From the NCBI RefSeq assembly GCF_003967275.1, contig NZ_AP018721.1, positions 1,922,001 through 1,986,000 on the forward strand: DNA of 64,000 bases, written 5' to 3'. This document shows, one piece after another, positions 1 to 64,000 of the stretch. How positions within the stretch are numbered: position 1 is the first letter of the stretch; every line of letters begins with the position of its first letter. A program made the position numbers and the translations under genes. The stretch is from Sulfuritortus calidifontis. GTDB taxonomy: Bacteria > Pseudomonadota > Gammaproteobacteria > Burkholderiales > Thiobacillaceae. The notes below the pieces were generated by a model. The model had not been told where the DNA came from. It worked only from the letters and a program-made list of their open reading frames with translations, and ran no database searches.

Positions 1-1880
1 CCATCATCGGCATCGACCTTGGCACTTCCAACTCCGCCGCCGCCGTGCTGCGTGGCGGGCGGCCCGTGATCATTCCCAGCGCCGAAGGCGTCAGCCTGGG
101 CGGCAAGGCCTTTCCCAGCTACGTGGCGGTGACCGCCGACGGCCAGATGCTGATCGGCGAGCCGGCCCGGCGCCAGGCCGCGGCCAACCCCGAGGGCACC
201 GCCACCGCCTTCAAGCGGCGCATGGGCCAGCGCGAGACCATCAAACTTCGCGACAAGAGCTTCACGCCCGAACAACTCTCGGCCTTTCTCCTGCAGAAGA
301 TCAAGCGCGACGCCGAGGCCTTCCTGGGCGAGCCGGTCACCCAGGCGGTGGTCACCGTGCCGGCCTATTTCGACGACAACCAGCGCAGCGCGACCAAGGA
401 CGCCTGCCGCATCGCCGGCCTGGAGGTGGTGCGCCTGGTCAACGAGCCGACCGCGGCGGCCCTGGCCTACGGCCTGGACCGGCTGGGCCAGGAGCTGCGC
501 ATCGCGGTGATCGACCTGGGCGGCGGCACCCTGGACGTCACCATCATGGAATTCGGCAAGGGCGTGTTCGAGGTGAAGGCCACCTCGGGCGACACCCGGC
601 TCGGCGGCACCGACATGGACAGCCGACTGATCGAGGCCCTGGCCGAACGCTTCCAGCTCGCCACCGGCATCGACCTGCGCCCCGATGCCAAGGCCATGGC
701 CCGGCTGAAGGAGGCGGCGGAGACGGCGAAGATCGAACTGTCGAGCAGCACCAGCACCCATATCAGCCTGCCCTATATCGCCGCCGCCGGCGGCGAGCCC
801 AAGCATCTGGAGATGGATCTGACCCGCACCGACCTCGAGCGCATCGTGCGGCCGGTGATCGAGCGCTGCCGCGGTCCGGTGGAGCAGGCCCTGCGCGATG
901 CCGGCATCGGGCCGCACGACGTCGACCGCATCGTCTTCGTCGGCGGCCCCACCCGGATGCCGGCCGTGCGCGCCTTTTTCGAGGAGTTGTTCGGACGCAA
1001 GGCCGAAATGGGCATCGACCCCATGGAGTGCGTGGCCTCGGGCGCGGCGATCCAGGCCGGCGTGCTGGCGGGCGAGGCGGGCTTGGGCGAGATCGTGCTG
1101 GTCGACGTCACCCCGCTCACCCTGGGGGTGGAGACCCTGGGCGGCGTGGCCACCCCGCTGATCGCGCGCAACACGCCGATCCCGGTGAAAAAATCCGAGA
1201 TCTTCACCACCGCGGCCGACATGCAGACCTCGGTCACCATCCACGTCTATCAGGGCGAGCGGCCGATGGCCGCGGATAACGTCTCGCTTGGCGAATTCAA
1301 CCTCGACGGCCTGCCGCCGGCGCCGCGCGGCGTGCCCAAGATCGAGGTCACTTTCGACATCGACGCCTCGGGCATCCTCAACGTCACCGCCAAGGACACC
1401 GCCACCGGCAAGAGCCAATCCATCCGCATCACCGGCTCGACCCGGCTGGCCGAAGCGGAGAAGGAGCGCATGATCAGGGAAGCGGAAAAATATGCCGAGG
1501 CGGACAAGAAACGGCGTGAGGACGCGGACAAACTGAACGAGGCCGACGCCGCCTGCTACCAGGCGGAAAAGCTGTTGGCCGACTTCGCCGACAAGCTGAC
1601 CGAGGAACTCAAGGCCAAGATCCAGACCGCCATGCGCGAGACCAAGGAGGCCTTCGGCCGCAAGGATGCCGCGCTCGCCGCCGAAAAGGCCGAGGCCCTG
1701 CGCAAGCTGCTGAAGGAGGCCGGCACCGTGATCTATGCCCAGACCACGACCACCGGGCCCTATGCCGAGACCAAGTATCCGGGCGGCACGCCGCCGCCCT
1801 ACGAGCGCAGCGAAGAGCCCAGGCCTTCCGGCGCCGGCCCCCGGGGCAAGGTGGTGGATGCCGAGTACAAAGACGCGTGA
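1..1880 (+). CDS. dnaK: Hsp70-family molecular chaperone (DnaK-type), 5' end outside window
   Basis: The frame is open from base 3, so only a few N-terminal residues are missing; 625 residues are visible. Hsp70 landmarks in order are the phosphate-1 motif [12 protein letters not shown], the [12 protein letters not shown] segment, phosphate-2 [11 protein letters not shown], the adenosine motif [10 protein letters not shown], the linker region [12 protein letters not shown], a peptide-binding beta domain and a helical lid with a Pro/Gly-rich tail. It would be an ATP-driven folding chaperone in the cytoplasm. FKRRMGQ is followed after only about ten residues by FTPEQLSAF, so the roughly 25-residue insertion typical of proteobacterial DnaK is absent; this looks like a second, archaeal or Gram-positive-style Hsp70. 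A J-protein gene follows after 67 bases. Confidence 0.93.
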
Positions 1881-1947
1881 GGCACCAGGCGCGCGGCCTC
1901 AGGCCCGACTTCGCCCGGCCTTGCTCGCCTGACCGCGCTTTCGACTC

Positions 1948-3057
1948 ATGGCCCAACGTGACTACTACGAAGTTCTGGGCGTTGCCCGCGATGCCGACGC
2001 CAAGGCCATCAAGGACGCCTTCCGCAAACTCGCGCTGAAATACCACCCGGACCGCAACAAGGAGCCGGGCGCGGAGGAACGCTTCAAGGAGATCGCCGCC
2101 GCCTATGCGGTCCTGTCCGACCCCAAGAAGCGGGCCGAATACGATGCCGGCGGCCATGCCGGCGTGGCCGGCTACAGCGCCGAGGACCTGTTCAGCGGTA
2201 TCGACTTCCAGGACCTGTTCCGCGGCTTCGATCTGGGCTTCGATTTCGGCGGCGGCCTGTTCGACCACTTCTTCCGCCGCCACCGCGCCGGCCCGGCGCG
2301 CGGCGCCAACATCGAGGTGGACATCGCCATCCCGCTGGAAAAAGTGGCCAGCGGCGGCGAGGAGACCGTGCGCTACGGCCGCCTGGCACCCTGCCCCACC
2401 TGTCACGGCAGCGGCGCGGCGCCGGGCACCACGCCCAAGCCCTGCAGCGTCTGCCATGGCAGCGGCCAGCAGGTGAACCGCCGGCAGGAAGGCAACGTCA
2501 GCATGCAGACGATCACGATCTGCCCGGCCTGCCACGGCCGTGGCACGGTCATCGAAAAACCCTGCCCGGACTGCGCCGGCCGCGGCGAAGTGGAAAAGAC
2601 CGAGAGCCTCACGGTGAAGATCCCGGTCGGGGTCGAGGACGGCATGGCCCTGCGTGTGCCGGGCCGGGGCATGGCAAGCGCCGAGGCGGGCGGGCCGCCC
2701 GGCGATCTTTACGTGGTGGTGCATGCCGCGCCCGATCCCCGTTTCGTGCGCGACGGCGCCGATCTCTGGCGCCAGGAAACGCTGACGGTGCCCGACCTGG
2801 TGCTCGGCACCCGACTCACGCTGCCCACCTTGGGCGGCGGCACGACCGAGGTCAAGGTGCCGGCCGGCACCCAGCCCGACACCGTGCTGCGGCTGAAGGG
2901 CAAGGGCCTGCCGCATTTCGGCGGGGCAGGCAAAGGCGATCTGTTCCTACGCCTGAAGGCGCAGATTCCCGACAAGCCCTCGCGCGAGGAGCGCGAGCTC
3001 TACGAAAAACTGCGGGCCCTCAACCAGGGCCACGCCAAGCACGGCTTTTGGAGCTGA
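1948..3057 (+). CDS. dnaJ: DnaJ-type co-chaperone with zinc fingers
   Basis: At 369 residues this is a full-length class I J-protein. An N-terminal J domain carries the HPD tripeptide (KYHPDRN) that stimulates Hsp70 ATPase. A short Gly/Phe-rich linker follows ([12 protein letters not shown]). Four CxxCxGxG-like zinc repeats come next ([32 protein letters not shown]), then the C-terminal substrate-binding domains. It lies directly downstream of the Hsp70 gene and probably works with it. The gene after it starts four bases past its stop, so the chaperone pair continues into a longer transcription unit. Confidence 0.93.
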
Positions 3058-3061
3058 CCGT

Positions 3062-3919
3062 ATGCAACGCATCCGACTCGCCGTCGTCGGCTTCGGCCGC
3101 CTGGGCCGGGCCTGCATCGACGCCCTGCGTGAGGCGCCTGACCTGGAGCTGGCCGGCGTCGTGCGCCGGCCCGAGCAGGCGCGGCATGCCCTGCCCCAGC
3201 CCTACGCCCGGGTGAAGGTGGCGGATCATGTCTCGGCGCTGGGTGCGGTCGATGGCGCGCTGGTGTGCGTGCCACCCGAGGCGATGCTGGACGTGGCCCA
3301 GGAACTGTTGCGACACAAGGTGCCCGTCGTCGAGTGCGCGGCGGTGGACGAAGCGACCCTGCACCACAACCTTGAAGCGCTGCATGCCGTGGCCGTGGAC
3401 AAGAAAGTGCCCGCCATCCTGGGCGCCGGCTGGTCGCCTGGTGCCTTGAGCCTGTTCCAGAACCTGTTCCAGCTCCTGATCCCCAAGGGCGAGACCGAAC
3501 TCAACCACCGGCCTGGAGTGAGCCTGCATCACTCGGCCGCCGCGCGCGAAATCAAAGGTGTGCGCGATGCCCTGTGCGCCGAGCTACGCGGTGCCGATGG
3601 CCGGCCCCAGCGCTATGTCTATGTCGAACTGCAACCCGGCGCCGACCTGGACGCGGTGACCCGCGCCGTCGTGAGCGACCCGCTGTTCTTGGGCGAGGAA
3701 ACCCAAGTCTTCGTCGTGGACCGCGTGGCCGAGCTGGAGCAGGCAGGCCACGGCGTGGTGCTAAGCCGGCGCGGCACCGCCGGCCGGGGCATTCACGACA
3801 GCCTGTTGCTGGAGGGGCGGTTCGACCCATACGCCTTCAGCGCCCGCATCATGCTCGACGCCGCACGCCACCTGCCCGCGTGCAAGTTCGGCGCCCATCT
3901 CTATTCGGTGCTGGTCTAA
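3062..3919 (+). CDS. Diaminopimelate dehydrogenase-like NAD(P)-binding oxidoreductase
   Basis: The 285-residue protein begins with a Rossmann motif (VVGFGRLGRACIDAL). Its later landmarks resemble those I recall from Corynebacterium meso-diaminopimelate D-dehydrogenase: GAGWSPGALSL against STGWDPGMFSI, and a PGVSLHHSAAAR segment against PGLSQGHSDALR. It is somewhat shorter than that roughly 320-residue enzyme, so the substrate may differ. If it is a true Ddh it would interconvert meso-diaminopimelate and tetrahydrodipicolinate, in lysine and peptidoglycan metabolism. It starts four bases after dnaJ. A generic Gfo/Idh/MocA oxidoreductase is the alternative. Confidence 0.65.
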   Translation: MQRIRLAVVGFGRLGRACIDALREAPDLELAGVVRRPEQARHALPQPYARVKVADHVSALGAVDGALVCVPPEAMLDVAQELLRHKVPVVECAAVDEATLHHNLEALHAVAVDKKVPAILGAGWSPGALSLFQNLFQLLIPKGETELNHRPGVSLHHSAAAREIKGVRDALCAELRGADGRPQRYVYVELQPGADLDAVTRAVVSDPLFLGEETQVFVVDRVAELEQAGHGVVLSRRGTAGRGIHDSLLLEGRFDPYAFSARIMLDAARHLPACKFGAHLYSVLV

Positions 3920-3941
3920 ATTCAGCCACGCGGAGCCCGCC

Positions 3942-4220
3942 ATGTATCGCAGGGGCCTGATCGAACTCTTGCACAACCGGCCGCTGACGCTGTACGAGAT
4001 CGCCAAACCGCTGCAACTCAAGCCCAAGGACGTCGAGGACGATCTGCGCCACTTGCAGGAGAGCCTCAGACACGCGCACTTCAAGCTGGTGATCCACCCG
4101 GCCCGTTGCCAAAAATGCGGCTTCGTCTTCGGCACCGAGCACCTGCACAAACCGGGCCACTGCCCGGCCTGCAAGGGCACCTGGATTGCCGAGCCCAAGT
4201 TCGAGATCGTCGAGCGCTGA
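3942..4220 (+). CDS. Small winged-helix/zinc-ribbon predicted transcriptional regulator
   Basis: This 92-residue protein has two parts. Residues about 1-50 look like a winged-helix domain (LTLYEIAKPLQLKPKDVEDDLRHL). Residues about 55-80 hold a zinc ribbon with two Cys pairs (CQKC and CPAC). The layout matches the conserved family of HTH-plus-Zn-ribbon predicted regulators (COG3357 type). Its target is unknown. It lies 22 bases after the dehydrogenase gene and probably belongs to the same transcript as the chaperone genes. Confidence 0.7.
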   Translation: MYRRGLIELLHNRPLTLYEIAKPLQLKPKDVEDDLRHLQESLRHAHFKLVIHPARCQKCGFVFGTEHLHKPGHCPACKGTWIAEPKFEIVER

Positions 4221-4293
4221 GCCGCGCCCGCGGCTTGACTCGCCCACCGGTACGGCTACAAAGAAAGAAGACCACAGAGTCGCATGGATCGTG

Positions 4294-4316
4294 GGAGGCC
4301 TGCCGCAGCGGCCTCC
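4294..4316. other. Stem-loop upstream of the duplicated acidic protein
   Basis: Arms GGAGGCC (4294-4300) and GGCCTCC (4310-4316) form a perfect 7-bp stem with a 9-base loop, between the regulator gene and the next start. No T-run follows, so a simple terminator is not supported. It could be a processing or attenuating hairpin. Confidence 0.4.
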
Positions 4317-4339
4317 TGTGGCGCAGTAGGAGAAGCATC

Positions 4340-4828
4340 ATGATCGTCGATATCGATATCGCCAGCCGGGTGAGCCCGGCGCTCTCACACATTCTGGAAG
4401 CGCATGCCAACGATCCCGATGCCCTGCAACCTGCCACGCTGGGCTCGGTCCATGACCTCCTGGCTTCGGGCGAGGCGGGCGAACGTTATGCCGCCGACCG
4501 CCTGCACCCGGAGACGGCGCGCGGCCTGATGGCCGAACTGGATGAACTGATCGAGGAATTCGGCGCGGACGCCCCGGCCGCCGACTTCGTCAGCGTCCAG
4601 GCAAGCGAGGCTTTATCGCGCGTGATCCAGGAAGTGCTCGATCATGCGCCGACGCCGCCCACCCTGGGCAAAGTACAGGAGGCCATGGCCAATGGCCTGG
4701 TCGCCCGACTGGTGGGCGAAGGTGTGCTGGAAGACGACGAAGACGACACCCTGCAGGCCGAACTGGAAGAACTGATCGCCCGCTACAGCCCGGACGCGCC
4801 GGCCGAACCGTTCATCGCCTATCAGTAA
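4340..4828 (+). CDS. Hypothetical acidic protein with internal duplication
   Basis: I do not recognise the family. The ATG at 4340 is chosen because an AGGAG sits just before it; the open frame extends further upstream without support. The 162-residue product is acidic and largely helical, with no signal peptide or membrane segment. Its two halves repeat each other: PATLGSVHDLL then AELDELIEEFGADAPAADF in the first, PPTLGKVQEAM then AELEELIARYSPDAPAEPF in the second. It follows the chaperone group and ends five bases before the convergent cNMP/rhodanese gene. Confidence 0.75.
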   Translation: MIVDIDIASRVSPALSHILEAHANDPDALQPATLGSVHDLLASGEAGERYAADRLHPETARGLMAELDELIEEFGADAPAADFVSVQASEALSRVIQEVLDHAPTPPTLGKVQEAMANGLVARLVGEGVLEDDEDDTLQAELEELIARYSPDAPAEPFIAYQ

Positions 4829-4833
4829 GCCCC

Positions 4834-5946
4834 TTAGACCATCTCTAGGCTTTGGGTCTCATACGGCCACTCGCGGATGCCGCCTTCCAGGGTCTGCACG
4901 TCGTAGCCGGCCTGGCTCAGGCGCAGGGCGGCCACCGAACTGCGGCTGCCGGACTGGCAATAGAGGATGTAGCGCTGGCTCGGGTCGAGTTCGTGCATGC
5001 GGCGACGTAATTCGAACAGCGGGATCAAGGCCGCACCCGGGATGTGGTTGTATTCGAACTCCTCGGGATAACGGACATCGATGAAGCGATAGCCCGTCTC
5101 CATCATGGTGTGGGCGACCTTGGGATTGATGCTCTTGATCATCTGCTTGCTGATCAGCCAATCGAAGTCATCCTTGCCCAAGGTGAGCAAGGTGCCGTCT
5201 TCCAACATACGCACGGTCTCGCTGCGGGTCTTGCCCGAGATCAGCGCCTCGCAGCCAAAGGCATCGCCCTCTGCCAACTCCGCGATCATGCGCGGCTCAT
5301 CGTCGAGCATGGTGCATTGCCAGACCTCGGCGCGGCCCGAGGTGATGATATAGAAGGCATCGCCCGGCTCGCCTTGCTGGATAACGGTCTGCCCGGCCTT
5401 GACCGAAACCGGCCGCATGCGCTCGAAGGCGGCCTCCACGCTCTCCCAGGGCAGCCGGCGGAAGACCAGGGAATTGCGCACCAACTCCATGCGCTCGCGC
5501 ACGTGGTCGCCCTTGCCGGCATGGTCCTGCACCACGGCATCCCAGGAAATCAGGTCGTCGAAGACCTGGCGCTCGACATGGCAGACGATGCAGGCCACCC
5601 GCGCCATCAGGGTGGTCGCGATCGGGGCCGTATCGAGCATGACCGGGCGCCGGCCGGCTTCATCGGCGGCAGACAGGCTGCGGGTCACCCCATTCCGGGT
5701 CAAGTCGATCTGGCCTTCGATCAAAAAGAGATAGTCGCTGTCCTTGCCGCCGGCAATCTGGAACAGCTCGCCCGGGCGCAGCTCGATCAGCCGCACCACA
5801 TTGAACACCTCGGCCAGCCGCTCGCTGGAGAGCTGATTGAAGGGCTGGAAATCCTGCGCCAACCTGGCGAGGATGCGATCCAGTTTCTTGCAGCGGGTGG
5901 ACGGGGCACACACGTATTCCGGGGCAAGCATTTGCTGGCTCTGCAT
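4834..5946 (-). CDS. Double cyclic-nucleotide-binding domain plus rhodanese protein
   Basis: The 370-residue cytoplasmic protein has three domains. The first cNMP-binding-like beta barrel (about residues 30-150) lacks a clear phosphate-binding cassette. The second (about 160-270) keeps one, FGCEALISGKTRSETVR. The C-terminal rhodanese domain (about 285-365) has the active loop CQSGSRS with a catalytic cysteine. It could transfer sulfane sulfur, or sense it, under nucleotide control; the actual role is unknown. The start at 5946 is preferred over one 48 bases upstream because AGGAG precedes it. Confidence 0.8.
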   Translation of the reverse strand: MQSQQMLAPEYVCAPSTRCKKLDRILARLAQDFQPFNQLSSERLAEVFNVVRLIELRPGELFQIAGGKDSDYLFLIEGQIDLTRNGVTRSLSAADEAGRRPVMLDTAPIATTLMARVACIVCHVERQVFDDLISWDAVVQDHAGKGDHVRERMELVRNSLVFRRLPWESVEAAFERMRPVSVKAGQTVIQQGEPGDAFYIITSGRAEVWQCTMLDDEPRMIAELAEGDAFGCEALISGKTRSETVRMLEDGTLLTLGKDDFDWLISKQMIKSINPKVAHTMMETGYRFIDVRYPEEFEYNHIPGAALIPLFELRRRMHELDPSQRYILYCQSGSRSSVAALRLSQAGYDVQTLEGGIREWPYETQSLEMV

Positions 5947-6086
5947 GGTCGATCTCCTGAACTTGTTGGCTATGAGATGCACAGGCGCAGCCAAATGGCA
6001 CTGGGGGGCTAAGCCGGAGTGCCGGCTGCGCTTGATGCAATGGCTGACAGGATAAGCCGCGCCATGTCCGGCGGCCTCGGGTAATA

Positions 6087-6096
6087 CCCCTAGGGG
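6087..6096. promoter_or_regulatory. Palindrome CCCCTAGGGG upstream of the cNMP/rhodanese gene
   Basis: A perfect 10-base palindrome, flanked by TA on the left, lies about 140 bases upstream of the cNMP/rhodanese start in an otherwise featureless 230-base gap (5947-6177). It could be an operator. No regulator can be assigned from sequence alone. Confidence 0.25.
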
Positions 6097-6239
6097 ATTT
6101 ACTGATATGCGGGTCTGAAGATACCTACGACGTGGCGCATTCCAAAGCCAAGGCTAACCATGGCCATTTGTTGCGATTGAAGCCTCCTCGGATATTCGGG
6201 CCAATATGAAGTAGAGTTTTCCCTGAAAGGAAGCTCTAC

Positions 6240-6506
6240 ATGAAGAAATCGAAATTCACCGAGCAGCAGATCGTGGCGATCCTCAAGGAGGTCGAACTGG
6301 GCGCCAAGGTCGGCGAAACCTGCCGCAAGCACGGCATCTCGGACGCCACCTACTACAAGTGGAAGTCGGCCTACGCCGGCATGGAAGTGTCCCAGCTCAA
6401 GCAGTTGCGAGACCTGCAGGCCGAGAATGCGCGGCTCAAGAAGATGTATGCCGAACTGGCCATGGTGCACAACGCCCTGCAGGACGTTGTCTCCCGAAAG
6501 CTCTAG
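6240..6506 (+). CDS. IS3-family OrfA (transposase DNA-binding subunit)
   Basis: This 88-residue OrfA has a helix-turn-helix (EQQIVAILKEVELG to HGISDATYYKWK) followed by a leucine-zipper-like coiled coil (LKQLRDLQAENARLKKMYAEL). It binds the element ends and oligomerises. AGGAAG lies upstream of the ATG. Near its end the codon pair CGA AAG (6495-6500) contains an A-AAG slip site at 6497-6500, where a -1 shift would fuse it to OrfB. Confidence 0.9.
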   Translation: MKKSKFTEQQIVAILKEVELGAKVGETCRKHGISDATYYKWKSAYAGMEVSQLKQLRDLQAENARLKKMYAELAMVHNALQDVVSRKL

Positions 6507-7351
6507 CCCCGGCGCGCAAGATTGAGTTGGCCGACGTGCTGATGGATGCGCATGGCTTGTCCGAACGCCAGGCTTGCCGGGCGGTACGGCTAGCCCGATC
6601 CAGCCGGCACTATGTGCCGGTTCGGCGCGATGACAGCGCCGTCATCGAGGCGGTACAGGCCTACATGGCGGTCAATCCCCGGCATGGTTTCGGCCTGCTG
6701 CATGACAGCTTCAGGCTGCAACAGCAGCCTTGGGGCAAGACCGTGCTGTGGCGGGTGTATTGCCAGCTCAATCTGAACCTGCCGCGCCGGGGCAAGAAAC
6801 GCTTGCCGGCTCGCATCAAGCAGCCTCTGGTGGCCGGGGCGCTGCCGAACGATACTTGGAGTTGTGACTTCATGGCCGATGCGCTGTGGAGCGGTCGGCG
6901 CTTCCGGACCTTCAACGTCCTGGACGAGTTCAGCCGCGAGGCCCTGCGTATCGAGGTGGACACTAGCCTGCCGGCGGCCAGGGTGGTGCGGGCCTTGAAT
7001 GAATTGATTGAACTGCGGGGCAGGCCCCGCCGGCTACGCCTGGACAACGGCCCGGAACTGGTCAGCCAGGCACTGGCCCAGTGGGCCAGGGATAATGAGG
7101 TGGAATTGATGTTTACCCAACCGGGGAAACCAACCCAGAACGCCTATATCGAACGGTTCAACCGCTCCTACCGGACCGAGGTGCTGGACTGCTATGTGTT
7201 CGAGTCGCTGGCCGAGGTCAGGAAGCTGACGGAGGACTGGCTGCACCGCTACAACCATGAACGACCGCATGAAGCCCTGGGCAGGATTCCACCGGTGGCC
7301 TATCGCATGCAAAAATACCCAAACCCTCTACTTCTGAGTGGCACGGAATAA
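6500..7351 (+). CDS. IS3-family OrfB (DDE transposase catalytic part)
   Basis: This is the -1 frame relative to OrfA, given here from the codon read after a slip on A-AAG at 6497-6500; the frame is open upstream to 6359, and the first internal ATG of the unique part is at 6542. An HTH_21-like N-terminal segment precedes an integrase core with the three acidic residues in WSCDFMADAL, RLDNGPEL and NAYIERFNRSYR, followed by a C-terminal NHERPHEALG motif. It is normally made as an OrfAB fusion. No stop or frameshift breaks the core, so the element may be active. Confidence 0.88.
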   Translation, partial: ALAPARKIELADVLMDAHGLSERQACRAVRLARSSRHYVPVRRDDSAVIEAVQAYMAVNPRHGFGLLHDSFRLQQQPWGKTVLWRVYCQLNLNLPRRGKKRLPARIKQPLVAGALPNDTWSCDFMADALWSGRRFRTFNVLDEFSREALRIEVDTSLPAARVVRALNELIELRGRPRRLRLDNGPELVSQALAQWARDNEVELMFTQPGKPTQNAYIERFNRSYRTEVLDCYVFESLAEVRKLTEDWLHRYNHERPHEALGRIPPVAYRMQKYPNPLLLSGTE

Positions 7352-7364
7352 CGAGGAGGCTTCA

Positions 7365-7555
7365 GTAGGTCTGATTGATCTCGTAACGCTGCGAAGAACT
7401 GTTGCGAACTGTGCTTAGCCGTTGCGCAGGATCCTGTGCCAACAACTGGCTTGACCAAAGCAGAAACACACACGAGGTAACAAGCGACTGAAAGCTCGTC
7501 TTGAAATTCACGATTGGCCCACCTCTAACCATAGCACCCCCCTATCTTGGATTAA
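7365..7555. other. AT-richer intergenic stretch right of the IS
   Basis: These 191 bases lie between the IS right end and the stop of the beta-propeller gene. Composition is clearly lower in GC than the chromosome around it. I see no gene, convincing hairpin or repeat. Confidence 0.5.
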
Positions 7556-8695
7556 TTAGTCAACGAGTTCTGGTAATTGAGTAATAGCAATATGCTTAGG
7601 CTTTCTACCTTCCATGTCGACCAGCCAAAGCTCTATGTTTTTCGCCTTGTAAATTGCCGCGCCGGGCCAATAAGTAATATCTCTGACAATTGCAGCCTGC
7701 TGACCGTCTCTGGAAAATGCCGCATCCATGATCGCACTGCCTGCACCCCGCTCCCTCAGTATCATTACTGGCTCGGACAAGACAGTCAGATCGTGCACAT
7801 AAATAGAGCCATAGCTCGATGTGCCCCCAGACGAGGCATAAAGCAGTTTCTTTCCATCACGCGAAACGTCAAAGCCGACCGACCAGTTCTTGTCAGTAAC
7901 GAAGAACGGTTTCAAGTCGCTGGATTCCGGCTCCAACACAAACACCATATGACCTTTGTGCTTCTCCGCATAACGCATCATGTTGGGCAAGAGGATGGGC
8001 GAGTCGCCCGGCTTCCGATATCCCTCCGGCAAGCGGAAGAAATCCATCGCCGAGAACATGAAGCGCCTGTCATCCGGCCAGTATTTAGGGCCTGACAAGA
8101 TGACTGTGGCCGCGAAGTTTGTCAGCCTGCGCTCCTTGCCTGTAGCCAGTTCCGTTTCCCAGACATCCATGAAGGCCGCCATCTGTCGCCGGGTCTTCAG
8201 CACTTCACCGATCTGCCAATAAATAGCTCGCTTGGCGTCATGCGAGAAGGCCGGCCGCAATTTGGACACCTCGGTGCCCGGCACACGGCGCAAATTTCTG
8301 CCATCGGTGTCCATGAGGGCCAGCCTGGCATCACGCAGATCGCATTTCTTGTCGGGGCAAGGCATGGTAGACAACACGATGGCCTTACCGTCTGGCGCGT
8401 AGTCTGGCCAGAGATAGGTTTGATCTTTGGCCAAGGGCAAGGCATCCCAATGACTATCCGCCATCCAGAAACGCCAAATTCGGCAGTAGTTGCTGTTGCC
8501 CACCTCACAGACATTCACCAGCAAGTGGCTGCCATCAGGAGCGAATCGCGCCTGCTGCGGGAACCACTTGATTTCATCAGCGAGTACAGGGCTAGAAGTG
8601 AGGAATACTGCAGTAACAAATAGCGAGCACAGCAGCCCCATTAATCGCATCATCACAGACACCAACCAGCCAGCTCTCATACTCGCGTTACCCAT
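7556..8695 (-). CDS. Exported TolB/PD40-like beta-propeller protein
   Basis: The 379-residue protein has a hydrophobic N-terminal segment (LMGLLCSLFVTAVFLTS) ending in a plausible signal-peptidase site near VLADE. Repeated strands of the form ARFAPDG, DYAPDGKAIVLS, AFSHDAKRAIY, DVSRDGKKLLYAS and AFSRDGQQAAIV are PD40/WD40-like blades. A periplasmic or surface binding role is likely, but the ligand is unknown. Codon usage is less GC-biased than in its neighbours. The first ATG overlaps the stop of the upstream acetyltransferase gene, suggesting coupling; starts at 8680 or near 8650 are possible. Confidence 0.72.
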   Translation of the reverse strand: MGNASMRAGWLVSVMMRLMGLLCSLFVTAVFLTSSPVLADEIKWFPQQARFAPDGSHLLVNVCEVGNSNYCRIWRFWMADSHWDALPLAKDQTYLWPDYAPDGKAIVLSTMPCPDKKCDLRDARLALMDTDGRNLRRVPGTEVSKLRPAFSHDAKRAIYWQIGEVLKTRRQMAAFMDVWETELATGKERRLTNFAATVILSGPKYWPDDRRFMFSAMDFFRLPEGYRKPGDSPILLPNMMRYAEKHKGHMVFVLEPESSDLKPFFVTDKNWSVGFDVSRDGKKLLYASSGGTSSYGSIYVHDLTVLSEPVMILRERGAGSAIMDAAFSRDGQQAAIVRDITYWPGAAIYKAKNIELWLVDMEGRKPKHIAITQLPELVD

Positions 8696-9161
8696 TTTGC
8701 ATGCCCAACATCAACGAATAATTCCCCCCCGTCAGCTTGAACCCAAGCCGCCGCAGGAAGCTATCCAGTTTTTTCAGATCGGTGCCGCTGTTGACCCCGG
8801 CATTCAGTTCCACCGCACCGCGGTTTTCTGCCCACTTCTTGAAGGCCATGAGCAGGCGCAGGCCGGCGCCGCCCATGCGCTTTTCCGGCAGCACGTCGTA
8901 GTGGATGACGCTGGCGACCAGGCGGTTGGAAAAGAAGTGCTGCTCGACGCAGCCGATGATGCCGCCCACCGGGTTGCCCTCGCTGTCTTCGGCGACGAAG
9001 AAGCAATGGCTGCCGCGCGGGTTTTCCACCACGGCGCGCAGGTTGAGCGCCACGCGTTCGGCGTTGTAGTCGTAGACGCGAAAACGGGTCAGCTCGTGAA
9101 AGCGCCGGCCCATCTCCACGAAGATGGGCACGTCGTCGAGGATGGCATTGCGGATTTTCAT
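8688..9161 (-). CDS. GNAT-family N-acetyltransferase
   Basis: The 157-residue cytoplasmic protein has a GNAT fold: an N-terminal MKIRNAILDDVPIFVEM segment, the strand FFVAEDSEGNPVGGIIGCV, and an acetyl-CoA-binding motif region around PEKRMGGAGLRLLMAFKKWA. The substrate is unknown. Its ATG overlaps the stop of the upstream ABC exporter remnant by four bases (ATGA), so the two were built as one unit. The association suggests modification of an exported product or adhesin, which is inference. Confidence 0.8.
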   Translation of the reverse strand: MKIRNAILDDVPIFVEMGRRFHELTRFRVYDYNAERVALNLRAVVENPRGSHCFFVAEDSEGNPVGGIIGCVEQHFFSNRLVASVIHYDVLPEKRMGGAGLRLLMAFKKWAENRGAVELNAGVNSGTDLKKLDSFLRRLGFKLTGGNYSLMLGMQNG

Positions 9162-10516
9162 AGCTCGGTCTGCCGCCTTTCGTTCGGTTCGACCTTGTCG
9201 CCCTGCACCACGGAAAGCCTTTCGCCGCCGATGCGCACCACTTCGTCGACCTGCAGGTTCTTGGGCAGGGCGTGGGTAATGAACAGCATGGTGGCCTTGC
9301 CGCGCAACTGGTTGATGGTGGTGGCGAAGTGCTCGGCGGTTTGCGGGTCGAGGTTGCTGGTGGCTTCGTCGAAGATGAGGATCTTGGGCCGCTTGAGCAG
9401 GGCACGGGCGATGGCCAGGCGCTGGCGCTGGCCGCCGGACAGGCCCGAGCCGCGCTCGCCGATTTCGGTTTGGTAGCCGTTGGGCAGCTTTTCCAGCACG
9501 TCGTGTATCTCGGCCATTTTGCAGGCCTGCACGATGTGCTCGAAGGTGGCATGCGGGTTGGCCGCCTGCAGATTGTCGTAGATGGTGCCGGAGAAGAGCA
9601 CGGTTTCTTGCGGCACCACGCCGAAGTAGTGGCGCAGCTCGTTGGCGGAAAGGTTCTGGATGTCGGTGCCGTCGATCTTGATGCGGCCGTCGCTGGGCTG
9701 GTAGAAGCCTTGCAGCAGCTTGGCCAGGGTGCTCTTGCCCGAACCGGACGGCCCCATGATCGCAACCACGCTGCCGGGTTGCACGCTGAAGCCAAAGTCG
9801 CGGTAGAGATAGGGCAGCTTTTCGTTGTGGCGGAAGGCCAGGCCCTCGATCTCGATCAGGCCGTGGCCTTCGCGCAGACGGGCGGGCAATAGCGAATAGG
9901 GCTCGGTGGGGGCGTTCATCACGTCGCCCAGGCGCTTGACCGACAGGCTGGCCTGCTGGAACTGCTGCCACAGGCCAACCAGCCGCATCACCGGCTGGGA
10001 GAGCTTGCCGGCGAACATCTGGAAGGCGACCAGCATGCCGATGGTGAAGTCGGTGCTGGTCATCACCGTATAGGCCCCCACCACCAAGACCAGCAGGGTC
10101 ATCATCTGCTCCAGGCTGCCGGCCGCGGTGTTGTAGGTGTTGGACAGTTGCTTGGTCTTGAAGGTGGCGTGCAGGTAGTCGGCCAGGTAGTTGGAGAAGC
10201 GGGCGCGGATTTGCGGCTCCATTTGCAGGCTCTTCACCGTCTCGATGCCGCTGATGTATTCGGTCATGAAGGCCTGGTTGCGGGCGCCCAGCATGAATTG
10301 CTCGTTGAGTTGCTTTTGAAATAGAGGCGCAGTGAAGAAGCTGATGAGCGCGACCACGCCGAGAATGGCCAGAACGATCAGCGTAAGCATGACGCTGTAA
10401 TAGAACATGATGCCCACGAAGATCAGCAGGAAGGGCAGATCAAGGATCAGGGTGACGGCAGCGCTGGCGACGAACCCGCGGATAGTCTCGACGCCGCGCA
10501 GGCGCGATCCACTGCT
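9158..10516 (-). pseudogene. 5'-truncated HlyB-type ABC exporter (type I secretion)
   Basis: The frame is intact from 10516 to the stop but begins in mid-protein: GSRLRGVETIRGF corresponds to the loop before the transmembrane helices of HlyB/LapB-type exporters. Two in-frame stops (10517-10522) and AT-rich DNA lie directly upstream. The peptidase-like N-terminal domain and first helices, about 250 residues, are therefore missing. The remaining helices and the ATPase domain look sound: Walker A GPSGSGKST, signature LSGGQRQRLAIARA, Walker B ILIFDEATSNLD, and a switch His in FITHA. A start at 10417 or 10408 could yield a shortened protein, but export activity is doubtful. Confidence 0.8.
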
Positions 10517-10750
10517 TTATCAGCATTACTTGCTATCCCACCGAATTATGGCTTGTCGTTATCGGGGAGATATTGCGAGGGAACCACCGGCCCCTACTGT
10601 CTCCCTTTTAACGCTTCTTTTTTATTATTTTCTCACAACATTCACGACGGCTGTGAGTCACAAAATTAATATAAAGACCTTCAGGTGTAAATTAAGGGTA
10701 ATCCCAGATATGGCTGATAAACGGGTTTGCCGCCCTGCCAAATCGCCGGT
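10517..10750. other. AT-rich junction between the accessory stretch and yacG
   Basis: From about 10510 the composition falls sharply, with runs such as TTTTTTATTATTTT near 10618-10632, until GC-rich DNA returns at about 10720. A 115-codon rightward frame crosses it but starts inside the exporter remnant in antisense and has no family features. I see no gene here. It marks a rearrangement breakpoint. Confidence 0.55.
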
Positions 10751-10954
10751 TTAGGCCGCCCCTTCGCCGCCGGCATTGTTCTCCCCGCTCAGGGGCTCGT
10801 CCTCGGCCGGCACGCGGTATTTCTCGGTGGCCCACTCGCCCAGGTCGATGAGCTTGCAGCGCTCGGAGCAGAAGGGCTTGAAGGGGTTTTCCGGCCGCCA
10901 TTCGACGGGCTTGCCGCAGGTGGGGCAGGTGACGGTGCGGTATTTTTGGGTCAT
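10751..10954 (-). CDS. yacG: YacG, zinc-containing DNA gyrase inhibitor
   Basis: This 67-residue protein has the four-cysteine zinc site of Yac[11 protein letters not shown], then [18 protein letters not shown]. In E. coli the family binds GyrB and blocks DNA binding by gyrase. The C-terminal acidic tail is also typical. The ATG at 10954 is chosen over a TTG twelve bases earlier. The gene stands between erpA and the accessory stretch. Confidence 0.88.
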
Positions 10955-10973
10955 GGTGTTTATCAAATAAGAA

Positions 10974-10991
10974 AGGCGGCTTGCGCCGCCT
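10974..10991 (-). terminator. Rho-independent terminator after erpA
   Basis: Arms AGGCGGC (10974-10980) and GCCGCCT (10985-10991) make a 7-bp stem with a 4-base loop. On the minus strand the hairpin is followed by TTTCTTATTT, placing it downstream of erpA and upstream of yacG. Confidence 0.7.
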
Positions 10992-10992
10992 C

Positions 10993-11030
10993 TCCCTCAC
11001 CCCTGCCCTCTCCCCAAGGGAGAGGGGGTA
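10993..11030. repeat. C-rich palindromic intergenic repeat, copy 1
   Basis: CCCTCACCCCTGCC leads into CCCTCTCCC-CAA-GGGAGAGGG (11006-11026). The same CCCTCACCCC lead-in and CCCTCTCCC stem recur at 30676-30760. It is a dispersed palindrome lying between erpA and its terminator. Confidence 0.6.
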
Positions 11031-11038
11031 TGTGTGGC

Positions 11039-11386
11039 TTAGGCCGAGAAGGAAGAGCCGCAACCGCAGGTGGAGACGGCGTTGGGGTTCTTGATGACGA
11101 ACTGGGCGCCTTCCAGGCCCTCGCTGTAGTCGATCTCGGCGCCGACCATGTATTGCAGACTCATCGGGTCGATCAGCAGGGTGACGCCGTTCTTCTGCAT
11201 CACGGTGTCGTCTTCGTTCTGCACTTCGTCGAAGGTGAAGCCGTATTGGAAACCGGAGCAGCCGCCGCCGGTGACGAAGACGCGCAGTTTCAGGTCGGGG
11301 TTGCCTTCTTCCTCGATCAGCGATTTCACCTTGTTGGCGGCGCTGTCGGTGAAGACCATGGGGCTCATTTCGGTCGCGGCATTCAT
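11039..11386 (-). CDS. erpA: ErpA, A-type iron-sulfur cluster carrier
   Basis: The 115-residue protein has the three conserved cysteines of A-type carriers, one in [13 protein letters not shown] and two in the C-terminal STCGCGSSF. It holds and delivers Fe-S clusters to apoproteins. The extended N-terminus and overall sequence fit ErpA better than IscA, and no isc operon surrounds it. ATAGGAG precedes the ATG at 11386; the open frame runs further upstream without a signal. A promoter with a -35 TTGACG lies 34-62 bases upstream. Confidence 0.9.
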
Positions 11387-11419
11387 CGCGCTACTCCTAT
11401 AAAAAAGTTCAGCTTGGGC

Positions 11420-11448
11420 ATTATTGGGGCCGGAAAAGTTCCCGTCAA
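11420..11448 (-). promoter_or_regulatory. Sigma-70-type promoter of erpA
   Basis: On the minus strand TTGACG (11448-11443) and AATAAT (11425-11420) are separated by 17 bases. Transcription would start about 25-30 bases before the erpA ATG. Confidence 0.6.
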
Positions 11449-11482
11449 CCATGCCCGGAATATGGGTTCATCCGCCCAAACT

Positions 11483-12511
11483 TCAAGGCGAAACGGCGAT
11501 TTGGGTCAAGCCCATCTGCTCCGGCAGGTCGAACAGGAGGTTCATGTTCTGCACGGCCTGGCCGGCGGCGCCCTTGACCAGGTTGTCGATCACCGAGAGC
11601 ACGACCACGGTGTCGCCGCCCTGCGGGCGGTGCACGGCGATGCGGCAGGTGTTGATCGCGCGCACCGAGCGGGTCTCGGGGTGCGACTTGGGCGGCATGA
11701 CGTCGACGAAGTACTCGCCGGCGTAACGCTTCTCATACAGAGCCTGCAGGTCGACGTCTTTTTTCAGCTTGCCATAGAGCGTGGCGTGGATGCCGCGGAT
11801 CATGGGCGTGAGGTGGGGCACGAAGGTGAGGCCGACGTCATGGCCGGCCATGCGGGCGAGCCCCTGGCGGATCTCCGGCAGGTGACGGTGGCCGGCCACG
11901 GCATAGGCCTTGAAGCTGTCGGTGGCCTCGGCATAGAGGATGTGGGTCTCGGCCTTGCGCCCGGCGCCGGAGACACCGGACTTGCAGTCGGCCACCAGAC
12001 CGCTAGTGTCGATGACGCCGGCCTCGACCAGGGGCAGGAAACCCAGCTGCACAGCGGTGGGGTAACAGCCGGGGTTGGCGATCAGGCGGGCCTGCTTGAT
12101 GGCCGCGCGGTTGATCTCGGGCAGGCCATAGACGGCCTCGGCCACCAGTTCGGGACAGGCGTGCTCCATGCCGTACCACTTGGACCACTCGGCCACGTCC
12201 TTGATCCGGAAGTCGGCGGCCAGGTCGATGACCTTGACCCCGGCCTCGAGCAACTCGCGGGTCTGCTGCATGGCGATGCCGTTGGGCGTGGCGAAAAAGA
12301 CCACGTCGCACGACTTCAGCGGCGCCTCTTCCGGCGTGGTGAAGGCCAGGCTCACCCGGCCGCGCAACGACGGGAACATCTCGGCCACCGGCATGCCGGC
12401 CTCCTTGCGCGAGGTGATGGCCGCCAGCTCGACCTCGGGGTGCTGGGCCAACAAGCGGAGCAGCTCCACGCCCGTGTAGCCGGTGCCGCCGACGATGCCT
12501 GCCTTGATCAT
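11483..12511 (-). CDS. argC: N-acetyl-gamma-glutamyl-phosphate reductase
   Basis: ArgC reduces N-acetylglutamyl phosphate to the semialdehyde with NADPH, the third step of arginine synthesis. The 342-residue protein has the N-terminal Rossmann motif [18 protein letters not shown] and the catalytic cysteine in [14 protein letters not shown], both typical. ATG 12511 (MIKAGIVGG) is chosen because it gives the family N-terminus; ten more codons lie upstream. It stands alone, separated from rpsI by a repeat element and a terminator. Confidence 0.96.
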
Positions 12512-12546
12512 GTGTCTACCTTTCCAATATCGCAGATTCACTATGT

Positions 12547-12684
12547 CGTCATTCCCGGAGCGTGGTTGTTGCTGCTTTAGCGGCTTACAACCACGGCCTG
12601 CCCCTAGCGGGTGCGAAAGCGAGAATCCAGTTATTTTCTCTGGATTCCCGATCAGCGGCGCTGCGCACCGCGCCGGGAATGACG
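12547..12684. repeat. MITE-like element with 12-bp terminal inverted repeats
   Basis: CGTCATTCCCGG (12547-12558) and CCGGGAATGACG (12673-12684) are perfect inverted ends of a 138-bp segment without a gene. Inside are two hairpins, one with arms GTGGTTGT and ACAACCAC and one with GAATCCAG and CTGGATTC. It is related in its CATTCCCG ends to the element at 29091-29167. Confidence 0.65.
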
Positions 12685-12709
12685 GATTAGGATGATACCC
12701 CCCGGAAAT

Positions 12710-12740
12710 GCAAAAAGCCGCCCATGAGGCGGCTTTTTGC
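12710..12740 (-). terminator. Terminator after rplM-rpsI
   Basis: Arms GCAAAAAGCCGCC (12710-12722) and GGCGGCTTTTTGC (12728-12740) pair perfectly over 13 bp with a 5-base loop. The T-run on the minus strand follows the GC core, directly after rpsI. Confidence 0.9.
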
Positions 12741-12753
12741 GGGATACAGCCGA

Positions 12754-13146
12754 TTAGCGCTTGGAGAACTGCTTGCGCCGGCGGGCCTTGTGCAGACCGA
12801 CCTTCTTACGCTCGACCTCACGGGCGTCGCGGGTGACCAGACCGGCATGCTTGAGCGCGGTCTTCAGGCTGGGGTCGAATTCGATCAGGGCGCGGGTGAT
12901 GCCGTGGCGCACCGCACCGGCCTGGCCGGACTCGCCGCCGCCGGCGACGTTGACCATGATGTCGAAGGTGCCTTCCTTCTCGGTCAGCACCAGGGGCTGG
13001 CGCACGACCATGCGGCCGGTTTCGCGGGCGAAGTACTGGTCGACAGGCTTGCCGTTGACGACGATCTGGCCCTTGCCAGCCTTGATGAAGACGCGAGCGA
13101 CGGAGCTCTTGCGACGCCCAGTGCCGTAGTAGTAGTCACCGATCAT
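12754..13146 (-). CDS. rpsI: 30S ribosomal protein S9
   Basis: The 130-residue protein matches S9 along its length: [16 protein letters not shown] at the start, [19 protein letters not shown] in the middle and the basic tail [17 protein letters not shown] that reaches the ribosomal P site. It follows rplM after ten bases in the usual rplM-rpsI operon and is closed by a strong terminator. Confidence 0.98.
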
Positions 13147-13156
13147 GACTTAATCC

Positions 13157-13585
13157 TTAAATTTCCAGAGCCTTGGGCTGCTGGGCGGCATGGGGATGCT
13201 CGCCGCCGGCATAGACCTTCAGCTTCTTGATCATGGCGTAGCCCAGCGGGCCCTTGGGCAGCATGCCCTTCACGGCCTTCTCCAGGGCACGGCCGGGATG
13301 CTTGGCCTGCATGTCCTTGAAGTTGGTCTCGTACAGGCCACCGGGGTAACCGGAGTGGCGGTAATACATCTTGTCCAGGGCCTTGTTACCGGTCACGCGG
13401 ATCTTGTCGGCATTGACCACGACGATGAAGTCGCCGGTGTCCACGTGCGGGGTGTAAATGGCCTTGTGCTTGCCGCGCAGACGACGGGCGATCTCGCTCG
13501 CCAGGCGACCGAGCACCTTGTCGTTGGCGTCCACGACGTACCAGTCGTGCACGACTTCGAGCGGCTTGGCAGAAAAGGTTTTCAT
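13157..13585 (-). CDS. rplM: 50S ribosomal protein L13
   Basis: Start at ATG 13585 gives MKTFSAKP and 142 residues, the same length as E. coli L13. Conserved segments include [36 protein letters not shown] and [22 protein letters not shown]. It is an early-assembling protein of the large subunit and the first gene of the operon. A TTGACA/TACAAT promoter lies 36-65 bases upstream. Confidence 0.98.
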
Positions 13586-13620
13586 GTTGTTTTCCAAGGG
13601 TCAAACGCGGAAAGACGCGG

Positions 13621-13650
13621 ATTGTATTCAATATTTCAAAGCCCTGTCAA
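13621..13650 (-). promoter_or_regulatory. Promoter of rplM-rpsI
   Basis: On the minus strand a consensus -35 TTGACA (13650-13645) is followed after 18 bases by TACAAT (13626-13621). This near-consensus pair fits strong ribosomal-protein expression. Confidence 0.8.
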
Positions 13651-13682
13651 ACCCGATTTACCTATGGGGCAATACCCGGATA

Positions 13683-14435
13683 ATGCCGGGCATGGATACC
13701 GCCTGGCTGGTCACCAACCTGATCGCGGGGCTGCTGCTGCCCCCGCTCAACCTGCTGCTCCTGGCGGCGGCCGGCTTTTGGCTGGCCCGGCGCCGGCCCC
13801 GCCTGGGCCGCGGCCTGATGCTGGCGGCCTTCGCCGGCCTCTGGCTGCTGGCCACGCCCTGGGTCGGCGACCGGCTGCTGGCGGCCTTGCAGACACCGTA
13901 TCAGCCGATCCGGGGCGACGAGGCCGAGGCCATCGTCATCCTGGGCGGCGGCAGCGACCCTGCCCCGGAATACGGCGGCGACCGGCCCAGCCAGGCCACG
14001 CTGGAGCGGCTTCGTTATGGTGCTCACCTGGCCCGGCAGACCGGCAAGCCCCTCCTGGTCACCGGCGGCGCGCCCAAGGGCGGCCGGCCTGAGGCCGGGA
14101 TCATGGCCGAGGCGCTGGCTGCCGATTTCGGCCTGCCCGGCGCCTGGGTCGAGGGCCGCTCGCGCAACACCCGGGAAAATGCCGAATACTCGGCCGAATT
14201 GCTGGAAAAGGCCGGCATCCGCCGCATCTATCTGGTCAGCCAGGCCTGGCACCTGCCGCGCGCCGTGCCGGTGTTCGAACGGGCCGGCCTGACGGTGGTG
14301 CCGGCCGGCACCGGCTATGCCGGGCTGGAGCTGAGCACCCCGCTGGATTTCCTGCCCGATATCCGCGGTCTGAAGAACAGCTACATCGCCCTGCACGAGG
14401 CCATCGGCCTCGTCTGGTACCGCATACGAAACTGA
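13683..14435 (+). CDS. YdcF/ElyC-like DUF218 membrane protein
   Basis: The protein of about 250 residues starts with two hydrophobic segments (LIAGLLLPPLNLLLLAAAGF and GLMLAAFAGLWLLATPW). A DUF218 domain follows, with AIVILGGGS, the GRSRNTRENAEYSAELL motif and LVSQAWHLPRAVPVFERAG. Family members such as ElyC act in cell-envelope maintenance, possibly on lipid carriers; the exact activity is not established. ATG 13692 is an equally likely start. The OsmC gene follows after ten bases. Confidence 0.8.
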   Translation: MPGMDTAWLVTNLIAGLLLPPLNLLLLAAAGFWLARRRPRLGRGLMLAAFAGLWLLATPWVGDRLLAALQTPYQPIRGDEAEAIVILGGGSDPAPEYGGDRPSQATLERLRYGAHLARQTGKPLLVTGGAPKGGRPEAGIMAEALAADFGLPGAWVEGRSRNTRENAEYSAELLEKAGIRRIYLVSQAWHLPRAVPVFERAGLTVVPAGTGYAGLELSTPLDFLPDIRGLKNSYIALHEAIGLVWYRIRN

Positions 14436-14445
14436 AGGAGAGCAC

Positions 14446-14880
14446 ATGAAAACCCGCGTGAAATGGATCGAAGACGTCTGCTTCATGGGCGAGACCGGCA
14501 GCGGCCACGCCGTGGTGATGGACGGCGCGCCCGACATCGGCGGCCGCAACCTGGGCCCGCGGCCGATGGAGATGCTGCTCCTGGGCGCCGGCGGCTGCAC
14601 CTCGGTCGACGTGGTGATGATCCTGAAGAAGAGCCGGCAGGACGTGACCGGCTGCGAGGTGGTGCTCCAGGCCGACCGCGCCGACGATCACCCCAAGGTG
14701 TTCACCCGGATCAACATGCACTTCATCGTGCGCGGCCGCAATCTCAAGGCCGAAACGGTGGAACGGGCGATCAAGCTGTCGGCGGAGAAATACTGCTCGG
14801 CCACCATCATGCTGGCGAAGACCGCCGAGGTGACCCACGACTTCGAAATCGTCGAGGAAGGCGCGGCTCAGGCCGAATAG
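14446..14880 (+). CDS. OsmC family protein (YhfA-like)
   Basis: The 144-residue protein has the OsmC/Ohr fold, with the first active-site cysteine in GAGGCTSVDVVMIL and the second in AEKYCSATIMLAK. The family reduces organic peroxides with a Cys pair; the YhfA subgroup is less well characterised. AAGGAG precedes the ATG. It forms a pair with the YdcF-like gene, and its last 13 bases overlap the end of the convergent gene on the other strand. Confidence 0.85.
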   Translation: MKTRVKWIEDVCFMGETGSGHAVVMDGAPDIGGRNLGPRPMEMLLLGAGGCTSVDVVMILKKSRQDVTGCEVVLQADRADDHPKVFTRINMHFIVRGRNLKAETVERAIKLSAEKYCSATIMLAKTAEVTHDFEIVEEGAAQAE

Positions 14881-15179
14881 AGCTGCACGGCGTAGCCGCT
14901 GCCGCCGGCCGCCACCCGCAGCAGGCGGTCGATGTTGGCGTGCTTGCCGGGATGGACGCGGGCGTCCTCCGTGTGCTCGGCATACAAAACCAAGCCCTCC
15001 TCCGCCGCGGCGGCATTGATCTCGCCGTACTTGGCCGCCAGATAGGCATAGACCCGCACCGAGCCGGCGCTGCCCGGCTTGTTCTCAATCACTTCCTTGA
15101 TGCCGCTGGGTGCGGTCAGCTCGATTCGCGCCAGATGATCGGCGGAAGGCAGCGCTGCCAGGTTTTCTGCGAAGGCCAT
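14868..15179 (-). CDS. DUF2322-like small protein
   Basis: The 103-residue cytoplasmic protein resembles, from memory, the DUF2322 family common in betaproteobacteria, with a central ENKPGSAGSVRVYAYLAAKY and an EGLVLYAEHTEDARVHPGKH motif. No function is known. It starts two bases after the coq7 stop, so it is probably co-transcribed with coq7, and it ends by overlapping the convergent osmC gene. Confidence 0.7.
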   Translation of the reverse strand: MAFAENLAALPSADHLARIELTAPSGIKEVIENKPGSAGSVRVYAYLAAKYGEINAAAAEEGLVLYAEHTEDARVHPGKHANIDRLLRVAAGGSGYAVQLYSA

Positions 15180-15181
15180 GG

Positions 15182-15811
15182 TCAAACTCGGTATGCGGTG
15201 TGGGTGAGAATCTTGGATGTCGCCCGCATCGCCAGCTTCACCGGCAGCGGCAGCGGCGCGCCGCCGTGGGCGATGGCGGTCTCGGCGTGCTTCACCTCGT
15301 CCGCCTTCATCTGCTCGACGATGGCCCGGCTCTTGGCATCCTGTTCGGGCAGTTTCTCCAGATGGCCATTGAGGTGGCCCTCGACCTGGCGCTCGGTCTC
15401 GGCCAGAAAGCCCAGGTTCCACTTGTCGCCCAGGGCACCGGCGATGGCGCCGAGGGTGAAGGAGCCGGCATACCAGAGCGGATTGAGCAGGCTCTTGCGG
15501 CTGCCCAGCTCCTCCAGCCGGCGCTCGCACCAGGCCAGATGTTCGGTCTCCTCCTCGCTCGCCGCCTGCAGGGCCTGTTGCACCTCGGGGTCGCGCGCGG
15601 TCAGGGCCTGGCCCTGATACAGCGCCTGGGCACACACCTCGCCGCTGTGGTTGACCCGCATCAGACCCGCGGCGTGACGCTTCTCGGCCTCGCTCAGTTC
15701 GGCCTCGGGCACATTGGCATCGGGATGCGGCCGGCGGCTGTGGGCCGGGGCGAAGACCGTGCGCAGGGCCTTGTCGAACTGGATGATGAGATTGTCTGGA
15801 ATCGGCAACAT
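15182..15811 (-). CDS. coq7: Coq7-type demethoxyubiquinone hydroxylase
   Basis: This 209-residue di-iron carboxylate protein has two EXXH-type ligand motifs ([14 protein letters not shown] and [10 protein letters not shown]) and the [19 protein letters not shown] helix typical of Coq7/Cat5. It hydroxylates 2-polyprenyl-3-methyl-6-methoxy-1,4-benzoquinone at C5 in aerobic ubiquinone synthesis. Many betaproteobacteria use this enzyme in place of the flavoprotein UbiF. Confidence 0.93.
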
Positions 15812-15874
15812 GGTGGCACCTCAATTTGCGCGTTATGCGGCACCGCAAGGTGTCCGCATCAACGCGTGAATCAA

Positions 15875-16435
15875 TTATACGGCGTCGGGCTCGTCGTCGC
15901 CCAAGCCAGTCGGCAGGCCGTCGATACTCAGGCGGTTCTTCTGCCGGCGGTATTCGCGCATGCCCGCCGCGCCCTTCTTCCGGGCCCATTCCAACAACTG
16001 GTCGCGCTCGCCGGCATAGACGAACAGCGGCACGCCGGCACCGCAGGAAGTCTGCACCGAATCGACGTGGAGCAGGATGATCTGGCGCATGCCGGGGAAA
16101 TCGGGAAACGACGCCTTCAGTCCGGCCCAGGCCGGCAGCTCGGGCCGCACGATCTCGCCCTGGCCATACAGGCGCAGGATCAGGGGCTCGCCCTCGAAGG
16201 CGCAGAACATCAAGGTCAAGCGGCCGTTCTCGCGGATGTGCGCCGCGGTCTCGGCGCCGCTGCCGGAAAGATCGAGATAGGCCACCTGCTTCGGCCCCAG
16301 CACGCGCAGGCTGTCCAGGCCCTTGGGCGAGACATTGACCCGGCCGGCATGCGGCGCCGTGGCGACGAAAAAAATCTTCTGCCGCGCGATGAATCCGGTC
16401 AGCTCCGGTGTCAGTTGTTCGTAGAACTTCGCCAC
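15875..16435 (-). CDS. Pyridoxamine 5'-phosphate oxidase-like flavin-binding protein
   Basis: The 186-residue protein has the split-barrel FMN-binding fold of the PNPOx-like family: KIFFVATAPHAGRVNVSPKG, the strand VAYLDLSGSGAETAAHI and RLTLMFCAFEGEPLILRLYG. The C-terminal part (about residues 125-186) has one Cys in QTSCGAGVPLF. True PdxH motifs are not obvious, so it is a general family member of unknown substrate. It starts ten bases after the stop of the LON-domain gene. Confidence 0.78.
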   Translation of the reverse strand: MAKFYEQLTPELTGFIARQKIFFVATAPHAGRVNVSPKGLDSLRVLGPKQVAYLDLSGSGAETAAHIRENGRLTLMFCAFEGEPLILRLYGQGEIVRPELPAWAGLKASFPDFPGMRQIILLHVDSVQTSCGAGVPLFVYAGERDQLLEWARKKGAAGMREYRRQKNRLSIDGLPTGLGDDEPDAV

Positions 16436-16444
16436 GCCGCCCCT

Positions 16445-17026
16445 CTAGCCCTCTTCGCTCCAGCCCTGCTCGCGCACGAACTCGACGATGATCTCCAGCC
16501 GGCGCACCGGGTCGTCGAGTTCGAGCAGGGCCTGGCGCGCCGGCATCTCGAACGGCAGCAGTTCGACCAGGCGATGGCCGACCCAGGCCACCTCGTCGCG
16601 TACCGGATGCAGGCCGAACTTGGGCAGCTCCTCGGCCAGGCGTTGCAGCAGACGCAGACAGGGCGCGCAGTGCACGGGCACCGGCGCGGTCGATTCCGGC
16701 GGCTTGAGCTCGACTTCGCCGATCAGCAGGCGGTTGGGGCCGGCCCGGGTCGAAAGGATGCGATAGCGGCCGCCGCCCTCGACCTCGATCTCGAACACGC
16801 CGGGCGTGTTCATGTCGGCCGTGCGGATATGGGCCAAGGTGCCGACCGGCTCGGGCTGGGCCAGTTCGCCCACCTCGGCGCCGGACTGGATGAGGCAGAT
16901 GCCGAAGGGCTCGCCGCTGCGCAGGCAGGCGCTGACCAGATCGAGATAGCGCGGCTCGAACACCTTGAGCCGCAGACGGCCGCCGGGCAGCAACACGGTG
17001 TTGAGCGGGAACAGCGGCAGTTCCAT
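16445..17026 (-). CDS. LON substrate-binding domain protein
   Basis: The 193-residue protein consists of the N-terminal substrate-recognition domain of Lon protease alone: MELPLFPLNTVLLPGG, LKVFEPRYLDLV, FGICLI and VGTLAHI. It lacks the ATPase and protease domains. Free-standing members are common in proteobacteria and may bind misfolded proteins. Its ATG shares one base with the ubiX stop (TGATG), so translation is probably coupled. Confidence 0.85.
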   Translation of the reverse strand: MELPLFPLNTVLLPGGRLRLKVFEPRYLDLVSACLRSGEPFGICLIQSGAEVGELAQPEPVGTLAHIRTADMNTPGVFEIEVEGGGRYRILSTRAGPNRLLIGEVELKPPESTAPVPVHCAPCLRLLQRLAEELPKFGLHPVRDEVAWVGHRLVELLPFEMPARQALLELDDPVRRLEIIVEFVREQGWSEEG

Positions 17027-17646
17027 CAGCCTTCCGCGCCGGGCTCGCCCCAGCGTTGCATCAAGCTGTGCGGCACGCCGGCCTGATCCAGCACCCGGGC
17101 GACGACGAAGTCGACCACCGCTTCGACCGAAGCCGGCCGATGATAGAAGCCGGGATTGGCCGGTAGCAGGGTGGCGCCGGCCTCGGCCAGCCGGGTCATG
17201 TTGCGCAGATGGATGAGCGAGAACGGCGTCTCGCGCGGCACCAGGATCAAGGGCCGCTTCTCTTTCAGCATCACATCGGCCGCGCGCTCGATCAGGTTGT
17301 CGGCCAGGCCCTGGGCGATGGCCGCCAGCGTGCCCATGGTGCAGGGGCAGACGATCATGGCGTCGGCCGGGTTCGAGCCGGAGGCGAGCGGGGCAAACCA
17401 CTCCTCCTTGCCATAGGCGACCAGCTCGCCCGCGTGGCCGGCGAAGCGTGCGCTCAACTGGGCAGCGAGTTCGGCCGTGTCGCTGGGCAGCACGAGATCG
17501 AGTTCCTGCCGGGCGACGATGCGCGCCGCCGACGAAACCAGCAGTTCCACCCGGCAACCGGCCCGCAACAGGCATTCGAGCAGACGCAGGCCATAGGCCA
17601 TGCCCGAGGCGCCGGTCCAGGCCAGGGCGATACGCTTGTGACTCAT
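17026..17646 (-). CDS. ubiX: Flavin prenyltransferase UbiX
   Basis: UbiX attaches a dimethylallyl group to FMN to make the cofactor of UbiD decarboxylase, needed in ubiquinone synthesis. The 206-residue protein has the family start IALAWTGASGMAYGLRLL, the CPCTMGTLAAIAQGLADNLI segment and PRETPFSLIHLRNMTRLAEAG. It overlaps the upstream Gx-type gene by four bases. With coq7 nearby, it is one of two ubiquinone-pathway genes in this stretch. Confidence 0.95.
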   Translation of the reverse strand: MSHKRIALAWTGASGMAYGLRLLECLLRAGCRVELLVSSAARIVARQELDLVLPSDTAELAAQLSARFAGHAGELVAYGKEEWFAPLASGSNPADAMIVCPCTMGTLAAIAQGLADNLIERAADVMLKEKRPLILVPRETPFSLIHLRNMTRLAEAGATLLPANPGFYHRPASVEAVVDFVVARVLDQAGVPHSLMQRWGEPGAEG

Positions 17647-18185
17647 GCTGTCGACTCCCGGCGGTATTCGATTGGCGACATTGGCATCATGCGGGCAACG
17701 ATGAGGCCGTTGATCAGGCCGGTCAACCAGGCCGCGCCGAGAAACAGCGGCAGCAGGCCGATCAGGCTCACACCCGGCATCAGCCAGACATCGACCAGCA
17801 GCAGCTGCGTGCCGATGTGACCGAAGGCCGCCAGCAGCGACAGGCCGACCGGGCCGAACCAGGCCGGGGGCAGGCGCGCGGCGAGGGCGAGCACGGCCAG
17901 ACTGGCCAGGCCGCCGGCCAGGCTCAAGGCGAAGGTGGGCGTGAGAAAGGTGCCGAGGAACAGGGCGCCGGCAACGATGCGCAGGAGCGAGACCCAGGCC
18001 GCCAGCCGCCAGCCATAGCGATAGAGCACCAGCAGGGTGACGATGTTGGCCAGGCCCGGCTTGATGCCGGGGATGGGCAGCGGGATGGCCGCCTCGGCCA
18101 GGGTGAGGCCGATGCCGGCCGCCGCCAACGCGGCGATGCGGCGGTCCTCGAGGCTGGCCTTCAGTTCAATAATTGAGGCTGTCAT
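17643..18185 (-). CDS. Gx transporter family / HepS1-like membrane protein
   Basis: The 180-residue protein has five or six hydrophobic segments and the conserved PIPGIKPGLANIVTLLVLYR motif of the Gx family, often annotated as heptaprenyl diphosphate synthase component I. In other bacteria these genes pair with a NusG-domain-II gene, as here, where the two overlap by 20 bases. Transport of a quinone or isoprenoid precursor, or a thiamine- or flavin-like compound, has been suggested; the substrate is unproven. Confidence 0.8.
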   Translation of the reverse strand: MTASIIELKASLEDRRIAALAAAGIGLTLAEAAIPLPIPGIKPGLANIVTLLVLYRYGWRLAAWVSLLRIVAGALFLGTFLTPTFALSLAGGLASLAVLALAARLPPAWFGPVGLSLLAAFGHIGTQLLLVDVWLMPGVSLIGLLPLFLGAAWLTGLINGLIVARMMPMSPIEYRRESTA

Positions 18186-18603
18186 AGGCCGCCCTGCCCA
18201 GCTCCACGCTCACCCGGTTGGGCAGGCAGATCGCCGCCTCGCCCGCCTTGAGCCAGCCTTGATTGACGCACAACTGGCGCGGGCCGGGGTCGGCCTTGAC
18301 CCGTACCCGGCCGTCGCGAATCTCCACCTCGGTCGTGCCCAGCGGGCCCGGCACGGCGATGATCCGGTTCAGGCGCAGGCTGGCCTCGGCAAAGGTGCGG
18401 CCGGCCTGCTTGATCAGCACCCGATCGGCCGGCGCCGGGGCGTGCAGGGCCAGCCCCGCCACCAAGGCGAAACCACCGGCCAGCAGCAGCCAATCGCCCG
18501 GATAAATCCATTGCGCCACTTGGCTACGGCCGCTGCGCTTAACGCCGGCCACGCCGGCATTAGCCTGCGCCGAAAGGCCGCTTGGTCTATGCCGAAACCG
18601 CAT
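18166..18603 (-). CDS. NusG domain II-containing membrane-anchored protein with inserted repeat peptide
   Basis: The 145-residue protein has an unusual basic N-terminus (about residues 1-32), a hydrophobic anchor (WLLLAGGFALVAGLALHA), and a NusG-II-like domain with VEIRDGRVRVKADPGPRQLCVNQGWL. The usual family start is a short tail before PGDWLLL. Here the extra N-terminal segment includes the 16-residue peptide QANAGVAGVKRSGRSQ, encoded by a dispersed hairpin repeat at 18520-18565. ATG 18603 lies two bases after the rapZ stop. The partner gene is the adjacent Gx-type gene. Confidence 0.75.
   Translation of the reverse strand: MRFRHRPSGLSAQANAGVAGVKRSGRSQVAQWIYPGDWLLLAGGFALVAGLALHAPAPADRVLIKQAGRTFAEASLRLNRIIAVPGPLGTTEVEIRDGRVRVKADPGPRQLCVNQGWLKAGEAAICLPNRVSVELGRAAYDSLNY
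18520..18565 (-). repeat. 46-bp hairpin repeat, copy C (inside a coding sequence)
   Basis: Read on the minus strand it starts GGCTAATGCCGGC and ends AGCGGCCGTAGCCAA. It matches copy A (50468-50513) at 36 of 46 positions without gaps. A stem forms between AATGCCGGC and GCCGGCGTT. It lies in the N-terminal coding part of the NusG-II gene and keeps the frame open. Confidence 0.75.
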
Positions 18604-18605
18604 TT

Positions 18606-19439
18606 TCAGGCCAACCCCCGATGCCGCACCAGCACCTGCTGGCTGGCGCGGAAATGCTCGGCCAGGGTCTCGGCGAAATAGACCGAGCGGTGCTGGCCGC
18701 CAGTACAGCCCAGGGCCACGGTGAAATAGGCGCGGTTGTCGCGGATATAGGCCGGCAGCCACTTCTCCAGATAGGCCCGGATGTCGGCCAGCATGGCGCC
18801 CACCTCGGGCTGGGCCTGAAGGAAGTCGATCACCGGCGCATCCTTGCCGGTGAAGGGACGCAGCTCGGGGTCGTAATGCGGATTGGGCAGACAGCGGACA
18901 TCGAACACCAGATCGGCGTCGAGCGGAATGCCATGCTTGAAGCCGAACGACTCGAAGACCAAGGTGAAGTTGGCGCCGCCCAGGTTCAGCCAGTCCTTCA
19001 CCCAGGCACGCAGGGCGTTGGCCGTGAGCTCGCTGGTATCGAGCCGATGCGACAGGGCCGCCAGCCTGGCCAGCAATTCCCGTTCCTCGCGGATGCATTC
19101 CTCCAGCGAGCGCTCACCGGTGCTCAAGGGATGCCGGCGCCGGGTCTCGGAAAAACGCCGGACCAGTTCGCTGTCGGTGGCATCGAGGAACAGCACGCGC
19201 AGGTCGAGCCGCGCCTGCAGCCGGTCCAATTGCTCGGGCAGACGCTCCAGGCAGTCGCCGCTGCGGGCGTCGATGCTGACCGCGGCGTCCTGGCAGCCCT
19301 GCTGCTCCAGGTAGCCTACCACTTCCGGCAGCAGCATGGCCGGCAGATTGTCGATGCAATAGAAGCCGGCATCCTCCAGCACCTTGAGTGCGACGCTCTT
19401 GCCGGAGCCGGACAAGCCGGTGATGACGACCAGACGCAC
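18606..19439 (-). CDS. rapZ: RapZ, RNase adapter / nucleotide-binding protein
   Basis: The 277-residue protein has an N-terminal P-loop ([20 protein letters not shown]), the [10 protein letters not shown] segment and the C-terminal [14 protein letters not shown] motif. In E. coli RapZ recruits RNase E to the sRNA GlmZ and so controls glucosamine-6-phosphate synthase. Placement after ptsN-hprK is standard in betaproteobacteria. The gene starts directly after the hprK stop. Confidence 0.95.
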
Positions 19440-20390
19440 TCAGCCCTCTCCGCCCTGCATGGCCTGGTGCTGGAGATTGACGAATTCCTCGGTGCTGTTG
19501 ATGCCGTGCTGGCGGAGGATGTGGTTGCGCACCGCCACCTCGACCAGCACCGCCAGGTTGCGGCCCACCGCCAGGGGGATGCTCACCTTGGGGATTTCCA
19601 CGCCGAGGATGGTCTCGCTGCCGGACTGGATGGCCAGGCGGTCGACGTCCTGCCATTGCTCGGCCGGGGTGAGATGGACGATGAGTTTGAGGTTCTTCTT
19701 GAATTTGACCGCCGCCTCGCCAAACAGCCGACGGATATCGAGCACGCCCAGGCCGCGCACCTCCATGAAGCCGCGCAGCAGTTCCGGGCAGCGGCCCTCC
19801 AGGGTGTCGGGGGAGACGGCATAAACCTCGAGGATGTCGTCGGCCACCAGGCGGTGGCCGCGGCTGATCAGTTCCAGCGCCAGTTCGCTCTTGCCGGTGG
19901 CGGCGGCGCCGGTGATCAGCACGCCGAGACCGGCGACCTCGAGGAAGACGCCGTGCAGGGTGACCGAGACGGCCAGGGCCTGGCTGATCACATGCGACAG
20001 GATGCGCATCAGGTAGGTGCTCGACTCCGGGGAGACGAAGACCGGAATCTGCCGCTCCTCGGCCATGCTCAGCAGGGTCGGCGGCGGTTGCTCGCCGTTG
20101 GCCACCACCACCACCGCCAGTTCGCTGGCAAGCAGGTTGTTGATCGCCAGCGCCTGGCCGTCGGTCGGCAGGCTGCGCAAATAGCCCATCTCGGCATTGC
20201 CGAGGATCTGGATGCGATTGGGATGGACCAGGTTGAAATAGCCGATCAGGGCGAAGGCGGATTTCTCCACCGAGTCCGAGGTCAGTTTGCGCCCACCACC
20301 CGCGCGGCCGGCAACCCAGTCGAGCGGCACCTGCTCCCGGGCCAGCTCGTACAGTTGATCGACGGTGATGAACGGGCTCAGGCTGTCCAT
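19440..20390 (-). CDS. hprK: HPr kinase/phosphorylase
   Basis: The 316-residue protein has an N-terminal domain of about 130 residues and a kinase domain with P-loop ITGAAATGKSELALELI, LVADDILEVY and the C-terminal MEVRGLGVLDIRRLFGE motif. It phosphorylates HPr on serine in the PTS-Ntr regulatory branch. The loop reads GAAATGKS where I recall GDSGIGKS in many homologues; the key GKS is kept. It overlaps the ptsN end by 13 bases. Confidence 0.94.
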   Translation of the reverse strand: MDSLSPFITVDQLYELAREQVPLDWVAGRAGGGRKLTSDSVEKSAFALIGYFNLVHPNRIQILGNAEMGYLRSLPTDGQALAINNLLASELAVVVVANGEQPPPTLLSMAEERQIPVFVSPESSTYLMRILSHVISQALAVSVTLHGVFLEVAGLGVLITGAAATGKSELALELISRGHRLVADDILEVYAVSPDTLEGRCPELLRGFMEVRGLGVLDIRRLFGEAAVKFKKNLKLIVHLTPAEQWQDVDRLAIQSGSETILGVEIPKVSIPLAVGRNLAVLVEVAVRNHILRQHGINSTEEFVNLQHQAMQGGEG

Positions 20391-20833
20391 TCACTGACCA
20401 GGCGGTGCAGGGCGGCGGCATCCGGCGCGGCACGCAACTGATCGCGCATGGTCTTCTCGCTGAACATCTGCGCCAGCTCGCCCAGTATCTGTAGGTGCAG
20501 GTCGGTGGCCGCCGCCGGGGCCAGCAGGACGAAGACCAGGTCGACCGGCATGCCGTCCGGGGCGTCGAAGTCGATCGGCGCCTTCAGGCGGATGAAGGCG
20601 CAGGCGGTGTCCTTCAAACCCTTGATCCGGCCATGGGGAATGGCGATGCCGTAACCCAAAGCGGTCGAGCCCAGCTTCTCACGAGACTGCAGGCTCTCGA
20701 ATACCTCGTTCGCCGGCACCCCGTAGCTGATCTGGAACAGACGGCCCGCCTCCTCGAACAGGCGCTTGCGGCTACCTGCCTCAAGGCCGGCCAGGACGTT
20801 TTCCGGTTTCAGTAAAGGGCTGATCAGGTTCAT
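20378..20833 (-). CDS. ptsN: PTS IIA-like nitrogen-regulatory protein
   Basis: The 151-residue EIIA-Ntr protein has its phosphorylatable histidine in GYGIAIPHGRIKGL, and VDLVFVLLAPA and HLQILGELAQMF later. It receives phosphate from NPr/HPr and regulates potassium and nitrogen functions. ATG 20833 (MNLISPLL) is chosen over the GTG two codons upstream. The gene is only 58 bases from rpoN; the ribosome-hibernation gene hpf often found in this gap is absent. Confidence 0.94.
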   Translation of the reverse strand: MNLISPLLKPENVLAGLEAGSRKRLFEEAGRLFQISYGVPANEVFESLQSREKLGSTALGYGIAIPHGRIKGLKDTACAFIRLKAPIDFDAPDGMPVDLVFVLLAPAAATDLHLQILGELAQMFSEKTMRDQLRAAPDAAALHRLVSEWTA

Positions 20834-20891
20834 GGTCACCTCTGGCAGGGCGGGCGGCAGAACAAGGGTTCAAGCAAACGAAAAATGACGG

Positions 20892-22295
20892 TCATATCGA
20901 CTTGCGCTGGTTGGCCGGCGGAATTTGCATCTGTTCGCGATATTTGGCAACGGTGCGGCGGGCGACAACATAACCCTGCTTACCCAGCATAGTCGATATG
21001 GCACTGTCGGACAGCGGCTGGCCGCGATTCTCCGCCTCGATCGCCTGTTTGATCAAGGCCTTGATCGCCGTGCTGGAGGTGGCGCCGCCCTCTTCCGTGC
21101 CCAGCGAGCTGCAGAAGAAATACTTGAATTCGAACAGGCCACGCGGGGTGAGCATGTATTTCTGGCTGGTCACCCGCGAGACCGTCGATTCGTGCAGGTC
21201 GAGCTGCTCGGCGATCTCGCGCAGCACCAGGGGCCGCATGGCGGTCGGCCCATGCTCGAAGAACAGGCGCTGGCGCTCGACGATGGCCTGGGCCACGCGC
21301 AGGATGGTCTCGAACCGCTGCTGCACGTTCTTGATCAGCCAGCGCGCCTCCTGCAGCTGGGTCTGCAGGCTGCCGCCGGCGCGGTTCTGGCGCAGAATGC
21401 CGGCGTACATCTCGTTGATGCGCAGCTTGGGCATGGCGGCCGGATTGAGGCTGGCCTGCCACTGGCCGCGCAGCTTGCGCACCAGCACGTCGGGCACCAC
21501 GTATTGCGCGCTGACCTCGGCGTAGCGGGCGCCCGGCCGCGGGTTCAGGCCAGTGATCAACGCCCGCACCGCCTGGAAGTCGGCATCGAGGGCAATGCCC
21601 AGCCATTTCTTCAGCTTGCCGTATTCGTGTTCGGCCAGCATCTTCAGGCCTTCGCGCGCCAAGCGCCTGGCCTCGGCCAGCCAGGGGGTCTCCGGCGGCA
21701 GGGTGGCCAGTTGCAGGCACAGGCATTCGGCCAGGTCGCGGGCGCCGACCCCGACCGGATCGAAGCTTTGCAGCAGTTTCAGCGCCGCTTCGAGTTCGAC
21801 CAGGTCATATTCCGCGTCCTCGGGCAGCATCTCGGCCAGTTCTTCCAGGCTGACGGTGAGGTAGCCGTCCTCGTCGAGGGCATCGATCAGCAGGGCGACC
21901 AGCCGGCGGTCGCGCTCGGCGACGGGCGTGAGCGAGAGCTGGTCGAGTAGGTGCTGGCGCAGGCCGGCCTGGCTGGCATCGGGCTGCTGAAAACCGAGTT
22001 CGTCGTCGTCCTCGCCGCTGCCGGGCCCAGCCACGCTGCGGTCGCCCCAGGCCAATTCGGCATAGACCTCTTCCGACTCCAGACCACCCGACTCCGGCGC
22101 AGGCTCCGTGGTCTCGTAATCACCGCCCTCCCCCTCGCTGACATCGGCCCGCTCCAGCATGGGGTTGTCCTGCAAAGCCTGGCTGATTTCCTGTTGCAAT
22201 TCCAGCGTCGACAGCTGCAGCAGGCGGATCGACTGCTGCAATTGCGGCGTCAGCGTAAGCTGCTGGTTGAGTCGGAGTTGAAGGCTTTGCTTCAC
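20892..22295 (-). CDS. rpoN: RNA polymerase sigma-54 factor
   Basis: The 467-residue protein has the glutamine-rich activator-interacting region at the start (LNQQLTLTPQLQQSIRLLQLS), an acidic spacer, the core-binding region, the helix-turn-helix (LREIAEQLDLHESTVSRVTSQKY) and the C-terminal RpoN box ARRTVAKYRE. It directs transcription from -24/-12 promoters and often controls flagellar and nitrogen genes. It follows lptB by 39 bases in the usual lptAB-rpoN order. Confidence 0.97.
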   Translation of the reverse strand: MKQSLQLRLNQQLTLTPQLQQSIRLLQLSTLELQQEISQALQDNPMLERADVSEGEGGDYETTEPAPESGGLESEEVYAELAWGDRSVAGPGSGEDDDELGFQQPDASQAGLRQHLLDQLSLTPVAERDRRLVALLIDALDEDGYLTVSLEELAEMLPEDAEYDLVELEAALKLLQSFDPVGVGARDLAECLCLQLATLPPETPWLAEARRLAREGLKMLAEHEYGKLKKWLGIALDADFQAVRALITGLNPRPGARYAEVSAQYVVPDVLVRKLRGQWQASLNPAAMPKLRINEMYAGILRQNRAGGSLQTQLQEARWLIKNVQQRFETILRVAQAIVERQRLFFEHGPTAMRPLVLREIAEQLDLHESTVSRVTSQKYMLTPRGLFEFKYFFCSSLGTEEGGATSSTAIKALIKQAIEAENRGQPLSDSAISTMLGKQGYVVARRTVAKYREQMQIPPANQRKSI

Positions 22296-22334
22296 GGCTG
22301 AAGCCGTCTCGAGAAGGAAAGAATCGTGCGCGAA

Positions 22335-23057
22335 TTAGAGGCGGAAGTGTTCACCGAGGTAGACCTTCCTGACCTCGTCATTATAAATGATCTCGTCCGG
22401 GCCACCGGCGGCCAGGACGCAACCCTCGTTGATGATGTAGGCCCGGTCGCAGATGCCCAGGGTCTCGCGCACGTTGTGGTCGGTGATCAGCACGCCGATC
22501 TCGCGCTCGGTGAGGAAGCGGATGATCTTCTGGATGTCGAGCACCGAGATCGGGTCGATACCGGCGAAGGGCTCGTCGAGCAGGATGAAGCGCGGCTGCA
22601 GGGCCAGGGCGCGGGCGATCTCCACCCGCCGGCGCTCGCCGCCCGACAGGCTAACTGCCTGGGCATCGCGCAGATGGGTGATATGCAGGTCTTCCAGCAG
22701 GTATTCCAGGTGCTCGCGCACCCGACCTTCGTCATAGCCGCGCAGCTCGAGCACGGCGGCGATGTTGTCGGCCACCGTGAGCTTGCGGAAGATCGAGGCC
22801 TCCTGCGGCAGGTAGCTCAGGCCCTTGCGGGCGCGCTGGTAGACCGGCAGGTGGGTCAGTTCGGCATCATCCAGCGCGATCCTGCCGCCGTCGGCCCGGA
22901 CCAGGCCGACCACCATGTAGAAGCAGGTGGTCTTGCCGGCGCCGTTGGGACCGAGCAGGCCCACCACCTCGCCGCTGTTCACCTCGAACGAGACGTCGCG
23001 CACGACCTCGCGTGACTTGTAGCGCTTGCGCAGACCCTCTGCCCGCAGGCAGCTCAT
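22335..23057 (-). CDS. lptB: LPS export ABC transporter ATPase LptB
   Basis: The 240-residue ATPase drives LPS extraction by LptFG. It has Walker [17 protein letters not shown], the signature [16 protein letters not shown], Walker [14 protein letters not shown] and a switch His in [11 protein letters not shown]. The family-specific Q-loop region [14 protein letters not shown] is present. It overlaps lptA by four bases. Its partners lptF and lptG lie about 20 kb away in this window. Confidence 0.97.
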
Positions 23058-23620
23058 GGCTTGGCCCCCACCGGCTGGGCCGGAGCGGTGCCGGCCTCCT
23101 TGCGCTTGGGCTTGATCACCGCGCGCACCCGGCCCGGGCCGCTGGTCGGCTCATTGCCGACCGCGCGATAGGTCTCGGCCTTGGCGTCGTAGATGATCAG
23201 ATTGCCGCGCACCTCCTCGTCGCCGCGCTTGAGTCGGGCATTGCCGATCAGCTTGACGATGTCGGTGACCGCATCGTAATCGATGCGCTTGCCCACACCC
23301 TCGACATACTGGTCGCGCGCCTCCTGCTTCTGGCGAAAATAAACCGGCTTGGTCAGGCCGTGGGCCTCGCCCGAGGTGAAGCCCTGCTCGTCCTGGCGGA
23401 CGTCGAGCCGGTCGGCGGTGAGCAGCAGCGTGCCCTGGGTCAGCACCACGTTACCCTCGTAGACCGCCGTCTGCTTGGCGTCGTCCACCTTCAGGGTGTC
23501 CGATTCGACATGGACTGGCTTGTCCCGGTCCGCCTTCTCCGCCCGCGCCGGCAGCGCGGCCAGCAGGGCCAGCGCACCGCACAGACACAGGGAAACAATG
23601 CGCTCAGCCGCGTTTTTCAT
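23054..23620 (-). CDS. lptA: Periplasmic LPS transport protein LptA
   Basis: The 188-residue protein has a signal peptide ([23 protein letters not shown]) and an OstA-like beta-jellyroll with [25 protein letters not shown] typical of LptA. It forms the periplasmic bridge that carries LPS to LptDE. The C-terminal tail from about residue 165 is basic and Pro/Ala-rich. Its start overlaps the lptC end by 17 bases. Confidence 0.93.
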
Positions 23621-24179
23621 AGACGCTTCTCACTTTCCCGCCGAAGCGGATGATCGGATCCTCGCCCTCGGCCACCATGGATCCGGCCTGGATATTCGAG
23701 CCGGCCTGGCGCACCGTCACCGCGCGGTCGGTCTGCATGCGGTGGGCGTCGGGCGTGACGTGCAGATACTGCGTGGTCAATTCCACCGGCCCGCGCCCGG
23801 AGGTCGCCGCCCGCACCATGTGGACGTCGTCGAGGAAATAGATGTGATCGCCGTCGGGCGTGACCAGGGCGCGCTGCGAGCGCACGCTGACCGGCGGCCG
23901 ACCGGCCGCGACCTGGGTGAACAGGGGGCTGTCCAATCGGGTGGTGTCGTCGTCCATGTAATGGGTCATGCGCCGGGCCTCGAGCTGGTGTCGCGGCTGA
24001 CCCTTCATGTCGAAGGCGGTCGCCTTGAAGTTCTCGATGATGTAGTCCGGGTCGTGGCCGAAGCCCCGGCTGTCGACGAATTGCACCACCTGGACCACCC
24101 GGTCGAGCCAGAAGGTCAACGCCGCCAGCACGGCGGCCACAACCAGAGGGGTCCAAGCGACCAGGCGCTGGCCGGTCAT
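23604..24179 (-). CDS. lptC: LPS export system protein LptC
   Basis: The 191-residue protein has one N-terminal membrane anchor (LVAWTPLVVAAVLAALTFWL) and a periplasmic jellyroll with DSRGFGHDPDYIIENFKATAFDMKG. It links LptFG to LptA. ATG 24179 is chosen because it overlaps the kdsC stop by four bases (ATGA) and places the anchor at the N-terminus; the open frame continues 20 codons upstream. Confidence 0.92.
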   Translation of the reverse strand: MTGQRLVAWTPLVVAAVLAALTFWLDRVVQVVQFVDSRGFGHDPDYIIENFKATAFDMKGQPRHQLEARRMTHYMDDDTTRLDSPLFTQVAAGRPPVSVRSQRALVTPDGDHIYFLDDVHMVRAATSGRGPVELTTQYLHVTPDAHRMQTDRAVTVRQAGSNIQAGSMVAEGEDPIIRFGGKVRSVYEKRG

Positions 24180-24706
24180 CGGTCGTAGTGCGCCATCTGC
24201 GCCGCCCAGGTGCCCTGGGCGCGCATGATCAGTTCGCACACCTCGCGGGCGGCACCGCGTCCGGCATGGGCCCGGGTGATGTAATGCACCTGGCCGGCCA
24301 CCAGTTCATGCGCCTCGGGCACGCTAAAGGCCAGGCCGCAACGCTTGAGCACCGGCAGGTCGACCAGATCATCGCCCATGTAGCCGGTCTCCTCCGGCTT
24401 GAGCCCGGTCTGGGCGAGCAGCCGCTCATAGACGGCCAGCTTGTCGTCGGCGCCCTGGAAGATGTGGGTGATGCCGAGGTTCTTGGCCCGATGCAACACG
24501 ACGTTGGAGGTGCGGCCGGTGAGGATGCCCGCCTCGACCCCGGAGGCCTTGAGCATCTTGATGCCATGGCCGTCGCGGGAATGGAAGGCCTTGTATTCCT
24601 GACCGTCGTCGCCGTAGAACAGGCTGCCGTCGGTGAGCACGCCGTCGACGTCGAAGATCAGCATCTTGATCTGCTGGGCCCGCTCGATGAGTTCCTGCTC
24701 GCTCAT
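24176..24706 (-). CDS. kdsC: 3-deoxy-D-manno-octulosonate 8-phosphate phosphatase
   Basis: The 176-residue HAD-family enzyme has the nucleophile motif FDVDGVLTDG, a threonine motif in ILTGRTSN and the last motif YMGDDLVDLPVL. KdsC dephosphorylates Kdo-8-phosphate in LPS core synthesis. It overlaps both kdsD and lptC by four bases, so the Kdo and LPS-transport genes form one coupled unit. Confidence 0.96.
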   Translation of the reverse strand: MSEQELIERAQQIKMLIFDVDGVLTDGSLFYGDDGQEYKAFHSRDGHGIKMLKASGVEAGILTGRTSNVVLHRAKNLGITHIFQGADDKLAVYERLLAQTGLKPEETGYMGDDLVDLPVLKRCGLAFSVPEAHELVAGQVHYITRAHAGRGAAREVCELIMRAQGTWAAQMAHYDR

Positions 24707-25689
24707 ACCACCCCGGCCCTCAATAAATCGTGCATGTTCAAGGCGCCGACCAAACGGCCCTCGCCATCGACCGCGAGCACACCGTTGATCTTGCGCTCCT
24801 CCATAAGGCGCACGGCCTCGGCGGCCAGGGCGTCCTGCGCCACGGTGAAGGGATTGCGCGTCATCAGCTCGGCGATGCCGCTGCCCTGCAGGTCCAGGCC
24901 GCGGTCGAGGCAACGGCGCAGGTCGCCGTCGGTGAACACGCCGGCCAGGCGGCCGTCGGCGTCGACCACGGCGGTCATGCCCAGGCCCTTGCGGGTCATC
25001 TCCAGCAACGCCTCCTTCAGGCTCGCGGTCGGCGGCACCACCGGCAGGGCCTCGCCGCTGTGCATGAGGTCACGGACATGGACCAGCAGGCGCCGGCCGA
25101 GCGAGCCGCCCGGGTGGGTGCGGGCAAAATCCTCGGCGGTGAAGCCACGGGCCGAGAGCAGCGCCACCACCAAGGCGTCGCCCAGGGCCAGGGCCGCGGT
25201 GGTGCTGGCGGTCGGCGCCAGATTGTGCGGGCAGGCCTCGGTCGCCACGCTGGCATCCAGGTGCAGGTCGGCTTCGCGGCCCAGGGTCGAAGCGGGATTG
25301 CCGGTCATGCCGATCAGCTTGGCGCCGCGCCGCTTGATCAGGGGCACGATGGCCACCAGCTCCGCGCTCTCGCCGGAATTGGACAGGGCGATCACCACAT
25401 CGTCGCCGGTGATCATGCCCAGGTCGCCGTGACTGGCCTCGGCCGGATGGACGAAGAAGGCCGGGGTGCCGGTACTGGCGAGCGAAGCGGCGATCTTGCT
25501 GCCGATGTGGCCGGACTTGCCCATGCCGCTGACCACCACGCGGCCACGGCAATCCAGGATCATCTGCACCGCGGAGACGAAGGCACCATCGAGCCGGGCA
25601 CCCAGGGCGGTGACGGCCGAGGCCTCGATTTCCAGGGTGCGGCGGGCGATCGCGAGGATCTGTTCTGAAGTATTGGCTGGCGATGTCAT
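24703..25689 (-). CDS. kdsD: D-arabinose 5-phosphate isomerase
   Basis: The 328-residue protein has an SIS sugar-isomerase domain (GMGKSGHIGSKIAASLASTG, then FFVHPAEASHGDLGMI) and two C-terminal CBS domains. It makes arabinose-5-phosphate from ribulose-5-phosphate, the first step to Kdo. It is the first gene of the leftward LPS unit, diverging from the antiporter gene across a 63-base gap. Confidence 0.96.
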   Translation of the reverse strand: MTSPANTSEQILAIARRTLEIEASAVTALGARLDGAFVSAVQMILDCRGRVVVSGMGKSGHIGSKIAASLASTGTPAFFVHPAEASHGDLGMITGDDVVIALSNSGESAELVAIVPLIKRRGAKLIGMTGNPASTLGREADLHLDASVATEACPHNLAPTASTTAALALGDALVVALLSARGFTAEDFARTHPGGSLGRRLLVHVRDLMHSGEALPVVPPTASLKEALLEMTRKGLGMTAVVDADGRLAGVFTDGDLRRCLDRGLDLQGSGIAELMTRNPFTVAQDALAAEAVRLMEERKINGVLAVDGEGRLVGALNMHDLLRAGVV

Positions 25690-25752
25690 AATGGCTCGTC
25701 AGTATAGCGACAAGCGGGATGCCCCTCCACAGCGACCCTCAACAATAAAGCC

Positions 25753-27714
25753 ATGCATACCACTCTGGGCCTGATCGTCTTCCTCCTCGCCGCCGCCGTG
25801 CTGGCGACCACCCTGTTTCGCGCGCTCAACCTGCCCGCCCTGCTAGGCTATATCGCCATCGGCGTCATCGTCGGGCCGTCCGCCCTCGCCCTGGCGCCAA
25901 GCTCCGAAGAAGGCCGACATCTGGCCGAATTCGGCGTGGTCTTCCTGATGTTCTCCATCGGCCTCGAATTCTCCCTGGCCAAGCTCAGGGTCATGCGCCG
26001 CCAGGTCTTCGGCTTCGGCGGCCTGCAGGTGATCCTGTCCATGCTGGCCGGCCTGGCGGCCGGCCTTGCCCTCGGCCTGGGCTGGGCCGCCGGGGTCGCC
26101 CTGGGCGGGGTGCTGGCCATGTCCTCCACCGCCATCGTCAGCAAGCTTCTGGCCGACCAGAACGAGCTGGACCAGCCGCACGGCAAGCTGATTCTGGGCG
26201 CCCTGCTGTTCCAGGACCTGGCGGTGGTGCCGCTCTTGATCTTCATCCCCTCCCTCGCCTCCGGCGGCGACATGTTCGGCGAACTGGCCCAGGCCGGGCT
26301 CAAGGCGGTCATCGGCCTCGGCCTGATCCTGACGCTGGGCCAGAAGCTGCTGCGGCCCTGGTTCCATCTCATCGCCAAGCGCAAGTCGAGCGAGCTGTTC
26401 ATGCTCAACGTGCTGCTGATCACCCTGGGCCTGGCCTATGCCACCGAGGTGGCCGGGCTGTCCCTGGCCCTGGGCGCCTTCGTCGCCGGCGTGCTGATCT
26501 CGGAGACCGAATACCGCTATCAGGTGGAAAGCGACATCCGCCCCTTCCGCGACGTGCTCATGGGCCTGTTCTTCATCTCGGTCGGCATGCTGCTCGACCT
26601 CAACATGGTCGCCCAGCACTGGGGCGTGCTGCTGCTGGTCACCACCGCCCTGGTCGGGCTCAAGTTCGCCCTGGTCGCGCTTCTGGCCTGGGCGCTGCGC
26701 GAGCCGGCGCACATCGCCGTGCGCACCGGCCTGGGCCTGGCCCAGGGTGGCGAGTTCGGCCTGGTGCTGCTCGGCCTCACCGCCAGCCACGGCCTGATCG
26801 GCCCCGGCATGGAGCAGACCGTGCTCGCCGCCCTGATGCTGTCGATGATCGCCGCCCCCTTCCTGGTGCAATACAGCCAGCGCATCGTCCAGCGCCTGGC
26901 CGGCAGCGAATGGCTGCACCGGGCACAGGACGTCCACGCCATCGCGGTGAAAAGCTTCGGCGTATCCGATCACGTCATCCTCTGCGGCTACGGCCGCAAC
27001 GGCCAGGGCCTGGCCCGGATGCTGGAGGCCGAGGGCGTGCCGTTCATGGCCCTCGACGACGATCCTGGCCGCATCAAGGCCGCGGTCGCCGCCGGCGACA
27101 ACGTGGTGTTCGGCGACTCGACCCGGACCGAGGTGCTGATGGCTGCCGGCATCCGCCGCGCCCGCGCCGTGGCCATCACCTTCGCCGACACCGGCGCCGC
27201 GCTCAAGGTACTGGCCGCCGTCCAGCACCTGAAGCCCGGCATGCCGGTGATCGTGCGCACCATCGACGAGAACGACCTCGACCGACTGAAGGAGGCCGGT
27301 GCCACGGAGGTGGTGCCCGAGGTGTTGGAAGGCGCCCTGATGCTGGGCTCGCAAACCCTGCTTATGGCCGGCGTGCCGCTGGCCACCGTGCTCAAGCGCA
27401 TCCGCCAGATGCGCGAACAGCGCTACAGCTCGCTGCGCGGCTTCTTCTCCGGCCTGGACGAGGCGGAGCAGAACCAGAACGAGCAGGAACGTCTGCTGCC
27501 GCTGCACATCACCCCCAACCTCAAGTGCGTGGACATGCGCCTGGGCGACCTCGAGCTGGACGACATCGGGGTGCAGGTGGTCGCCGTGCGCCGACACGGT
27601 ATCCGCGGCTCGGAGCCCAATGCCGACACGGTTTTGCAGGCAGGCGACATCATCATCCTGCGCGGGGCGCCGGATGGGCTTGCCGCCGCCGAAATGCGCC
27701 TGGGCGCGGTTTAA
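25753..27714 (+). CDS. CPA2-family cation:proton antiporter with RCK domains
   Basis: The 653-residue inner-membrane protein has about 12 transmembrane segments, including LEFSLAKLRVMRRQVFGFGG and GALLFQDLAVVPLL. A cytoplasmic RCK_N domain follows (HVILCGYGRNGQGLARML), then a RCK_C/TrkA-C domain (IGVQVVAVRRHG, AGDIIILRGAP). It is a KefB/YbaL-type K+ or Na+/H+ exchanger gated by nucleotide or thiol ligands. The specific ion cannot be told from sequence. It diverges from kdsD. Confidence 0.9.
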   Translation: MHTTLGLIVFLLAAAVLATTLFRALNLPALLGYIAIGVIVGPSALALAPSSEEGRHLAEFGVVFLMFSIGLEFSLAKLRVMRRQVFGFGGLQVILSMLAGLAAGLALGLGWAAGVALGGVLAMSSTAIVSKLLADQNELDQPHGKLILGALLFQDLAVVPLLIFIPSLASGGDMFGELAQAGLKAVIGLGLILTLGQKLLRPWFHLIAKRKSSELFMLNVLLITLGLAYATEVAGLSLALGAFVAGVLISETEYRYQVESDIRPFRDVLMGLFFISVGMLLDLNMVAQHWGVLLLVTTALVGLKFALVALLAWALREPAHIAVRTGLGLAQGGEFGLVLLGLTASHGLIGPGMEQTVLAALMLSMIAAPFLVQYSQRIVQRLAGSEWLHRAQDVHAIAVKSFGVSDHVILCGYGRNGQGLARMLEAEGVPFMALDDDPGRIKAAVAAGDNVVFGDSTRTEVLMAAGIRRARAVAITFADTGAALKVLAAVQHLKPGMPVIVRTIDENDLDRLKEAGATEVVPEVLEGALMLGSQTLLMAGVPLATVLKRIRQMREQRYSSLRGFFSGLDEAEQNQNEQERLLPLHITPNLKCVDMRLGDLELDDIGVQVVAVRRHGIRGSEPNADTVLQAGDIIILRGAPDGLAAAEMRLGAV

Positions 27715-27759
27715 ACTTTCCCGACAGTTCCATTCACACCACCAGACGAAGGGATAGCA

Positions 27760-29064
27760 ATGTTGCGATGGCTGGCAGGTCTGTTCGGCAACTCCCCCGA
27801 CAAGCGCAAGGCGACGCAGCAGCCCGGTGAGACGGCGGGGACGGCGAGCTTCCTCGGCCGCAGCCCCATCCTGAACCGCAAACTGGCCGTCATCGGCTAT
27901 GAGTTCCAGGCCCGGCAGGCGATGGACGCCGGCCTGCTCGACAAGCTCATCCAGGAAGGTGAAACCCTGTTCAGCGGCCGCCGCCTGACCTTCGTCCCCC
28001 TGCATCCGGCGTCGCTCGACCTGCCGCAAGTGGCCCGGCTGCCCGCGACCGGCGCCGTGTTACGGCTTTCCGCCCCCGGCCAGCCGGTCTCGCCCGAACA
28101 GGCCGAGACCATCCTGATGCAGGCGCAACAGCTGCGGGCACAGGGCTACGCCTTCGCAGTCGATGCGACTTTGGCGGTCGGCCCCCTGGCCGCCCTGCTG
28201 CCCAGCGCCCGCTACCTCACGCTCGACGTCAAGGGCGGCGATCCGGTCTGGCTGCTCGAACAGCAGAAACGCTGCGCTGCCGCCTACCCCAACGCCCAAC
28301 TGATCGCGCGCAACATCGACTCGCTGGAAATGCTCGACGCCTGCCGCAAGCTGGGCTTCCACGGCTTCCAAGGCACCTACCTGACCGGCCAGAAGGACTG
28401 GGCCCAGCCCCGGGTCGACGGCAGCCGCAGCGTCATCCTCGAACTGATCGGTTGTTTGAAACAGGAAGACGTCGACTTCAAGGTCCTGGCCCGCATCGCC
28501 AGCCAGGACGTCAGCCTCTATTACCGCCTGCTGCGCTATGCCAACTCGGCTGCCTTCGGCCTGAACAAGAAATACGATTCGCTGGAACAGGCCATGGTCC
28601 TGCTCGGCCGCCAAGGCCTGCACCAGTGGCTGACCCTGATGCTGTTCTGCAGCAGCCAAGGCGGCGAGCTGGATGTCGCCCTGCGCGAGACCGCCTTCGC
28701 CCGCGCCCGCCTGGTCGAGCTCCTGGTCCAGGGCAAATGCAGCCGGGCCGAAGGCGAGCAGGCCTTCCTGGTCGGCCTGCTCTCCCTGGTCGACGCCCTG
28801 TTCCAGATGCCGCTCGAAGACGTGCTGCAAAAGCTGGCCCTGCCCGAGCCGGTGCTCGACGCCCTGCTCCACCGCAGCGGCAAGTTCGGCACCTACCTGA
28901 GTCTGGCCATCGCCTGCGAGAAGGGGTACGAAGGTGCAGTCGAGGAACTGGCCAAGGAATGCGGCCTGTCCAGCGACCAGGTCAACGCCAAGCACCTGGC
29001 CGCCCTGAACTGGGCGCTGGAATTCAACGACAAGCTGGACGAGCTGGACCGGGAGCAGCCCTAG
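27760..29064 (+). CDS. Degenerate EAL domain plus HDOD signalling protein
   Basis: The 434-residue protein combines an N-terminal EAL-like domain (about residues 35-215) with a C-terminal HDOD domain (about 225-420; FKVLARIASQDVSLYYRLLRYANSAAFG). In the EAL part YEFQAR stands where EALLR-type motifs should be and the acidic DD(F/L)G motif is absent, so c-di-GMP hydrolysis is unlikely. YuxH-type proteins of this layout act as signalling scaffolds. No membrane segment is seen. It starts 46 bases after the antiporter. Confidence 0.82.
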   Translation: MLRWLAGLFGNSPDKRKATQQPGETAGTASFLGRSPILNRKLAVIGYEFQARQAMDAGLLDKLIQEGETLFSGRRLTFVPLHPASLDLPQVARLPATGAVLRLSAPGQPVSPEQAETILMQAQQLRAQGYAFAVDATLAVGPLAALLPSARYLTLDVKGGDPVWLLEQQKRCAAAYPNAQLIARNIDSLEMLDACRKLGFHGFQGTYLTGQKDWAQPRVDGSRSVILELIGCLKQEDVDFKVLARIASQDVSLYYRLLRYANSAAFGLNKKYDSLEQAMVLLGRQGLHQWLTLMLFCSSQGGELDVALRETAFARARLVELLVQGKCSRAEGEQAFLVGLLSLVDALFQMPLEDVLQKLALPEPVLDALLHRSGKFGTYLSLAIACEKGYEGAVEELAKECGLSSDQVNAKHLAALNWALEFNDKLDELDREQP

Positions 29065-29090
29065 TCGGCTGCCGCCCCTCCAAGAGGCGC

Positions 29091-29167
29091 CGTCATTCCC
29101 GCGAAGGCGGGAATCCATAAACCACGTTTCGCGAACCCCTGGATTCCCGCTTCCGCGGAAATGACCG
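29091..29167. repeat. Dispersed palindrome with ATTCCC-N8-GGGAAT core
   Basis: The 77-bp element begins CGTCATTCCCGCGAAGGC, contains GGGAATCCA and later TGGATTCCCGC, and ends with a complement of its start. The core ATTCCC-N8-GGGAAT has the form of the Neisseria dRS3 repeat. It fills the gap between two convergent genes and shares its CGTCATTCCCG end with the element at 12547. Confidence 0.6.
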
Positions 29168-29179
29168 GCTTGAGTCGCC

Positions 29180-29908
29180 TCAGCCGGCTGCCGCCTCCAC
29201 CATCAGCCGCTTCATCTCAGCCACCGCCTGCTCCCAGCCGACGAACAGGGCCTGGGCGACGATGGCGTGGCCGATGTTGAGCTCCGCCACGCCCGGGATG
29301 CCGGCGATCTCATGCACGTTGTGATAGTGCAGGCCGTGGCCGGCGTTCACCTGCAGGCCCAGCTTGAGGCCGTATGCCACCGCGCTCCTGATGCGGGCCA
29401 GCTCGCTCGCGGCCTCCACCTCGGTGCGGGCATCGGCGAAGCGGCCGGTGTGGATCTCCACCACCGGGGCGCCGGCGGCCCTGGCCGCCTCCAGCTGCTC
29501 GGTGTCGGCATCGATGAACAGCGACACCCGGATGCCGGCGGCGCCCAGGCGGGCGCAGGCATCCTTGATGCGCTCCAATTGGCCGGCCACGTCCAGGCCC
29601 CCCTCGGTGGTCAGCTCCTGCCGCCGCTCCGGCACCAGACAGACATCCTGCGGTTTCACGTCGAGGGCGATGGCGATCATCTCCTCGGTCACCGCCATCT
29701 CCAGGTTCATCCGGGTCTGCAGGCATTGGCGCAGGATGCGCACGTCGGCGTCCTGGATGTGCCGGCGATCCTCGCGCAAGTGCAGGGTGATCGAGTCGGC
29801 CCCCGCTGTCTCCGCCATCAGCGCCGCCTGCACCGGGCTGGGATAGGGCGTGCCGCGCGCCTGGCGCAGGGTGGCGATGTGGTCGATGTTGACGCCGAGC
29901 TTGATCAT
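29180..29908 (-). CDS. pdxJ: Pyridoxine 5'-phosphate synthase
   Basis: The 242-residue TIM-barrel enzyme joins 3-hydroxy-1-aminoacetone phosphate and deoxyxylulose-5-phosphate to pyridoxine phosphate. Conserved segments are [17 protein letters not shown] at the start, [14 protein letters not shown] and [10 protein letters not shown]. It overlaps recO by four bases. The acpS gene that often follows pdxJ is absent here; a repeat and a convergent gene come next. Confidence 0.97.
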
Positions 29909-30612
29909 ATCTTTTGCAAATCGATGAGGAGTTGTCGGGTCGCCAGCGGCTTGTCGCCCAGGTAATGGGCCAAAAGCTGGCGCATGAGTAGTTTACTCTC
30001 GGCCAGGGTGCGCGGGTCCGAGTAGTCGCCGGCGGCCATGTCGAGCAGGGTCTTGCCGGCATAGGCCGGGCCGCCGGCAGCCGGCGCGGTGACGCCGAGG
30101 TCGAGGGCGTAGCCGTAGCGTTCGTCCGGCTCGACCTGCTGGCCGCTGCCGGCGAGGTGGGTGAGGGTCTGGGCGTAGCCCAGTTCGGTGAGCAGGGCGA
30201 GTTCGAACCGACGCAGCACCGGCTCGGCCTCCAGGCCGTCGGCCAGTTCCCGCAGGGTCGCCAGATACTGGTCGTACAGGGCCTCGTGCGGGTCGCCCGG
30301 CGGCAACAGGCGCATGAGCAGCTCGTTGAGATAGAAGCCGCACATCAGGGCGGCGCCCGCCAGGCTGCGGCCGTCGCCCTGCCACTCGACCGCGTGCAGG
30401 GTGTGCAGCGGGCCCTTGCCGAACCAGCCGAAGGCGAGCGGCTGGAAGGGCAGCAGCTTGGCCTTGAGCGCCGAATGCGGCCGGCGCGCGCCGCGCGCCA
30501 TCAGGCTGATGCGGCCGTGGCGGCGGGTAAAGGCCTCGATCAGCAGGCTGGTCTCCTTGTAGGGCTGGCTGTGGAGGACCAGGCCGATCTCGCCGTCGAT
30601 GCGTTCAGGCAT
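29905..30612 (-). CDS. recO: DNA repair protein RecO
   Basis: The 235-residue protein has the N-terminal OB-fold ([21 protein letters not shown] then [13 protein letters not shown]) and a helical C-terminal domain typical of RecO without the zinc site. RecO loads RecA in the RecFOR pathway. It lies between era and pdxJ as in other betaproteobacteria. A palindromic repeat separates it from era. Confidence 0.95.
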
Positions 30613-30675
30613 GATCGAGATGGCATGAATCGACGGATACCGGGCAAGGGCGCCGCATGACGGGAGAACATATGC

Positions 30676-30760
30676 CGTCCCTCACCCCCATCCCCTCTCC
30701 CGGAGGGAGAGGGGTGTTAAAGCCCTTCCCCCCTAAGGGGAAGGGTCGGGATGAGGGAAA
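30676..30760. repeat. C-rich palindromic intergenic repeat, copy 2
   Basis: Two hairpins stand in tandem: CCCCTCTCCC-GGA-GGGAGAGGGG (30692-30714) and CCCTTCCCC-CCTAA-GGGGAAGGG (30723-30745). They are framed by CCCTCACCCC and GGGATGAGGG. The same lead and first stem occur at 10993-11030. It fills the era-recO gap. Confidence 0.6.
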
Positions 30761-30790
30761 AACACCGATCATTTATCTAGCCAGATAGCG

Positions 30791-31690
30791 CTAGCCATAG
30801 CCGAAGCGCTTGAGCAGGCCGATGTTGTCGGTCCAGCCGCCCTTGACCTTGACCCAGCAGTCGAGGAAGACCTTGGCGCCGAACAGGCGCTCCATGTCCT
30901 GCCGCGCCTCGGTGGCGATGCGTTTCAGCTTCTCGCCCTTCCTGCCGAGCAGGATGGGCTTGTGGCCCTCGCGCTCGATCCAGATGGTGGCGGCGATGCG
31001 GATCAGGCCGCGCCCGGCCCCGGCCTTGAGCGGCGGCTCTTCCTCGAACTTCTCGATGGTCACCGCCACGGCATAAGGGATCTCGTCGCCGGTCAGGCGG
31101 AACACCTTCTCGCGCAGGATCTCGGCGGCCAGGAAGCGCTCGCTGCGGTCGGTGATGGCGTCTTCCTCGAACATGGGCGCCGCCTCGGGCAGCAGGGGTT
31201 TGAGCACTTCGAGCAGATAGTCGCCATCCTCGGGTTTGAGCGCCGACACCGGCACGATGGCGGCGAAGTCGAAGCGCTTGGCCATGGCCTCGAGGAAGGG
31301 CAGCAAGGCCGCCTTGTCCTCGACCTGGTCGATCTTGTTCACGGCCAGGATCACCGGCCTTTCCTTGGGCAAGAGGCGCAACACCTGCTCGTCGGCCTCG
31401 CCGTATTTCATGGCCTCGACCACCCAGACCACCGCGTCCATGTCGGCCAGGGTCTCGGTCACGGTGCGGTTCATCGCCGCGTTGAGCGCGCTGCGGTGGC
31501 GGGTCTGGAAGCCCGGGGTGTCGGCGAAGACGAACTGGGCGTCGGCCAGGGTGCGCACGCCGAGGATGCGGTCGCGCGTGGTCTGCGGCTTGCTCGAGGT
31601 GATGCTGATCTTGGCCCCGACCAGCAGGTTGACCAGGGTGGACTTGCCGACGTTGGGTCGGCCGACGACGGCGATCAGGCCGGTGCGCAT
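30791..31690 (-). CDS. era: GTPase Era
   Basis: The 299-residue GTPase has G1 VVGRPNVGKSTLVN, the G2 region KPQTTRD, G3 DTPGFQ and G4 NKID, then a C-terminal KH domain with REGHKPILLGRKGEKLKRI. It binds 16S rRNA during 30S assembly. ATG 31690 gives the family start MRTGLIAVVGRPN; it is five bases from the rnc stop. Confidence 0.97.
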   Translation of the reverse strand: MRTGLIAVVGRPNVGKSTLVNLLVGAKISITSSKPQTTRDRILGVRTLADAQFVFADTPGFQTRHRSALNAAMNRTVTETLADMDAVVWVVEAMKYGEADEQVLRLLPKERPVILAVNKIDQVEDKAALLPFLEAMAKRFDFAAIVPVSALKPEDGDYLLEVLKPLLPEAAPMFEEDAITDRSERFLAAEILREKVFRLTGDEIPYAVAVTIEKFEEEPPLKAGAGRGLIRIAATIWIEREGHKPILLGRKGEKLKRIATEARQDMERLFGAKVFLDCWVKVKGGWTDNIGLLKRFGYG

Positions 31691-31695
31691 GGCGT

Positions 31696-32373
31696 TCAGT
31701 GCCCGGCCAACTGGGCATAGGCCGCGCCGGCGGCGGCCTGCTCGGCCGCCTTGCGGCTGTTGCCGGTGCCCTGGCAGCGCAGGCCCAATGCCTCGATGCG
31801 GCACTCGACGGTGAACACCTGGGCATGGGCCTGGCCGGTCACCGCCACCAGCTGGTAATCGGGCAGGCCCTTGCGCCGCGCCTGCAGCCATTCCTGCAGC
31901 AGCGTCTTGGCGTCCTTGCCCTGGGTGTGCGGGTCGATCGCCACCACGGCCGGCCCCATCAGGCGTTCGATCACGCCCTCGGCCGCGGGAAACCCGGCAT
32001 CGAGGAAGGCCGCGCCGAACAGCGATTCCAGGGCATCGGCCAGGATCGACGGCCGGTCGGCCCCACCGCTCCTGAGTTCGCCCTCGCCCAGCTTGAGGTA
32101 AGCACCCAGGCCGATGCGGCGCGCCACCTCGCACAGGCTTTGCTGATTCACCAGATTGGCGCGCAGGCGCGAGAGCTGGCCTTCCTGCAACTGCTGGAAG
32201 CGCCGATAGAGCATGAGCCCGACTACGCAGTTGAGCACGCTGTCGCCGAGAAACTCCAGGCGCTCATTGTTCCTGGCCGCGTAACTGCGGTGGGTCAGCG
32301 CCTGCTCCAACAGCTCGCGCTGGCCGAAACGATGGCCGATGCGCGCCTCCAGACTGGCGAGATCCGCGGTCAT
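31696..32373 (-). CDS. rnc: Ribonuclease III
   Basis: The 225-residue enzyme has the catalytic signature [16 protein letters not shown], a second acidic cluster in [14 protein letters not shown] and a C-terminal dsRNA-binding domain ([20 protein letters not shown]). It cleaves double-stranded RNA in rRNA processing. It overlaps the DUF4845 gene by four bases. Confidence 0.97.
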
Positions 32374-32738
32374 TGCCCCGCTTTGCCGCCGGCCTGGGTC
32401 TCGAAGTCAATGCACAGATTGACCTTGCCCATCAGCGGCTGGCGCACGGAATAGGCCAGCTTCGCGGTCACCCCCTGCGGGCCGCGCTCGATCAGGAGGT
32501 CGCGCGGGGTGACCCGGGTGATGTTGTTGATCGACAGCTGCTTGCCGAATTTTTCCATGATCTCGGCGTCGCTGACGTTGTCCAGGCTGGGTTGGGCCAT
32601 GGTCTCCTCGACCATCTTCTTCAGCGTGAAGTATTCGATGTAGGCCGGCACCACACGCATGGCCATGATGCCGCCGAAGATGACCACGATGACGAGCAGC
32701 AGCATGCTGATCAGGCTGAACCCCTTTTGCTTGGACAT
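32370..32738 (-). CDS. DUF4845 membrane-anchored protein
   Basis: The 122-residue protein has an N-terminal membrane segment preceded by a short basic tail ([20 protein letters not shown]) and a small extracytoplasmic domain. The start resembles a type IV pilin leader (KGF...) but lacks the usual glutamate at +5. Proteins of this kind sit between lepB and rnc in many beta- and gammaproteobacteria; no function is established. AGGAGGAG precedes the ATG. Confidence 0.8.
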
Positions 32739-32746
32739 GTCTCCTC

Positions 32747-33553
32747 CTATTCGATGAAGTGGCCGATGCGGCCGAACTCGCCGAAGTTCCACCAGATCAT
32801 GAAGGCGCGGCCGACGATGTTGCGGTCCGGCACGAAACCCCAGTAGCGGCTGTCGTTGCTGGCATCGCGGTTGTCGCCCATCATGAAATAGTGGCCCTCG
32901 GGCACACGACACTTGAAGCCCGACTCATTGTAGGTGCAGTTGTCGCGGTAAGGAAAATCGCCCTCGACCTGATGCACCACCACGGGCGGCGCCTCGGGCT
33001 GAATCATGACGGTGTGCCGGTGTTCACCCAGGACCTCCTGATAGGTCTGACCGTTGATGTAGTTGAGGCCGCTGCCGACGTACTGGTATTCGCCGACCCG
33101 CGCGAGCGGCACCGGCCTGCCATTGATGATCAGCTGCTTCTCGCGGTATTCCACCACATCGCCGGGCAGGCCGATGACGCGCTTGATATAGTCGAGCGAG
33201 GGGTCCTTGGGATAGCGGAAGACCATGACGTCGCCGCGCTGGGGCTGGCCGACCTCGATCAGCTTCTGGTTGATGATGGGCAGGCGGATGCCGTAGTCGT
33301 ACTTGTTGACCAGGATGAAGTCGCCGATCTCCAGGGTGGGCAGCATGGAGCCGGAGGGGATCTTGAACGGCTCGACCAGGAACGAGCGTAAGAGGAACAC
33401 CACCAGGATGACCGGAAAGAAGCTCCTGGCGTAATCGACCAGCAGCGGCAGCTTGGCGTCCTTGGCCCGGCCCTTGCCGGTGACCAGGGCATCGAACAGC
33501 CAGATGCCGCCCGAGATCAACAGGGCGACGAACAGGATCAGCGCGAAGTTCAT
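32747..33553 (-). CDS. lepB: Signal peptidase I
   Basis: The 268-residue protein has two N-terminal membrane segments and the catalytic serine in PSGSMLPTLEIGD, the lysine in DYIKRVIGLPGDVV and the GDNRDASNDSRYWGFV box. It removes signal peptides of secreted proteins at the outer face of the inner membrane. It follows lepA directly, in the standard lepA-lepB order. Confidence 0.97.
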   Translation of the reverse strand: MNFALILFVALLISGGIWLFDALVTGKGRAKDAKLPLLVDYARSFFPVILVVFLLRSFLVEPFKIPSGSMLPTLEIGDFILVNKYDYGIRLPIINQKLIEVGQPQRGDVMVFRYPKDPSLDYIKRVIGLPGDVVEYREKQLIINGRPVPLARVGEYQYVGSGLNYINGQTYQEVLGEHRHTVMIQPEAPPVVVHQVEGDFPYRDNCTYNESGFKCRVPEGHYFMMGDNRDASNDSRYWGFVPDRNIVGRAFMIWWNFGEFGRIGHFIE

Positions 33554-35350
33554 TTATTTCTCCCCCACCTGCAGGATGGCGAGGAAGGCCTCCTGCGGAA
33601 TCTCGACGTTGCCCACCTGCTTCATCCGCTTCTTGCCTTCCTTCTGCTTTTCCAGCAGCTTTTTCTTGCGGGTGATGTCGCCGCCGTAGCACTTGGCCAG
33701 CACGTTCTTGCGCAGGGCCTTCACCGTCTCGCGCGCGATGATGTGCGAGCCGATGGCCGCCTGCACCGCGACGTCGAACATCTGGCGCGGGATCAGCTCG
33801 CGCATCTTGGCCACCAGCTCACGCCCGCGATACTGCGAGGTCGAGCGGTGCACGATGAGCGACAGGGCATCGACCTTCTCGCCGTTGACCAGGACATCGA
33901 GCTTGACCAGGTCATCGGCGCGGAACTCCTTGAACTCGTAATCGAGCGAGGCATAGCCGCGCGAGGTGGATTTCAGCTTGTCGAAGAAGTCGAGCACCAC
34001 CTCGTTCAAGGGCAGATCGTATTTGAGCATGACCTGGCGGCCCATGTACTTCATGTCGACCTGGGCGCCGCGCTTCTGGTTGCACAGGGTCATCACGTTG
34101 CCCAGGTAATCCTCCGGCACCAGGATGGTGGCGGTGATGATCGGCTCGCGGATCTCCTCGATCTTGGACGGGTCGGGCAGCCGGGCCGGGTTTTCCACCT
34201 TGACCAGGCTGCCGTCGCGCATGATCACCTCGTATTCGACCGAGGGCGCGGTGGTGATCAGGTTCTGGCCGTATTCCCGCTCCAGCCGCTCCTGCACGAT
34301 CTCCATGTGCAATAGGCCCAAAAAGCCGCAGCGGAAGCCGAAGCCCAGGGCCTGCGAGGTCTCCGGCTCGAAGAACAGGCTGGCGTCGTTCAACTGCAAT
34401 TTGGTCAGGGCGTCGCGCAGCGAGTCGTAATCGTGCGACTCGACCGGATACAGGCCGGCGAAGACCTGCGGCTTGATCTCCTTGAAGCCGGGCAGGGCCT
34501 CGGCCGCCGGCTGCGCCGCCAGGGTGACGGTATCGCCCACCTTGGCGTGCTTGAGTTCCTTGATGCCGGCGATGATGAAGCCGACCTCGCCGGTGGTCAG
34601 CAGCTCACGCGGCTGCGACTTCGGAGTGAACACACCGATCTGCTCGGCCAGGTATTCGGCCCCGGTTGCCATCAGCCGGATCTTCTGCCGGACCTTGAGC
34701 TCACCATCGACCACGCGCACCAGCATGACCACGCCGACGTAGTTGTCGAACCAGGAGTCGATGACCAGGGCCTTGAGCGGCGCATTCGGTTCGCCCCTGG
34801 GCGGCGGCACCCGGGCGATCACCGCCTCCAGCACGTCCTCGATGCCGACCCCGGTCTTGGCCGAGCAGCGCACCGCGTCCTCGGCCGGGATGCCGACGAT
34901 GTCCTCGATCTCGCGGATCACCCGCTCGGGGTCGGCCGCGGGCAGGTCGATCTTGTTCAGCACCGGCACCACCTCGACCCCGAGCTCGATCGCGGTATAG
35001 CAGTTGGCCACGGTCTGCGCCTCGACCCCCTGCGAGGCATCGACCACCAGGAGCGCGCCCTCGCAGGCGGAGAGCGAGCGGCTGACCTCGTAGGAGAAAT
35101 CGACGTGGCCCGGGGTGTCGATCAGATTCAGCCGGTATTCCCGGCCGTCGCGCGCCTTGTAGCGCAGGGCCGCGGTCTGGGCCTTGATGGTGATGCCGCG
35201 CTCGCGCTCCAGGTCCATGGAGTCGAGCACCTGGGCCTCCATCTCGCGCGACTGCAGGCCGCCGCAGTACTCGATCAGGCGGTCGGCCAGGGTCGATTTG
35301 CCGTGGTCGATATGGGCGATGATGGAAAAGTTACGGATATTGTTTTGCAT
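33554..35350 (-). CDS. lepA: Elongation factor 4 (LepA)
   Basis: The 598-residue translational GTPase has G1 [15 protein letters not shown]3 DTPGHVDF, G4 NKID, and the LepA-specific C-terminal domain with [20 protein letters not shown]. It back-translocates stalled ribosomes. The ATG at 35350 must be the start, since no other Met precedes the G1 motif. No Shine-Dalgarno sequence is visible: a strong hairpin (35357-35377) ends six bases before the ATG. Confidence 0.97.
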
Positions 35351-35356
35351 AAACAA

Positions 35357-35377
35357 ACGGGCGCAGCCTGCGCCCGT
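35357..35377 (-). terminator. Hairpin abutting the lepA start codon
   Basis: ACGGGCGC (35357-35364) and GCGCCCGT (35370-35377) pair over 8 bp, extendable inwards. On the minus strand TTTGTTT follows and runs into the lepA ATG. It has the form of an intrinsic terminator or attenuator for the upstream sigma-E operon and covers the lepA ribosome-binding position. Confidence 0.6.
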
Positions 35378-35409
35378 GTTCCGTTAAGGAATTGAAAAGT
35401 CGGCGAATT

Positions 35410-35634
35410 TTAGCCGATTTTGAGGTAAGCGCGCACGGCCGCCGGGTCGAAAAAATGCCGGCAGACCTCGCCGGCCGGCCCCACCAGCACCGGCACCTCC
35501 CAGTCGTAGCGGGTCTTGAGCCCGGGGTCGCGGTCGATGTCGACCACCTCGTAGTCGACGCCCAAGGCGTCGAGGCCGGCCGCCATGTCCTCGCACAGAT
35601 GGCAGCCGGCGCGGCCGTAGAGGGTAAGCCTCAA
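35410..35634 (-). CDS. Glutaredoxin-like protein
   Basis: The 74-residue thioredoxin-fold protein has a redox pair in RAGCHLCEDMAAGL and the cis-proline strand VPVLVG. It matches the short DUF836/glutaredoxin family found between mucD and lepA in betaproteobacteria. It overlaps the protease gene by four bases and is the last gene before the hairpin at the lepA start. Confidence 0.85.
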   Translation of the reverse strand: MRLTLYGRAGCHLCEDMAAGLDALGVDYEVVDIDRDPGLKTRYDWEVPVLVGPAGEVCRHFFDPAAVRAYLKIG

Positions 35635-36989
35635 GGCTCCAGGCGCAGGGGAACGATCAGCACCCCCTCGCCCCGCTTGACCTGCAGGGCGACGATCTTG
35701 CGCCCCGCCTGGTTGAGCAGCTGCGCCAGCTCGTGGGCGCTGTTCACCGCGCGGGAACTGACCGCCAGGATGATGTCGCCCGGCTGGATGCCGGCTCGGG
35801 CGGCGGCGCCGCTGGCATCCTCGACCAGGACGCCGGCCTTGATGCCGAGCTGCCGCTTCTGTTCGGCGCTCAGTTGGCTCACCACCAGGCCGGCGCGGTT
35901 GGCCTGCTTGGCGCCGGCATCGGCCACCGCCTTGTCGTCGGCCAGCTCGGCCACGGTGATCTGGATGTCGCGGGTTTGGCCCTTGCGCCAGACCTGCATG
36001 CCGGCCTTGGTGCCCGGCTTGGTCGCGCCGACCAGGCGCGGCAGGTCGATCGAGGTGGCGACCGGCTTGCCGTTGAAATTCAACACGATGTCACCCGGCT
36101 GCAGGCCCGCCTTCTCGGCCGGACTGTCCGACTCGACGTCGGCGATCAAGGCGCCGCGCGGCTTGTCCAGGCCATAGGATTCGGCCAGGTCGGCGGTCAC
36201 CTCCTGGATCAGCACACCCAGGCGGCCGCGGCTGATCTTGCCCTTGCCCTTGAGCTGCTCGGCGACATCCATGGCGACATCGATCGGGATGGCGAAAGAC
36301 AGGCCCATGTAGCCGCCGGAACGGGAGATGATCTGGGAATTGATGCCGACCACCTCGCCCTTGAGGTTGAACAGCGGACCGCCGGAATTGCCGGGGTTCA
36401 CCGCGACGTCGGTCTGGATGAAGGGCACGTAGTTCTCCTGGGGCAGCGAACGGCCCTTGGCCGAGACGATGCCGGCGGTGGCCGAGTTCTCGAAGCCGAA
36501 GGGCGCGCCGATGGCCAGCACCCACTCGCCGACCTTGAGCTGGTCCGGGTCGCCGATGGTCACCTTGGGCAGGTTCTGCGCCTCGATCTTGATCAGGGCG
36601 ACATCGGTGCGCTTGTCGGCGCCGATCACCTTGGCCCGGAACTCGCGCTTGTCGTTGAGCTTGACCACCACCTCGTCGGCCCCGTCGACCACGTGGGCGT
36701 TGGTCATGATGTAGCCATCGGCGCTGAGGATGAAGCCCGAGCCCTGACCCTGGCGCGGCGGCATGAAGCCGCGGCCCTCGGGCGGCATGAAACGGCGGAA
36801 GAACTCGAACATCTCATCCTGGCCGGGCATGCCCTGGCGGCCGCCGCGACGGGCCTCCTGGGTGGTGGTGATGTTGACCACCGCCGCGCCCTGCTTGTCG
36901 ACGATGCCGGTGAAATCGGGAAGATCGGCCGCCCGCGCAGGCCAGGCCAAATTCAGCAAACACACGGAGAGCCAGAACCACTTCTGCAT
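35631..36989 (-). CDS. mucD: Periplasmic serine protease Do/MucD
   Basis: The 452-residue HtrA protease has a signal peptide (LSVCLLNLAWPARAADL) and a trypsin-like domain with the triad His in MTNAHVVDGADE, Asp in KRTDVALIKI and Ser in NPGNSGGPLF. Two PDZ domains follow. It degrades or refolds envelope proteins damaged by stress. It lies in the sigma-E operon immediately after rseC, as MucD does in Pseudomonas. Confidence 0.95.
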   Translation of the reverse strand: MQKWFWLSVCLLNLAWPARAADLPDFTGIVDKQGAAVVNITTTQEARRGGRQGMPGQDEMFEFFRRFMPPEGRGFMPPRQGQGSGFILSADGYIMTNAHVVDGADEVVVKLNDKREFRAKVIGADKRTDVALIKIEAQNLPKVTIGDPDQLKVGEWVLAIGAPFGFENSATAGIVSAKGRSLPQENYVPFIQTDVAVNPGNSGGPLFNLKGEVVGINSQIISRSGGYMGLSFAIPIDVAMDVAEQLKGKGKISRGRLGVLIQEVTADLAESYGLDKPRGALIADVESDSPAEKAGLQPGDIVLNFNGKPVATSIDLPRLVGATKPGTKAGMQVWRKGQTRDIQITVAELADDKAVADAGAKQANRAGLVVSQLSAEQKRQLGIKAGVLVEDASGAAARAGIQPGDIILAVSSRAVNSAHELAQLLNQAGRKIVALQVKRGEGVLIVPLRLEP

Positions 36990-36992
36990 GTC

Positions 36993-37436
36993 TTACCTCG
37001 CTTGACTGGATGAACAGGAAAAATGCTCGGCGTCGCCCTGACGGACGATGCTGGGCCGGCTGGCCCCGGCCCGACGCATCTGCCAGGCGGCCAGGATCAA
37101 ACCGGCGACGGCGCCGGCCATCGCCCACAGTTCACCGCCTACGGCCATGCCGATGACAGCGCCGCTCAGCAGCAACAGCAGCGGCAGGCCATAGGCACGC
37201 AGGGCCGAGCGCAGCAACATGCCGTCCTCGACCGCGACCACGACGGTGTCACCCACCGCTGCGGCAATGGCGTTGTTCACCGGATAGGCCGTCTCACGGC
37301 CATGAAACAGCTGGCCGAACACCGTGGTCGAGCCGCAGCCGCGGCCGCCGCAGGCGCCGCAGGAACTCGGCGCCTGAACCTCGACCCAGGCGGTGTCGCC
37401 TTCGATGCGCACCACGCGCGCCAGGGTTTCGCTCAT
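36993..37436 (-). CDS. rseC: RseC/MucC-like sigma-E regulator
   Basis: The 147-residue protein has an N-terminal cysteine cluster (SSCGACGGRGCGS), then two hydrophobic segments (LPLLLLLSGAVIGMAVGG and AMAGAVAGLILAAW). This is the SoxR-reducing/RseC family layout, a minor positive modulator of sigma-E or of redox sensing. ATG 37436 overlaps rseB by four bases. Confidence 0.88.
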   Translation of the reverse strand: MSETLARVVRIEGDTAWVEVQAPSSCGACGGRGCGSTTVFGQLFHGRETAYPVNNAIAAAVGDTVVVAVEDGMLLRSALRAYGLPLLLLLSGAVIGMAVGGELWAMAGAVAGLILAAWQMRRAGASRPSIVRQGDAEHFSCSSSQAR

Positions 37437-38359
37437 CGGTCTTCCACCGCCATGGCCACCGCTTCGATCGCAGGCCACGGCGCCTCGCCCAATACGGTGA
37501 CCTGATGCTGGCCGACCTGACGCACCATCATGTTGAGCATGCCGCGCCGGCTCTCGCCCTTGACCGGTGACTGGGGCATCCTGGCCATGGGCTCGATGAA
37601 CAGGGAGATATGGGTGAGACCATCGCTGAACACCCAATGCTCGGTCGCCTCGGCATGCTGTGGCAGCTTGCGCTTGACCGCGGCGACCCGGACGAAGCCG
37701 GGCGGCAACTGCTTGAGCCGCAGGGTGTCGCCGCTGGCCTGGGCGGGGGCCTCGGCCATGGCTTTCGCCGACAGCTTGGGCATGGCCGGTTCGCGCGCGC
37801 GGCCGATCTGCACCTCGGTAAAGGCATACTGCATCAGCGGCTGGCCGCGCTCGTTGACCATCACCGCCTTGAGCGGGAGATCAGTGCCCTTTTCCGCGCA
37901 GAGCACATAGCCCCAGCGATAGCGGTCCTTGGGCACCAGTTCCAGCTGCCGGCAGTCGAGGCCGGCCACCCGGGCCATCTTGCCCGGCTTCAGTTCATAC
38001 CAGGCGAGCAGCCGCTCGGCCTGGGCCGGCAGCAGGTCGGGGAAATGCCGGCTGTTGAGGCGGCGCTCCAGCTTGGTCTGGCCATCGCTGGTCGACAGGC
38101 TGATCGACTCGGCCTTGCTGCATAGCACCTCACGCGGCACGCCGTCGAGCAGGGTGAGCCGGCTTTCCTTGCCGCTGCCGGCCGGCCGGTTGACGATCTG
38201 CACGGTCTGCATGGTATCGCCATGCTGGAAGACGAACACGCCTTCATAACTCAGGCGACGCGGCGCCTCCGCCACGTTTTGCAGCCAGTCGGCGGGATCG
38301 GGCGCCGCCCAGACCTGTCCCGCCACCAGGCAGACCAGGCCGATCCATCCTTGCCTCAT
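37433..38359 (-). CDS. rseB: RseB/MucB periplasmic sigma-E regulator
   Basis: The 308-residue protein has a signal peptide (IGLVCLVAGQVWAAP) and the two-domain MucB/RseB fold: ADWLQNVAEAPRRLSYEGVFVF at the start and the C-terminal VFSDGLTHISLFIEP. RseB binds the anti-sigma factor and senses lipids or mislocalised LPS. It overlaps both neighbours by four bases. Confidence 0.93.
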   Translation of the reverse strand: MRQGWIGLVCLVAGQVWAAPDPADWLQNVAEAPRRLSYEGVFVFQHGDTMQTVQIVNRPAGSGKESRLTLLDGVPREVLCSKAESISLSTSDGQTKLERRLNSRHFPDLLPAQAERLLAWYELKPGKMARVAGLDCRQLELVPKDRYRWGYVLCAEKGTDLPLKAVMVNERGQPLMQYAFTEVQIGRAREPAMPKLSAKAMAEAPAQASGDTLRLKQLPPGFVRVAAVKRKLPQHAEATEHWVFSDGLTHISLFIEPMARMPQSPVKGESRRGMLNMMVRQVGQHQVTVLGEAPWPAIEAVAMAVEDR

Positions 38360-38877
38360 CGTGCCGCCTCCGACACCGTGAGGGTCGCCCGGCTGAAATG
38401 CATGTCGGTCGTGCTGGTCAAGGCCTGGGCGTAATCCTGATGGGCGGCCAGATAATCGGCGACATCGACCCCGGCCACTTGCTGCGCCGCCGGCTGGGGC
38501 ACCGACTGCGCCGCCATCGGCACCGGCGCCTGCTCGTTCGGCGCGGCCTTGAACACCATCCAGGTCACCGCCGCCACGGTCGCCGCGGCGGCCAGCCAGA
38601 GGCCGGGCTGCCGGCGCATGGGCCTGGCGACCGGCGCCAGCACGGTCGGCTCCTCGGCCAGGGCGGCATAGAGCCGGGCCGGCGGCCGGCTTGATGCCGG
38701 CAGGCCGCGCAGGGCATCGCCGATCAGGCAGTATTCCGACCAGCGCGCCTTCATGGCGTCGTCCTTGGCCAGGCGACCAATCCGCTCCGGGCTCGCCTCG
38801 TCGCCGAGCTCGCCGTCGATCAGGGCCGAAAGCCAATCCTCGGCATCGGTCTGTTTGGTCTTCATGGGTTCTTGCAT
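38356..38877 (-). CDS. rseA: RseA/MucA anti-sigma-E factor
   Basis: The 173-residue protein has a cytoplasmic N-terminal sigma-binding domain (DWLSALIDGELGDEASPERI and WSEYCLIGDALRG), one membrane segment (PGLWLAAAATVAAVTWMVF) and a short periplasmic tail. It holds RpoE inactive until proteolysis. ATG 38877 is chosen because GAGGTGG lies five bases upstream; ATG 38865 is also possible. Confidence 0.93.
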   Translation of the reverse strand: MQEPMKTKQTDAEDWLSALIDGELGDEASPERIGRLAKDDAMKARWSEYCLIGDALRGLPASSRPPARLYAALAEEPTVLAPVARPMRRQPGLWLAAAATVAAVTWMVFKAAPNEQAPVPMAAQSVPQPAAQQVAGVDVADYLAAHQDYAQALTSTTDMHFSRATLTVSEAAR

Positions 38878-38879
38878 GG

Positions 38880-39482
38880 TTACCACCTCTTGTCTTGTCC
38901 TGTGCCCAGGATCGGTCGCAGCTTGGCGGCGATCGCCTCGCGCGCCCGGAAGATGCGGGAGCGGACGGTGCCGATGGGGCAGCCCATCAAATTGGCGATC
39001 TCTTCATAGCTCAGGCCTTCCATCTCGCGCAGGGTGATCGCCGTGCGCAATTCTTCCGGCAGGGCCTCGACCGCCTCGTTCACGGCCAGGGCCACCTGCT
39101 TGGACAGCAACTCCGATTCCGGCGTGTTGATGTCCTGCGCCACCAAGCGCTCTTCCACGTCCTCCTCGTCATCCGAGTAGGCGCGCTCGCTGACCGTGGG
39201 CATCGCCTTGCCCTTGGCCGCCAGATAATTCTTCGCCGTGTTGACGCCGATCCGATACAGCCAGGTGTAGAAGGCGGCATCGCCACGGAACTGCGGCAGC
39301 GCCCGGTAGGCCTTGATGAAGGTCTCCTGGGCGATGTCCTCGACTTCGTCCGGGTCGCGCACCATGCGCGACAGCAGGCGGGTGAGCTTGCGCCAGTACT
39401 TCTCGACCAGCAGCTCGAAGGCACGCTTGTCGCCCTGCTTCACCCGTTCGACCAATTGCCGGTCGATTTCCCGTTCACTCAT
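38880..39482 (-). CDS. rpoE: ECF sigma factor RpoE (AlgU)
   Basis: The 200-residue ECF sigma factor has region 2 (YWRKLTRLLSRMVRDPDEVEDIAQETFIKAY is recognisable in parts) and region 4 (LPEELRTAITLREMEGLSYE then PIGTVRSRIFRAREAI). It controls envelope-stress genes. ATG 39482 gives the family start MSEREIDRQL. A sigma-E-like promoter lies about 85-115 bases upstream, consistent with autoregulation. Confidence 0.96.
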   Translation of the reverse strand: MSEREIDRQLVERVKQGDKRAFELLVEKYWRKLTRLLSRMVRDPDEVEDIAQETFIKAYRALPQFRGDAAFYTWLYRIGVNTAKNYLAAKGKAMPTVSERAYSDDEEDVEERLVAQDINTPESELLSKQVALAVNEAVEALPEELRTAITLREMEGLSYEEIANLMGCPIGTVRSRIFRAREAIAAKLRPILGTGQDKRW

Positions 39483-39567
39483 CGGCTGGCCGGGCCTCCC
39501 CTTCCCTGACTGGCTTCCCAATTGCACATCGGGCTAGTATAACCGGGCAGAAAGGAGCATCGGCTGC

Positions 39568-39595
39568 AAAGACCCGGCTGACCTGCCGCAAGTTC
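39568..39595 (-). promoter_or_regulatory. Sigma-E-type autoregulatory promoter of rpoE
   Basis: On the minus strand GAACTT (39595-39590), identical to the sigma-E -35 core, is followed after 17 bases by TCTTT (39572-39568), close to the TCTGA -10. A vegetative-like TATACT (39541-39536) lies nearer the gene without a good -35. Confidence 0.5.
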
Positions 39596-39633
39596 CCGAC
39601 CAACCGTATTCAGAACCTATTTCAGTAGGAAGC

Positions 39634-41205
39634 ATGCAGCGTTACGACGTCCTGATCATCGGCGCCGGTCTGGCCGCCGCCAGCCTCGCCCTCAGCCTGC
39701 CCAGCCGCCTGCGCATCGCCCTGCTGGCCAAAAAGCCCTATGAGGAAAGCGCCAGCTACTGGGCGCAGGGCGGCATCGCCGCGGTCAACGGCGCGGACGA
39801 CAGCCTCGATGCCCATGTCCAGGACACCCTGATCTCGGGCGCCGGGCTGTGCGACGAGGCGACGGTGCGCTACGTGGTGGAGAACGGCCCGGCCGCCATC
39901 GATTGGTTGATCGAGGCCGGCGTGCCCTTCGACCGGGAAAACAGCGGCTACCACCTCGGCCGCGAGGGCGGCCACAGCCACCGCCGCATCTTCCACGCCG
40001 CCGACGCCACCGGCCGGGTGGTGCAAACCACGCTTAGGGCCAGACTGAAGGCGGCGCCCAACATCAGCCTGCTCGACCAGCGCATCGCCATCGACCTGAT
40101 CACCGGCCACAAGCTCGGCCTCGAGGACAATCGGGTATACGGCGTCTATGCCTTGAACATGGACAGCGGGCATGTCGAGACCCTGTCCGCCGGGCACACC
40201 GTGCTGGCCACCGGCGGCGCCGGCAAGGTCTTCCTCTACACCTCGAACCCGGATACCGCCACCGGCGACGGCATCGCCATGGGCTGGCGCGCCGGCTGTC
40301 GGGTGGCCAACCTGGAGTTCATCCAGTTCCACCCGACCTGCCTGTATCACCCGCACGCCAAGTCGTTCCTGATCACCGAGGCCATGCGCGGCGAGGGTGC
40401 CGTGCTGCGTCTGCCCGACGGCAGCCGGTTCATGCCGGAATACGACGAGCGGGCGGAGCTGGCCCCGCGCGACATCGTGGCCCGGGCGATCGACTCGGAA
40501 ATGAAGAAGCGCGGCCTCGATTGCGTCTATCTCGACATCACCCACCAGCCGGCCAAGTTCATCATCAGCCACTTCCCGACCATCTATGAGCGCTGCAAGG
40601 AATTGGGCATCGACATCACCCGCGAGTGGATTCCGGTAGCCCCGGCCGCCCATTACACCTGCGGCGGCATTGTGGTCGACCACCAGGGCCGCACCGACCT
40701 GGTCAATCTCTATGCCATCGGCGAAACCGCCTGCACCGGCCTGCACGGCGCCAACCGGCTGGCGAGCAATTCCCTGCTGGAATGCGTGGTCTACGGCCGG
40801 GCGGCCGCGGCGGACATCGCCCAGAGCCAACCGGCGCCGGAACGCGCCCTGCCGGTTTGGGACGAGAGCCGGGTAACCGATGCCGACGAGGAGATCGTCA
40901 TCGCCCACAATTGGCACGAGCTGCGCCGCTTCATGTGGGACTATGTCGGCATCGTGCGGACCAACCGCCGCCTGGAGCGGGCGGCGCACCGGATTCAACT
41001 GTTGCGGGAAGAGATCGACGAGTACTACTCGAACTTCCGGGTCAGCAACGACCTGATCGAGCTCAGAAACCTGGTACAGACCGCCGACCTGATCGTGCGC
41101 AGCGCAACCAGGCGACACGAGAGCCGGGGCCTGCACTGCTCGCGCGACTACCCCGACCTGCTGCCACAGGCGGCCCCGACGGTGCTGGAACCCCCGCCGC
41201 GTTAG
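39634..41205 (+). CDS. nadB: L-aspartate oxidase
   Basis: The 523-residue flavoprotein oxidises aspartate to iminoaspartate for NAD synthesis. It has the FAD-binding start [24 protein letters not shown], the catalytic-region [14 protein letters not shown] and FHPTCLYHP, and the [15 protein letters not shown] and [14 protein letters not shown] motifs. GTAGGAAGC precedes the ATG. It diverges from rpoE. The other quinolinate gene, nadA, is not in the window. Confidence 0.97.
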
Positions 41206-41220
41206 CGGCAGGTAGCGAAC

Positions 41221-42711
41221 TTAGGCTTCAGCGCGCCCCAACAGGAAGTGCACCAGCAGCGGCACCGGCCGGCCGGTGCTGCCCTTGTCCTTGCCCGAGC
41301 GCCAGGCAGTGCCGGCGATGTCGAGGTGGGCCCAAGGGTATTTCTTGGCGAAGCGCGAGAGGAAGGCGGCGGCGGTGATGGTGCCGGCCGGCCGGCCGCC
41401 GATGTTGGCCATGTCGGCGAAATTGCTCTTCAACTGTTCCTGATAGTCGTCCCACAAAGGCAGCTGCCAGACCCGGTCGTAGGCCGCTTCGCCGGCATGC
41501 ACCAGCTCGCGGGCCAGGGCATCGTTGTTGGCGAGCAGGCCGGTGGCGACATTGCCCAGGGCGATGACGCAGGCGCCGGTCAGAGTGGCGACGTCGACCA
41601 CGGCCTCGGGCTCGAAGCGTTCGGCATAGGTCAGGGCATCGCACAGGATCAGGCGGCCCTCGGCATCGGTGTTGAGGATCTCGATGGTCTGGCCGGACAT
41701 CGAGGTGACGATGTCGCCCGGCTTGTTGGCGGCGCCGTCGGGCAGATTCTCGCAGGTCGGGATCAGGGCGACGACGTTGAGCGGCAGCTTGAGCTCGGCC
41801 GCCGCCTGCATGGTGGCCATGACCGAGGCGGCCCCGCTCATGTCGTACTTCATCTCGTCCATCTCGGCCGCCGGCTTGAGCGAAATGCCGCCGGCGTCGA
41901 AGGTGATGCCCTTGCCGACCAGGACGATGGGCTTGTGCTTCCTGTTGCCGCCCTTGTGCTGGATGACGATGAACTTGGGCGGCTGCCGGCTGCCTTTGGC
42001 CACGGACATGAACGAGCCCATGCCCAGCTTCTCCATGTCGGCCAGTTCCAGCACTTCCACCGCCAGGCCGTGGCTCTTGGCCAGCCGCAACGCCTGCTCG
42101 GCCAGATAGCTCGGGGTGCAGATATTGCCCGGCAGGTTACCCAGGTCCTTGGCCAGCTGCATGGCGTTGGCGATGGCCAGGCCGCGCGCCAGGCCGGCCT
42201 CGCCCTCGTTCAGCTCGCCCCGGCGCGAGACGGCCAGGATCAGGCGGCGCAGGGGACGGCGCACCTCTTCCTGCTTGCTCTTGAGCTGGTCGAAGCGGTA
42301 TAGGGCCTCGCGCGCGGCGACCACGGCCTGCTCGATGTTCCACACCACGTCGCGGCGCTTGACCGGGATCTCGGACAGATAAACCGCGGCCTCCATCGAA
42401 CCGGTGTCGTTCAGCACCTTGACCGCGGCGCGCATGGCCTCGCGGTACTGCTTCTCGCGGAACTCGCGCTCCTTGCCCAGGCCGACCAGCAAGACGCGGT
42501 CACACAGGGTGTTGGGCACGTGGTGCAGCAGCAGGGTGGTGCCCAGTTTGCCTTCCATGTCGCCGCGCCGGATGATCTCCGACAAATAACCAGCGGCGGC
42601 CTCGTCGATCGCCTTGGCGGCCTCACTCAACTTACGCGAATCGAAGACGCCCACCACCACGCTGGCGACCCGCTGTTTTTCGGGGCTGCCGCTTTTTATG
42701 CTAAATTCCAT
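41221..42711 (-). CDS. pepA: Leucyl aminopeptidase
   Basis: The 496-residue protein is a family M17 dizinc aminopeptidase with the signature [31 protein letters not shown] and the bicarbonate/zinc-site region [10 protein letters not shown]. In E. coli PepA also binds DNA in site-specific recombination and carAB control. ATG 42711 (MEFSIKSG) is chosen; four more codons lie upstream. It diverges from lptF and carries a near-consensus promoter. Confidence 0.97.
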
Positions 42712-42780
42712 GCCACTCTCCACGCGCAGAAAACCTTAAGAAAAATCGGCGAAATCGCGAGTTGCTCGCCAAACTTTCCC

Positions 42781-42809
42781 ATTATTTTCAATCAGGCCAA
42801 CGAAGTCAA
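42781..42809 (-). promoter_or_regulatory. Promoter of pepA
   Basis: On the minus strand TTGACT (42809-42804) and AATAAT (42786-42781) are 17 bases apart. The -35 lies only three bases from the divergent lptF ATG, so the two genes share one compact control region. Confidence 0.65.
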
Positions 42810-42811
42810 AA

Positions 42812-43894
42812 ATGCGCATCCACCAACGAGCCCTGATCCGTGAAATGACGGTCACGGCCGGCTACGCCCTGGCGGGGCTGGCCGCCATCGTGGTGGTCAC
42901 CCTGGTCGCGCGCATCTTCGGCCGGGCCGCCATCGGCGATCTTTCGCCGCAGGCGATCCTGCCCTTCATCGGCTTCAGCCTGTTCCAGATGACGCCGGTG
43001 CTGCTGTCGCTCTCGCTGTTCATGGCGGTCTTTCTCACCCTCAACCGCTACTGGCGCGACAGCGAAATGGTGATCTGGCTCAGCTCCGGCCTTAACCACC
43101 TGGACTGGATTCGCCCGGTACTGCTGTTCGCCCTGCCGGTCAGCCTGACCATCGCCCTCTTGAGCATGGTGCTGCTGCCTTGGGCGGCGCAAAAACGGGT
43201 CAGCTACGAGACGCAGCTCAGCAGCCGGGACGATGCTTCCAACCTCTCGCCCGGACTGTTCGTCGAGGCGGCCGGCGGCAAGAAGGTCTATTTCGTCGAG
43301 GCCACCGATGGCCTAGACAAGCAGGTGCGCAATATCTTCGTCCGCGCCGAACAGCAGGGCCGCACCGGCATCATCGTCGCCCAGCAGGGCAACCGCATGA
43401 CCATGGACAACGGCGACCCCTTCCTGGTGCTGGAAAAAGGCCGGCGCTATGAAGGCAAGCCGGGTGGCGTCGACTACCGGATGATGGAATTCGAGCGCTA
43501 TTTCATCCGGCTCGAACCCAATGTCGCCAAGCCTCGCGTCGGCAAGGCGAAGGAGCGCAGCACCCTGGAACTGCTCAGGGAGCCGACGCCGGAGAATCAG
43601 GCCGAATGGGGCTGGCGCGCCGGCTATCCGCTCAGCGCTCTGATCCTGGCGCTGTTCGCCATCCCGCTCAGTTTCATCAACCCCCGGGCCGGCCGCTCGC
43701 TCAGCATCCTGTTCGCCATCCTGGTCTATGCGATCTACAACAACCTGATCGGCCTGAGCGAGGGCTGGGTGATCCATCAAAGCTTGAGCGTCGGCGGCAG
43801 CATGCTGCTGCTGCATGGCTCGATGGCCGGGCTGCTCGCCCTGCTGTTCTGGCTGCGCCTACGCGGGCCGGGCGGCTGGAGGCTGGGCCGATGA
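42812..43894 (+). CDS. lptF: LPS export permease LptF
   Basis: The 360-residue inner-membrane protein has the six-helix YjgP/YjgQ layout with a large periplasmic domain between helices 3 and 4. Visible segments include LAAIVVVTLVARIFGRAAIG, FSLFQMTPVLLSLSLFMAVF and the C-terminal SALILALFAIPLSFINPRAGRS. With LptG and LptB it extracts LPS from the membrane. Its stop overlaps the lptG start. Confidence 0.95.
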   Translation: MRIHQRALIREMTVTAGYALAGLAAIVVVTLVARIFGRAAIGDLSPQAILPFIGFSLFQMTPVLLSLSLFMAVFLTLNRYWRDSEMVIWLSSGLNHLDWIRPVLLFALPVSLTIALLSMVLLPWAAQKRVSYETQLSSRDDASNLSPGLFVEAAGGKKVYFVEATDGLDKQVRNIFVRAEQQGRTGIIVAQQGNRMTMDNGDPFLVLEKGRRYEGKPGGVDYRMMEFERYFIRLEPNVAKPRVGKAKERSTLELLREPTPENQAEWGWRAGYPLSALILALFAIPLSFINPRAGRSLSILFAILVYAIYNNLIGLSEGWVIHQSLSVGGSMLLLHGSMAGLLALLFWLRLRGPGGWRLGR

Positions 43895-44964
43895 GCATCC
43901 TGAGCCGTTACCTGGCCGGCCAGATCCTGGCCTCGATCGGCCTCACCCTGGCCGTGCTGCTCCTGCTGTTCGGCTTTTTCGACCTGCTGGAGGAAATGGG
44001 CGACGTCGGCCAGGGCAACTACACCATGGCCAAGGCCCTGCTCTACATCGCCCTGCACCAGCCCGGCCGCATCCACGAGCTGATGCCGATCGCCGCCATC
44101 ATCGGCGCCCTGTTCGCCCTGGCCCGGCTGGCGGTCAATTCCGAGTTCAATGTGATGCGGGCCTCGGGCCTGCCGCCCTGGCAATTGATCAAGCTGATGC
44201 TGGGCCTGGGCGGCTCGCTCGCCCTGGCCATCCTGATCGTCGGCGAGCTGGTCACCCCGGTGGCCGAGCAGGCCGCCCAGCAGATCAAGCTGCGCACCAC
44301 CAGCCGGGTGGTGGCCCAGGAATTCAAGAGCGGCCTGTGGGCCAAGGACGGCCAGAACTTCATCAATGCCCAGGAGATGCTGCCGGACAGTACCCTGGTC
44401 AACATCCGGATCTACCAGTTCGACGAGCGCTTCCAACTCAAGGCGATCCAGGCCGCGGAAAGCGGCATCTGGATGGAGGACGGGCATTGGCAGCTGAAAA
44501 ATGTGCAGACCACCCGGCTGGACGAGTCCGGCGCCCGGACCGAACTGGTGCCCAGCCTGCGCTGGCAGTCGAGCATCACACCGGAACTGCTGTCGGTGCT
44601 GATGGTGACCCCTGACCGCATGGCCCTGCATGCCCTCTACAGCTACATCGGGCACCTGAAGGAAAACCGGCAGAAGACCACGCGCTACGAGATCGCGCTC
44701 TGGGCCAAGCTGGTCTACCCCCTGGCCGCGCCGGTCATGCTGCTGCTCGCGCTGCCTTTCGTCTATCTGCAGCCCCGGGCCACTGGCGTGAGCGGCCGAG
44801 TCATGATCGGTGTCCTGATCGGCCTGGCCTTCTATCTGGTCAACCGGCTGGCCGCCCACCTGGGCCTGCTCAACGACTGGCCGCCCAGCCTCAGCGCCGG
44901 CCTGCCGATCCTGGTCTTCTCCAGCCTGGCTGCCGCCAGCCTGTGGCTGGTCGAACGGCGCTGA
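43891..44964 (+). CDS. lptG: LPS export permease LptG
   Basis: The 357-residue partner of LptF starts at ATG 43891, overlapping the lptF stop as ATGA. It has helices such as SIGLTLAVLLLLFGFFDLL, a conserved ELMPIAAIIGALFALARLA, a periplasmic beta-jellyroll, and C-terminal LVYPLAAPVMLLLALPFVYL. Its stop codon is immediately followed by that of the convergent RDD gene. Confidence 0.95.
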   Translation: MSILSRYLAGQILASIGLTLAVLLLLFGFFDLLEEMGDVGQGNYTMAKALLYIALHQPGRIHELMPIAAIIGALFALARLAVNSEFNVMRASGLPPWQLIKLMLGLGGSLALAILIVGELVTPVAEQAAQQIKLRTTSRVVAQEFKSGLWAKDGQNFINAQEMLPDSTLVNIRIYQFDERFQLKAIQAAESGIWMEDGHWQLKNVQTTRLDESGARTELVPSLRWQSSITPELLSVLMVTPDRMALHALYSYIGHLKENRQKTTRYEIALWAKLVYPLAAPVMLLLALPFVYLQPRATGVSGRVMIGVLIGLAFYLVNRLAAHLGLLNDWPPSLSAGLPILVFSSLAAASLWLVERR

Positions 44965-45372
44965 TCAGTCGAGCTTGACCAGGCGGGTTCCGGCCAGGCG
45001 GTCGTGCAGGAACTGGCGGTCGGCATCGAACCAGGCCCACCACAAACCGACGCCAAGGAAGGGGATGCCGAGCAGGGCAGCGCCATAGCGCAGCCAGGCC
45101 TGCCGGCGCGTCACCGGCCCGCCGTCGGCACTGACCAGCCGGATGCGCCAGGTCTTCATCGGCAGGGTCTGTCCGCCATGGCACCAGAACCAGGTGAAAT
45201 AGAGGCCGGTGACCAGCAATAGATAAAGCCGGAACAGGGGCGTCACCCAGGCTGGGTCCAGGCCATGGGTCAGGCCGACGAAGGGAAAGCCGGCCACGAT
45301 CCAGAGCGCCAGCAGGATCAGGGTCTCGTAGAGCATGCCGAGCAGGCGGCGGTTCAGGGTGGCGGTTTCCAT
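44965..45372 (-). CDS. RDD family membrane protein
   Basis: The 135-residue protein has three hydrophobic segments and the RDD motifs: an early NRRLLGMLYETLILLAL, GQTLPMKTWRIRLV and the C-terminal DRQFLHDRLAGTRLV. Some RDD proteins transport ions, but most are uncharacterised. ATG 45372 lies about 80 bases from the divergent rplU promoter. Confidence 0.85.
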   Translation of the reverse strand: METATLNRRLLGMLYETLILLALWIVAGFPFVGLTHGLDPAWVTPLFRLYLLLVTGLYFTWFWCHGGQTLPMKTWRIRLVSADGGPVTRRQAWLRYGAALLGIPFLGVGLWWAWFDADRQFLHDRLAGTRLVKLD

Positions 45373-45454
45373 GGCGGACTGGGCTGGCTCTGGGCTGGGG
45401 CCGGCGACTATACCGGCTGCCCCCAGACCTGACAAAGGGGGCGGGCAAAGGGAA

Positions 45455-45483
45455 TTGCATTGTCCGGCCGGCATGACTATAAT
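45455..45483 (+). promoter_or_regulatory. Promoter of rplU-rpmA
   Basis: TTGCAT (45455-45460) and a consensus TATAAT (45478-45483) are exactly 17 bases apart, 40 bases before the rplU ATG. The rplU start at 45523 is also preceded by TTGGAG. Confidence 0.8.
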
Positions 45484-45522
45484 CCGCCGTTTCCTGCAAC
45501 AACCCGAGCGTTGGAGCCCACC

Positions 45523-45834
45523 ATGTATGCGGTTATCAAAACCGGCGGCAAGCAGTACAAAGTCTCTGCCGGCGGCAAACTGAAAGTTGAGAGCCTGCCC
45601 GTCGAAGTCGGCGGCGCGGTCGAGATCAAGGACGTCCTGATGGTCGCCGACGGCGACAACGTCAAGATCGGCGCGCCCTTCGTGGCCGGCGCCAGCGTCA
45701 AGGCCACCGTGGTCTCCCACGGCCGTGGCGACAAGGTGATGATCTTCAAGATGCGTCGGCGCAAGCACTATCGCAAGACCCAGGGGCATCGCCAGAACTA
45801 CACGGAACTGCGCATCGAAGGCATTTCCGCTTAA
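45523..45834 (+). CDS. rplU: 50S ribosomal protein L21
   Basis: The 103-residue protein matches L21 in length and sequence: [20 protein letters not shown] at the start and [20 protein letters not shown] near the end. ATG 45523 gives the family N-terminus; an earlier in-frame ATG at 45460 overlaps the promoter. It begins the rplU-rpmA pair, which is followed by a terminator. Confidence 0.98.
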
Positions 45835-45848
45835 TCAGGAGTTAAACC

Positions 45849-46112
45849 ATGGCACACAAAAAGGCAGGCGGCAGCTCCCGTAACGGCCGCGACTCTAACC
45901 CGAAGATGCTGGGCGTCAAGCGCTACGGCGGCCAGTTCGTGCCCGCGGGCAACATCCTGGTGCGTCAGCGCGGCACCCAGTTCCACCCCGGCACCAATGT
46001 CGGTCTGGGCAAGGATTTCACCCTGTTCGCCCTGGTGGACGGCGTGGTGGAATACACCACCAAGGGCCCGCAGAAGCGTCGGACCGTAAACGTCATCCCG
46101 GTTCAGGCCTGA
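45849..46112 (+). CDS. rpmA: 50S ribosomal protein L27
   Basis: The 87-residue protein starts [20 protein letters not shown] and has [15 protein letters not shown], both diagnostic of L27. Its N-terminal tail reaches the peptidyl-transferase centre. AGGAG lies nine bases upstream of the ATG. No cleavable N-terminal extension is present. Confidence 0.98.
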
Positions 46113-46135
46113 AGCCAGACCCGTTTATCCGCAAG

Positions 46136-46162
46136 GGCCCTATCCTCGGATAGGGCCTTTTT
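46136..46162 (+). terminator. Terminator after rplU-rpmA
   Basis: GGCCCTATCC (46136-46145) and GGATAGGGCC (46148-46157) form a 10-bp stem with a very tight loop, followed by TTTTT. obgE downstream starts 19 bases later, so this may also act as an attenuator that lowers obgE expression. Confidence 0.85.
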
Positions 46163-46180
46163 GTTTGTGGGGCGCACGCC

Positions 46181-47263
46181 ATGAAATTTATCGACGAAGC
46201 CACGATCGAAGTCATTGCCGGCAAGGGCGGCAACGGCTCGGCCTCGATGCGGCGTGAGAAGTTCGTGCCCAAGGGCGGACCCGACGGCGGCGACGGCGGC
46301 AAGGGCGGCAGCATCTACGCCGTGGCCGACCGCAACCTCAACACCCTGGTCGAGTTCCGCTACACCCGCAAATACCGCGCCCAGAACGGCGAAAACGGCC
46401 GCGGCTCCGACTGCTATGGCAAGGGCGGCGACGACCTGATCCTGCGCGTGCCGGTCGGCACCCTGTTCCATGACGAGGACACCGGCGAGGTCATCGCCGA
46501 CCTTGCCCGCGACGGCCAACAGGCTCTCCTGGCCAAGGGGGGCAAGGGCGGCCTGGGCAACCTGCACTTCAAGTCCAGCACCAACCGGGCACCGCGCCAG
46601 TTCACCTATGGCGAGGAAGGCGAGGAGAAGCGCCTGCGCCTGGAGTTGAAGGTGCTGGCCGACGTCGGCCTGCTCGGCATGCCCAATGCCGGCAAATCCA
46701 CCTTCATCCGCTCTGTTTCAGCGGCAAAGCCCAAGGTCGCCGACTACCCCTTCACCACCCTGCACCCCAATCTGGGCGTGGTCCGGGTGGATGCCAACCG
46801 CAGCTTCGTCATCGCCGACATCCCCGGCCTGATCGAGGGCGCGGCCGAGGGCGCCGGCCTGGGCCACCAGTTCCTGCGCCACTTGGCCCGCACCCGGCTG
46901 CTTTTGCACATCGTCGATCTCGCCCCCTTCGACCCCGAGACCGATCCGGTGCACGAGGCGCGCGCCATCGTCGAGGAGTTGCGCAAGTACGACGCCGAGC
47001 TCTACGCCAAGCCCCGCTGGCTGGTGCTGAACAAGACCGACCTCATCCCGGATGCGGAACGTCAGGCTAAAATCCAGGCCTTCATCCAGGACTATGGCTG
47101 GCAGGGCCCCGTGTTCGCCATCTCGGCGATCAGCGGCGAAGGCTGCCAGCCCTTGATCTACGCCATCATGGATCACATCGAACAGACCCGTGCCCAGGAA
47201 GCCGAAACAGCCAAGGCGGCAGCTGAAAAACCCGCGGCGCCCGAACCGGAGGCTGGTGCATGA
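46181..47263 (+). CDS. obgE: GTPase ObgE/CgtA
   Basis: The 360-residue protein has the glycine-rich Obg fold ([33 protein letters not shown]), then a G domain with [22 protein letters not shown] and LNKTDLI. The acidic/Ala-rich tail is short. It acts in 50S assembly and stress control. Its last four bases overlap the proB start. Confidence 0.97.
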
Positions 47264-48381
47264 CCGCCTCCATCATCGCCAGCTCCAAGCGCCTGGTGGT
47301 CAAGGTCGGCAGCAGCCTGGTCACCGACGACGGCCGCGGCCTCGACCACGAGCGCCTCGCCCTGTGGTCGGCCCAGATCGCCCGCCTGGTCGAACTGGGC
47401 AAGGAAGTGGTGCTGGTCTCCAGCGGCGCCATCGCCGAGGGCATGCAGCGCCTGGGCTGGAGTAAACGGCCCCATGCCATGCACGAATTGCAGGCCGCCG
47501 CCGCCGTGGGCCAGATGGGCCTGATCGAAGCCTACGAGCGCAGCTTCCGCGGCCATCAGTTGCGCACGGCGCAGATCCTGCTCACCCATGCTGATCTCGC
47601 CGACCGCGAGCGTTACCTCAACGCCCGTTCCACCCTGCGCACCCTGCTCGAACTCAAGGTCATCCCCATCATCAACGAGAACGACACCGTGGTGACCGAG
47701 GAGATCAAGTTCGGCGACAACGACACCCTCGGCGCCCTGGTCGCCAACCTGATCGAAGCCGACGCCCTGATCATCCTCACCGACCAGAGCGGCCTGTACA
47801 CCGCCGATCCACGCAAGGACCCGAATGCAAAATTGCTGGCCGAGGTCACCGCGGGCGACGCCGCGCTCGAGGCCATGGCCGGCGGCGCCGGCAGCAGCAT
47901 CGGCCGCGGCGGCATGCTGACCAAGGTGCTGGCCGCCAAGCGTGCCGCCCGCAGCGGTGCCCACACCGTCATCGCCAGCGGCCGCGAGGCCGACGTGCTG
48001 ATCCGCCTGGCCCAGGGTGAGCGCATCGGCACCCAGTTCACCGCCATCAACGAGCCGATCGCCGCACGCCGGCAGTGGCTGGCCGACCACCTGCAGGTGC
48101 GCGGCAAGCTCAAGCTCGACGCAGGCGCCGCCCGGGCGCTGACCGAGCAGGGCAAGAGCCTCTTGCCCATCGGTGTGACCGAGGTCATCGGCGACTTCCA
48201 GCGTGGCGAGGTCGTCGCCTGCCTGGGACCCGACGGCCGCGATCTCGCGCGCGGCCTGGTCAACTACTCGGCGGACGAGGCGCGCAAGATCCAACGCAAA
48301 GCCACCTCGGAGATCGAGGCCGCACTCGGCTACATCGACGAGCCAGAACTGATCCATCGAGATAATTTGGCGCTTCTCTGA
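47260..48381 (+). CDS. proB: Glutamate 5-kinase
   Basis: The 373-residue protein has an amino-acid-kinase domain ([49 protein letters not shown]) and a C-terminal PUA domain. It catalyses the first step of proline synthesis and is usually feedback-inhibited by proline. The ATG overlaps the obgE stop (ATGA). A 13-bp perfect hairpin covers its stop codon. Confidence 0.97.
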
Positions 48382-48392
48382 AGCGCCAAATT
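48364..48392. terminator. Perfect 13-bp hairpin over the proB stop codon
   Basis: AATTTGGCGCTTC (48364-48376) and GAAGCGCCAAATT (48380-48392) pair perfectly with a 3-base loop. The TGA stop lies at the start of the right arm. It probably ends transcription of rplU...proB and, being symmetric, also of the convergent polymerase gene. Confidence 0.6.
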
Positions 48393-48482
48393 ACAGTGAA
48401 GACTCATATCGGCGCAGCCGATGTGATGTCGGAACTACAACCTGGCCTTGCTGTCATGCAGCCAGGCATTCCATGCAGGCCC

Positions 48483-49736
48483 TTACACAGCCTGCAACCA
48501 GTCCGTCCCCACCTCTTTCGCATCCCCCTCCAGCCGCACGTCCGGCACATGAGTGAAGGAGATGCGCATGGGCGCCTCTTCGGTGGCCATGAAGGCGCCG
48601 CCGAAATAAACCGCATCGTTGCCGTATTTGGCCTTGAGTTGATCGAGGGCATGGTCCAGACCCGGCGTGCGCGTGCCGTCGGGGAACAGCGACAAGGTCA
48701 TCTGTTCCTCCTCGCTCAAATCCAGGAGCGTGATGCTGACCTTGATCGGCTCGCGCCGCCTGGGCCGCTCCGACCAGAGGGCGGAGAGCACGCGCAGGAA
48801 GGGCAAGGTGTCCTGCATGGGCTGGAAACGCGCCTCGTGCTGCCAAGGTAGGTGATTGCGATAGTCGATCCGGATGCTCAGGCGTGCGGCCTGAAAACCG
48901 GAGGCACGTAATCTGGCAGCGGCCTTTTGCGTGAGTTTGGACAGCACCGAGAAGGCGCCGGTGTCGGTGCGCAGATGCGGCGGCAGGACGTGCGAGTGGC
49001 CCAGGCTGGAGCGCTGCGTGGTTGGCACCGGCACGTCGACCCCGCGCAGCCGGTCGTACATGCGCTCGCCCTCCACCCCGCCCCAGACCCGGCGCAGTTC
49101 TTCGCGACTGGCGCGGCACAGCGCCTCGACGTTCTTGATGCCATGGCGCTCCAGCCGCGCGAGCATGGCCCGGCCGATGCCGTTGAGATCATTCAGCTTC
49201 AAGTGGTACAAGGCATGCGGCAGATCGTCTTCGTGCAGCACGGTGAGGCCGTCCGGTTTCTGCATGTTGGAGGCGGTCTTGGCCAGGAAGCGGTTGGGGC
49301 CGATGCCGATGGAGCAAGTCAAACACTCGCCCACCTCCTCGCGAATCTTCGCCTTCACCTCGCGCGCCAACTCACGCACCACGGCCTCCTGTTGCCAGCT
49401 GCCGGTGAGGTCGCACATCACCTCGTCGATGGACAGCACCTCGGCGATGGCGATGACGCTGTCGACCACATCGATCAGGCGGTGATGCATCTCGACATAG
49501 ACCCGCGGCCGGGCCTGGACGAAGACCATGTCCGGGCACAGCCTGCGCGCGTCGATGACGCTGGTGCCGGTCTTCACCCCGAACCGCTTGGCCTCATAGC
49601 TCGCCGCGATGCAGCAGGTGGTCTCGGCCATCACCGGCAGGATGCCCACCGGCTTGCCGCGCAGTTCCGGCCGCAGTTGCTGTTCGACCGAGGCGAAATA
49701 GGAATTGAAGTCGAGCAGGAGGTTGCGCAGGGGCAT
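48483..49736 (-). CDS. Y-family DNA polymerase (DinB-like)
   Basis: The 417-residue protein has the palm/finger motifs of lesion-bypass polymerases: LLLDFNSYFASVEQQ with the first metal ligand, SYEAKRFGVKTGTSVIDA, and the VLSIDEVMCDLTG acidic pair. The helix-hairpin-helix (LNDLNGIGRAMLARLERHGI) and little-finger domain follow. It is longer than E. coli Pol IV (about 350) and begins LDFNSYFAS rather than HIDMDCF(Y/F)A. ATG 49736 is chosen from the family start. Two GAAC-N4-GTTC palindromes lie 9-47 bases upstream, suggesting damage control. Confidence 0.88.
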   Translation of the reverse strand: MPLRNLLLDFNSYFASVEQQLRPELRGKPVGILPVMAETTCCIAASYEAKRFGVKTGTSVIDARRLCPDMVFVQARPRVYVEMHHRLIDVVDSVIAIAEVLSIDEVMCDLTGSWQQEAVVRELAREVKAKIREEVGECLTCSIGIGPNRFLAKTASNMQKPDGLTVLHEDDLPHALYHLKLNDLNGIGRAMLARLERHGIKNVEALCRASREELRRVWGGVEGERMYDRLRGVDVPVPTTQRSSLGHSHVLPPHLRTDTGAFSVLSKLTQKAAARLRASGFQAARLSIRIDYRNHLPWQHEARFQPMQDTLPFLRVLSALWSERPRRREPIKVSITLLDLSEEEQMTLSLFPDGTRTPGLDHALDQLKAKYGNDAVYFGGAFMATEEAPMRISFTHVPDVRLEGDAKEVGTDWLQAV

Positions 49737-49743
49737 GGCAATT

Positions 49744-49784
49744 CGAACGTTCGTTCCAAAATCGCAGGATAGAACGATCGTTCT
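49744..49784 (-). promoter_or_regulatory. Paired GAAC-N4-GTTC palindromes (candidate SOS operator)
   Basis: GAAC-GTTC-GTTC (49745-49756) and GAAC-GATC-GTTC (49772-49783) are two copies of the same 12-base inverted repeat, 27 bases apart centre to centre. They match the Gram-positive LexA pattern CGAAC-N4-GTTCG in core and spacing, unlike the CTGT-N8-ACAG box usual in beta- and gammaproteobacteria. They lie just upstream of the polymerase start. Confidence 0.5.
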
Positions 49785-49891
49785 TTTGCCGCAAGTCAGC
49801 GCCCGGATTCCATCCTTTCGTATCAAAAAACCCTTTCAAATACAGTGAAATACTTATGCAATAAAGAGCACGTATAGCGCCATAAATGTTG

Positions 49892-49920
49892 TTGACATTA
49901 CCAGAGTAAATTAATAAGGT
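49892..49920 (+). promoter_or_regulatory. Probable promoter of the SOR-like gene
   Basis: A consensus TTGACA (49892-49897) is followed after 17 bases by TAAGGT (49915-49920), a weak -10. The surrounding 250 bases are clearly AT-rich. The leader to the ATG would be about 70 bases. Confidence 0.45.
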
Positions 49921-49995
49921 AATGGCATGCGCGTGAATCGCGCTTTATTCGAGTTTGATTCATTAGTAGTTGCTTATTTACTTAAGGAGATCATC

Positions 49996-50448
49996 ATGGC
50001 CCTGATCAACGGCTTCAATTCCGACGGCGTCGTCACCATCAACCGCGTCATCCTGCGTCCCGAATACAGCGTGGAAGATCTGGAAGAGCGCGTCGCCACC
50101 CTGTGCGAGAACGTCAAGACCTACCACTCCGAGACCGGCTTCGTCGGCGGCTTCGTTTGCCTGAACAGCGGCGCCGTCTCCAACGAAGGCTCCACCATCG
50201 GCCAGGCGGTGGAAAGCCCGATGAAGGGCAAGGAAGCGCTGATCGTGACCTTCTGGCAGTCGTTCGAGCAGCACGAGGCCTCGCACCGTTCCGAGACCTT
50301 CCAACCCCTGTTCAAGAAAGTGCTGGAACTGTGCGAAAACGGCAACGAAGAGATTGCCTACACCATGCTGTGGTCGGGCAAGGCCTACAGCCCTGAGGAG
50401 GCGAAGGAAGCTCGCGCCGCCAAGGAGAAATACGCCAAGGCCGCCTGA
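49996..50448 (+). CDS. Single-domain protein resembling the N-terminal half of sulfur oxygenase reductase
   Basis: AAGGAGA precedes ATG 49996, giving 150 residues with no signal peptide. Compared from memory with archaeal SOR (about 308 residues, two ferredoxin-like halves), motifs align in order and spacing: VTIN (SOR VAIN), Cys37 (SOR Cys31), GFVGGF at 48 (GFVGF at 39), TFW at 85 (TFW at 78), His93 and His97 in HEASHR (His86 and His90 in HEEMHR), and Glu119 in EIAYTMLW (Glu114 in EPIYEIIY). In SOR these are the catalytic cysteine and the three iron ligands of cytoplasmic sulfur disproportionation. The second half of SOR is absent and a Lys/Glu/Ala-rich helix closes the protein. A general antibiotic-biosynthesis-monooxygenase-fold protein is the alternative. 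It has its own promoter region and no operon partner. Confidence 0.6.
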   Translation: MALINGFNSDGVVTINRVILRPEYSVEDLEERVATLCENVKTYHSETGFVGGFVCLNSGAVSNEGSTIGQAVESPMKGKEALIVTFWQSFEQHEASHRSETFQPLFKKVLELCENGNEEIAYTMLWSGKAYSPEEAKEARAAKEKYAKAA

Positions 50449-50449
50449 T

Positions 50450-50523
50450 CGTTGCCGTTTCGGTGAAGGCTAACGTGAGCGTAGCGAACGTTAAGCGAAG
50501 CGGCCGGAGCCAAAACGGCAACG
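50450..50523 (+). repeat. Hairpin repeat copy A with 11-bp inverted ends
   Basis: The 46-bp core (50468-50513) starts GGCTAACGTGAGCGTAGC and ends AGCGGCCGGAGCCAA. Its stem pairs AACGT with ACGTT. The core is enclosed by perfect inverted arms CGTTGCCGTTT (50450-50460) and AAACGGCAACG (50513-50523), the second of which is also SOR-like coding sequence. Other copies lie at 18520-18565 and 56172-56218. Confidence 0.75.
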
Positions 50524-50624
50524 AAGAGATTGCCTACTCGATGCTCTGGTCGGGCAAGGCCTACAGCCCAGAAGAAGCGAAGGAGGCCCAGGCAGCGAAG
50601 GCGAAGTACGCCAAGGCCGCCTGA
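50514..50624 (+). pseudogene. Truncated second copy of the SOR-like gene (C-terminal 36 codons)
   Basis: These 111 bases encode NGNEEIAYSMLWSGKAYSPE and onwards to the stop at 50622-50624, matching codons 115-150 of the intact gene. By my count about 14 of 111 bases differ, mostly at third positions. That pattern suggests an older paralogue that evolved under protein-level constraint before losing its 5' part. The lost part is replaced by the hairpin repeat, which keeps the frame open back to a GTG at 50463 (54 codons). Confidence 0.8.
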
Positions 50625-50640
50625 CCCAAAGCACCCAACA

Positions 50641-50665
50641 AAAAGGCCGCAGATGCGGCCTTTTT
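50641..50665. terminator. Bidirectional terminator
   Basis: AAAAGGCCGC (50641-50650), loop AGAT, GCGGCC (50655-50660) and TTTTT form a symmetric intrinsic terminator. It serves the SOR-like locus on the plus strand and the efflux-adaptor operon on the minus strand. Confidence 0.85.
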
Positions 50666-50681
50666 GTTGCTTGAAAACGGC

Positions 50682-51419
50682 TCAGGGCAGTTTGATCGTC
50701 GCCGCTTGGCCGGCCATCCACCGCGCCGAACGGGGAATTGCCACCTCCAACCAATAGGCCGGTTTATCCCCAAGCACAAAGCGAAGCGATTTCACCTTGC
50801 CGGCGTACGCCTTGTCACCGATTTGTACCGTCGCCGCTGCACCCACATTCACGCCTGCCGCCTGGCCCGGCGTCAGGCTGGCCCGCGCCAGAATCTCATC
50901 GCTGCGGGCAATGGTGACCAGCACTACCGGCTGGCATTCGGCCACCACCATGCCCGGCTCGGCCGGACGGTCGACCACCAGTGCCGGGAAGGGGGCGCGC
51001 AATTCCGTCTCGGCCAATTGCCGGCGCGCCAGTTCCAGCCGGGCCTGGCCGGTCTGGACCGCCGCCTTGGCCTGGGCCAGGTTGAGTTTGGCTGCATCGA
51101 GTTCGGTGGTCGCGGTGACCGTGCGGGCATAGAGTTCCTGCTGGCGATCGAGGTTGCGCTTGGCCTCGGCCTCTTCCGCCTGCAGACGTTCAAGCTCGGC
51201 CCGCGCCGCCATGACCTGGGCCTGATAGCGCGCCGGTTCCAGCACCAACAGCAATTCACCCTGGCGCACGGCCTGCCCCGCCTGCACCGGCACGCGCTCC
51301 ACCACGCCAGGCGCGGCGGCCGACATGCCGGACAGTTGCGACCAGTGCAGCACGGCGGGGTAATCCGCCGCCCAGGCGGCGCTCGACATCAGCCAGAGCA
51401 AAGCGATGCGTTTTTTCAT
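50682..51419 (-). CDS. HlyD/RND-type periplasmic efflux adaptor
   Basis: The 245-residue protein has a signal peptide (ALLWLMSSAAWAADY) and the adaptor layout: a biotinyl-lipoyl half-motif (AAAPGVVERVPVQAGQAVRQGELLLVL), a helical hairpin of about 80 residues and the second half (ELRAPFPALVVDRPAEPGMVVA), then a beta barrel. It would connect an inner-membrane pump to TolC. At about 245 residues it is short, without a long membrane-proximal domain. It overlaps the TolC-like gene by four bases; no pump gene adjoins it. Confidence 0.85.
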   Translation of the reverse strand: MKKRIALLWLMSSAAWAADYPAVLHWSQLSGMSAAAPGVVERVPVQAGQAVRQGELLLVLEPARYQAQVMAARAELERLQAEEAEAKRNLDRQQELYARTVTATTELDAAKLNLAQAKAAVQTGQARLELARRQLAETELRAPFPALVVDRPAEPGMVVAECQPVVLVTIARSDEILARASLTPGQAAGVNVGAAATVQIGDKAYAGKVKSLRFVLGDKPAYWLEVAIPRSARWMAGQAATIKLP

Positions 51420-52690
51420 TTGCCTTTCTCCATGCGGGCATCGATCGGGCCGCCGACCAGCGCCTCCAGTTTCGCCCAGGCCAAGGCCAAGCGGTATTCA
51501 ACGGCACGGCTGCGCCAGAGGGCGGCCTGGGTCTCGGCCATGGCGGTGCCCAGCTTGGTCTGCAATTCCAGTTCATAGACGGCACGGGCCTGCTCCAGGG
51601 CCACATCGCGATAGGCGGCGTTGACCGCCGCCGCGTTGCGCTCGGTCTCGCGCAATTGCTGGATCTCCTGCCAGGCCGCATACAGGGCCTGCTGCAGGTC
51701 GAGCTTCATGCCCTCGTATTGCGCCTGCAGGAGATGGAACTGGGCCTGCTCCTTGGCGATGCGGGCATCCACCCGCTTGCCCTGGTAGAACGGCCAGACC
51801 AGGTTGACCCCGGCGCGCAGTTCGTCGCGGGTGGCGGCGTCGCGGCTCCAGGTCGCCGCCTCGGCCTCGAACTCCAGGCTCGGCCGGTTCTCGGCGCGGA
51901 TCGAGGCCAGGCGGTTCTGCGCGGCATCGAGCAATTGTTTCTGGGCGACGAGCCGCGGGTTCTCGGCCAGGGTCCGCGCCAGCAGGACATCGAACTCGGG
52001 CAGCGGGCGCTCGTTGCTGGACAACCTTGGATCGTCCAGCTCGCTGGGCAGCTCGTTGATGCGGTTCATCGCCGCGGCGAGGGCCAGGCGTTTCTCCCGC
52101 ATCTTGCGCTCGGCCTCGTTGCGCATGATGCGCGCGTCCTGGAAGGTCGCCTCCAGGGCGGCGACCTCGGCCGCCGAACGCAGGCCCAACTCCTGGCGCT
52201 GCTTGTCGTCGTCCCAGCGCAGATAGGCCACGGTCATGAATTCGTTGTCCGCCGTGTAGCGCAGATCGGCCAAGAGGACGTCGAAGAAGCGGCTCATCAG
52301 GGCGATGCGGCGCTGGGCCTTGGCATCCAGCCATTGCAGACTACGCGCCTGGGTCTCCAGCCGCGCCGCCGAGATCGCCGCCTCGTTGCGACCGCCGTCG
52401 ATCAGGGTCTTGCGCAGGTTCAGGCGCACGCTGTTGTCGGATTCGAAACGATCGCGCAGCACCGGGTTGCGCCCGGTGCGCAGGGTACCCTCCAGATTGA
52501 CGCGGGCATCGTTCAGGCTCTCGGTCAGGGCCTGCTCGGCCTCGGCCAGCTCGCGCTGGGCCGTGGCGACATCGAGATCGGGGTGGGCGGCGTCGGCGAC
52601 GGCCAGCACCTCGTCGAGGCTGAGCGGCTTGCCGGCGGCCTGGACCGGCAGCGCAATGACCAATGCCAGCAGCGCCGGCCAGCAGCGCAT
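51416..52690 (-). CDS. TolC-family outer-membrane channel protein
   Basis: The 424-residue protein starts with a signal peptide (WPALLALVIALPVQAAGKP) and has the repeated OEP helical pattern: LSLDEVLAVADAAHPDLDVA, then LRTGRNP with the first strand region, and the second repeat LPEFDVLLARTLAENPRLVAQ. It is a trimeric outer-membrane efflux duct. ATG 52690 shares a base with the stop of the upstream thioredoxin gene (TGATG). It pairs with the adaptor gene. Confidence 0.88.
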   Translation of the reverse strand: MRCWPALLALVIALPVQAAGKPLSLDEVLAVADAAHPDLDVATAQRELAEAEQALTESLNDARVNLEGTLRTGRNPVLRDRFESDNSVRLNLRKTLIDGGRNEAAISAARLETQARSLQWLDAKAQRRIALMSRFFDVLLADLRYTADNEFMTVAYLRWDDDKQRQELGLRSAAEVAALEATFQDARIMRNEAERKMREKRLALAAAMNRINELPSELDDPRLSSNERPLPEFDVLLARTLAENPRLVAQKQLLDAAQNRLASIRAENRPSLEFEAEAATWSRDAATRDELRAGVNLVWPFYQGKRVDARIAKEQAQFHLLQAQYEGMKLDLQQALYAAWQEIQQLRETERNAAAVNAAYRDVALEQARAVYELELQTKLGTAMAETQAALWRSRAVEYRLALAWAKLEALVGGPIDARMEKGK

Positions 52691-53199
52691 CACTTGCCGG
52701 CCTGCCGCTTGTAGACGTTGAACGGCATGGTCTTGTAGGCGCCCTCGACCACGTAGCGGCCAAGCAGCAGGAACTCCTCCTTGCTCTGGGTGGCGCCGGT
52801 GAAGCGGGCGGTCGGCTTGCCGGTGAGATCGTAGAACTGGAACACCGGCGTCGCCCGCACCCGCTGTTCCAAAGCAAAGGCCTTCTCCGTGGTGTCCTTG
52901 CCGTTGAAGTCGGTCATGGCGGTGTCGCCCTTGGCATCGACGGTATAGATGAGGAAGTGCTGGCGGAACCAGTCCTGCACCTCGGATTGGTTGAGGATGG
53001 TCGCCTTCATCCGGTGGCAGTAGGGACAGTCGTCCAGCTCGAACATGAGCAGGATGCCGACCTTGCCTTCCTGCCTGGCCGCGTCCAGGTCGCCCTTGAA
53101 GTCGCCCAGCTTCGGCATGAAGAAGTGCGAGGCCGGATCGCGCACTTCGGCCATGGCGGGCAGCGCAAACAAGGCAAGAACCAATAGCAGCCAACGCAT
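52690..53199 (-). CDS. SoxW-like periplasmic thioredoxin
   Basis: The 169-residue protein has a signal peptide (LLLVLALFALPAMAEVRD) and a thioredoxin fold with the active pair in LDDCPYCHRMKATILN and the cis-Pro in RVRATPVFQFYD. SoxW-type thioredoxins act in the periplasm, in sulfur oxidisers often near sox genes, which are not seen here. ATG 53199 is chosen because AAGGAG precedes it; ATG 53217 lies six codons upstream. Confidence 0.82.
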   Translation of the reverse strand: MRWLLLVLALFALPAMAEVRDPASHFFMPKLGDFKGDLDAARQEGKVGILLMFELDDCPYCHRMKATILNQSEVQDWFRQHFLIYTVDAKGDTAMTDFNGKDTTEKAFALEQRVRATPVFQFYDLTGKPTARFTGATQSKEEFLLLGRYVVEGAYKTMPFNVYKRQAGK

Positions 53200-53216
53200 G
53201 GATTTCTCCTTCCGCA

Positions 53217-53681
53217 TCATTTTTTCTTGGTGATGTAATCCTCGACCGCCGCCCGACTCAGGGCACCCACGGTGTAGGCGACGACCTTGCCCTGAGGATT
53301 GTACAGGTAGCTGGTGGGCAGGCCACGCACCGGGCCGATCTGCGCCGCCATCCTGTAATCGCCCAGCACGACCGGATAGCTGATCATCTGCTGATCGGCG
53401 AACTGCAAGACGGCTTTGGGGTCGCGGTAGTCCATGGCCACGCCGATGACCACGAGTTTGTTCTTCTTGTTTTCGTGCAAGGCGATGAGATCGGGGATTT
53501 CCTCCAGGCAGGGCGGACACCAGGTCGCCCAGAAGTTGACCAGCACCCACTTGCCCTTGTAATCGGCCAGGCGATGCACCTTGCCGGCACTGTCGGTGAC
53601 GGTGAAGGCCAGCGCGGAGGCGACCGGAACAGCCACCATCAAGACCGAGAACAGAGCCCGCACAATCCAGCGTTTCAACAT
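53217..53681 (-). CDS. TlpA/ResA-like thioredoxin-fold protein
   Basis: The 154-residue protein has an N-terminal export signal or anchor (RALFSVLMVAVPVASALAF) and a TlpA-like domain with NFWATWCPPCLEEIPDL and the cis-Pro strand GLPTSYLYNPQG. It would be a membrane-attached or periplasmic thiol reductase. It is the first gene of the operon with the SoxW-like, TolC-like and adaptor genes. Confidence 0.88.
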   Translation of the reverse strand: MLKRWIVRALFSVLMVAVPVASALAFTVTDSAGKVHRLADYKGKWVLVNFWATWCPPCLEEIPDLIALHENKKNKLVVIGVAMDYRDPKAVLQFADQQMISYPVVLGDYRMAAQIGPVRGLPTSYLYNPQGKVVAYTVGALSRAAVEDYITKKK

Positions 53682-53840
53682 GACGTAATCCCCAAAACTT
53701 TTTCAATCTGACCTGGCCCGCCGTTCGCGGTTCCTGGCCAGGCAACGCAGCCGCGGTCGTCACCTGGCAAACGGCGCCGCCACGGCCTCGGCGGCGGAAA
53801 ATCCGATAGAATGCGGCAACGGGTAGGGAGAAGCAGAAGA

Positions 53841-55316
53841 ATGTTGCCCCACTATCACCTGCCGCCCAGGCACAGGACGGCGGGCACTATAAATCCGGAC
53901 TTCAGCCCCGATCAAGTTGGGGCCTGGCTGGCCAAACTGCCGCTTGCCGCCGCCGATCAGGCCGCGGAAAAACTCAGTCGCTTCCTCAATGCCTTCAGCC
54001 GCATCGACCTGCCGGCCCAGCACCGCAGCCAATTGGCCGGTCTGCTCAAGACCAGTGCCTGGCACCTGATCGAACGTCTGGAGGGTGAACTTGCTGCCCA
54101 CTCGCCCCCCTGGCCAGCCAAGCCCTACCGCTGGCTGAATCTCAGCCAGGCCCTGCTGGGCGAACTGGCCAACAGCCAGAAGCTGCTGGTCCTCGGCAGC
54201 CTGCACCAGCACGATCTCGCCCAGGCCGCCCCACGCCTGACCGATCTGGTCGAGACCCTGGGCCGGCAACTGTCGATCGCCTATCGCAGCCACACCCCGG
54301 CCCCGGCCGGCCTCTGGCATGAACTGCACCAAAGCTACTGGTGTGCCGCGCAGCAAGGCATGACGGAACCCTCGGCCAAGCCGGCTTGGGCCCGCATGGT
54401 GGAACATTACAAATCACTGCTGCTGCTGGCCATGGCAGATCCCTACCAATTCACCGCCAGGGAGCTCGAATGGGCCCGCGCCCTCGCCGAAGCCATCGCC
54501 CCCGCGACCAGACTGGCACCGGCCGGCAAGGGCAAAACGGCCATGGCCCCCTTCCATGTCGACCCCCTAGCCGACGAGCCACCACAAGCCTTGGCCCGCA
54601 CCGAAACTGCAACAGCGGTCGGCCTGCTGTTCGATACCTCCGCCGCGGCGCGGCAACTGGCCCTGCTCGGCAACGCCATCAAGAACCGCCGCACCACAGC
54701 CGGCATGCCATTGCCGGCCGAGCCGGAGTGGCCGATCTATCTGGCCCTGCTCAACAAGCTGAAGCTGCGCTGGGGAGCTTCGAAGCATCGACTGGTGCAA
54801 CGGCGCAAGCCGCAGCAGGAATCGCGCTACGAAATCGGCCTGGGTCTGCATGGCCTGTGCCAGCTCGTCGGCCAAACCGGCAATGGCACGGTCTTTCATG
54901 GCAGCACCCTGAACGACAGCGCCGGCGGCCTCGCCCTCAAATGCCTCGGCCCTTTGCCGGACCACATCGGCGTCGGCGAGGTCGTCGGCCTGCGCCAGCA
55001 GCCGGGCGGCCCATGGCAAACCGGCCTGGTCCGCTGGTTCAAGCAGTCGCGCGAGGATGAATTGCTGTTCGGCCTGCAACTGCTCGGCGGCCAAGCCCAA
55101 GCAGTGCAGCTATCGGATCAGGAAACGGGGCCTGCCCAGTGCGGCCTGTTGTTGCAGGCCGCCGGCAACCGGCCAGCCCATCTGGTGCTGGCCAAGGGCA
55201 TCGGCCGGGCCGGCCTGCCGCTTAAGTTGAAGTCCGCCGCTGGCGAACAGACGGTGACGCCAACTCAATTGACGGAGGCTGCCAACGGCTCCGAAGTATT
55301 CCGGCTCGAGGGCTGA
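53841..55316 (+). CDS. Large cytoplasmic protein with PilZ-like C-terminal domain
   Basis: The 491-residue protein has no signal peptide. The first 250 residues are helical with no motif I recognise. The C-terminal part (about 330-490) has GVGEVVGLRQQPGGPWQTGLVRWFK and ELLFGLQLLGGQAQAV, like the PilZ-related domains common in betaproteobacterial proteins beside flagellar genes. It may sense c-di-GMP, but the RxxxR and D/NxSxxG PilZ motifs are not evident. ATG 53841 follows GGAGAAG; the open frame begins ten codons earlier. It converges on motD. Confidence 0.55.
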   Translation: MLPHYHLPPRHRTAGTINPDFSPDQVGAWLAKLPLAAADQAAEKLSRFLNAFSRIDLPAQHRSQLAGLLKTSAWHLIERLEGELAAHSPPWPAKPYRWLNLSQALLGELANSQKLLVLGSLHQHDLAQAAPRLTDLVETLGRQLSIAYRSHTPAPAGLWHELHQSYWCAAQQGMTEPSAKPAWARMVEHYKSLLLLAMADPYQFTARELEWARALAEAIAPATRLAPAGKGKTAMAPFHVDPLADEPPQALARTETATAVGLLFDTSAAARQLALLGNAIKNRRTTAGMPLPAEPEWPIYLALLNKLKLRWGASKHRLVQRRKPQQESRYEIGLGLHGLCQLVGQTGNGTVFHGSTLNDSAGGLALKCLGPLPDHIGVGEVVGLRQQPGGPWQTGLVRWFKQSREDELLFGLQLLGGQAQAVQLSDQETGPAQCGLLLQAAGNRPAHLVLAKGIGRAGLPLKLKSAAGEQTVTPTQLTEAANGSEVFRLEG

Positions 55317-55333
55317 GCGGCAGCGGCGCTGCC

Positions 55334-56128
55334 TTAGTTCTGCACCTCGATCTTGTGGATTTCCTTGGCGTCGCTACCGGTGGCGTCCAGGATCATCACG
55401 TTCACCCGACGGTTGCGCGCCCGGCCCTCGGGCGTCACGTTGGTGTCGAGCGGTTTGTTGTCGGCAAAGCCGATCGCCTCCAGTCGGGCCGGGGCCACGC
55501 CCTGCTCGACGAACAGCCGCACCACGCTGCCGGCGCGGGCGCTGGACAGCTCCCAATTGGACGGGAAGAACTCGCTCTTGATCGGAATGTTGTCGGTGTG
55601 ACCTTCGACCTGAATCGGGTTGTCGATCTTGGCCAGCTCCTTGGCTACCGCCGACAACGATTGCAAGGAACCCGGCTGCAGGCGGGCATCGCCGCTGGAA
55701 AACAGCACGCTGGCATTGATCTCCAGGCTGATGCCCTTGCTCGACTGGCTGACCTTGACCTGGCCGCTGCGCACCAGGGGGGCCATCGCTTCCATGACAT
55801 TGGTGGCGATCTGCTTCATCCGCTCCCGCTCGGCGGCCTTCTTCGGGTCTTCTGTGGCCCGCTTGGGCAGGCCCTCGCCGATCGGCTGGCCCTTGCCCGG
55901 CAGCAGCTGGGGATACTTCGAGCCCATGCGGATCATCTGGTCGGTCTGCTCCTGCTCGCGGAAGGCCTTGACGATGGAATCGGCCATCACCCGATACTTG
56001 CCTTCGTTCAGCGAGGAGATGGCATACATCACCACGAAGAAGGCGAACAGCAGGGTGATGAAGTCGGCGTAAGAGACCAGCCAGCGTTCGTGGTTCTCGT
56101 GTTCTTCGTGCGGTTTTTTTCTGGCCAT
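55334..56128 (-). CDS. motD: Flagellar motor stator protein MotD (MotB-type)
   Basis: The 264-residue protein has the N-terminal helix with the proton-path aspartate (VSYADFITLLFAFFVVMYA), a plug/linker and a C-terminal OmpA-like peptidoglycan-binding domain (VEGHTDNIPIKSEFFPSNWE, RARNRRVNVMILD). With MotC it forms a proton-driven stator. Its start lies 158 bases from the motC stop, a gap occupied by repeat copy B. Confidence 0.94.
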   Translation of the reverse strand: MARKKPHEEHENHERWLVSYADFITLLFAFFVVMYAISSLNEGKYRVMADSIVKAFREQEQTDQMIRMGSKYPQLLPGKGQPIGEGLPKRATEDPKKAAERERMKQIATNVMEAMAPLVRSGQVKVSQSSKGISLEINASVLFSSGDARLQPGSLQSLSAVAKELAKIDNPIQVEGHTDNIPIKSEFFPSNWELSSARAGSVVRLFVEQGVAPARLEAIGFADNKPLDTNVTPEGRARNRRVNVMILDATGSDAKEIHKIEVQN

Positions 56129-56171
56129 TTCAATCTTCCTTCTGGAAGCTTACGGCGGCAGTGAGTCGCGG

Positions 56172-56231
56172 GTTTTGGCTTCGGCCGCGCTGCGCGCTTA
56201 ACTTGCCTGCGGCAAGTTCACCCTTAAGGGT
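56172..56231 (-). repeat. Hairpin repeat copy B and adjoining palindrome
   Basis: On the minus strand an AACTTGCC-GCA-GGCAAGTT stem (56218-56200) runs into AAGCG and then GCGGCCGAAGCCAAAAC, the conserved tail of copies A and C with 5 extra bases. The 12-base palindrome ACCCTTAAGGGT lies directly upstream at 56220-56231. It lies between motC and motD. Confidence 0.6.
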
Positions 56232-56286
56232 ACAAGAACCTACGCCGGAAACCCCGCAATACTTTGGCTCAACATGCCGCACATGG

Positions 56287-57027
56287 TTACACCAGATACC
56301 CCTGCATCTTCGCTTCGATGATGCGGGGATTCTCACCATTCGCGATACAGATCAGGCCTTCGATGAACAGCTCGCGCTCGGCGACCTTCCTGCTAACGTG
56401 GTGCTTGAGCTTGTTGGCGATGGGGATGAAGATCAGGTTGGCGCCGCCGACGCCGTAGATGGTGGCGACGAAGGCGACGGCGATGCCCGAGCCCAGCTTG
56501 GACGGGTCGGACAGGTTTTCCATCACGTGGATCAGGCCCATCACCGCACCGAGGATGCCGATGGTCGGGGCATAACCGCCGGCGGCCATCCATGTCTTGG
56601 CCGCTTCCTGATGGTGGTGCTCGAAGGCGGAGAGCTCCAGCTCCAGGGTATCGCGCAGCACATCGGGCTCGGCACCGTCGACCAGCATCTGCAGGCCGCG
56701 CCGGTAGAACAGCTCCTGCTGTTCGTCGATGAAAGGCTCCAGGGCCAGCAGGCCGCCGCGGCGGGCGGTCTGGCTCCATTGCAGCAGCATCTGCAGCACC
56801 GCCTCCGGCGCGTGCTTGGGCGGCACGAACACCCACTTCAGCATGCCGACCCCTTCGAGGAAGACCCGCATGGTGCTTTGCAGCATGACCGCGCCCAAGG
56901 TACCACCGATCACGATGAGGAAGGCCGTGAGCTGCAGCAGCGAACCGACATGGCCGCCTTCCAGAGCCTGGCCGCCGAGGATGGCGATCAGGCCGATCGA
57001 CAGACCGAGTACGCTAATCAAATCCAT
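56287..57027 (-). CDS. motC: Flagellar motor stator protein MotC (MotA-type)
   Basis: The 246-residue protein has four membrane helices and matches Pseudomonas MotC in length and motifs: GGQALEGGHVGSLL, IGGTLGAVMLQSTM, a cytoplasmic loop, and the paired helices YAPTIGILGAVMGLIHVM and GIAVAFVATIYGVGGANL. Gene order fliA-motC-motD supports MotC over a lateral MotA. It starts seven bases after the fliA stop. Confidence 0.94.
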   Translation of the reverse strand: MDLISVLGLSIGLIAILGGQALEGGHVGSLLQLTAFLIVIGGTLGAVMLQSTMRVFLEGVGMLKWVFVPPKHAPEAVLQMLLQWSQTARRGGLLALEPFIDEQQELFYRRGLQMLVDGAEPDVLRDTLELELSAFEHHHQEAAKTWMAAGGYAPTIGILGAVMGLIHVMENLSDPSKLGSGIAVAFVATIYGVGGANLIFIPIANKLKHHVSRKVAERELFIEGLICIANGENPRIIEAKMQGYLV

Positions 57028-57033
57028 GTCACA

Positions 57034-57759
57034 TCACTCCGATGACTGGGCCCAGTCCTTCAGGCAACTGCGCAGACGTGATACGGCCTGGGTGTGCAAC
57101 TGGCAGACCCGGGATTCGGATACGCCCATCACCGCGCCGATTTCCTTGAAGTTCAGCTCCTGGTCGTAATACATCGCCATCAACAGCTTCTCCCGTTCCG
57201 GCAGCACCCCGATCGCCTCGACCAAGGCCAGGCGGAAACGCTCGCCGGCCAGCAGGTCGAACGGCGCGAGCGCCCCCTCGTCGGCGAAGCGGCCGAAGAA
57301 CTCCTCGCTCTCGAGCTCGTGCAGGTCCTCGTAGTAGACCAGCTGGGCGCCGCGGGCGTCGTTGAGGAGATCATAATAGGTTTTGATGTCGAGCTGCAGT
57401 TCGTCGGCGATTTCCTGCTCGGTCGGTTGCCGACCGAGACGCTGCTGCAACGCATGGATGGCGACCTCGATCTGGCGCGCGCTCTTGCGCACCCCGCGGG
57501 AGACCCAGTCGGCCTCGCGCAGCTCGTCCAGCATGGCGCCGCGGATGCGCTGGCTGGCATAGGTCTCGAAGTTGGCGCCCTGGCTGTCGTCGTAGCGGTC
57601 GACCGCGTTGAGCAGGCCGATCAGGCCGGCCTGGATCAGGTCGTCGACCTCGACCGAGGCCGGCAGCCGCGCCATCAGGTGATAGGCAATGCGTTTGACC
57701 AGCGGCGCGTACTGACGGACCAGCGCGTCCTTATCCGTACTGCCTGTCGAGCCTGGCAT
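57034..57759 (-). CDS. fliA: Flagellar sigma factor FliA (sigma-28)
   Basis: The 241-residue sigma factor has region 2 (LVKRIAYHLMARLPASVEVD then NFETYASQRIRGAMLDELR), region 3 (RQPTEQEIADELQL) and the region 4 helix-turn-helix (LNFKEIGAVMGVSESRVCQLH). It transcribes late flagellar genes. ATG 57759 is chosen from the family start; the gene overlaps fleN by 29 bases. Confidence 0.95.
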   Translation of the reverse strand: MPGSTGSTDKDALVRQYAPLVKRIAYHLMARLPASVEVDDLIQAGLIGLLNAVDRYDDSQGANFETYASQRIRGAMLDELREADWVSRGVRKSARQIEVAIHALQQRLGRQPTEQEIADELQLDIKTYYDLLNDARGAQLVYYEDLHELESEEFFGRFADEGALAPFDLLAGERFRLALVEAIGVLPEREKLLMAMYYDQELNFKEIGAVMGVSESRVCQLHTQAVSRLRSCLKDWAQSSE

Positions 57760-58642
57760 CGTGCAAACCCATTGCGGCCGCCTCACCGGCGACCCGTCCC
57801 AACAAGTAGGCCCGTTGCCAGAAGGCCTGGGCATCCATGCCATCGACATCGCCCCAGCTGCCGGCCGTCTCGGCCAAGGCCTTGAACGCCAGCGAGCCCG
57901 GGCACTCCGGCGCCACCTCGAGCAGGGGCCGCATCAGGCGCACCGACTGGGCCAGCTTTTCATCTTGGGGCACCGAGCCGAACCACTCCAGGCGCATGCC
58001 GAGAAAGCGCTGGGCGGTGCCACTGAGGTTGGCGAACAGGGCATCGCTCTCGCCCGGACCCTGGCGGTTCATCACCAGCACCCGCCAGCGGCCGTCGGGC
58101 CGGTCCTGATGCGCGGCCTTGAGCAGGGCATAGGCTTCGGTCAGCACCGACTTGCGGTCCGGCAGCACCAGCAGGCGGTCGCTGCAGGCCGCCGCCAGGG
58201 GCGAGGCCGCCGCGCCGGGCCGGGTGTTGACCAGCAGCCAGCCGTGGTTGCCGATGATCTCGATCAGGCTGTCCAGCCGGCGATCCCAGGCCGCATCCGA
58301 CATCTGGCTGAATTCGGCGGCGAGCGGACCGGTCAGGATCAGGCGGACATCGCCCGGCGCCTCGACCACGGCCTTGTCCAGCGCCGTACGGCCGCGCAGG
58401 ACATCGGCCAGGCGGTGGCGCGGGGCCAGGCCGTACTGGGTGGCCACGTTGTGCGGTGATTCCGCCTCGTCCAGCACCACCACCGATTCGCCGCGCCGAG
58501 CCAGGGCATAGGCCAGGCTGGCCAGCGCCATGGCCTGCAGGGCGGGGTCGGGGCCGAACACGGCGCAGGCATGGAACGGCGCCTGGCGGCCGAGCAGGCG
58601 GCGCAGGCCGGTCGCCTGGTCTAGCGTCTCAGCTGACGGCAC
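57731..58642 (-). CDS. fleN: FleN/FlhG-like protein with degenerate P-loop
   Basis: The 303-residue protein lies between flhF and fliA, where FleN (FlhG) belongs, and aligns with MinD-like folds (SLAYALARRGESVVVLDEAE, HRLADVLRGRTALDKAVVE, VRVLVMNRQG-like strand). Yet the P-loop (GKGGxGKT in FleN) is replaced by VFGPDPALQAMALASL around residue 28-43, with no lysine or GK(T/S). ATP hydrolysis is therefore doubtful. It probably still regulates flagellar number through FlhF or a master activator. It overlaps both neighbours. Confidence 0.8.
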   Translation of the reverse strand: MPSAETLDQATGLRRLLGRQAPFHACAVFGPDPALQAMALASLAYALARRGESVVVLDEAESPHNVATQYGLAPRHRLADVLRGRTALDKAVVEAPGDVRLILTGPLAAEFSQMSDAAWDRRLDSLIEIIGNHGWLLVNTRPGAAASPLAAACSDRLLVLPDRKSVLTEAYALLKAAHQDRPDGRWRVLVMNRQGPGESDALFANLSGTAQRFLGMRLEWFGSVPQDEKLAQSVRLMRPLLEVAPECPGSLAFKALAETAGSWGDVDGMDAQAFWQRAYLLGRVAGEAAAMGLHDARLDRQYG

Positions 58643-60038
58643 CTAGCGCCCCCTGGGCTTGGTTGTTGGGGTCGATGGTCGAGACCGCGCGTTCGGCGGC
58701 GACCAGCACCGGGATGTCGGATTCATCGACGGTGAAGGGCGAATCGGCCTGCTGCAGCTTGAAGGCGCGGTCGACCAGATAGAGCAGATTGGCCAGGTGC
58801 AGGTCTTCCGGCACCCGCTGGCCGTTGGTGACGTAATGCACCAGCAGTTGATGGCGCAGCACCACGTCGAGCACCGGCCCGTAGGTCAGGGCCTCGTCGA
58901 TCTTGGTCAGGATCACCCCTTCCAGGCCCTCGCCGCTGTAGGCGCGCACCACCTCTTCCAGGGTCATGCCCTGGGCCGGCGCGCTCAAGAGCAGGAGGCG
59001 CCGCACGCGACGCCCCTGGCCGGAGAGGAAATCGATCTGCTCGGCCACCCGCTTGTCGCGCTGGCCCATGCCGACGGTGTCGATCAGCACCAGCTTCTTG
59101 CCGGCCAGGTCGTTCAGGGTGAGGTCCAGCTCCCTGGCGTCGCGCACGGCATAGACCGGGGTGCCGAGGATGCGGCCGTAGATGCGCAGCTGGTCCTGGG
59201 CGCCGATCCGGTAGGTGTCGGTGGTGATCAGGGCGACCTGGTCGGCGCCGTAGCGGAGCACGGCGCGCGCCGCCAGCTTGGCCACGGTGGTGGTCTTGCC
59301 CACCCCGGTCGGACCGACCAGGGCGTAGATGCCGCCACGGGTGACGATGTCCTGCTCGCCCTGGGCGATCTTGATGTTGTGCATGAGCGTGGCCTTCAGC
59401 CACTTCTCGGCCTGGCTAAGGCCGTAGCCTTCCGGCAGCTGTTCGAGCAGATGGTTGCACAGCGCCGTGCCGAAACCGGCACCGATCAAGAGCTTCATCA
59501 GCTCGGCCCGCAGCGGCTCCTTGCGGTTGAGGTCGGACCAGGCGAAGCCGGCCAGCTGGCCCTCGACCATGCTGCGCAACAGGCGCACCTCGCGGGCCAG
59601 CTCCTGCATCACCGGCGGCACCTCGGCCGGGGCGGCCTGGCTCGGGGCCGGTGCCTCGGCCTGCACCGGCGCGGGCGGCGCCGGCTCATGGGCCGGGGCA
59701 GGCGCCACGGCTTCGGCCTTGGCCTGGGGCTGGCTCGCCTCGCGCTGGGCCAGGTATTCGGTCAGGGTGGTGATCGCCACCTCGTCGAACATCGGCTTGG
59801 GCTGGGCCTTGGGCTGGGCCTTGGCTTGGGGCGGCTCGGCCGCGGGCCGGGCCGGACGGGCCGAGACTACGGGTTCGGCGCGTTCGGCCAGGGCGGCGAC
59901 ATCGAGGTCGGCCACCGCGATGATCTCCACCCCGCCCTCGATCCGGCGATTGGACAGGATGATGGCGTTGGCGCCGAGGGCGTCGCGCACCTGGCGCAGG
60001 GCGTCGCGGGTGGTGCCGGCGTAGAATTTTTTGATCAT
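58629..60038 (-). CDS. flhF: Flagellar biosynthesis GTPase FlhF
   Basis: The 469-residue protein has an N-terminal basic segment (FYAGTTRDALRQVRDALGANA), a Pro/Ala-rich middle (about 75-145) and an SRP-type NG domain with P-loop ALVGPTGVGKTTTVAKLAAR, LITTDTYRIGAQDQL, DTVGMGQRD and TKIDEAL. It places the flagellum at the pole. Its start overlaps the flhA stop by four bases. Confidence 0.95.
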   Translation of the reverse strand: MIKKFYAGTTRDALRQVRDALGANAIILSNRRIEGGVEIIAVADLDVAALAERAEPVVSARPARPAAEPPQAKAQPKAQPKPMFDEVAITTLTEYLAQREASQPQAKAEAVAPAPAHEPAPPAPVQAEAPAPSQAAPAEVPPVMQELAREVRLLRSMVEGQLAGFAWSDLNRKEPLRAELMKLLIGAGFGTALCNHLLEQLPEGYGLSQAEKWLKATLMHNIKIAQGEQDIVTRGGIYALVGPTGVGKTTTVAKLAARAVLRYGADQVALITTDTYRIGAQDQLRIYGRILGTPVYAVRDARELDLTLNDLAGKKLVLIDTVGMGQRDKRVAEQIDFLSGQGRRVRRLLLLSAPAQGMTLEEVVRAYSGEGLEGVILTKIDEALTYGPVLDVVLRHQLLVHYVTNGQRVPEDLHLANLLYLVDRAFKLQQADSPFTVDESDIPVLVAAERAVSTIDPNNQAQGALGAVS

Positions 60039-62113
60039 GCGCCGCTACCGATCATGGCGGTGACCCGGATCGACTTGCCGTCGGGCACTTCGGCGTGGGA
60101 GATGACCTTGAGGTCGGGGGCGGCCCGGCGCAGGAAGCGGGCGAGCATGGAGCGCAACATCGGCGGGACCAGGAGCACGGCGGGCAGGTCTCCCTCCGTC
60201 TGACGCTGGACGGCACGCTGGGTGTCCTTGACCATTGTCTCGGCGAGTCCGGGTTCCAGTCCGGCGCCGGCCTCGCCCCGCGAGGACACGGCCTGCATCA
60301 GGATCTGTTCCAGACCTGGCTCCAGTGCAATCACTTGCAGTTCCTGGGCGGCTCCATAGATGTCGTGGATGATAGCACGGCCCAGCGCCGTGCGAACCGC
60401 CGAAGTCAGTTCGTCGGCATCCTGGGTGCGGCCGCCATGTTCGGCCAGGGTTTCCAGGATGGTGCGCAGGTCGCGGATGTGCACCCCCTCTTCCAGGAGG
60501 TTCTGCAGCACCTTCTGCACCGTGCCGATCGGCAGGATCTTCGGCGTCAGGTCCTCGACCAGCTTGGGCGCCTGCCTGGCGAAGTGGTCGAGCAACTGCT
60601 GGGTCTCCTCGCGGCCCAGCAGCTCCGGCGCGTGGTCGCCGATCACCTTGGACAGATGGGTGGCCACCACGGTGCTCGGGTCGACCACGGTATAGCCGTA
60701 GCTCAGGGCCTGGTCGCGCTGGCTGGTCTCGATCCACACCGCCGGCAGGCCGTAGGCCGGATCGACCGCAGTCTGGCCCTGCACGGTGCCGAAGATGCGG
60801 CCCGGGTTGATCGCCAGCTGCTTGCCGACGATGGCCTCGCCCTCGCCCACCACCACGCCCTTGAGCAGAATCCGGTAGGAATTCGGCTTCAGCTGCAGGT
60901 TGTCGCGGATGTGCACCGAAGGCACCAGAAAGCCCAGGTCCTGGGCGATCTTCTTGCGGATGCCGCGGATGCGCCGCAGCAGTTCGCCGTCCTGCGCCCG
61001 GTCGACCAGGGGCACCAGGCGATAGCCCACCTCCAGGCCGAGCTGGTCGACGATCTGGACATCGTGCCAGCCGATCTCCACCGGTTCCTCGGGCTGCAGC
61101 GCCTCCTCGGCCACCGCCGCTTGGGCCGCCGCCGCCTCGGCCTTGGTGCGCTGCTCGATCATGTAGCCGGCACTCGCCAGCAGACCGCCGATCAACAGGA
61201 AGGCCAGGTGGGGCATGCCCGGAATCAGGCCGAGCAGGGCCAGGATGCCGGCAGCCAGGAAGATCGCCTGCGGCTTGCCGAACAGCTGGGTCAGCATCTG
61301 CTGGTTGAGGTCCTGCTCGGTCGAGACGCGGGAGACCACGATACCGGCCGCGGTGGAAATGATCAGCGCCGGCACCTGGGCGACCAGCCCGTCGCCGATG
61401 GTCAGCAGGGTGTAGTTGTTGGCCGCGGTGGCCAGGCTCAAGTCGTGCTGGATCACACCGACTAGCAGGCCGCCGACGATGTTGATCAGCATGATGATGA
61501 TGCCGGCGACGGCGTCGCCGCGGACGAACTTCGAGGCACCGTCCATCGAGCCGTAGAAGTCGGCCTCCTGCGACACCTCGGCCCGGCGCCGGCGCGCCTC
61601 GTCCTCGCCGATCAGGCCGGCGTTGAGGTCGGCGTCGATCGCCATCTGCTTGCCGGGCATGGCGTCGAGGGTGAAGCGGGCGGCCACCTCGGCGATACGG
61701 CCGGCGCCCTTGGTGATGACCACGAAGTTGATCAACACCAGGATGATGAACACCACGATGCCCACGGTGTAGTTGCCGCCGACCAGGAAGTGGCCGAACG
61801 CCTCGATCACCTTGCCCGCCGCATCGGGGCCGGTGTGGCCCTCCATCAGCACCACCCGGGTCGAGGCCACGTTGAGCGACAAGCGCAACAAGGTGGTCAT
61901 CAACAGCACGGTCGGGAAGATCGAGAACTCCAGCGGCTTGAGGGTATAGAGCGCGATCAGCAGCACGATCATCGACAGCGCGATGTTGAAGGTGAACAGG
62001 ATGTCGAGCAGGAACGGCGGCAGCGGCAGGATCATCATGGCCAGGATCATGACCACGAGTACCGGCGCCGCCAGGCGCTGCCACTGCAAACCCGTCATCG
62101 TCGCGGTGGCCAT
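60035..62113 (-). CDS. flhA: Flagellar type III export protein FlhA
   Basis: The 692-residue protein has eight membrane segments in its first 330 residues, the FHIPEP region MTTLLRLSLNVASTRVVL, the conserved cytoplasmic loop FTLDAMPGKQMAIDADLNAG and a large C-terminal export-docking domain. It forms the nonameric export gate. It follows flhB immediately and starts the coupled set flhA-flhF-fleN-fliA. Confidence 0.97.
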   Translation of the reverse strand: MATATMTGLQWQRLAAPVLVVMILAMMILPLPPFLLDILFTFNIALSMIVLLIALYTLKPLEFSIFPTVLLMTTLLRLSLNVASTRVVLMEGHTGPDAAGKVIEAFGHFLVGGNYTVGIVVFIILVLINFVVITKGAGRIAEVAARFTLDAMPGKQMAIDADLNAGLIGEDEARRRRAEVSQEADFYGSMDGASKFVRGDAVAGIIIMLINIVGGLLVGVIQHDLSLATAANNYTLLTIGDGLVAQVPALIISTAAGIVVSRVSTEQDLNQQMLTQLFGKPQAIFLAAGILALLGLIPGMPHLAFLLIGGLLASAGYMIEQRTKAEAAAAQAAVAEEALQPEEPVEIGWHDVQIVDQLGLEVGYRLVPLVDRAQDGELLRRIRGIRKKIAQDLGFLVPSVHIRDNLQLKPNSYRILLKGVVVGEGEAIVGKQLAINPGRIFGTVQGQTAVDPAYGLPAVWIETSQRDQALSYGYTVVDPSTVVATHLSKVIGDHAPELLGREETQQLLDHFARQAPKLVEDLTPKILPIGTVQKVLQNLLEEGVHIRDLRTILETLAEHGGRTQDADELTSAVRTALGRAIIHDIYGAAQELQVIALEPGLEQILMQAVSSRGEAGAGLEPGLAETMVKDTQRAVQRQTEGDLPAVLLVPPMLRSMLARFLRRAAPDLKVISHAEVPDGKSIRVTAMIGSGA

Positions 62114-63241
62114 TTACGCGGGCACCCCCGGATCCATCTCCGCCGGCACCTGCCAGTCGGCCGGCAGCGCCGGCGCGATCTTGGCCTGTTTCAGCTGATA
62201 GACATAGGCCAGCACCTGGGCCACCGCGGTGAACAGGGTGCCGGGAATGGTGTCGCCGATCTCGACATGGCGGTGCAGGGCGCGGGCGAGCGGCGGCGCC
62301 TCGACGATGGGTACGCCATGCTCGCGGGCGATCTCCTTGATCCGGGCCGCCACCAATTGGCTGCCCTTGGCCACCACCTGCGGTGCGCTCATCCGCTTCT
62401 CGTCGTATTTGAGGGCCACGGCGAAGTGCAAGGGGTTGGTCACCACCACCTCGGCCTTGGGCACCGCCGCCATCATGCGGCGTCGCGCCATCTCGCGCTG
62501 CAGGCGGCGGATGCGGCTGCGGATCTGCGGGTCGCCCTGGGTCTGCTTGTTCTCCTCGATCACTTCCTGCTTGGTCATGCGCAGCTTGTAGTAGTAATGC
62601 CAGAGCTGGAAGGGCACGTCGATGATGGCGATCAGGGCGAAGGCACCGGCCGCGGCGAGGAAGGTCATCAGGGTGATCCAGCCGAAGTGGCCGATGCCGG
62701 CGTTGAGCGGTTCGGCCGCCAGGTTGACTAGATCGTCACGCTGGTTCCACAGCATCCAGCCGGCGACGCCGCCGATCACCGCGCTCTTGAGTACCGCCTT
62801 GACCAGCTCGATCAGCGACTGCACCGAGAACATCCGACCGATGCCCTGGATCGGGTCGAGCCGGTCGAACTTGGGCTCCAGCGCCTGGGTGCTGAAGTTC
62901 CAGCCGGAAATCAGGAGATTGGCCGCCACCGCCAGGATGATCAGCACCAGGGCCAGGGGGGCGAAGGTGATCAGAGTGTCCCGCGTCGCCTCGAACAGGG
63001 TGTGGGCCATGAAGCCGGGGTCGGTCACCGCCTCGCGGTCGAAGCTGAAGACGCTGAGCACCATGTTGCGCAGGCCCTGATAGAAGTAGTCACCCATCAG
63101 CATGATGGTGACGGCGCTGCCCATCAGGATGGCGAAGGTACCCAGTTCCCGCGAATGGGGAACGTTGCCCTGCTCGCGTGCCTGCTCGACCTTTCTGCCT
63201 GACGCAGGCTCGGTTTTTTCGAGATCGCTGTCTTCCGCCAT
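62114..63241 (-). CDS. flhB: Flagellar type III export switch protein FlhB
   Basis: The 375-residue protein has four membrane helices and the cytoplasmic domain that self-cleaves to change export specificity. Start DSDLEKTEPASGRKVEQARE is the family signature. The cleavage motif reads NPLH (Asn269-Pro270-Leu271-His272) instead of the standard NPTH, followed by the normal FAVALKYDEKRMSAPQVVAK. Asn and Pro, between which cleavage occurs, are kept. Confidence 0.96.
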   Translation of the reverse strand: MAEDSDLEKTEPASGRKVEQAREQGNVPHSRELGTFAILMGSAVTIMLMGDYFYQGLRNMVLSVFSFDREAVTDPGFMAHTLFEATRDTLITFAPLALVLIILAVAANLLISGWNFSTQALEPKFDRLDPIQGIGRMFSVQSLIELVKAVLKSAVIGGVAGWMLWNQRDDLVNLAAEPLNAGIGHFGWITLMTFLAAAGAFALIAIIDVPFQLWHYYYKLRMTKQEVIEENKQTQGDPQIRSRIRRLQREMARRRMMAAVPKAEVVVTNPLHFAVALKYDEKRMSAPQVVAKGSQLVAARIKEIAREHGVPIVEAPPLARALHRHVEIGDTIPGTLFTAVAQVLAYVYQLKQAKIAPALPADWQVPAEMDPGVPA

Positions 63242-63332
63242 CCTCTTAGCCCGTCAAAGCGCGGGGGCAAGGTTGTAAAAATAATGCCCACGAGTTTAGC
63301 ACGGCGGCACCCCCGACCGACGGCCAAAAAAC

Positions 63333-63362
63333 AAACGGCCCGGGCTCATGCCCAGGCCGTTT
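63333..63362 (-). terminator. Terminator after the right-edge gene
   Basis: AAACGGCC (63333-63340) and GGCCGTTT (63355-63362), with CGGGC/GCCC(A) pairing inside, form a stem followed on the minus strand by TTTGTTTTTT. It ends transcription before flhB. Confidence 0.8.
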
Positions 63363-63424
63363 CCATGCTGGCGGGTGCTCGCTTTGGCGGGGCCTTGGAG
63401 CCTATTCCGAGAGGAAATATGTTC

Positions 63425-64000
63425 CTAGTGCGCCTGCACGCCGGGGCCAAAATAGCGGTAGCCCAAGCGCATCTGCCGGCTGCGTTCGAAGCGCTTCTTG
63501 CCTACCTCGTCGGCGAAGGCACCAGCGATGGCGGCATAGGCGCGGGCCGCCCATTCGGCGTCCAGCAGCAAGTCGGCCACGCCCTCGGCCCAGCACAGCT
63601 TGTCGTTGGCCGAGGCGAGCTTGGCGCCGCAAGCCTCCATCAGCCCGGCGATTTCGGCATTGGCCATGCCATCGTCCTTCAGCCGGCGGGCCAGCTGCAC
63701 GCAGGCCTCACCGCTGGCGCAGGCGGCCACGGCCTTGTCGAACTGAGCCTTGGCGTTGCCGGCATCGCCCAAATCGCGGTAGAGCTTGCCGATGTAGGCC
63801 AGGGCATAGTGGTCCTTGGCCCGCTTGGCCGCCTCGGCCAGGAGTTGGGTCGCCCAGGCGGCGTCATTCAGGGCGTCGCGCACGGTCTCGGCCAGCTTGG
63901 TGTAGTCGTAGGGGTTGTCGCTGGCCTGCGCGGCGCGCGCGGTCAGGTATTCCTTGGCCTTGGTGCGGCCGAACTCGGCATCCTTCAGCTCGCGCGCGGC
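63425..64000 (-). CDS. Helical repeat (TPR-like) protein, N-terminus outside window
   Basis: The frame is open to the right edge (first visible codon at 64000); 191 residues are visible. They are alanine-rich and helical with repeat-like units such as YALAYIGKLYRDLGDAGNAK and AQFDKAVAACASGEACVQLA, resembling TPR or Sel1 repeats. The C-terminal residues include four cysteines. No enzyme motif is seen. It lies upstream of flhB in the same direction but is separated by a terminator. Function is unknown. Confidence 0.65.
   Translation of the reverse strand, partial: AARELKDAEFGRTKAKEYLTARAAQASDNPYDYTKLAETVRDALNDAAWATQLLAEAAKRAKDHYALAYIGKLYRDLGDAGNAKAQFDKAVAACASGEACVQLARRLKDDGMANAEIAGLMEACGAKLASANDKLCWAEGVADLLLDAEWAARAYAAIAGAFADEVGKKRFERSRQMRLGYRYFGPGVQAH

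Follow-up and report, generated by a model that had tools for sequence, protein, structure and literature searches.

Does a gene of Sulfuritortus calidifontis encode what amounts to one half of a sulfur oxygenase reductase (SOR)? The question is raised by an open reading frame for a 150-residue protein in a 64,000-nucleotide stretch of the genome (hereafter the window; positions 1,922,001 to 1,986,000 of contig NZ_AP018721.1). In the initial annotation, made from the sequence alone, the product was described as resembling half of SOR, in a one-domain version with the active site kept. SOR itself is a hollow 24-mer with bound iron and with both oxygenase and reductase activity, one and the same iron site serving to oxidise and to reduce elemental sulfur. 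An extant protein with a single domain and intact essential residues would make it possible to test how the two-domain chain of SOR arose.

The gene, its family and the relation to SOR

The translation of the reading frame is as initially described: besides Cys37, it contains GFVGGF at residues 48–53, TFW at 85–87, HEASHR (with His93 and His97) and EIAYTMLW beginning at Glu119. Comparison with eight relatives places the gene under purifying selection (dN/dS 0.045–0.244). The preceding 200 bp have a GC content of 0.38, versus a median of 0.64 for the loci of the relatives, in agreement with the AT-rich control region reported earlier. Of the "wrecked second copy" reported along with it, only a part could be recovered: a repeat is indeed present 62 bp downstream of the gene (Table 1), but it comprises the 3′ end alone and is no whole copy, having neither a start codon nor the Cys/His motifs. 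Tail repeats resembling this duplicated 3′ end were also observed in loci L003 (two), L008 and L009. An 11-bp perfect inverted repeat (50450–50460 / 50513–50523) flanks the spacer in front of the duplication. With regard to a possible REP element in the 62-bp spacer, a 19-base piece of it is matched in the genome by one exact copy and four near ones, against none for the control.

Table 1. Features in and around the half-SOR gene (window coordinates)
Feature	Coordinates	Strand	Remarks
Sigma-70-like promoter	49892..49920	+	TTGACA 49892–49897, 17-bp spacer, TAAGGT 49915–49920
IscR type-1-like site (putative)	49898..49922	+	19/25 positions of the E. coli consensus; overlaps the promoter
Ribosome-binding site AAGGAG	49984..49989	+	read from the sequence
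Half-SOR coding sequence (subfamily A), 150 aa	49996..50448	+	Cys37, Trp87, His93, His97, Cys113, Glu119
Duplicated 3′ end of the half-SOR gene (last 36–38 codons and stop)	50508..50624	+	87% identity; query residues 113–150

A scan of genome contigs returned 411 stretches encoding relatives of this protein, from which the best 80 were kept, so that the conservation figures that follow describe the nearer relatives. In the alignment of 34 sequences from the window and these 80 loci (subfamily A), the mean column identity is 81%, and Cys37, His44, His93, His97, Cys113, Glu118 and Glu119 are invariant; Cys37, His93, His97, Cys113 and Glu119 are present in 81/81 A proteins (the window and the best 80 of 411). 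When 369 genomes of the class were searched with the profile, a divergent subfamily B of shorter proteins beginning with MF (E about 1e-21 to 1e-26) also came to light; as an alignment of 20 sequences, it matches the A profile with a probability of 99.8. Across all half-SORs (alignment A5), C37, H93, H97 and E119 are among the 24 columns invariant in 40/40 rows, and the conserved acid, initially left as Glu118 or Glu119, can thereby be fixed as Glu119. Cys113 is lost from three of the B or phage sequences (L129, L147, L151). Overall, the half-SORs are a real family under purifying selection, comprising subfamilies A and B. The family is not named in the databases searched, nor is it described in the titles and abstract beginnings of the literature on one-domain or SOR-like proteins and on viral sulfur genes, a survey to which subscription journals mostly do not belong.

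The 150-aa protein reaches the cut-off of no Pfam or NCBIfam model. It scores 14.9 versus the required 25 bits with the SOR model PF07682 (profile positions 5–104 of 300), 16.7 versus 400 bits with NF047630 (positions 5–108 of 308) and 13.8 versus 23.1 bits with the ABM model PF03992. By cut-off, the half-SOR is not an ABM protein. Neither is it an SOR by membership: while the His-x3-His pair, the Glu and the essential Cys are all present in the SOR register, it has one domain instead of two in tandem in a chain of about 310 aa, it has no counterpart of the Cys101-x2-Cys104 motif, its single Cys113 not being universal, and its scores remain under the cut-offs.

At a relaxed threshold (E ≤ 1), the Pfam SOR model matches 34/34 A members (best E 4.4e-4) and the ABM model 18/34 (best E 6.9e-4), while the NCBIfam SOR model matches 30/34 (best E 7.1e-5); among B members taken singly, 1/4 matches Pfam SOR (E 0.62). 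In profile–profile comparison (hhalign), A5 scored 47.7 against the SOR N-terminal half (probability 93.6), 22.3 against the C-terminal half (4.5) and 21.1 against 20 ABM proteins from the relatives (5.9). The controls against the N-terminal half reached 21.0 at most for 100 column-shuffled versions of A5 and 13.3 for the reversed one, and the ABM score falls inside the shuffle range. The profile search proposed in the initial annotation did not end in matches to ABM alone, and the residues are conserved in the relatives. The profile matches, the hhalign scores and the invariant residues sustain the view that this single-domain protein is related to the N-terminal half of SOR.

This relation was traced residue by residue with the ten full-length or nearly full-length SORs (six canonical or nearly so, four divergent) whose alignment also supplied the SOR halves for hhalign, numbered by the first alignment row (C33, G41, W82, H88, H92, E116). 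The spacings given earlier were reproduced, W-to-H (6) and H-to-H (4) being identical, GFVG-to-W differing by two and Cys-to-GFVG by three; the H-to-E spacing is also off by two (22 in the half-SOR vs 24). The profile alignment pairs Cys37, Trp87, His93 and His97 with Cys31, a Trp, His86 and His90 of the Sulfurisphaera tokodaii enzyme (StSOR), and the longer of two such alignments also pairs Glu119 with Glu114. According to PMC7398979, the StSOR variants C31A, H86A, H90A and E114A have no detectable activity, and C101A and C104A retain about a tenth of it. Variation among B and phage copies affects Cys113, while the four residues matching the StSOR-essential positions are invariant. The half-SOR is only 28% identical to SOR over 106 columns. 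To judge by conservation, it would work like the SOR active site.

The predicted model of the 150-aa protein (mean pLDDT 88.8, pTM 0.78) has the dimeric alpha/beta barrel fold, compared here as a monomer, with an extra C-terminal helix, and gives 152 Foldseek matches at E ≤ 0.001, those listed being mostly ABM-type barrels. The top structural match is SnoaB (3kg0; VIA, Z 14.2, 97 residues, rmsd 1.5). SOR (2cb2) aligns over a longer stretch (126 residues) with Z 11.2 and rmsd 3.1, to residues 150–308, the half without iron. Because ABM barrels come first and 2cb2 is aligned by its iron-free half, the structure identifies the fold and not the iron half of SOR, and it is the sequence that points to the latter. 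In a profile search of the PDB, the SOR chain 6m35 ranks first with a still weak E of 0.018. The best PDB row for the single sequence was triosephosphate isomerase (E 0.039); the common stretch is only 70 residues, and it was treated as chance. The model of a B protein is weaker (mean pLDDT 74.5), SOR being absent among the matches (at least 50) listed for this low-confidence model, and a Foldseek search against viral structures gave no informative match.

The predominance of ABM-type barrels in the structural listings would be expected of an ordinary ABM-like monooxygenase or ligand-binding barrel that came to resemble SOR by convergence, as would the 18 ABM matches in Pfam and the W-to-H spacing of 6 seen in two ABM proteins (L170, L183). 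We regard this explanation as very improbable, since the His-x3-His pair occurs in 0/20 ABM rows, C37 and E119 are invariant in the half-SORs, and a generic ABM monooxygenase is weak by profile next to the SOR N-terminal half.

Hosts, gene neighbourhoods and upstream sites

A half-SOR match was found in 73 of the 369 genomes of the class, with A in 53, B in 25 and both in 5 (a few A entries, in G067, G131 and G196, being fragments). In a sample of the phylum, 8/398 genomes match, including S. calidifontis, and five belong to other classes. By gene content the carriers are sulfur oxidisers: dsrA or soxB is present in 72/73 (dsrA in 64, soxB in 66) as compared with 92/296 genomes that have no half-SOR (p 3.4e-29 in a test that ignores shared descent). 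The sole exception, G337, is a 75% complete genome with a weak soxB match. Names among the best 80 of the 411 loci include Thiobacillus, Thioalkalivibrio, Sulfuritalea, Sulfuricella, Sedimenticola and Thiohalomonas, and the gene is retained in four small genomes of 1.0–1.1 Mb (G142, G255, G351, G287). In many families, the half-SOR singles out bacteria equipped with genes for sulfur oxidation. It is not universal in sulfur oxidisers, since 55 genomes with dsrA are without it.

SOR itself exceeds its cut-off in 10/369 genomes, six of which also have a half-SOR match (one a fragment). Four genomes (G126, G131, G015, G043) contain a divergent, full-length SOR-like subfamily (L139–L142) with 32–34% identity to the first canonical SOR, Pfam SOR scores of 204–218 bits, and HExFHE and CxKCG-like motifs; a half-SOR is also found in three of these genomes and a fragment in the fourth. 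Another SOR-like protein (L138, G134:C5:51244-52131) follows a twin-arginine-like stretch, RRKFLKMTAMAAGG, and might be located outside the cytoplasm.

Genome context failed to reveal a conserved neighbour. In 110 A loci the largest neighbour family occurs in 14, the ORFs being delineated by a crude longest-ORF method prone to include antisense shadows; in 20 B loci the largest occurs in 3. This accords with the initial annotation, in which the gene was described as monocistronic. No neighbour in these 130 bacterial loci points to sulfur or Fe–S metabolism, and homologues of the phage IscA and IscU described below are found in 0/130. With the 150-aa protein as query, no match was obtained in plasmids or named phages.

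The upstream regions of subfamily A have features in common. The TTGACA box together with a TAAGGTAAT-like word recurs in the close relatives L001, L002, L011 and L012, and the 200 bp preceding A genes share TTAGTTGACTAATTTACTCAGGTAT-like words. On comparison with the IscR type-1 consensus of E. coli as given in PMC3899308, 59/80 A upstreams (the window and 79 loci) reach at least 19 of the 25 positions and 51/80 at least 20, with 21/80 under 19; among 1600 dinucleotide shuffles of the same upstreams, the values are 0.5% at 19 and 0.13% at 20. A second A set of 30 class-wide genomes, one of which had too little upstream DNA, gave 21/29 at 19 and 14 at 20, with four at 16 or less, and the upstreams of iscR-like genes from such genomes, used as a positive control, gave 26/30 at 19 (21 positions for the iscR of S. 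calidifontis itself). By contrast, 1/20 bacterial B upstreams reaches 18 or more. Over the 850,907 bases of the 80 loci, sites with at least 20 positions number 54 in the 200 bp that precede the gene, spread over 51 loci, as against 17 in all other positions (counts halved, the consensus being palindromic); at least four of the 17 lie 274–277 bp upstream (L027, L048, L052, L069). A negative control of 84 AT-rich upstreams had 15% at 20 or more (1.7% of 936 upstreams in all), but it is probably contaminated, since divergent neighbours can share one intergenic site, and the scan of whole loci is therefore preferred. The A upstreams come from related species and are, for this reason, not independent. 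IscR-like proteins were matched in 48/48 genomes searched, in 28 over the cut-off, and several half-SOR genomes (G318, G305, G311, G309, G132 and others) have four to six such matches. Overall, there is a putative IscR type-1-like site at A promoters and not at those of B.

Copies on viral contigs

B-type genes were identified on 39 IMG/VR contigs, and no A-type gene was found on viral contigs. C37, H93, H97 and E119 are present in 38/38 full-length phage copies, the 39th being cut. Nine contigs (L157, L159, L149, L150, L144, L148, L224, L216, L214) encode one or another of the phage families for tail, baseplate wedge, virion or head closure proteins, DnaB-like helicase, UvsX, SSB or helicase loader. 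Single proteins tested from L145, L146 and L207 gave no named family, and two phage half-SOR copies tested had no PHROG match. To account for the tree, the gene must have moved or switched between phage and bacterial lineages two times or more.

A homologue of the phage A-type Fe–S carrier is found near the B-type gene in 12/39 viral loci, the other 27/39 having no carrier detected nearby; further neighbours in the 39 loci are a Ring_hydroxyl_A-like protein (9), a small lipoprotein-like ORF (8) and IscU (2). The carrier exceeds its Pfam cut-off in L145, L146 and L157 and stays below it in L149 (23.2 vs 26.3); the single Ring_hydroxyl_A-like copy examined is likewise confirmed by Pfam. In eight loci (L153, L154, L155, L156, L157, L159, L201, L203) a cassette of constant order was observed: A-type Fe–S carrier, small lipoprotein-like ORF, B-type half-SOR, Ring_hydroxyl_A oxygenase-like protein. 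At L150:5471-9330, the half-SOR has on one side a radical SAM protein that weakly matches a B12-binding family and on the other a SPASM radical SAM protein.

The carriers and IscU genes on viral contigs, together with the IscR type-1-like sites upstream of A, are compatible with an accessory role in Fe–S assembly, in which the half-SOR would donate or carry iron or sulfide in concert with IscU/IscA and would use its His2-Glu site to bind the Fe(II) to be delivered. We consider such a role rather unlikely. Fe–S assembly and IscR-like proteins are general, whereas the half-SOR goes with dsrA or soxB; the 130 bacterial loci covered are devoid of homologues of phage IscA or IscU, the B upstreams have no IscR-like site, and the invariant cysteine matches the catalytic cysteine of SOR.

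DsrC is encoded on the same record as the B-type half-SOR in 11/39 cases (1/17 + 10/22), most of the DsrC-like proteins examined retaining the last cysteine only; in the reverse search, 7/80 phage DsrC loci contain a half-SOR. DsrC on viral records, the residues common with SOR, the dsrA/soxB co-occurrence and the six half-SOR matches among the ten SOR genomes could all be reconciled with an enzyme of energy metabolism, a slimmer SOR that would oxidise sulfur or persulfide in the cytoplasm and feed sulfite to the main pathway, the IscR-like site merely reflecting its iron demand. However, most carriers (64/73) already have dsrA, and the gene has no conserved neighbour. In addition, control by a type-1 IscR site is usual for Fe–S assembly and atypical for bulk catabolism. 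A purely catabolic role is, in our assessment, quite improbable.

Proposed function and comparison with known systems

The explanation that we favour, at a probability of roughly 0.55, is that the half-SOR is a one-domain relative of the iron-holding N-terminal half of SOR that acts on sulfane sulfur, with subfamily A tied to Fe–S status. By analogy with SOR, from which we infer the iron, the dimer, the substrate and the activity, the protein is most likely a dimeric non-heme iron enzyme. Two copies would pair into the barrel for which SOR needs a single two-domain chain; a mononuclear Fe(II) would be held by His93, His97 and Glu119, and Cys37 would carry a persulfide or polysulfide, the sulfane sulfur of which may be oxygenated or disproportionated at the iron site, giving sulfite and/or sulfide in the cytoplasm. 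To judge from the upstream sites, [2Fe-2S]-IscR may repress the subfamily A gene until clusters become scarce. The A protein would then trim or mobilise sulfane sulfur, thus protecting or feeding Fe–S assembly in cells heavily loaded with sulfane sulfur and Fe–S, and B-type copies may serve phages by keeping this chemistry going in the host. The IscR-like site and the phage copies, neither of which the initial annotation foresaw, move the likely role as far towards Fe–S homeostasis as towards the oxidation of bulk sulfur. The interpretation given in the initial annotation is, overall, partly supported.

Several observations weaken the favoured explanation. No SOR cut-off is passed, identity is low, CxxC is absent and B members hardly match SOR singly. 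ABM barrels stand above SOR in the structural ranking, with SOR aligned by the iron-free half. The IscR-like site is missing from B upstreams and falls short in 21 of the 80 A upstreams. The bacterial neighbourhoods offer no gene that points to sulfur or Fe–S, and 55 dsrA genomes are without a half-SOR. Finally, the gene is found in just 7/80 phage DsrC loci, and 27/39 viral loci have no carrier nearby.

A broader synthesis can be put forward tentatively, with the odds somewhat against it. It would see the half-SORs as unnamed one-domain SOR-like iron enzymes that link sulfane-sulfur chemistry to Fe–S homeostasis in sulfur-oxidising proteobacteria, subfamily A being controlled by IscR, subfamily B being carried by phages of sulfur oxidisers beside Fe–S carriers and DsrC, and the family representing the pre-fusion homodimeric form behind the two-domain SOR. 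The half-SOR may be a missing step in cytoplasmic sulfur handling, and it would join sulfur oxidation to Fe–S regulation.

Among known systems, SOR (PF07682, NF047630) has the equivalents of the conserved residues (Cys31, His86, His90 and Glu114), as well as a Trp six positions before the first His, a motif that contains GF and a related barrel. In contrast to its two domains in about 310 aa, the half-SORs are single domains of 123–154 aa; they have a single, not universal cysteine in place of CxxC and score under the SOR cut-offs, and they differ further in that subfamily A has the IscR-like site and subfamily B occurs on phage contigs. The ABM proteins (PF03992, e.g. SnoaB, 3kg0) resemble them in the dimeric alpha/beta barrel core and, in some members, in a His six positions after Trp. 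Unlike the half-SOR, they have no HxxxH in the 20 rows compared, and the half-SOR chain is longer, with the extra C-terminal helix. As to the known phage sulfur genes, PMC8190135 mentions IscA and NifU in sulfur phages, and the words "sulfur oxygenase" do not occur in the main text of PMC8190135 or PMC4164917. By comparison with the genes of these two sources, the half-SOR is a different gene that is likewise borne on phage contigs in its B-type form, with DsrC on 11/39 of the records, and it adds a candidate to the list of phage-borne sulfur genes.
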